From Candidatus Altimarinota bacterium (GTDB lineage Bacteria; Patescibacteriota; Gracilibacteria; BD1-5; UBA6164), in contig JAHDGX010000006.1 in NCBI GenBank assembly GCA_020631575.1, positions 1 to 34,109 on the forward strand: a stretch of DNA of 34,109 nt, written 5' to 3'. How positions within the stretch are numbered: the first letter of the stretch is position 1; every line of letters begins with the position of its first letter. Below are positions 1 to 34,109 of the stretch, in pieces. The notes under the pieces were generated by a model. It searched no databases. It had not been told where the DNA came from and saw only the letters and a program-made list of their open reading frames with translations. The position numbers and the translations under genes are program-made.

Positions 1-43
1 ATTTTTTCTACTATGCTAGTATATATTATTAATACTTTGTGTT

Positions 44-1009
44 TTGGAGATTCTAACGCTTATATTTGCTTGAATAGTCTTACTGCTTCCACTTATTTTT
101 TGGATGTATATTTTTATAGTATTTGAACATTTAGGGATTACTCGTAGGGATTTTTTCATCTGAATAGTCGCTGGTGTTTTCACCACTCTTCCACTCGTGT
201 ATAGTGAGTTTATATTTTTTTGACCTCTTATTGAAGAAACATTTTTTCAACTTTCATTTATTGGGAACGATTTTTTTGGTTTTATGTTATTTGGAAAGAT
301 TTTTACTTTTTTTGCTGGTATATTTCTTGTGCTTATCTTACTGAGTAAATATATCCTGCGGAAAAATGTTCGGAAGTTTATATACTCCGCAGCCTGGTAT
401 TCTATGATAATACTGCTGAGCTGTATACTGATATATGTGATCTATTTTTGACTCTTTGATGTATGGGGAGATGCTGATCCTGTATACTCATGAAACCTTG
501 TGTTTTCATGACTTTGAGCAATAGCATGATACTATATCGTTGTATCACTTTTAGAAGAGGGAATGAAGTACTTATGAAACGTGCATTTTCTTACTACTAA
601 AAATACTCAGATACACTTTTCTCGAGTTTTAGTCCTCTCTGCAGTCGTTGCACTCTGATTCTCATTTTTTGAGAATATTTTATATACATATATATATTAC
701 TCAAACTCTGGGACAGATTGATTAGTATCACTTGTCTTTTTTCGTTCGCTTTTCACGGTAAGTCTTCATATACTGTGCTCTATGCTGTTGCTGACAGCGT
801 TTTATATGATACTTGTAATGAGGAAGCAATATAAAAAATCATATATTTTATTTTTTCTTTTCTCGAGTATATCTATTGGAGCACATATGCTTTTTGATGT
901 TTCACTGAGTTTTTGATATACTTTTATGGTATTATTTTATCTCTTTGCTCTCTATATACTCCTGGTTTTTATTAGTAGTCCTGATGAATCACATCAGAGT
1001 ACTTCGTAG
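44..1009 (+). CDS. PrsW-family intramembrane metalloprotease-like membrane protein (start uncertain: TTG 44 or ATG 104)
   Basis: With TGA=Gly the frame is open to TAG 1007-1009. Hydrophobic protein with VSLLEEGMKYLGN (EExxK), GFSFFENILY (FxxxEN) and GAHMLFDVSL (HxxxD), the PrsW/CPBP-type motifs. Confidence 0.72.
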
Positions 1010-2009
1010 ATATAATTTTCCAATTTTCATCCTTTTTTTGTAGGAGTTCTAATACTCATGAGAAATGCATAAGTCCGTAGGTGATAAAGATTTTTTCATC
1101 CTCTCTTGCTCGAATTTCTTTTACAAGATGGAGATTTCTATCGTCGAGTATAACAGAAAATATATCTTTGTTTGCTACTTTTTCTATGATCGCGTTTCGA
1201 AGATATTCATGCTTAATGATAAAATTCAATATGGACTGGTTTATGTATCTGAGCACAAGAAGTTCACGCTCTCATAATTCAGAGAGTGTATCAAGGACTT
1301 GAGTATTCATATCATAGACTTTAGAGCTTTTTTTTGTATCTTCTTCTCAAGAATTTATTCATTGTGAGTTTATACGTTTGTTATAGATATCCATTACTCT
1401 GTCGAGTGAGAGGTCTATATTATAGTCTAGATTATTTACAAGTCAGATGAACTGATTATTGTCTTGAGCCTCTACTCAATAGAGTTTTGAAAAATTGTCA
1501 TATATGTTTTGATCAAATTGTATTCAAAGTGCTGTATTGAAATCCTTATTATTTTTTTCACTGCCTGGAAGCACTCACTCATAGTAGAGAACATAACCAT
1601 CTTTTTTATTTGATCGTATATCTTTTTCTACTCAATCGTAGAACTCTTGAGAAGCAATATGACTCATTGCTTGAAAAATAATAGTTTGTTTTCAATTCGT
1701 AATTGTATATTGTGGCATTTTTGCAGGAGAGATAAAATTTTGATATACTACAAAACTTCACACTAGAAGAACTAGAAGTGATGAATAAAAGGCTGCCTTA
1801 TAGAGAAATATACTAAAGAATTCTCAAAAACTATAGGCTGTTTTTGATCTGAGCTTCTTCCAAATTCTGTGGAGAATAAATCATATAATACTGTAAGAAA
1901 ATATTGCAAGAGTACTAGAGAGGAGCTGCATGATGCCATATACATATCCAATAAATACTCACAGACATAGAAAGAAGAGATATCATATTATAAGTCTTTT
2001 TGATTGCAT
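972..2009 (-). CDS. TraB/GumN-family protein with N-terminal transmembrane segments
   Basis: TGA=Gly frame from ATG (cat 2007-2009) to TAA (972-974): MQSKRLIIGYLFFLCLG...TITNGKQTIIFQAMSHIASQEFYDWVEKDI...GYVLYYEGVLPG...EKIFITYGLMHFSGVLELLQKKDENWKII. The SHIAS / YEG / GLMHFSGVLELL pattern fits TraB/GumN. Confidence 0.6.
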
Positions 2010-2091
2010 GGAAATAGAGGCTAGAAAATAGGTTTTGCGTTTATCATAATTTATATATACTTTTTTAAAAGTAAATCTTAATATTTTAGCT

Positions 2092-2517
2092 ATGTCGTTT
2101 ATTACAAAAATTTCACTTGTGCTTGTTTTATTTGGTTTCAATATATCAAATGCTGGAGCAGCATTTAGTGATTTTATTAACGGGGGAAGTGCTCCAACAG
2201 TACGATATTGTAATACTGATTGAGAATGTGGTCTAGAGGAAGGAACTCAAGTCATAGAGGGGAGTTTAGATGGAATTGTAAGTGATAGATCAGCTTCAGA
2301 GTATATTCAAGATATCATTATCTATCTACTTGGATTTTTATTTCTTATTGCGGTTATATATATTATTTACGCATGATTCCAAATTCTTATTGCAGCTTGA
2401 GATGAAGAGAAACTAAAAAAATCAAAAAATATTATTATTTACGCATTTATTGGTTTGGTGATAATTTTCCTTGCTTGGTCAATAGTGCGCTTTATGTTTA
2501 ATGTAATTGGTGCCTAG
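2092..2517 (+). CDS. VirB2/TrbC-like small pilin-like membrane protein
   Basis: MSFITKISLVLVLFGFNISNAGAAFSDF...YIQDIIIYLLGFLFLIAVIYIIYAGFQILIAAGDEEKLKKSKNIIIYAFIGLVIIFLAWSIVRFMFNVIGA: signal peptide plus two TM helices with YAGFQILIAAGDEEKLKKSK, as in VirB2-like proteins. Confidence 0.65.
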
Positions 2518-2541
2518 AATTATTTCATAAATTAATAAAAA

Positions 2542-3069
2542 ATGTCAGCTGTAGATACAAATTTTTACGAAAAAAAGCGAGCACGAAGTTTTTATGTCTC
2601 TCTTGTTCTATTTTTTATAGTTTTAGCTACAACCCTTGGTTTGTATCTTTACACTAAGAATGTTGAAAAAAATAACATAGAAGTACGATCACAAATTTCA
2701 ACACTTACAAGTTCAATCGAAGAAATAGAGAAAGATAAAAATATACAAGTATATAGTATATATAGTAGACATAAAGAGTTATTAGATAGGCTATGAGAAT
2801 GATCTAAAATTCCTTCTATGATTGTACATCTCAAAAAGATATTTGATATACATGAGATAAAGTATAAATGATTTGCATATTCTGATGGGGTAGTACAAAC
2901 GGATTTGTCGCTTGAAACAAATGATAGCTGATATGCTTTTAAGAAATTATGAAAGTTCTTAACAAATTATAGAGCATTGGATGAAAACGCTCTTTTTGAC
3001 ATAGAACAAATCCCAAATTTTACGTGATATGATAGGATGAATTTTAGTGCTCAATTTAAACTTAAATAG
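2542..3069 (+). CDS. PilN-like type IV pilus assembly protein
   Basis: Short cytoplasmic N-terminus, single TM, coiled coil (MSAVDTNFYEKKRARSFYVSLVLFFIVLATTLGLYLYTKNVEKNNIEVRSQISTLTSSIEEIEKD...). Sits upstream of a PilO-like protein and PilC. TGA=Gly extension to TAG 3067. Confidence 0.5.
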
Positions 3070-3076
3070 AAAATAC

Positions 3077-3628
3077 ATGGAAAAAAAATATACTCAAAAC
3101 AACTTTATATCGTATGTAATAGTGCTTTTCTCTTTCTTTGTAATAATTTTTTTTACGAAAAGTTTTTATAATACTCTTCAAATAGAACTTGATATGCAAG
3201 AGACGCTCACTCAAGAAAAACTTACGGCAGAAAAAGAACTGACACGGTTGAATGAACTTCAATCAAAACTAAGCGAAGATGAAAGTGAGATCTTGAAAGA
3301 AATCCAAGGTTTTACAGGAGAGTACTCTGATAAAGCGGTGGTCGACTATATTTATTCGTATGCCCAACAAGTTAACCAGGGGGATGATAGAATTATTATA
3401 AGGAAGCTTGATTTGAGTGATACTAGTGAAAGTGATCTTGGATTTTCTAAAGCACAAGTGAATCTATCAGCTGTAATATCATCAGAAGAAACTCTGTTTG
3501 CTTTTATAAATTATCTCATAAGTCCAGAATCAAGTTATAGATTCTACATAACAAATTTTCAATATGACTTAGGAGAAGAAACTCCTACAATAAATGTTTC
3601 TATCCCTCTCACGCTTTACTATAAATAG
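3077..3628 (+). CDS. PilO-like type IV pilus assembly protein
   Basis: MEKKYTQNNFISYVIVLFSFFVIIFFTKSFYNTLQIELDMQETLTQEKLTAEKELTRLNELQSKL...: N-terminal TM + coiled coil + alpha/beta C-terminus, located between PilN-like and PilC. Confidence 0.5.
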   Translation: MEKKYTQNNFISYVIVLFSFFVIIFFTKSFYNTLQIELDMQETLTQEKLTAEKELTRLNELQSKLSEDESEILKEIQGFTGEYSDKAVVDYIYSYAQQVNQGDDRIIIRKLDLSDTSESDLGFSKAQVNLSAVISSEETLFAFINYLISPESSYRFYITNFQYDLGEETPTINVSIPLTLYYK

Positions 3629-3629
3629 T

Positions 3630-4706
3630 ATGAAAAATATAAATTTACCAATCTTCCAAAAGGTTTCTCTTATAGAAAAATTTAACTTCTACGAGTATTT
3701 ATCTGTCATGCTTGATGGTGGGGTAACTATTTCTGAGACTCTTGATTCTGTACAAACTAAAATTAGAAATCCATTTTTTAAAGAAAAAATACGTGAGATA
3801 CAAACCTATGTTTCTTCATGAGATTCTTTTAGTAAGTCTATGAAAAAAGTACCTCAGATCTTTACAAGTGGAGAAGTATCAATTATAGAATCATGAGAAA
3901 CTACTTGAAAACTCTCTTCTTCTCTTGCAAACCTATCTGAAAATCTAAGAAAGAGCCACGACTTAAGATCAAAGATCAAGGCAGCACTGACTTACCCAAC
4001 TATCATTTTTCTCTTTCTGATCCTAGCTATAGTTATAGTCCTGACATACGTTATACCAGCTGTAAGTGAGTTATTCGAGACCTCAGAAGTAGCTTTACCT
4101 GCTGCAACAGTTGCGCTGATTGCAACATCAAACTTTGTGATATATAATTGGGCACTTCTTATTTTATTTATAGCTACTGCCTTGGTACTATTTTACGGGT
4201 ATAAAAATACTGAAAAATGAAGAGCTAATTTAGATTTTTTTCTTCTTTCACTTCCACTAGTAGGAAAAGTATATAAGAATTATCTTCTTGCTTCACTCTC
4301 AACAAATCTGGGGAGCCTTATAGCTTCGGGAGTACCTGTTGTGAAATCTCTTACTTTGAGTGCTAAGTCTCTTGATAACGTTGTGTATGAAACGCATCTT
4401 ATGGAGGTAATGCAAAAAGTATCTTGAGGACAAAAAATAGTTGATTCTATGGCTGAAGTAGATCCAAATCACCATGTTTTCCCACTTGATTTTCTTCAGA
4501 TGCTTTCTGTATGAGAAAAAACAGCTTCACTTGATAGTGTTACGGAAAAACTCACAGCTCAATACACAAGAGAGGTAAATTACTCGCTTGCGAATCTTAC
4601 AAAATGGATAGAGCCAATTGCTATTTTGATTGCTGGAGTTTTCGTACTATGGTTTGCGTTTGCTATATTTGGAGCAATCTTAAAAGTGACTCAAACTGTA
4701 TCTTAA
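3630..4706 (+). CDS. pilC: Type IV pilus inner-membrane platform protein PilC (GspF/T2SF family)
   Basis: TGA=Gly frame to TAA 4704: FNFYEYLSVMLDGGVTISETLDSV..., LRKSHDLRSKIKAALTYPTIIFLFLILAIVIVLTYVIPAVSELFE, LPLVGKVYKNYLLASLSTNLGSLIASGVPVVKSLTLSA, TEKLTAQYTREVNYSLANLTKWIEPIAILIAGVFVLWFAFAIFGAILK: diagnostic T2SSF architecture. Confidence 0.88.
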
Positions 4707-4707
4707 T

Positions 4708-5238
4708 ATGAAGAAAACACTCTGACATATAGGGGCTTTTACACTTATAGAACTTATGATTGTTATGACTATAATTGGTATTATTTCACTTGCCACTTAT
4801 ATGCCATATGCGCACCATCAAAAAAAAGTACTAGTAAAACAGTGAGCAAAGCAGTTAAGTCAATCAATAGCTGAATCAAGAAATCTTGCTATTCACTGAC
4901 TTGATACGGGGTCATGAAATGTATATGTTTGAATATATTTTGCATCAGGAGCAACGCAACTTGACTACTACGCTTCGACTAATAATCTCGACATATTAAG
5001 TCTACCAAGCAATCCATATAAAGTAAAGAAGTTGCCTGTCTGAGTTCAAGTAGATTCTATTGCGGGAAGCTCTGATGCGGTACTTATGAGTTTTGCACCT
5101 ATTACGGGCTCATGATACATATCTTTATGAAGCGCTTGAGATGAAATAGATATACAAATTTCATATAAATGAGCAAATTCTCCAGTATTGCAGAAAAATA
5201 TACGTTATTATAGAAAGTCTAATATCTCTGATTACTAA
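4708..5238 (+). CDS. Type IV prepilin-like protein (GspH/FimT-like)
   Basis: MKKTLGHIGAFTLIELMIVMTIIGIISLATYMPYAHHQKKV: class III prepilin signal; TAA at 5236. Confidence 0.75.
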
Positions 5239-5242
5239 TATT

Positions 5243-5836
5243 ATGAAATATAGTAGTTCTACATCATCTGGATTTTCTATTATAGAAGTACTTATTGGTA
5301 TATTTGTTTTTTCGTTGTGACTCGTAGCTGTTTTTGCCTTACTAACATCAGCTCTCAGTGTAAATGATACAAACAAAAATTCTATCATAGCTTCAAATCT
5401 TGCGAGGGAACAAATTGAACTCTATCGAAATATTAGGGATAATAATTATAAAAAACTTAAACTCTGGAATTTAAAGAATCCTGATGGAGTAGATTATTCA
5501 ACTTGAAGTTTATTTCAACCAGGGGAATACTATACTCTTGAAAATAATTATAATAATTGAGTTATACAGGTAGAAAGTATTTCAGATCCTCAAAGTGCTG
5601 GTGCTGGAGTTGTATTTAGTGATACAAATATAGGTTATGGTAGGTTGTGTCTTGATTCAGATAAGAGGTATATGTACTGTACAGGATGATGAGAAAAGCA
5701 GAAATTCGCAAGATATATCTATATTACGGAACTATCTTCATGATCATACCAAGTAACATCTAAAGTTATATGGTACAAGAGATGATATCATGAGTATGAT
5801 ATACAAACTATAGTTACTGATTGGAGAAGAATTTAA
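5243..5836 (+). CDS. Type IV prepilin-like minor pilin
   Basis: MKYSSSTSSGFSIIEVLIGIFVFSLGLVAVFALLTSALSVNDTNKNSIIASNLAREQIELYRNIRDNNY: PilV-like prepilin N-terminus; TAA 5834. Confidence 0.75.
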
Positions 5837-5838
5837 TT

Positions 5839-6459
5839 ATGAAATACACCACTAATAATACATCACCTGCATTTACTCTCATAGAGCTTATTGTAGCTAT
5901 AACAATTTTTGGAGTTATTATGATCTCTGTTATGAGTGTGTTTTTGTTTGCTTCTCAAATGTCTGCGAGGGTAGAGGTGCAACGTATTATGCAAGAAAAT
6001 ATAAAAAACGTAGTGGAAGATATAGCTGAGTGAGTAAGGAAAAGTGGTCTTTCTTGAGTCCTCCCTGACGGGGGAATTGATGCTTGTTCATGATCTTGAG
6101 CATGACTGGTTGGAACAAAGCTCTGTCTCAATAACGGAACTCAATATTCGATTTGATATATAGATAGCTGAATTGGTAGTTGGGTTCGCTCCACTGACAT
6201 AAATGGAGACTGTTGAGATATTAAGTCTAGTTGTCATGTTCTTAAAAAAGACACTGCATGATGATATTATCCTTTATCTAATAGTTTTATTCATTTTGAA
6301 GACATATCTTTTGTTATAGTCAATAGTGAAGTTCCTAAGCTTCTCTTAAATATTACAGTACGTCCTTCGTCTTATAAATCCCTTCCTTCAGCTATAGTAA
6401 AAAACAATAAAGTACACATACAGACAACTTTTTCAGAAAGATTAATAAAAACTTACTAG
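5839..6459 (+). CDS. Type IV prepilin-like minor pilin (PilW/PulJ-like)
   Basis: MKYTTNNTSPAFTLIELIVAITIFGVIMISVMSVFLFASQMSARVEVQRIMQENIKNVVEDIAEGVRKSGLSG; TAG 6457. Confidence 0.75.
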
Positions 6460-6462
6460 ACT

Positions 6463-7239
6463 ATGATTCATACGAATACCACATCACTCCAAGGATATTC
6501 TATTATTGCAGCTGTACTTATGATAGGATTTTTATTGGTTCTAACCACAAGTACACTCAATCTTGTTTTGCAAGAGATGCAGGATTGAAGGGGGAGACAG
6601 GATTATATGAAGGCATTCGCGTGAGCAGAAGGAGCCATGGAGTTATGATTACTTGATATTAAAACAAAATGATATGGCTATGATGATGATACTTATATAG
6701 ATATTGATACTTTTACAGGAAGTATTAAATCACCTCTATTAAGCTATGAGTTTGATAGTAATAGAAATGCATATACTGGTAGCATAGACGCATATGGACT
6801 TGATATTATACCTCTTTTTTCTATTGATAGTTCAGGAGCTATAAATTCTATTCAAGATATCCAGGTAAATATTACTTCGACTCAATTACCGGTTTGGAAT
6901 ATTATAACAGAGACAGCATGATTTTCATGAAAATGATGATTGTCTTATAACGATATAGTGTGAGAGAAGCGTTACGACGAAACTAGCTGAGACTTAGTTT
7001 ACGATACGAGTAGTAGTATCTCATCACTCTTATCTGGAGAAGATTATTTAATACTTCAGAATCTGAGTTGAGACACTATCACATATGAAATACTTGGAAG
7101 TGGATGAGGATTTACTCTGCCAAGAGCAAGCATATCTTCAAGCGCAACTATCTGAAAATATACTCAAAACCTCCAAACGCAGGTAGATAACACAGAATTT
7201 TTATGAATTTTGAAATATTCAATATTTTGATGAAATTAG
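6463..7239 (+). CDS. PilX-like pilus assembly/minor pilin
   Basis: MIHTNTTSLQGYSIIAAVLMIGFLLVLTTSTLNLVLQEMQDGRGRQDYMKAFAGAEGAMELGLLDIK: PilX-type N-terminus (AGAEGAMELGL); last gene of the operon; TAG 7237. Confidence 0.62.
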
Positions 7240-7311
7240 CTATTTTGAGCCATTAGATATATTTAAGTTTTTCTCTAAATGGCTTTGCTTAGCAAAAAAA
7301 TAAAAAAAAAC

Positions 7312-7339
7312 TTGTAAAAGACTTTTATAGTGCTAAAAT
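7312..7339 (+). promoter_or_regulatory. Putative sigma-70 promoter of the HU gene
   Basis: TTGTAA (7312-7317), 16-bp spacer, TGCTAAAAT (extended -10 with TAAAAT 7334-7339), ~37 nt upstream of ATG. Confidence 0.5.
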
Positions 7340-7375
7340 CTTAATGTTTATTTTATCTAATTAATCTTTTTGATT

Positions 7376-7648
7376 ATGAAAAAACAAGATTTTATTAAAG
7401 CTGTTGCATCTTCTGCTGGACTTTCACAAGATGCTGTAGCAAAAGTACTTGGTGGTATGATTGATACTATCACTGCTGAACTTTCTAGAGGAGGTGAGGT
7501 AAATATTACTGGTTTTGGTGCCTTTAAAGTTGCTCAAAGAGCTGCTAGAAATGGTGTAAACCCAAGAACAAGACAAGCAATTAAAATTCCTGCTATGAAA
7601 TCTCCTGTTTTCAGAGCTGGTAAAACATTTAAAGAAGCTGTAAGATAA
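7376..7648 (+). CDS. hup: HU-family DNA-binding protein
   Basis: MKKQDFIKAVASSAGLSQDAVAKVLGGMIDTITAELSRGGEVNITGFGAFKVAQRAARNGVNPRTRQAIKIPAMKSPVFRAGKTFKEAVR: canonical HU/IHF with GFGxF and NPRT motifs. Confidence 0.95.
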   Translation: MKKQDFIKAVASSAGLSQDAVAKVLGGMIDTITAELSRGGEVNITGFGAFKVAQRAARNGVNPRTRQAIKIPAMKSPVFRAGKTFKEAVR

Positions 7649-7665
7649 TTTTACAATAACTTTCT

Positions 7666-7696
7666 AAAAAGTACCCCATATTTGGGGTGCTTTTTT
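7666..7696 (+). terminator. Intrinsic terminator after HU
   Basis: aaaaagtaccccatatttggggtgctttttt: GC stem followed by a T-run. Confidence 0.8.
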
Positions 7697-7751
7697 GATT
7701 TTTTATATTTTTCATGTTATACTTTTTGTAGTTTACTATCTAAGTAGCGAC

Positions 7752-8291
7752 ATGCATACTTATTCTCTTGATGATTTTTGAGATATAAACACGCGAGAGG
7801 GGCTTATTACCACTCTTTGTCAGAGTGATAGTATTAATGTGAGTATCCTCTATACATCTGATTTTAGATCTGCGAAGATTCTCAGAGAAGTAGTAGATAG
7901 TATTTGTAAATGATATGGGGTAAATCCTAAGTGGAGAACGAGGCTAGTACTGATTATTGACGAGCTTAATAATAATGCCATTGAATACGGGAGTAAAAAG
8001 TGAGAAGCTAATATATTCAATCTTATCTTAGATTCAAAATCTAAGGAAGGGCTTTATATAGAAGCAAGTGTTACTGATACCGGTAATGGCCCACATGCAA
8101 AAAAAGCATGAGATATGGAAGAATTACGTAACAAACATGCGGAAAAAGATTTTACCAAGCATACTTCAATTAGAGGAAGAGGTTTGTTTCTTATTATTAC
8201 TCAACTAGTTGATAAGCTTTATTTCAAGGATGATAAAGATAAAGGACTTATTGTATGAGTTCAGAAACATCTTCCTGCAGTTGCTGAATAA
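7752..8291 (+). CDS. RsbW-like anti-sigma factor / GHKL histidine-kinase-like ATPase
   Basis: TGA=Gly frame: ...RTRLVLIIDELNNNAIEYGSKKGEANIF...GLYIEASVTDTGNGPHAKKAGDM...SIRGRGLFLIITQLVDKLYFKDDKDKGLIVGVQK: N-box (DELNNNAIEYG) and G-box (GRGLFLI). Confidence 0.78.
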
Positions 8292-9216
8292 TAGATTCTC
8301 AATATATTTCTCTTAGGTTATATTTACAATCAAATTCAGATTCATAAGAGCAAGTAAATACTTTACCATTTATACGCATATCAATATATACGTATTTTTT
8401 TTCACCAATTTTTCCCCTTTCTTTTTCAAGAATAGCTATTTTATTTACTTGATTTTCAATGTTGTCATCAAGGCTAAAGATATAAATTACTCAACCTGAT
8501 AGTATAAGAATCTCTCTTTCAGTGACTTGATATGATATCTTGTCTCAAGAAAAACCAAATATGTTTTTCGTAGCATAACTAAGTAAACTTGAGATTTGTA
8601 TAAGATCTCTAACAGGAAGATTCTTTGAGAAATCTACATAGTTCGTAAGAGGTACAGAAGTATGTATTGTTGGAATATCATTGCTGGGGATGGAATCTTT
8701 ATCTATTACGCTTCCATTTGAAAGTATAATATGTTTGCTTGTTTGAAGAAGAGGGGTATAAGAGCCAAGATTAATATTAAGAGTATTGGGGATGTTGGTA
8801 GAAATTTTAATAGAAGAAATAGAGCTTTGAGCTCTTTGCAAACGAGCAGCAATGTCTTTTGAGTCAATTAAAAATATGTTTTTTCCTCTCAGGTAATCTA
8901 TACTTCCATAAGCTCTATCTATATTTATTATTGGATCTTCACGAAAGATATTAATTTTTTTAACATGAAAATAACTACTTCAAAAAATCCAAAATACTCA
9001 AGCAAATATGATTATAAGACTTACAATTCATATATACAATTTTTTATTTTGGAGCTTCCACAAGTTTCAAATGTAGGGAATTACTATCTGTTTTTTTCTT
9101 CTTTGAAACTTACTTTTTTGATCATGTCAGAAAAAATTGTGTTTTTTCTTATACACTGTCCTTCTCTTCTTGGTAATCTTTCAGTTTCTAAGGCTAGATA
9201 ATATTTTTTGAAACAT
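8248..9216 (-). CDS. ftsQ: FtsQ-like cell-division protein (TM + POTRA)
   Basis: TGA=Gly frame from ATG (cat 9214-9216) to TAA (8248-8250): MFQKILSSLRNGKITKRRTVYKKKHNFFGHDQK...IYGIVSLIIIFAGVFWIFGSSYFHVKKINIFREDPIINIDRAYGSIDYLRGKNIFLIDSKDIAARLQRAQSSISSIKISTNIPNTLNINL...RGKIGEKKYVYIDMRINGKVFTC: FtsQ/DivIB layout. Confidence 0.72.
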
Positions 9217-9221
9217 AAATC

Positions 9222-9560
9222 TTAAATATCAAGTTGCTTAATAGTATCGTATATATGAGAGGCATTTTCTCAACTAGAGTCATAACGAAAACGTATCTTT
9301 GGAACTTTAATAAAAGCAATTTTTTTTCCAAGCATCCTGTGTATAGGATGTGCATGGTCGGAAAGAGATTTCGTTAGTTCATCATGATTGAGTAAACAGC
9401 TTACATGTATATCAATATATGAAGAGTCATTACTTATTTCAACTTTAGTCACGGTTATAATTCCGTGAGATACTGTAAGCTCTTGAAGCTCATTTATGAT
9501 AAACTCGCTAATGAGCTTTTGGCTTATAGACTCGGCTTTAGAGCGTCTTTCTTGTTTCAT
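9222..9560 (-). CDS. rbfA: Ribosome-binding factor A
   Basis: MKQERRSKAESISQKLISEFIINELQELTVSHGIITVTKVEISNDSSYIDIHVSCL...HPIHRMLGKKIAFIKVPKIRFRYDSSGENASHIYDTIKQLDI: RbfA KH-like domain, typical P-x-RFRYD motif; one internal TGA=Gly. Confidence 0.85.
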
Positions 9561-9618
9561 TTGTGCGTAGAAAATATAATAGAGAATATACGAGAGTATA
9601 CTACGCGCATTTTATTGT

Positions 9619-9645
9619 TTGACAAACAAAAAAAAAAGATATAAT
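9619..9645 (+). promoter_or_regulatory. Putative sigma-70 promoter of rpsU
   Basis: TTGACA (9619-9624), 15-bp A-rich spacer, TATAAT (9640-9645). Confidence 0.55.
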
Positions 9646-9673
9646 CACTGCACTTTACACAATTACACCAAAT

Positions 9674-9682
9674 AAAGGAGGT
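9674..9682 (+). promoter_or_regulatory. Extended Shine-Dalgarno AAAGGAGGT upstream of rpsU
   Basis: AAAGGAGGT at 9674-9682, 6 nt before ATG 9689; complementary to the conserved 16S 3' tail ACCUCCUUU. Confidence 0.85.
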
Positions 9683-9688
9683 AGAAAT

Positions 9689-9889
9689 ATGATATACGCA
9701 GTAAGAAAAGAAGGAGAATCAAATGAAAAACTCATCTTAAGATATAAGAAGATGTTTTTTCAATCTAGAATCGTTACAAAGCTAAAGAAAGAAAGATATG
9801 CAGTAAAAGACATGAAAAAAAGGAAACAAAGAGAAAAAGCAATTATAACGAATCACTACAGAGAACTAAATTCAAAGGTTTACTTCTAA
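9689..9889 (+). CDS. rpsU: 30S ribosomal protein bS21
   Basis: MIYAVRKEGESNEKLILRYKKMFFQSRIVTKLKKERYAVKDMKKRKQREKAIITNHYRELNSKVYF: small, basic, bS21-like pattern. Confidence 0.85.
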   Translation: MIYAVRKEGESNEKLILRYKKMFFQSRIVTKLKKERYAVKDMKKRKQREKAIITNHYRELNSKVYF

Positions 9890-9892
9890 GTA

Positions 9893-9936
9893 ACATACTA
9901 AAAAATCCCTACTCATGTAGGGATTTTTTAGTATGT
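9893..9936 (+). terminator. Intrinsic terminator after rpsU (20-bp perfect inverted repeat)
   Basis: acatactaaaaaatccctac-tcat-gtagggattttttagtatgt, with a T-run inside the second arm. Confidence 0.8.
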
Positions 9937-10005
9937 CAACTTGCTTTACTTTACCCGATCCTTTTTCTTTATACAATGCTAGAAATACATATTTATTCAT
10001 AAATA

Positions 10006-11325
10006 ATGAAGCGAAGTTCTTGAGCATTTACATTTGTAGAACTCATTGTTGTGCTCGTAATCATAAGTATTCTTTCTACGGTCTGATTTACGGTATATGA
10101 ATCATATTTAAGTACAGGGAGAGACACTGCAAGAGTTACAAAGTTAAAAGATATTAATACAAGTCTTGGAGTGTATACTACAAAATCTCGAATTCCAGTT
10201 CCTGAAAATGGTATGGAAATTCTTTTGAGTGGATCACTTCTCATGTATCAAGGAGATTTTACAGAAAAAATAGCTAAAACAGTTTGATTTACAGGTATTC
10301 CGTTTGACGATAACTTAAACATCTATCCAACTTTAGCGCTTGAAAAAAATAAAAAAGACTTCCAGGTATTGACGTTTTTAGAGGAGCCTACACTACAACA
10401 GTCTTTTTTTGTACCTACATATGCATCTACAGATTATACATCACTTTACATCATCTCAATTTGAAAGTCATTATGAGTGTTGCTGGACGCTGATACAAAA
10501 CAACCACTTTATACTGACCCATTAATAAATACTTGAAATTATGAAATACTTACTTCAACTGGAGAGGTGCTTATGTACTTTTCTGATGAAAAACTTATAT
10601 ATAGTTCAAATGGGGACACTATTACCGAAATTATTCCAAATAAGAATTGTAGAAAGATCTTAGATTCATGAAAATCTCAATGAAGTTGAAAATATGCTAT
10701 TAATCCAACATGATCAAATGAGGTGATGGTATACTGTGATATGTTCACAGATGGGTGATGATGGACTATACTTGTAAATAATGATAACAAGGATGATGAA
10801 TCTGCAACTACGACTGATTGTAAGCCTAGACTTTCTTGATATAGTGATCATGCGTGTGGATCTATATCTGAGTCGAATGATTTCGTCGTGAATGCTGCTG
10901 GGATAAATTTTACAGAATTAGTATTTTCTTGATATTCATGAAAATTTGAAAATATGAATACGTATCAATATATGAAATGGGAGAGGGCCCAAGAGATACC
11001 CCCAAGTGAAACTTTTGAAACTGATCCAGCAGACTCTTGGGATAACGAACTTAAACTGAAGGGGTGAATTAATGACTTAAGATGTACGAGTTATGATCCT
11101 ATTTATCTTACTCTTCAGAATGGAGCTTGAGTATATGAACCTCACACTGCAATTCAGACTTCTTTATCATGAACAGAAAGAGAGTTCTCGTTCATTGATG
11201 ATTGACCTAGTTCATCAACAAAAAATACCTATGGCTTAGATGACTATCAAGATGGTGATGGTTGTTCGGATTGATGGGGAAATAAGACTTATCGTTGAAG
11301 TAGTGCTTACATTATGGTACGTTAA
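10006..11325 (+). CDS. Prepilin-like N-terminus fused to a C-terminal fibrinogen-like domain (paralogue 1)
   Basis: TGA=Gly frame: MKRSSGAFTFVELIVVLVIISILSTVGFTVYESYLSTGRDTARVTKLKDI... then NCRKILDSGKSQGSGKYAINPTGSNEVMVYCDMFTDGGGWTILVNND (fibrinogen-related domain start), ending SSAYIMVR-TAA. Confidence 0.82.
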
Positions 11326-11345
11326 TTTACAATTCAAAAATAAAT

Positions 11346-12647
11346 ATGAATACATTAAAAAAATGATTTACTCTTGTAGAGCTTCTCATAGTTGTAGTTA
11401 TACTTTCTATACTTGCAACAGTATGATTTATTTCTTACGAGGATTATCTCATTGATACAAGAGATAGTAAGAGACTATCACAACTTACGTGATTGAGAGA
11501 TGGTCTCCGGTTGGCTACCACAAAATGAAGCCTCCCAAATCCAGATGATAATGTTGAAATTCGCAATAATGGGACAGCATTTTTATATCAGTGATATGCA
11601 GGAAAAAATGTTTTAGAATCAATTTCATATTCTGATACAATTAAGGATCCATCGGATGATATATACTATACGTATCTACTCTCTAGAAATAAAAGGGATT
11701 TTCAGGTGATGGGTTTTTTAGAAAAGTTTAATGGTGATGTTATCTCTCTTTCTGTAAATAATTCCTATGCATGAGAAGACTATTCTCAAAGATTTCCTAA
11801 TGTCTTTGGAAAAAAATTAGGTATAGTTTTAGAAAAACAAACTAATACTCCACTACAAGAAATGTCAGAGTATGCAGGAATTTGATATATGGATTTACAA
11901 GATCCTACTACCAATGAGTTTGACGCGTATATTACAGATACTTTTTTAATATCATGAAAAGAATCAGATCTTACATGAATAATACCATTTACTACATGTA
12001 AAAAGATACTTCAAACATGATGAAGTTTTGGTGATGGGATTTATAACATAAACCCAACCGGCCTAAACCCTTTTACAGTATATTGTGATATGACAATGGA
12101 TTGATGAGGTTGGACCTTGGTTTGAAGAAGTCATACAACAGGATCAGATTTTGATTTTTGATGGTTGAGTAGTAAAGGGTCTGTATATGATGACTCTTCG
12201 GAATATTCTTTATGAGATCAGGTAAGGGAATTATGATTTAGTGAAATTATGGCTACTACTTACACTACTGGAAAAAATATTAACCTTGCAGCAAAGGTGA
12301 GTGTTTCAGATCGAAATTATATAAATGATGAGATAAATTATGCATCTGTATCAGGAAACGGATGATGTGAAGAGGTATATCCATTAAATATTGCATGGAT
12401 TAGTCCGTGTGACCCTATGTGAACAGATGGGAAGAGTACAAACGATAATTCGCTCCTTAAATGGTGATATATTCAATTCATTAATACAACAGAAATTAAT
12501 GATACTCATTTCTTCTTTTATAAATCAGCATCTAATAGTATGAGGACAAGTAAGCTTTGATTAAGGTCGAATTGATACCTGGGCTCAAGCTGAGTTGCTG
12601 GATGGGGGGATATGGCTTATGAACAATGAATGATATTTGTAAGATAA
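11346..12647 (+). CDS. Prepilin-like N-terminus fused to a fibrinogen-like domain (paralogue 2)
   Basis: MNTLKKGFTLVELLIVVVILSILATVGFISYEDYLIDTRDSKRLSQLTGLRDGL...TCKKILQTGGSFGDGIYNINPTGLNPFTVYCDMTMDGGGWTLVGRSH...YEQGMIFVR; TAA 12645. Confidence 0.82.
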
Positions 12648-12652
12648 AATAT

Positions 12653-14068
12653 ATGAGAAAAAATATATCAGCTTTTACCTTTGTAGAGCTTATAGTGGTT
12701 ATCACTATATTAGCTATATTAGCTACTATTAGTTTTGGGACATACCAAAGCTATCTTTCATGAGCAAGGGACTCAAATAGACTTGTGCAGTTAGAGGATA
12801 TGCATGATTGACTCGAGCTTATTAGTGTGAGTCAAAGACTGCCTTTTCCAGAAGACCTTATAGAAATTCAAGCAAATACAGATACATTTGCCTATCAAGG
12901 TTATGCAGGGGAATCAGTGATTAATACTATTTGATATGATTGATGAGGGAAGGATCCTGAAAATGGGAACTATCTTACTTATATGCTAAGTGAGAATCAA
13001 AGAGATTTCCAACTTCTTACCTACTTAAGTGACATATCACTGACAAGTAATAATCAGGTGCATGCTTTTGATTATAGTGATGTGTTTCCTATAACAAGAG
13101 GAAAACCCTTGTGAATTCTGATACAAAAGGATACAAATGCTCCTTTACAAAGCGATACTGCTATTGCTCAAGTAGGAAGCTTTGATATTGTCACATGATC
13201 AGGTAATATTGTTGCGTACCTTACTGATACTAATAGAATAGATACTTCTAAGTGAGAAACTCTTACCTCAATGCATCCATCAAAGACATGTAAGAGAATA
13301 CTTGAGATATGAAGATCAAAGGGAAATGCTGTGTACACTATCTCCCCAGATGGAGTAACAAAATTGAGAGTATACTGTGATATGGAAACAGATGGAGGAT
13401 GATGGACTTTTGCAGGTTTTATAGATAGCACAACTGATACGTGAAACATACGACTTGCAACAGGAATATGACAATATAATAATTCCAGAAAGGATACAGA
13501 TACAGAGTATTTCTTACCAATGGAAAATTTATTACATACTGAAATGATGGTCTCTATCAATACTTCAGATGTTCTTCTTGCGGATTCTACTAATAGGCTC
13601 TTATTTCTTAGGTTTTGATTAGATTCAAATGCCTATCATAGTGATGATCTTTCAGATTGTTCGACATGACCAATGTGAACTTCAGCGAGGGGGCTAGGTT
13701 TACTCGATGGTGTGTATACGAGAGTATGAATATGAGAGAAAGAATATTTTACCTGATCTGCCTGATGTGCATCTTGATGGTATGTACGACCAAATTTATA
13801 TAGTCCAGATAGTCAATGAACTGCTAGCTCTCGACAACCATTTCTTGATGAATTACCGTATACTCAAGCGCAGTATGATTCATTTGCAGCTGCCTGAAAT
13901 TACCCTGTTGGGATGTATCTTTTGAATACTAAAGCAGTTGGCTCTACGTGAACTTTAGGAGCTAGATATTCTTCGGATGCTTGGGTGTGGATGAAGGGTG
14001 ATTGGACCTCTTCTACAGTAGCAGACCCACAGACTTTTTGAAATCAGGCATGGATTTATGTACGTTAA
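12653..14068 (+). CDS. Prepilin-like N-terminus fused to a fibrinogen-like domain (paralogue 3)
   Basis: MRKNISAFTFVELIVVITILAILATISFGTYQSYLSGARDSNRLVQLEDM...TCKRILEIGRSKGNAVYTISPDGVTKLRVYCDMETDGGGWTFAGFID...NQAWIYVR; TAA 14066. Confidence 0.82.
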
Positions 14069-14077
14069 GATAATTTT

Positions 14078-15364
14078 ATGATAAAAAATATAAAAGCTTT
14101 TACTCTTGTTGAACTGATAGTTGTACTAACTATAGTAACAATACTCTCAACAGTATGATTTGTTGCATATACTGATTATCTTCGATGAGTACGCGATAGT
14201 AGTAGGATACAACAAATGACAGAAATGCATAAGTCATTTGTACTGTATGCAACGAGATCTAGGTTACCAATCCCATCATCATCGGTTTGAGTGGTTTATG
14301 GGAGTTCTCAGGTATGAACACAGTGATATGCAGACTCACAGGTGTTAGAAGTGATTAAGTATTCTGATGGATGATTTGACCCTAAAACAAAATCACCATA
14401 TACTTATTTTATGTCTCAAGATAGAAAATCAGCACAGCTTTTGTGATATTTTGAAGAGAGACAAGTTAATTCTCTACTAACTATGCAATCAGTCCAAGCA
14501 GAACAGATATATGATAGTTTATATCCACAAGTAGTATGAGCAGAGCTTGGTGTCTTACTAGAGCAAGAAACTCAACGACCTATCCATGAGCTCTTATCTC
14601 TACAGGGTATATCGACACTTGATATTGAATCTTATACTTGAGCCTTGATTTCTTATGCGTCAAACTCATCTACTCTCTCATGAACATGAACGAGTCTTGT
14701 TTCAGTTGTACCAAAATTGAACTGTAAGAAACTTCTCTCAGTCCTAGGAAGTGCAGAAAATGGTATATATAAGATCAATCCAACATGAATAAAGCAAATT
14801 GAAGTCTACTGTGACATGGAAGCTGATGGAGGATGATGGACGTTTGCAGGCTTTATAGATAATGATATGGTTTCAGATGACATATCCTTTGTTAACTCAG
14901 TATGAATCTATGATTCAAATAGGGCAGATGATAATATATGATATTTGCTTGATATGGATGAGTTAAAGCATACAGAAATTCTTTGGGTATATAATCCTGA
15001 CATATCAATTGCAAATAATTCAAATCAACTTATACAAGCTAAATACGATATTTGATTTCCATGACTGTATTCATGACCTGTTACTCCGTGCACCTCGTTT
15101 TTTGACTCTACTTGAAATCTCATGTACCGAACTAATGTGAATGATACCTACTCAGTGAGTACAAGAGAAGAATGTAATGCTACTACATGGTGATTTCGTC
15201 CATCAGATAATTCTTCTTTTATATTTCGTCTTAGAAATAGCTTAGACGGTGCATGAATAGGGAGTTGAGCTGCTTATGATTCACGTACATGGGGGATTAC
15301 AAATACCTCAGACCCAGATTATGATGTAAGTTGGTGACATGATGTATGGATTTATGTACGATAA
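14078..15364 (+). CDS. Prepilin-like N-terminus fused to a fibrinogen-like domain (paralogue 4)
   Basis: MIKNIKAFTLVELIVVLTIVTILSTVGFVAYTDYLRGVRDSSRIQQMTEM...NCKKLLSVLGSAENGIYKINPTGIKQIEVYCDMEADGGGWTFAGFID...HDVWIYVR; TAA 15362. Confidence 0.82.
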
Positions 15365-15369
15365 TATAT

Positions 15370-15401
15370 AAAAAACTCTCAGATGTATCTGAGAGTTTTT
15401 T
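15370..15401. terminator. Bidirectional intrinsic terminator between the adhesin operon and rpmG
   Basis: aaaaaactctcagatgtatctgagagtttttt; A-run and T-run flanks allow use on both strands (convergent genes). Confidence 0.8.
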
Positions 15402-15421
15402 GTAGTTAAGAAGAGTGGTGA

Positions 15422-15604
15422 TTACCCTTTTTTAATTTCTTTCATTTTGAGTACTTCGTGCTTTCTTGTAACTTTATTATATTTTCTAAGTTCTGGACCT
15501 TTTTTCCCAGCTTCAAAATTCTTTTTTTGAATGTTTGTAGTGTGAACCATGTTTCCAGTTTCTGTAGAATAGTATGCTACATATGTTCTTTTCCCTTTTG
15601 CCAT
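15422..15604 (-). CDS. rpmG: 50S ribosomal protein bL33
   Basis: MAKGKRTYVAYYSTETGNMVHTTNIQKKNFEAGKKGPELRKYNKVTRKHEVLKMKEIKKG: bL33-like length and K-rich C-terminus (YNKVTRKHEVLKMKEIKKG). Confidence 0.85.
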   Translation of the reverse strand: MAKGKRTYVAYYSTETGNMVHTTNIQKKNFEAGKKGPELRKYNKVTRKHEVLKMKEIKKG

Positions 15605-15678
15605 AACAGTGAATATTAATAATAATTTTCTAAATTCGCGAGGATTATATAATCTTTTTTATAAAATCCAAAACTTTT

Positions 15679-16224
15679 TTACACCTTCATAACATCAGCT
15701 TCTTTCACTTTTGTTGCCTCATCAATCTTTTTATTTGCGCTATCTACAAATTTTTGAAGTTCGACTTCTAAGTCTTTTGCTTCATCTTCAGAGATTTCTT
15801 TTTCAGATTTTTGTTTTGAAATTTGCTTATGCGCATCTCATCTAATGTTTCTTACCGATACTTTTGCATCCTCACCATACTTTTTTACGACTTTAGTCAT
15901 GTCTCTTCTTGTTTCTTCAGTCATTTGAGGAACCTTGATGAGTATACTTTCAGCTCCTGCTTGAGGATTGAGTCATATATTTGCAGCCGTTATAGCTTTC
16001 GACATAGTCCCTATGAGTTCTTTATCCCATGGTGAAATAGAAAGGGTTTGAGGATCAAGTATACCGATTGATGCAGAATTCTTTATTGGTTGCATACTTC
16101 CATATTGTTCAATCATGATATCTTCTACTATAGCAGGGTTTGCTCTTCCCATTTGGAGTTTTCCAAACTCACTTTCTAGATGATGTAGAGCTTTGTCGAG
16201 TTGTTGCTGTGCTTGGTCTAGCAT
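15679..16224 (-). CDS. frr: Ribosome recycling factor
   Basis: MLDQAQQQLDKALHHLESEFGKLQMGRANPAIVEDIMIEQYGSMQPIKNSASIGILDPQTLSISPWDKELIGTMSKAITAANIGLNPQAGAESILIKVPQMTEETRRDMTKVVKKYGEDAKVSVRNIRGDAHKQI...: diagnostic RRF; TGA=Gly at AANI-G-LNP. Confidence 0.95.
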
Positions 16225-16297
16225 ATTTTTATTATATTAAATGTATAAATTATTGTTCAGGATTATATTTCATGAGCGAAAAATAGCAAGTTTTTAG

Positions 16298-16795
16298 CTA
16301 TAATTCAAGCATACTCATTGTTTTTTCCGAAAGATATTTTTCTAATTTATCTCTTTCTCACTTTTGAATCCAATTTCTAATTTGTGTTGCCGAGATAGGT
16401 ATAATACTTCGAGGTATCTCTATAATACTTATTTCAAAGGGAAGAGATGTTTCAAGTTGTAGGAGTGACTGCACTGCAGAATCATTATCTGTATCTCAGC
16501 AGTATATATTGAGATTTGTGGTGTTTTTAGGAATACTTTTAACGATATTATCACTCCACTGCTCATCTGTTGGAAAATCAGGAAGAGCGGATATAGATAT
16601 ACACTTATCAGGATAGTTTGCATATATGATTTGTTTTCTCATCTCATATGAATATGGATTCTGGAGATCACGTATATTACTTGATCATATCAATACCTGA
16701 GTTATAGGATTATCTTGTAGCGACCTATCTATAAGAAGCTCATGTCATTTATGAAAGGGCTGAAAGCGTCAGATTATGAGTCAAATTTGTGACAT
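16298..16795 (-). CDS. Nicotinamide-nucleotide adenylyltransferase-like (NadM-type nucleotidyltransferase)
   Basis: TGA=Gly frame: MSQIGLIIGRFQPFHKGHELLIDRSL...VLIGSSNIRDLQNPYSYEMRKQIIYANYPDK...ISATQIRNWIQKG: GRFQPFHKGH and ISATxIR motifs. Confidence 0.8.
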
Positions 16796-17727
16796 TAGAG
16801 TGAATTATAGTACTCAGTAAGATCTGGAGCAATTTGTTTTTTTCTTGAGAGCCGCGATCAGAGATCAGCGAGATTATCTTTTACTTCACAGTGAAATACC
16901 TTAGAGAGTAGATCACTATCATGACCATCAAGGACGATAGTTGTATTGGACTCACCAAGAATATCTACTATAGAAAGCATGATAAAATCAAGGTTTTGCT
17001 CTTTTTTCAGCTCTTTAAGTCAGCTAAGTATCTCATCTTTTCTTCCAAGACTATATCATGGATTTGTTGTTTCAAGTGTTCCGACTCCTATCTTTTTATT
17101 CCCAAATTCAAAGTTTTTATAATCATACTGTATCAGATCTTTTACTGGCATATCTCATAAGTCTGATTTTGCTTCAAACATTGGCATTGCAAAGTCCTCA
17201 AGATGATCTATTTGAGCTATAGATTGAAGCTTTTGAGCGATATGCCTATCTTCGTGTGTAGTTGTAGGGGATTTCCACAAAAGAGAATCAGACATAATGC
17301 AAGCAAGCATCATCGTTGCAATATCCTTAGAAATTTCAAATCATGACTCGAGATACATCTTATAAAGTATGCTTGCTGTTGAGCAGAGGGGCTCAATTCT
17401 TATGTTGAGGGGAGTACTACTCTCGAAAGCAATTTTATGATGATCAACGATCCATGTTATATTGAGATCTGAGAGATTATTAGGGGCCTGCGAAGACTCG
17501 TTATGGTCTACAAGACATACTTCAGTGTTAGGATCTAGTTTCGTTGTGATTTCTGGTGTTTGTATGTTATATTTTTCTAGTAAATACTGAGTTTCTTTAT
17601 TTAGTCTTCATTGTATGTATGCAGTAGTATTATATCATTTCTTTTTAAGGAAATCAGTCATTATTATCGCTGATAATGTGCAGTCAGTGTCTGGATTTTT
17701 GTGTCAAATAATGGATATTTGAGTCAT
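16795..17727 (-). CDS. ppaC: Manganese-dependent (family II) inorganic pyrophosphatase, DHH family
   Basis: TGA=Gly frame: MTQISIIGHKNPDTDCTLSAIIMTDFLKKKG...VCLVDHNESSQAP...ITWIVDHHKIAFESSTPLNIRIEPLCSTASILYKMY...ACILSDSLLWKSPTTTHEDRHIAQKL. Start/stop overlap (TAATG) with the downstream NadM-like gene. Confidence 0.85.
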
Positions 17728-17808
17728 TTTAAGTTAAGATAAAAAGTAATAATATGTGTAAATTATATGTATTTTTACAACTTTTCAACGTCATTAGAAG
17801 AGAATAAT

Positions 17809-17835
17809 TTGAAAATACAAGTAGAGAGCTATACT
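17809..17835 (+). promoter_or_regulatory. Putative promoter of the Hxs-like cluster
   Basis: TTGAAA (17809-17814), 15-bp spacer, TATACT (17830-17835), in the divergent intergenic region. Confidence 0.4.
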
Positions 17836-17870
17836 TCTTCGTAAGATACTATTTTTTTACACATCTACTT

Positions 17871-18425
17871 ATGTCTTCTTTTTTACAAGAGAAAATTGAT
17901 GGAGCATGATTTGAACTTCTTATTGATACAAAAATCTTTCCAAAAGATATCATTTTAAAAGCTGCATATAATCATCTAGATACTGGATACTTCTTCTTCA
18001 AATATGATGAGTGAGGCAATATTGCTTTAGAATTTACCCCTAAATCAGATATTAGTGTGGATCCTAGAACTCTCATTTGAGAGTTTTCCGATGAGTTACT
18101 TGATGTATATCTCAGGGATAAGCTTGAAAAAGACAATAAGATTATTAGAGAAACCATTGTTACAAAGGCTATTAATGGTCCTCTTGATATGCAAAACTTT
18201 GTGACGCTCGATACAGATACAAGCAGACAAAATGAAATCGATTTTGATAAAGATATTGATGACATACTCGCAGATATTGAAAATGATCCTGACTTACAAA
18301 TAGATGAGCAAGAAATAGAAAATATCCTAAAAGAGATTGAGGAGGATGCAACACTCAGTAAGCCAAAAGTTACTATAGATTTGGGAGCAGTATGAGGGAT
18401 AAAGGATATGTTTAAGAAAAAATAA
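17871..18425 (+). CDS. hxsD: HxsD-like protein (His-Xaa-Ser system) with acidic C-terminal extension
   Basis: FELLIDTKIFPKDIILKAAYNHLDTGYFFFKYDEGGNIALEFTPKSD...EFSDELLDVYLRDKLEKDNKIIRETIVTKAINGPL resembles HxsD; followed by an acidic tail (DFDKDIDDILADIENDPDLQIDEQEIENILKEIEEDA). Next to HxsB-like. Confidence 0.62.
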
Positions 18426-18426
18426 T

Positions 18427-18612
18427 ATGGAGAAACAATTTAAGGTACAGAGTGATATATATGATATATCGTTAATTCAGGAAGCTATTTCTGATTTTTC
18501 AGATGTTGCTGATATATCATATAACAATGATGTTCTCAATATATCTTGAGAAACAAAGGAAGATATTGACGAGGTGTTCAATGAGTTTATGAATTATGTA
18601 CTTTCACTGTAA
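18427..18612 (+). CDS. Short HxsD-like protein (61 aa)
   Basis: MEKQFKVQSDIYDISLIQEAISDFSDVADISYNNDVLNISGETKEDIDEVFNEFMNYVLSL: same IYxxxxIxxAxxxFxDxxxI...F-NEF plan as HxsD; tightly packed between hxsD-like and hxsB-like. Confidence 0.45.
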
Positions 18613-18618
18613 AAAAAT

Positions 18619-20070
18619 ATGACTTTAGATATACAAGCAATAGATAATAGAAAAACGGGGACGGTATGATTTTTTCGCTTCAAGAAATTTGATTCACAGA
18701 AATACTTAATTACAAGTGATGCATGAAAGTTTCACTTCCTGACTCATGATGATTTTAGACTTTTTTCAGTATGAGATGTGTCAGAACTAGCAAGTTATTC
18801 AGAACTTGTGAAAAAAGGATTTATACAAGATGAACATTATATTCATAAAATGTCTTGTAGTGTAGCATTGAAAAATCATTTTGTGTGAATGGGGCCTGCG
18901 CTTCATATGATAGTAATAACTCTTAGGTGTAATCATAAGTGTAGATATTGTCATGCTGCCGTGGCTCCTATGACAGCAAAAGAGTTTGATATGTCGAAAG
19001 AAACTGCTAAAAAAGTAGTTGATACCATCATGTACACAAATGCCCCAAGTTTTACTATAGAGTTTCAGTGATGAGAAGCTCTCGTGAACTATCCAGTTGT
19101 TCAATATGTGGTGGAGTATGCAAAAGATAGAGCGCAGCATCTCTCAAAACAGATCACTTTTTCTCTTGTTTCAAATCTTACTTTGATGACTGAGGATAAA
19201 CTGAAGTGGCTTCTGGATAACTGAGTAGATATATGTACGAGTCTTGATTGAGATGAAGTCTCGCATAATAACTCTCGAACATGATTTGATGGGAATAGTT
19301 TTGAGAAAGTGACGTATTGGATGAAGCGTGTGGATGAGGAGAAACAAAAACGTTGAATGTGAAAAGTATGAGCACTTCTGACAGCAACAAAGGAGACTCT
19401 TCCAAAGTATAAAAAAATAATTGACGTATATAGATCCCTTGGACTTGATGGGATATTTCTTAGATGGCTCAATCCGTATGGATTTGCTGCTGCTGACCTG
19501 CAAACTCTAGCCTATGAATCAGATGATTGGATTAGGTTTTATAAAGAGTCATTAGACTATATTATTGAGATTAATGCTTCAGGAGAATTTTTTAGAGAGC
19601 AAATTACTTCTGTGTATTTGCAAAAAATATTCAATGAATATGATCCTGCCTTTATGGATATACGAAATCCAAGTGGGATAGCAATAGGTTGAGTTGCGTA
19701 TAATTATGATGGAAAAGTATATGCAAGTGACGAATCAAGAATGCTTGGAAGAATGGGGATAGATGATTTTCTTATGACTGATATGCTCGACTCAGGAGAA
19801 GATACATATAAGGCAATGATGCAGAGTGATATTACAAAAATCGCGGTTCAGTCAAGTACTCTTGATGGCTTACCAGGGTATAATGATCATGTCTATAAGC
19901 CATACTTATGAGTAGATATTATTCATAACTTTAAAATGACAGGGAGTCTGTATGCTCCAATGGAAAAAGATGAAAAAATGAAGTTACAGATTGCTATACT
20001 TGATACCATTTTTGAAAAACTTCAAGATCCAAAAATCGAGAAGATATTTATGAGCTGGATAGGGAGATAA
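18619..20070 (+). CDS. hxsB: Radical SAM maturase, HxsB-like
   Basis: FFRFKKFD..KYLITSDAGKFHFLTHDDFRLF...HMIVITLRCNHKCRYCHAAVAPMTAKEFDMSKETAKKVVDTIMYTNAPSFTIEFQGGEALVNYPVVQYVVEYAKDRA...: N-terminal peptide-binding-like segment, CxxxCxYC, FTIEFQGGEAL as in HxsB. Confidence 0.75.
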
Positions 20071-20099
20071 GATTATGAGACCTTGTAAAGAGTTCTTGT

Positions 20100-20126
20100 T
20101 TGTAATTCAAGGAAAAGCATTATACT
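20100..20126 (+). promoter_or_regulatory. Putative internal promoter in front of the precursor gene
   Basis: TTGTAA (20100-20105), 15-bp spacer, TATACT (20121-20126), in a 90-bp gap inside an otherwise tightly packed operon. Confidence 0.4.
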
Positions 20127-20160
20127 TAGCCTTATAAAGTACATTTAAAACTACTATATT

Positions 20161-20565
20161 ATGAAGAAAAAAGATAAATTTCCAAAACTTAAGAAATCAC
20201 TTAAGAATTTTCTTACAGATGAAAGTGGGAAAATCACAAAAAAAGATGCTTTATGATTATGAATAGGGGCTGCTATGATATGATCGATAGAACAAGTTTC
20301 TGCAGCACATTGTTCATCTTCAGGAGCTCATGGAAATAAAACTTATTCCTCTCCATGAGTATCACATGGAAATGATACTACATGGTGATCTAGAAATTTT
20401 AATATGACAGCCAATGGAATTCAATCATGTCAGCATGGAAGTGGTATTGTAAATGGGCATTACAGCTCCACTCCTTCTGGCCAATGAAATGCTAGATTTT
20501 CGTGACATGCAAATCATGGAAGTCATGGGAGTGGACACTGTAGTTGTTGAAGGGGGTGTTGGTAA
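20161..20565 (+). CDS. hxsA: HxsA-like His-Xaa-Ser-motif precursor peptide (putative RiPP / modified secreted protein)
   Basis: 134 aa with TGA=Gly: MKKKDKFPKLKKSLKNFLTDESGKITKKDALGLGIGAAMIGSIEQVSAAHCSSSGAHGNKTYSSPGVSHGNDTTWGSRNFNMTANGIQSCQHGSGIVNGHYSSTPSGQGNARFSGHANHGSHGSGHCSCGRGCW. Charged leader, hydrophobic segment, His/Gly/Ser/Cys-rich core with six HxS motifs; directly follows HxsB-like. Confidence 0.7.
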
Positions 20566-20582
20566 TTTTTAAAAAAAATATC

Positions 20583-21485
20583 ATGAAAAGCATACATTAT
20601 ATTATTGCAATGATTTTGTGTCTCATTATTGGTTTTTTAGGAGGATACTTTGTTTTTTACAAAAATAGTTTTGATAAGCAGAGCACACCTATCTTTATTC
20701 CTGAAGGGATAGGTGGTATTTCTAGTTCTATAGATAGTAACGTAGATGCAACTGTTATTCTCAATTCTCAATTACAATGAATTTTAGATGAGCAGAAAAA
20801 TACCGATTGAGAGCCTGAGTTAGGGCAAGCATTCTCTAATATAAAATATGCACTTAGAAACGATGCGATCAGTGATCAACATCTAAACTATTATGGAGTA
20901 TGAAACTCACTCTTGTTTTCAAGTATATCACAGCGAGATGAGTGTGATGTGTATCTCGAGAAGATCTCAACTCCTTCTCCTCAAAGATTTTATCAAGAGT
21001 GTATTTTTCAGTATTATCTGAAAAAATTACTAGAAAATAAGTGAAATTATGATGTTCCATCTGTAATTCTTGCGGAATATTCTATACTTAACAGTATATC
21101 AAACAAATCATGTAGTGTAGAGAATGACTTTCAATGTATGCTATTATTCAATAACGAAATGACTCGAGAAAAATTTCTCTCAGACATGCCTCAACTTATG
21201 ATTGATAAGTGATTTACGGTAAGTGATTTTCTCAGAAGTATCTCTCTTGTAAGTTATTGAATATATGTCTTTAATGATGATGTTCGAGATATTGATACGC
21301 TGGAAGAAGCTTTAAATTTATATTATGATGAAGCTCTTATTCAAAAAGCTGTCTATGAAAATCAATCCTCTTATTGTGATGAAATTAACTACGAACCAAG
21401 TCAAAAATATTGTAGAGATATTTTAAATAATGATACGCAAAAATACTTAGAACTTTTCAATAAATTTTATTCTCTCTCTGAATAA
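20583..21485 (+). CDS. Membrane-anchored extracytoplasmic protein of unknown function
   Basis: MKSIHYIIAMILCLIIGFLGGYFVFYKNSFDKQSTPIFIPEG... single N-terminal TM, Cys-containing ectodomain; TAA 21483. Upstream in-frame ATG at 20544 also possible. Confidence 0.65.
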
Positions 21486-21491
21486 GATTTG

Positions 21492-22646
21492 ATGAATACG
21501 GCATTTTACGTACATGTTCCATTTTGCCCATCTTGATGTAGGTTTTGTCATTTCTATATAAATGGGAAAAAACAAGAGTGATATGTAGAACTTCTTAAAA
21601 AAGAGTATAGTCTACGCTTTGGGGATACGGTTCAACAAGTATCATGCATACATATATGATGATGAACTCCAAATCTACTTTCAGAGCCTGAGCTGCAAGA
21701 ACTTCTCTCATTCTTACGCAAGACACTACTCTGATATAAAGAGTTTTCTATCGAACTCCATCCTGCTCTTTGTACTAAAAAGCAGCTAGATATACTCAAA
21801 GCATGATGAATAGATCGTATATCTTTTGGTATTCAATCCCTTGATTCATCGATTCTTGCGCACCATACAAGAGTATCAGGAAATTATGAGAAGCTTCACG
21901 AACTTGTCGCATATGCGAAAGAAATAGGAATTAAAAAGATAAATTTTGATTTCATATATGATCTCATAGGAGATAGCCTAAAAAATATTCAAAGGAATTT
22001 TGATTTTATAGAAACATGTAAACCTTCGAGCGTCTATTATTATAGGCTTAGGAGGTTTACAGAGCATCTAAAAAAGTATCATACATCAAATGAAAAACGT
22101 GCCTTTTGATACTATATGAAAGTGAAAAATAGCTTTCAGAAACTCTGATATACCCGTCTAAATAATGCGGTGTATTATGATCGCAGTCAACTATGATCCC
22201 AAGTCCCATTTTTATATGATGAAATTATATATGCTTCGAGACATAATCTTATAGGTATTTGAACTGCAGCTACATCGGAAATAGAAAACCATTTCACAAA
22301 AAATATATGCTCTTATGAAGAATATCAAAAATCATTATCTGAAAAAAACGTGCTTCTTCTTGATCAAGATTTCTCTATTGCTTCTAGTGCGCGTGTTTTA
22401 AATAGGCTCTATTTTTTCCTGCTTCAAAGATCTCAAGTAGAACTCTCGAGTTTTACCAGTATATTTTGAAATATGCTTGAACTCCAAGATGCTCTAAATA
22501 AGCTGCGAGATCATGATTTAGTTTCTGTCATAGACGAAGGGATATTTCGTCTTACTGAAAAGGGGCATTATTATTTTGATGAAAAGATATGAGATATACT
22601 ATTTAGTGATTATAGGGGGGAGTTTGAATTATTAAAAAAACTATAA
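21492..22646 (+). CDS. HemW/HemN-like radical SAM protein
   Basis: MNTAFYVHVPFCPSGCRFCHFYINGKKQEGYVELLKKEYSLRFG...CIHIGGGTPNLLSEPELQELLSFLRKT...IELHPALCTKKQLDILKAGGIDRISFGIQSLDSSILAHHTR...INFDFIYDLIGDSLKNIQRNF: CxxxCxxC, HIGGGTP, ISFGIQS of the HemN/HemW family. Confidence 0.82.
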
Positions 22647-23246
22647 ATGAATTGTGATATTGTAGATTTTGATAGGTTTCTAAGCTCATGGATAGCAAAA
22701 AAGTATACTTCTACAAGTCTAGCTAAATATATTTTAGAAGAAAAAAAGCTATATCAGCGAATTACAACAGAGAAGGTAAGTCCAAATGGACCGGTACTTT
22801 CTAAAAATGATACCCACTTTTTAGATGTTATTGAGCCATGAGTTCGTGATATGGTGTTATATTTCATAGAATCTTTATGACTTATTACATATTGTTCTTG
22901 CCAGTGACACCAACACCTGTCATCACAAGAGAAGTGATATATTGATGAACGTTATATTAAGGTATTATTTCTTTCAAAAGATTCACGTGACACTATACAA
23001 AAAATCTTCCAACATATTATCGATACATATCCCTGAGATACTTCTATTATTCTTCCAAAAGTTTTAGCTTTTGATGAAAAATATAGTTGAAAACTTCTCT
23101 CTCAAGATAGTATTTATTGCCTTCAAATTAATTTTTCATCTGAAAAGAATAATGTGATTAAATATTTTGATGCAATAGAAAACGTGTATAATGAATTTCT
23201 AGATTACATGAAGATCTTTTTTGATACAAGGAAATGAAAAGAGTAA
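22647..23246 (+). CDS. Conserved-looking hypothetical protein with CSCQGH motif, embedded in the radical SAM cluster
   Basis: MNCDIVDFDRFLSSWIAKKYTSTSLAKYILEEKKLYQRI...VEPGVRDMVLYFIESLGLITYCSCQGHQHLSSQEKGYIDERYIKVLFLSKD...: complete TGA=Gly frame; ATGAAAAGAGTAA overlap with the next gene. Confidence 0.65.
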
Positions 23247-24292
23247 ATCTATTTTTATGAATCAATGAATGGTGCAACCTAGATTGCAGTTATTGTAATG
23301 TTGTAAAATCACAAAAACAGCTCACTTTTGAAGACTGCAAGAAGGCATTTGTATATTACATCAAATTTTTCCCAGATGCTGAAGGGTATAATGTATTTTT
23401 TATGTGAGGAGAACCAATGTTGTCATACTCAGATATTCAAAAAAATATACTCTATCTTCGAGCACTCTGAGAAAGGATAGGAAAGCCAATTGATACCTTT
23501 ATGCCAACCAATGGAACCCTCCTATCAGAATCGCGATTAGATTTTTTTCGAAAATATAATCATCAAGTTTCTCTCAGTATCGACTCACTTGATCCAAGTT
23601 ACGATTATAGAAATATTCGTGATAGGGAAGATATCTCTTCGGTACCGGTACTGCTTAAGAATTTAAAACTATTTCAAAACTATAGTGATATACTCCGAGT
23701 AAAAATAGTAGTTATGCCAGATATGGTAGAGGGAGTCCTACATACATTTAATACTCTCAGAGAGTTATGATTCTCATTTATTAATATACAACCAGCGCAC
23801 TGAGTTTTATGGACTCAGGAAAGACAGAAAGCATACATAGGAGTATTACTTCAAACCAAGTTTATAGCTTCTGGAATTGAGAATCTGAAATCAACAACCT
23901 TAAAGTGATCTCATAGGAATGAAGATGATGGACCAAGGTTTATATGATGTGCTAAGTGAAGAAGTGAGATATTTATCGATTCTTATGGAGAAATATATGT
24001 ATGTGATGCTTTTCTCGCATACCCTTATGAGAAAAGGAAGAAATATGCACATGACAATTTGTTCAAGCCAAACTTTAATCAAAAAAAATTTGAAGAATAT
24101 CGTGACTGGAAATACTGTAATAATACGATTTTATGAGATGATAGTGATATTACTCACTGTGAAATCTGTGACGAAACAAAGTCTTGTTCTACTCTTTGTA
24201 ATGCGCTTCCAAATAATGATAGCGACTATGACAGAGATATACTAATGTCTAATTTTCACTTATATCGTAAACTTGATATGTTATGAATATAA
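23234..24292 (+). CDS. Radical SAM protein with SPASM-like Cys-rich C-terminus
   Basis: MKRVNLFLGINEWCNLDCSYCNVVKS...GYNVFFMGGEPMLSYSDIQKNILYLRAL...TFMPTNGTLLSESRLDFFRKYNHQVSLSIDSLDP...FICAKGRSEIFIDSYGEIYVCDAFL...YCNNTILGDDSDITHCEICDETKSCSTLCNAL. Confidence 0.85.
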
Positions 24293-24996
24293 AGAAGAAA
24301 TATCAGATAATAGAAGGTATAGAAGAATTTTTTTTTAAGGAAGTAGAGGTCTTATTGATTCAAAAAGTTAAGGTATTACTAGAGAATACGATACACGATT
24401 ATGATGTGGAAGTGTGTATTTTTTATAGAGATGGATTACTTCACCCAAAATGTAAATTTCAAATTTTTACTGATAGTGAAGAATTACTCACTCAACTATT
24501 GCGACTTATAAGTATTGAAAATTATGATTTTCTACGATGAAAAAATCCCCTTAAATGAATCCAATTTGTTTTTAATAAAAATGGAAACATAATTGAATAT
24601 GCACTCAATCATGTTTCTTATACTAATGAAACAGTCATAGATATTTCCTATAAAACATTTATTTGAGAGCAGAGCTTAGTAAGAGAATACATACATAGAT
24701 TCCCAAAGAACTATATAAATGATATAGCTATCACAAGATTTCGAGATGTATTTTTGATTAAAGATATTATTCTTCTTCAAAAGAAATTTTTTGAGGAAAA
24801 AATCTCAAGCTGTTATTTATTTTTTGTCAGTAATTCTTATTTTCCTGATATATTTGAAAAAGAATTTGATATTGTGATCCCAGATTTCATAAAGTGATAT
24901 AATATGAAATGCTTTTGTATATGTATGAATAAAGCAGAACTGACGAGTAAAATACCAAGCAAATTTTCTCTCTACTTTTGAACCTATTGAATGTAA
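24283..24996 (+). CDS. Orphan protein within the radical SAM cluster
   Basis: MNIKKKYQIIEGIEEFFFKEVEVLLIQKVKVLLENTIHDYDVEVCIFYRDGLLHPKCKFQIFTDSEELLTQLLRLI...: complete TGA=Gly frame, overlapping start and stop with the flanking radical SAM genes. Confidence 0.6.
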
Positions 24997-25898
24997 TGCT
25001 GAACATATTTTCTACTAAAAAATGAGCAATCATAAAGATAGTCTATGGATGTAATCATAGATGCTATTTCTGTCATGAACGAGAAAATATATATTCGTAT
25101 AATTTTAAAAATATACATCTAAGTGACTTAGATACTATATATGAGTGGATCAGAGAAAATGAGTTTGATTATATAATTATTTCGTGAGGAGAGCCAACAC
25201 TTCATCCTGATCTAGTGAAGATTATCTTGTATTTTCAGGAAAGAGATATACACATAGTTATGGTAAATAATGGGAGCCGATTGCATACTCATGATTTTTC
25301 AAAAGTAGATCCAAATAAAATGACTTTTTATATATCATATCATGGCTTAGAAGAAGAGTATAATGATATTACTGAGAGCACAGACTTTCAGCAAGTCAGT
25401 GAGAATATAAGTCTTATTTCAAAACAGTTCCCAGAAGTGATTTTGAGGTATGTAGTAAATAAAAAAAATACTCAGACCTTCCATGAATATACTCGTTATG
25501 TTTTTGAAAATTTCCCAGATGTATATTTAGAATATGTACTGGTTGAAGATTTGAGATATTCACATGTACAAGAGACGTATATTCCACTTACAGAGTTTTA
25601 CAAGCTAGTGTTTCAATATATAAAACATGATAAAGTACTTCTAGATGGTTGAGCAGCTTGCTTCTCTCCATACCTTTTTCAGCATGCACGTAATAAATTT
25701 GATCCTCTTGTAAATACGATGCTTGGACTAGTTAAAAAGACAAAACAGGGAGAGCTAGTATATAACATAAAGCAGATACTTTCTGATGAGAATATAAAAA
25801 GTCATTGGAAAAAATGTAAGAGCTGTGTACAGTATGATTATTGCCATGGATTTGATACAGATTATATAAATAAACACTCATGAAACGACTCGGTTTAG
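24996..25898 (+). CDS. Radical SAM protein
   Basis: MLNIFSTKKGAIIKIVYGCNHRCYFCHERENIYSYNF...YIIISGGEPTLHPDLVKIILYFQERDIHIVMVNNGSRL...CKSCVQYDYCHGFDTDY: CxxxCxxC, GGEP, C-terminal Cys cluster. TAATG overlap upstream. Confidence 0.82.
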
Positions 25899-26683
25899 AT
25901 ATAGAACTCACTAACATATGTAATGCTACATGTGCTATTTGTGATAGAAAATCTATGGAACTTCAGGGACTCTGAACTATGACAGATGAGGTATATGATG
26001 CTATACTTAAAAAATGAGTCCCATATCTTAAAATTATGAGTTTTTGATGAATTTGAGATCCTTTTCTAGATAAAAATTTTTGGTCACGAATTTCTCTGCT
26101 TCTTCAAGAAGTAGAGAAACAATGAAGAAAGTATGATCTCCATATCTTTGTGTATTCTAAAATGCAAAATATGTCCGAAACAGACTTTTTGCAAATAAAA
26201 GAAATCCAAGATTTAGGATATAATTTTACTTTTTATTTATCAATTTTTACCTTTCGTAGGAAATACTATAGCATGCTAACAGGGTTATCGTATGATCAAT
26301 TTCAAAAGAATTTTGACCTCTTGAGAAAATCATGAGTCAATTATAAGATTAACTTTACTCTTACAAAGTATGGAGTAGATGAACTTCCATATCTTATAAA
26401 AAACTTTTCGAACTATCAAATAGAGACTATTCATGATTTTAGATGAGAGATAGATACCGATGCATATCTTTTTGAGAATATGAAAGATATAGATTTTTCA
26501 GCTCGTCAGAGCAATGTTCCTAATGATTTGTTAGTATCTTCTTTTTCTATTACACATACTGGAGAGTTTCGGTATACTGATGAGGACAGTAGAAGAGATG
26601 TAAAGATATGAAACATTACAGAGATAGATTTCAAACAAGCAGCAGATATATATGCTAACCTTGCCTCAAAATGAGCAGCATAA
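25880..26683 (+). CDS. Radical SAM protein with divergent SAM-binding motif
   Basis: MKRLGLDIELTNICNATCAICDRKSMELQGLGTMTDEVYDAILKKGVPYLKIMSFGGIGDPFLDKNFW...: CxxxCxxC followed by a GGIGDP motif; overlaps the previous gene by 19 bp. Confidence 0.78.
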
Positions 26684-27645
26684 TAGATATACAAACCTTA
26701 GAATTTGATGTTTCAAATAAATGCGGGAATACCTGCCAGGGATGTTATCATAATAAAATTATAACAGAAAATACTACCTCTCCAGAACATTTCAGCACAT
26801 ATATATCAAAGTTTTTTGAAATAAATCAGAGAGAAAAACTCGATAGTTTCGCTCTATACTGATGAAACATACTTGAAAATAATAATCTCATAGAATACTT
26901 ACGGGTACTTCAAGATTATAATCATAGTATCTCAGAGTATTTGTTCTCGACAACGTTTTGAGAGTATACACTGGCTGCAAAAGCAAATCAAAAATATCTC
27001 TTGGGAGAATTCTTTTCATGAAAGAAGTTTATTTTTCAGTACTTTTTTCATCCTGATTATGTTGAATCGTACATAGAATCTTGCAGGGATCTCATATCTC
27101 ATCAATATCAGACTCATATATTTTTTTCTGTGCAGCTTGTTGAAGTTGAGAAGCAGTATATAGTACACTTGTGTAAGTCTCTGAGGAAATTCTTTGTGAG
27201 TATTGGATGTAAGAGAAAAGAAGATTTAGAATCTATAGAACGCTGCGTTGTATCTGCCATACGTGACAGGACAAGAACAGAAAATTTAGAAATTTCTATA
27301 GGAAGTTATACGTTCCTCATTATGGTGCTTCACCCTGTCAAAAAAGAGCAGTGACGTATCAGCTCTGTATGTGGAGATTCATGCTCTTTTTATAGCTCAT
27401 CGTCTATCCTATCAAATAATATGTTTACTTCGAGCATGCTGTCTATTGAGTATGATGGAGCAATAAATTTTCACAATCCTAATTGTATTGCGAGCTTACA
27501 AAAAATATGTAATATTATGGAAGATGATGATCAGATTTCAGAGAAACTTCATAAGTTTTACTGATTTCTAGGTCAAAATGTGAGAGATAATCCCAAACTC
27601 ATAGATGCATGTAATGGCTGTTTGAAACATAATCTAAAAAAATAA
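26671..27645 (+). CDS. Divergent radical SAM-like protein
   Basis: MSSIIDIQTLEFDVSNKCGNTCQGCYHNKIITENTTSPEHFSTYISKFFE...LDSFALYGGNILENNNLIEYLRVL...SSVCGDSCSFYSSSSIL...CIASLQKIC...ACNGCLKHNLKK: CxxxCxxC kept but GGE replaced by GGN; extra Cys pairs. Confidence 0.65.
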
Positions 27646-27649
27646 TATA

Positions 27650-28615
27650 ATGCAAAAAACAGCGTACTTACAACTTCATAGAATCTGTGATCAAGATTGT
27701 ATTTTTTGTGCGCAGCCTACTAATGGAAAATATCTGAATTTTTCTGAGATTAGTGATCAAATTGATTATTATATTTTACAGTGATATACGGGGATAATAT
27801 TTTCTGGGTGAGAACCTACTATGAGTCCGTATTTTTTTGATACTATTTCATATTGTAGAGAAAAAAATATTTCTATGCGAATACTTACAAACGGCCATAT
27901 GCTCGCAGATGCAGATTTTGCTCGCAGGTCTATTGACGCGTGACTGAGCTCTTATCATATTTCTCTTCACTCTCATGTCGAGACTATACATGACGCAATG
28001 GTAAAAAAGTCATGAAGTTATCGCAGAAGTCTTGAAGCCATGACAAATATCCTTCGTCTAGGATGAGACTTAACAATTAATATAACAATTAACAGTTACA
28101 ATGTAACATACTTTCCTAAAATGATCTCTTTCTTTCTTAAAAACTTTCCAAAGATAGACGGATTTATAGTAAATAATCTAGAAACATCGCAAATAACAAG
28201 CACTTACTTTTGAGTTATTGCAGATTTACAGGATATCAAGAAGATAATTATACCAACACTTGATTTAATTGTTGCATCATGAAAGGAGGTTCGTGTTGAA
28301 CGAGTGCCGATGTGTTATATGAGATGATACGAACACTTAAGCGTTGACGTAGAGTATACCATTTTAGGAGACGAGAAATACCTACACTATCTCGATGATA
28401 CGACAACTTCAGGAGTCTTAGATAGTTCTACTCATAGCGCTGATTACACGTATTGATCAGCATGTAAAGCATGTGATCTAAAAAAAATCTGTTCAGGTAT
28501 TGTTTGAATTTGAACTCACTATAAGGAAAGTGATTTATATACTCAAAAAGTTAGCAAAGATGAGCTAGACTCCATCATATTTCTATCAAAGAAATATCTT
28601 CACAGATCTTACTAG
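27650..28615 (+). CDS. Radical SAM protein, HxsC-like
   Basis: MQKTAYLQLHRICDQDCIFCAQPTNGKYLNFSEI...GIIFSGGEPTMSPYFFDTISYCREKNISMRILTNGHMLADADFARRSIDAGLSSYHISLHSHVETIHDAMVKKSGSYRRSLEAMTNILRLG...VERVPMCYM...ACKACDLKKICSGI: CxxxCxxCAQP, SGGEPT, LTNGxxLADxxFAR and C-terminal CxxC...C recall HxsC-type maturases. Confidence 0.65.
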
Positions 28616-29743
28616 GTACTGTATTGGAGTATCTTGAAATGCTACTGTTATAAGAAATCATCACAGTATATACGGTCAAAATGAAAAGGTTTCCCGCACA
28701 TACACTTCAGAAATCTTGTGCTTTTTGAGGAGTTTGATATCGCTTTTTGTAAGGCAACGATGAATCTTCTTATAAATTTCAGCAGGGAGTTGAGAAGATT
28801 TCTTTTCTATGACCATTCATTTTTTTATTTTTTTTATAGGAATAAGTATACTCTCAGCTTGTAGGCAAAATGAGTGATACATAGCAATTAAAAGTCGAAT
28901 TAGTAAGTATATACATAAGTAAAGAGTAAGAATTTTTTGTATATGCTGTAGAAATATATCTTCTAACACGCGGTATTCTAGATACAGAAAACTTGAGAGT
29001 AAGGCTATTGAAGCAAAGCGAATTATAAGTCTATTTTTTCCATCTCTTATATATTTATTTGTAATAGTATGGTACATGGGATGTCGAAGTACGTACAGGA
29101 CAAGTCATATAAGTAGTATGATTCAGATGCTTCCTCCTATGACTATAGGAGAACGTAATAGTGACCATGATATGTCTACGCTTCATAAATATTCGATAAC
29201 ATATATACGAACAAATCTTATGACACTAAAAAATAGTAAAAAGTAGAGTACATATGTACTGAGCTGAAACATGGCTCGTGAAATACTCTTCCCTTGTAGC
29301 AGGAGCATATAATTTTCTTTTGAAAAGTAATTGGTACAGCTCTTTATACTTCATATTTTTTTACACCAAAATAATCAAAACCCTAATGCTATCCATAAAA
29401 TTGTAAGAAGAAATGTATTGAGAATGAACCAAAAAAAGGATATATGTGGTATGAATAAACTTAAGACGAGAATATACTTTGTATCACCGGCTCCCCACAC
29501 CCTAAAGTGAAACAACCAGAACCCAAAAAATGCGACGCTGAGAAATTGTAGAGTAAAGTACATAAAAGATATAGCATCTCATGCTCAGTTCAGGTGAAGT
29601 GTGTGCCATGCTAGAGGAGAGATAAGTATTAAATATAATAACTCTTTGTTAGGTATTTTTTGATACCGCATGTCACTAAGAACTATTTTGTAATTTATGT
29701 AGCAGAATCATAAGAGTCATATGATTCATATAACAGTATTCAT
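28583..29743 (-). CDS. A24-type prepilin peptidase-like aspartic protease with long C-terminal membrane/cytoplasmic extension
   Basis: TGA=Gly frame from ATG (cat 29741-29743) to TAG (28583-28585): MNTVIGIIGLLGFCYINYKIVLSDMRYQKIPNKELLYLILISPLAW...FWLFHFRVWGAGDTKYILVLSLFIP: catalytic-type D..RxxxIPN and GxGDxK motifs; ~390 aa in total. Confidence 0.72.
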
Positions 29744-29813
29744 GTGTTGTTAAATATTGTAAATGGTGAAAAATGAAAAAATATACAAGTGTCTGTATAT
29801 ATTTTCATTTTCT

Positions 29814-29843
29814 TTGAAAAAAAATATACTTCTAGAGTATAAT
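29814..29843 (+). promoter_or_regulatory. Putative promoter of the HExxH protein gene
   Basis: TTGAAA (29814-29819), 18-bp spacer, TATAAT (29838-29843). Confidence 0.45.
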
Positions 29844-29863
29844 TATTTATATATTAAAATGCA

Positions 29864-30949
29864 ATGTCATACCATACAGTTTTAGGGTACAGAGATAATA
29901 CTCTTTTAGATCAGTATAAAGAAAAATACTTTATATATCTGTATAATCAGGTTTTGAATTTTTTTCATAAATCTGCTTGGCTCATAGATTTTAAAGCTTT
30001 AGATAAAAGTGTATTACGAGAGTTCTTGCTTCACCCAGACAATTCTTCTCTTATTCAAGAGATATGATTATCTTGAGATACAGATTCTAGAGATAGGTTT
30101 GAAATAGAATGTAGTAACATAATTTCTTGAGAGAATGAAAAATTAACAGCCTTACTCGGAGATACGATACCTGGTACAGAAATCAAACTGACTCTGTATG
30201 ATAATAATCCTCAAAATATGCAGGTATGACATCCTGATCATGATCAAAATGGTATGCTTGGCTGGGGAGATCGAGCTGAGAGTGAGTGGCTTAGGGTATT
30301 TTCAGATTCGTTTACTCTCCTGAAACATATTGACGAGGATTTTTTTCTTGAAATGAATAGTATGATTCAAAAGATTGTTCCTATGAGAACTTCAGTTGAT
30401 GTTCATAATTCATGCTCATATAAGGAATGCATAGGGACACTGTATTTATGATACACTATAAATGCTCAGCAGCCCGAGCTGAGTATTCTAGAGGCTCTTA
30501 TTCATGAATCGAGCCATAATAAGCTTAATCTGATTATGCAATCAGAAAAATTACACATTAATGACTATTCTCTTAGGTATTATTCTCCTTATAGACCTGA
30601 TGCTCGTCATATTCAATGAGTACTGCTATGAGTACATGCCATAGTTCCAACCGTATATATACTCTTACTCGGAATAGAGAAGTGACATATAAGAAATAAT
30701 AATTGGTATGAAAAAGTACTATTGTATCATATGAAAAATAAGCTTGGCTATAGAGTCTTAGAGCGTCACGGCAAATTTACTACAATTTGAAAGAAGATTT
30801 TTGATGATATGTGAGATGTTATGAAGCTTTGTGATGTTCTTATCAAAAATAATTCTCATCTTCAGGCTATAGATTTTTCTTCAATCCAAGCTCGAGCGAA
30901 AGAACACTTTATTGAGGTACGAAATAATTATCCATATTTGCAATACTAG
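29864..30949 (+). CDS. HExxH-motif protein resembling alphaKG-HExxH-type peptide beta-hydroxylases
   Basis: MSYHTVLGYRDNTLLDQYKEKYFIYLYNQVLNFFHKS...SILEALIHESSHNKLNLIMQSEKLHINDYSLRYYSPYRPDARHIQGVLLGVHAIVPTVYI...: HExxH (HESSH) followed by YYSPYRPDARxxxGVLxGVHA, the arrangement seen in RiPP-associated HEXXH proteins. Confidence 0.65.
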
Positions 30950-31014
30950 TTTTTGCGATTTTCTCATATATGTGATGTAATATAAGTGGATAAATATATT
31001 TGCAAATATTACAC

Positions 31015-33738
31015 ATGAAGAAAATCTGTATTTTTTTAATATCAATAGCAATATTTACAGGATCTGCTGACGCTAGGTGGTACTGACCTTCTGGTGGAAC
31101 TGGCCCACTTGTATATAATGGGTTTTTTATAGAGAGTAAATCATATAATTCTGGTGGACCTAGATGGTGTACTGAGGACAGTGATACTACTTCACCTCCG
31201 ACAGCAATTACTCATGCTGCATTTCCTTGAGTCTCAGCATGATCATATACACATGATTCTCGAGTAATATCAAGTGTTAATAGCACTCAGATGCGTTGCC
31301 AAAGATGGGATAATTTAGCTCCAAGTATTTCTTTTGGGCTTGTATCAAACAGTAATCCATTAAGTAATGATACATGGACGAGATTTGATGTAACTTCTTC
31401 AGGAAATTGTTCAGACACTGGTTGATCATGATGTAATAATGGAAGTATGCAGTATCGAATTGAAAATAGTCCATTTTCCTGTAATAATTGAGGATCTTGG
31501 ACCACATGACCTTCATATCCCCATACTACCCCAAATAATACAGTAAAAATAGAATACATATGTTATAGAGTAAGAGATTTTGCGGGGAATGGCTACGCTT
31601 ATAGCTCAGTTGCAACGATTAAAATTGATAAACAAGTTCCAACATTAGCAGATGTAATAAATAATAATGATCCTGATTACCTTGCAGTAAATGGCCAGAA
31701 CTATGAGATAGATATTAATGCAAATGGGTGAGCCCCTATAGACGATGTAGAATATACTTACGAAAATACAATTGACGAGTCTCAATCAAGCACTAACTAT
31801 GCTACGAGTGTACCGTTTGATTTTGCATGGAATATCAGCAATGTAGATGGACCAAGTAATAACTTTCGTAAAGCAAATGGATGACGAGAATATACTTTTC
31901 GTTTAAGGAGTATATGTGACCAAGCCGATAATTGTTGGACATGAAATGAACCATATAATCATGATGTATTCGCAAATACTACTTCTATTACTGCTTCAAC
32001 TCCAACTAATAATTTGTCATCACAAATAGTTGCGGATGGGACTGTTAAAAACATAACTGTAAATTTAGTCGATCAATATGGGAATGGTATAGTTCCAGCG
32101 AGTGGGATATCAAGAACAGTTGATATAAATGTAAGAGGGAATAACCAACTACGAAGAAATCAATATTTAAATAATGGAACTGATTCAGCAATATTTGTTG
32201 ATGGAACTACTCTAGCGTTACCAGTATCTCCTACAGCTCTTAGATCATTGGATAATAGAGCTTCTACAGATGGGAATTATACTATACCGTTCTATATTTA
32301 TGGACCAACAAGCAATGCAAATTCCCTAATGCCATGAAGTGCAAATATAACAGTTCACTATGATATAAATGGTTCACTTGGGGTCACATGAGACACACCT
32401 CAAAACGAACTTATTTGATGAACTAGTACTACAATAAATGCTCTTCCTCTCTTTAACACTGTGATTTCTTGAAGCGTTGCGACTCAATGATTTTTAGAGT
32501 GAACAGCTCAAGATATAACTATCAATGTGGCTCCAGCTAACGGCACAAGTACGAGTTCACGTTCTCTTAGGGGAGAATTTGGTGATGTGTCAGGATCCAA
32601 TAATATTGCTAACACAAGGTATGGGTTTGCTATTTCTGGAAATTCAATACAGGAATGACAACAAACTGGCTGGGCATGAACTACGCAGTTAAACTCAAGC
32701 CTTAGCTCTTTGAATAACGCAAGCACATTTATGACGCAAGATGGTCCTGTAGGAAATCAAACATTTTCATATCTTGCAAGTATTGTAAAATATAGTAGAT
32801 CAGGAAAGACAATAGTATATCCTTGAGATATTATCTGAAAAACGAGTTATCATGGTGCAGTCTGAGGAAATAATTCATACCAAGAGGGAATTAAAATTAT
32901 CTGAAATACAAGTTCACAATGAACAGGGGAACTTGTAGTAGATCAATTTGATGATGATGTGCGTATTTTAGGAAAACTCACTAAGTCTACTTTTCGACGA
33001 GATATATCAGAAAATGTGTATGAAGTAACTAGATTTTATACAGGTTCTACTATTTCATGAAATGTAAATACACTTTCTAGTACTGTAAGTAATCCATGAG
33101 AATGGAATAATTCCTCATGACTTAAGTTGTTTTGAAATAAAGTTCTATTTTATAAAAATCCTGCCTGATGAAGGGTAGATGTTTCTGGAGGAATAGTAGA
33201 GGGACAAAAGACTCTTGTTGTCGAGAGCGGAGATGTTTATATCAATGGGAACATAAGAAATGATTCAAGTAGTGATATGTTATGAATTATTGTTCTTGAT
33301 GGTAATATCTACATTGATAGTACCGTTAGTGATGTAGAGGCTGCATTATATACGAATGAATCAATTCTTTCTAGTATAGCCTGAAATCCAGTTACAACAT
33401 CTACAAATACAGCATCTAATTTAGAAAACCAATTGTATATTAGAGGATCAATCTTTAGTGAAAATACTATTTGAGGATCCAGAGCAAGTCCAATAAAGTG
33501 TCCATATAATATTTCAGCTACTTGTGATAGAGATGAAGCTCAAAAATATGACTTAAACTACATGAGAAGATACTATATCTATGATAGTGATAGTAATGGA
33601 TCTCCAGATACAGCGAGTTGAGATCAATCATTTGCTAACACTGGAACAAGATGAAGTAGGTCGGACATAGAAAGTTTTCCTGTTATAATTGAATATAATC
33701 CTATAATTCAACAAACTCCACCACCGTTTTTCGATTAA
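31015..33738 (+). CDS. Large secreted surface protein (~907 aa)
   Basis: MKKICIFLISIAIFTGSADARWYGPSGGTGPLVYNGFF... Sec signal peptide, repeated Ig-like/beta-rich segments (IKIDKQVPTLADV..., NITVNLVDQYGNGIVPASG...), ending IIEYNPIIQQTPPPFFD-TAA 33736. Confidence 0.75.
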
Positions 33739-33741
33739 TAC

Positions 33742-33774
33742 AAAAAAAGACTTCTCATGTGAGAAGTCTTTTTT
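33742..33774. terminator. Bidirectional intrinsic terminator between the surface protein and rpoD
   Basis: aaaaaaagacttctcatgtgagaagtctttttt. Confidence 0.82.
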
Positions 33775-33776
33775 AA

Positions 33777-34109
33777 TTAAAAGAATTTTATTTTATCTGC
33801 ATTTGGATGTTCTTTGAGTTTTTCCAGCGTTTTTGCTTCGATTTGTCTGATACGCTCCCTGGTTACTCAAAACTCTTTTCATACTTCTTCGAGTGTATGT
33901 ACATCTCATCCTTCAAGACCAAATCTCATTTGTATGATTTTTCTTTCTCTAGGAGTAAGAAAATCAAGCATCTCTCAAAGGTTATCTTTAAGAAGGTTCA
34001 TATTTGTTTGTTCGTCTGGTGCGAGTGTTTTATCATCTTCAATAAAGTCTCCAAGAGAAGTATCTTCTTCTGATCCAACTGGAGCGTCAAGAGAAAGTAT
34101 ATCTTGAGA
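33777..34109 (-). CDS. rpoD: Primary sigma factor RpoD/SigA, C-terminal part (truncated by the window edge)
   Basis: [109 protein letters not shown]: sigma-70 regions 3.2-4.2. Confidence 0.95.

Follow-up and report, generated by a model that had tools for sequence, protein, structure and literature searches.

The gene for ribosomal protein bS21, rpsU, is preceded by an extended Shine–Dalgarno (SD) sequence that pairs with the variant 16S rRNA tail of its clade, in a stretch of 34,109 nucleotides from a Candidatus Altimarinota bacterium (hereafter, the window) in which no other strong SD is found. This rpsU-specific pairing is well supported by its complementarity, by its covariation with the tail and by the lack of SD enrichment elsewhere. 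Its best explanation is probably bS21-sensing autoregulation of rpsU as in Flavobacterium, which we infer by analogy.

The rpsU locus carries an extended SD in a short, weakly structured leader

An earlier note on this DNA had placed AAAGGAGGT at 9674–9682, 6 nt 5′ of the rpsU ATG (9689), and the window sequence confirmed this; the sequence 5′ of the gene reads ACACCAAATAAAGGAGGTAGAAATATG. Within it, the extended SD AAGGAGGUAG (9675–9684, + strand) forms 10 contiguous pairs, one of them G·U, with positions 1532–1541 of the clade's 16S rRNA (CUAUCUCCUU) and ends 4 nt before the AUG. The single G·U pair joins 9681 to U1535, and the GGAGGU of the window is one of several G·U forms. Against the clade tail, the SD scores −14.6 kcal/mol.

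Upstream, a sigma-70-type promoter (9619–9645, + strand) could be read directly, with TTGACA at 9619–9624, a 15-nt spacer and TATAAT at 9640–9645; the consensus promoter scanner requires a spacer of 16–18 nt and therefore did not list it. The arrangement TTTGACA-(about 16)-TAnAAT is kept 5′ of rpsU in nearly all relatives. Transcription is predicted to start at ~9651–9653, giving a 5′ leader of ~36–38 nt (9651–9688, + strand, with a predicted 5′ end) that has weak structure and leaves the SD mostly unpaired. The fold of 9651–9760 reached −9.3 kcal/mol (z = −0.12), with just 2–5 weak pairs near the SD; secondary structure of this unremarkable leader is therefore not supported as the regulator. 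Downstream of the gene (9689–9889, + strand), a hairpin at 9893–9936 (+ strand) with a 20-bp stem and a U-rich 3′ arm (−28.8 kcal/mol, z = −10.4) is likely an intrinsic terminator, and this terminator-like hairpin implies that rpsU forms its own transcription unit. The 30S maturation gene rbfA (9222–9560) is divergent to rpsU, and an apparent rbfA start also lies 5′ of rpsU in several relatives. Elsewhere in the window, four large pilin-like proteins with related C-terminal domains are encoded in tandem at 10006–15364, and a radical-SAM protein cluster with hxsA/hxsB-like genes occupies 18619–28615, where peptide maturation is possible.

The rpsU product is a divergent bS21

The single-copy gene encodes a 66-aa protein assigned as a divergent bS21 from weak profile matches and from bS21 chains in the PDB, which are its top matches there. 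Its scores stayed below the curated cut-offs of both families (PF01165, 17.2 versus 27 bits, E-value 0.004; TIGR00030, 16.4 versus 28.95 bits, E-value 0.006), and a fold search with a bS21 model gave no meaningful match. In one member of the class (G054), the family profile and PF01165, the latter above its cut-off, match the same ORF; this profile overlap and the best PDB matches indicate that the product is orthologous to recognised bS21. We found rpsU in 44 of 49 genomes of the family, in single copy in nearly all members, and in many relatives it is read with TGA as Gly. One genome (G030) encodes a second rpsU-like copy (L074, C1:1926–2093) with a divergent N-terminus and without the extended SD. 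Alignment places Ile53 of the window protein at the position of Tyr54 of Bacteroidia, the only pocket residue compared; Tyr57, which is invariant, follows a helical turn later. A1534, the stacking partner of Tyr54 in Bacteroidia, is unchanged in the 16S tail of the family.

The SD matches a variant anti-SD of the family

Because the window's own assembly contains no 16S gene, the tail was taken from three genomes of the same genus. Every one of the 16 full-length 16S genes in the family, these three included, ends in GGACUAUCUCCUUA rather than the canonical GGAUCACCUCCUUA, with the changes U1532C, C1533U and C1535U (E. coli numbering) and an anti-SD of UCUCC within ACUAUCUCCUUA. The canonical anti-SD implied by the earlier note is thus wrong for this family, and scoring against it alone was discarded as misleading here. 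A foreign 16S fragment with a canonical end in another genome (L093, G001 C56) is likely assembly contamination.

Leaders of relatives follow this variant tail. Their consensus is UAAGGRGAUAGAAA, of which UAAGGRGAUAG pairs, and the pairing ends 4–7 nt from the AUG; the GAAA 3′ of the pairing region is likewise conserved. The GGAGGU form that the earlier note described is present in the window, but it is a minority form, since most relatives read AAGGRGAUAG. In all 14 relatives with known 16S, leader and tail form 10–12 contiguous pairs, and substitution of the canonical tail costs most leaders ~6–8 kcal/mol, the G·U-type GGAGGU leaders excepted. Across 39 leaders opposite 16S positions 1532–1540, departures from Watson–Crick pairing comprise 30 G·U pairs versus 4 mismatches, three of the latter being an identical change within a single genus. 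Leaders vary almost exclusively where they face U, which tolerates G, and hardly at all where they face A or C.

Against the tail of the family, the rpsU SD scores −13.8 kcal/mol or stronger in 37 of 43 relatives and about −10 in four, and it is absent from two, so the conservation expected in the earlier note holds across most relatives. The two members in which no SD was found (G031 and G036) lack a 16S gene and were scored with an assumed tail; the same applies to genera g5 and g12, whose rpsU SDs reach only about −10 kcal/mol by that tail. The g5 leaders (L062, L041 and L040 of G009, G010 and G011) carry UAAGAAGAUAG or UAAGAGGAUAG and read TAAGAAGATAG or TAAGAGGATAG upstream of rpsU. Full pairing of these leaders would require a tail ACTATCTTCTTA, and the predicted 16S end of g5 is ACUAUCUUCUUA; for g12, the predicted end is CUAUCUCUUA.

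Strong SDs are essentially confined to rpsU

In the window, rpsU is, as had been claimed, the only gene with a strong SD (−14.6 kcal/mol versus −7.6 for the next best, a pilin-like gene at 5839); the other tabulated starts range from 0 to −3.8 kcal/mol, and two tabulated coordinates (3071 and 3627) were not ATG starts. Nor were equally strong SDs found at many other genes in the window, in a pattern search of the genome or in sampled genomes. Gene-by-gene scoring of about 39% of the window's own genome (316 ORFs, each 100 aa or longer) gave a best SD of −9.5 kcal/mol. The pattern AAGGRGRT-N(2–11)-ATG occurs genome-wide at 18 sites versus 33 for a reversed control, and only the site at rpsU opens a recognisable gene, the others lying inside genes or before short ORFs; AGGAGG-N-ATG is found 61 times versus 56 in the control, an uninformative count. 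Another exact AAGGGGATAGAAAATG in the genome (C86:4519) was rejected as a gene SD, as it opens a 12-aa ORF only.

This pattern extends beyond a single genome. Across 11 sampled genomes (the window's own, five others of the family, three of the sister family and two outgroups), ORFs of at least 100 aa showed no SD enrichment over mock windows. SD windows were on average weaker than mock windows, both being blurred by first-ATG calls, and SDs look avoided, not just missing. Among ribosomal protein genes, scoring covered a subset, namely the region around rplB (~14–34 ORFs per genome) plus rpsR, and within it rpsU pairs most strongly. Medians of the genes around rplB were 0 to −1.4 kcal/mol versus −12.9 to −18.8 for rpsU in the 12 genomes with an extended SD; the margin fails in G128, which has a 7-bp SD only. 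The gene rpsR has no SD. In one genome (G035), a few genes that are possibly acquired (L137, L138 and L131) lie near −10 to −11 kcal/mol; owing to these, "only" holds strictly in the window and nearly so elsewhere.

Leaders and 16S tails covary across the class

Different tails are matched by different rpsU leaders throughout the class: ACUAUCUCCUUC with GAAGGGGAUAG, AUCACCUCCUUUC with GAAAGGAGGUGAU, AAUACCUCCUUU with AAAGGAGGUAUU and AUUACCUCCUUU with AAAGGAGGUAA. For example, a tail ending in CCUUC accompanies a leader GAAGG (G122), AUCACC accompanies GGUGAU (G050), AAUACC accompanies GGUAUU (G132) and AUUACC accompanies GGUAA (G229). Shuffling the tails among 15 SD-bearing genera never matched the observed pairing (p = 5 × 10⁻⁵), and permutation among outgroups with a canonical core alone gave p = 0.004, relatedness being retained in both. 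Canonical SDs precede rpsU in the outgroup families. The earlier note had tied the pattern to a recoded CPR lineage, where it is indeed present, but this is too narrow because it is shared by several other families of the class whose rpsU has no in-frame TGA. A cursory survey of rpsU elsewhere in the phylum, beyond this class, scored 3 of 16 start calls as strong when a canonical tail was used, and its outcome was too unreliable to be drawn on.

The presence of the SD also follows the state of the anti-SD core. An rpsU SD occurs in 28 of 31 genomes with an intact-looking core and in none of the seven whose core is broken to UCUCU or CCUCU; these seven come from two families and so represent few independent events. 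The core looks usable although rpsU lacks an SD in one f17 genome and two f7 genomes, all outside the order. In many class members the core is changed, apparently beyond use, as in the f7 tails such as AACAYUUCC; these members form a natural series of anti-SD loss. A possible reading, to which we give somewhat less than even odds, is that essentially one mRNA, that of bS21, keeps the anti-SD of the class under selection, such that rRNA and leader would drift together and loss of the rpsU SD would be followed by decay of the core. If true, a ribosome-wide sequence would be upheld by one feedback loop that arose separately from the Bacteroidota case, or long before it.

A proposed bS21-sensing loop and its alternatives

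In the proposed mechanism, rpsU would be translated through direct pairing of its extended SD with the 16S 3′ tail, and essentially no other gene would be. On the mature 30S subunit, bS21, situated near the tail on the platform, would block anti-SD pairing, leaving ordinary SD-less mRNAs to be translated. Subunits without bS21 would expose a free tail and load preferentially on rpsU mRNA, whereby bS21 would be restored. Such a loop would be negative feedback of the Flavobacterium johnsoniae type, but in a different phylum and acting through an anti-SD that has been rewritten. As Tyr54 is replaced (Ile53), the molecular means of hiding the anti-SD would differ from that of Bacteroidia.

That replacement would also suit another account, which we judge unlikely: the extended SD may confer constitutively strong translation of rpsU, with an anti-SD that is never hidden and no feedback by bS21, while other genes lack SDs for unrelated reasons such as A/T-rich, unstructured starts. 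For pairing and covariation, use of the tail by rpsU suffices, and control by bS21 is not needed. Left unexplained by this account, however, is why bS21 is the sole ribosomal exception, here as in Bacteroidota, when other abundant ribosomal proteins do without SDs and SDs look avoided.

It is improbable that the rpsU leader instead senses the 16S 3′ end, for instance how far it has matured or how much free 30S is present, and registers the level of bS21 only indirectly. Such sensing would accord with a pairing that spans the whole tail, from 1532, which adjoins helix 45, to ~1542, and with the divergent arrangement of rpsU and rbfA, which the window shows and some relatives apparently share, yet the short leader shows no extra element for a maturation sensor. 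Persistence by chance of a relic of ancestral SD use is very improbable: the canonical SDs in the outgroup families would fit such an ancestry, but a relic would be expected to decay, and the covariation contradicts it, as leaders stay in step with at least three changed 16S positions and G·U-compatible substitutions dominate. Finally, there is a negligible chance that AAGGRGATAGAAA, a conserved motif, serves as a protein-binding site or is a coincidence rather than an SD. Conservation of GAAA beyond the pairing region would suit this reading, but exact complementarity to the clade's own tail, the 4–7 nt AUG spacing and matching leader changes in other families contradict it.

If bS21-sensing autoregulation holds, sensing through SD–anti-SD pairing would be a recurrent solution and not a peculiarity of Bacteroidota, and it would account for SD-poor bacteria retaining any anti-SD. 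The leaders and tails described here supply natural 16S–mRNA covariation pairs for testing bS21-sensing. For CPR genomes in general, SD scoring must use each genome's own 16S tail.

Comparison with known systems

In F. johnsoniae, the feedback has been proven experimentally: ribosomes lacking bS21, whose anti-SD is free, prefer rpsU mRNA (McNutt et al. 2023, PMC9976891). In the Bacteroidota system the tail lies in a pocket of bS21, bS18 and bS6, where Tyr54 of bS21 stacks on A1534; Chlorobia, for which a similar mechanism has been put forward, lack Tyr54 as well (PMC9976891). Among CPR bacteria, SR1 (Absconditabacteria), Peribacter and other genomes have been described as SD-scarce with an altered anti-SD (PLoS One 2024, PMC10783764). 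Where that study discusses the CPR anti-SD, it treats it as functionless and draws no link to rpsU, whereas here one mRNA matches it. A non-exhaustive literature search found no publication linking rpsU to the altered anti-SDs or the SD scarcity of CPR.

The present case differs from that of Bacteroidota in its phylum, in three changed positions of the 16S tail, of which two precede the core, in a bS21 that does not conserve Tyr54, in an rpsR without an SD and in a feedback that is here predicted. As in Flavobacteriales and Bacteroidota (PMC9976891), the genome is SD-poor and an extended SD, with pairing below −13 kcal/mol, is confined to rpsU; none of the other ribosomal genes scored ranks above it, SDs elsewhere do not rise above mock windows, and rpsU matches anti-SD variants (UCUCA in Chryseobacterium, CUAUCUCC here). 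In these tiny, uncultured bacteria, the rpsU SD and the variant tail thus point to a ribosome circuit that regulates itself, of a kind described until now only in a distant phylum.
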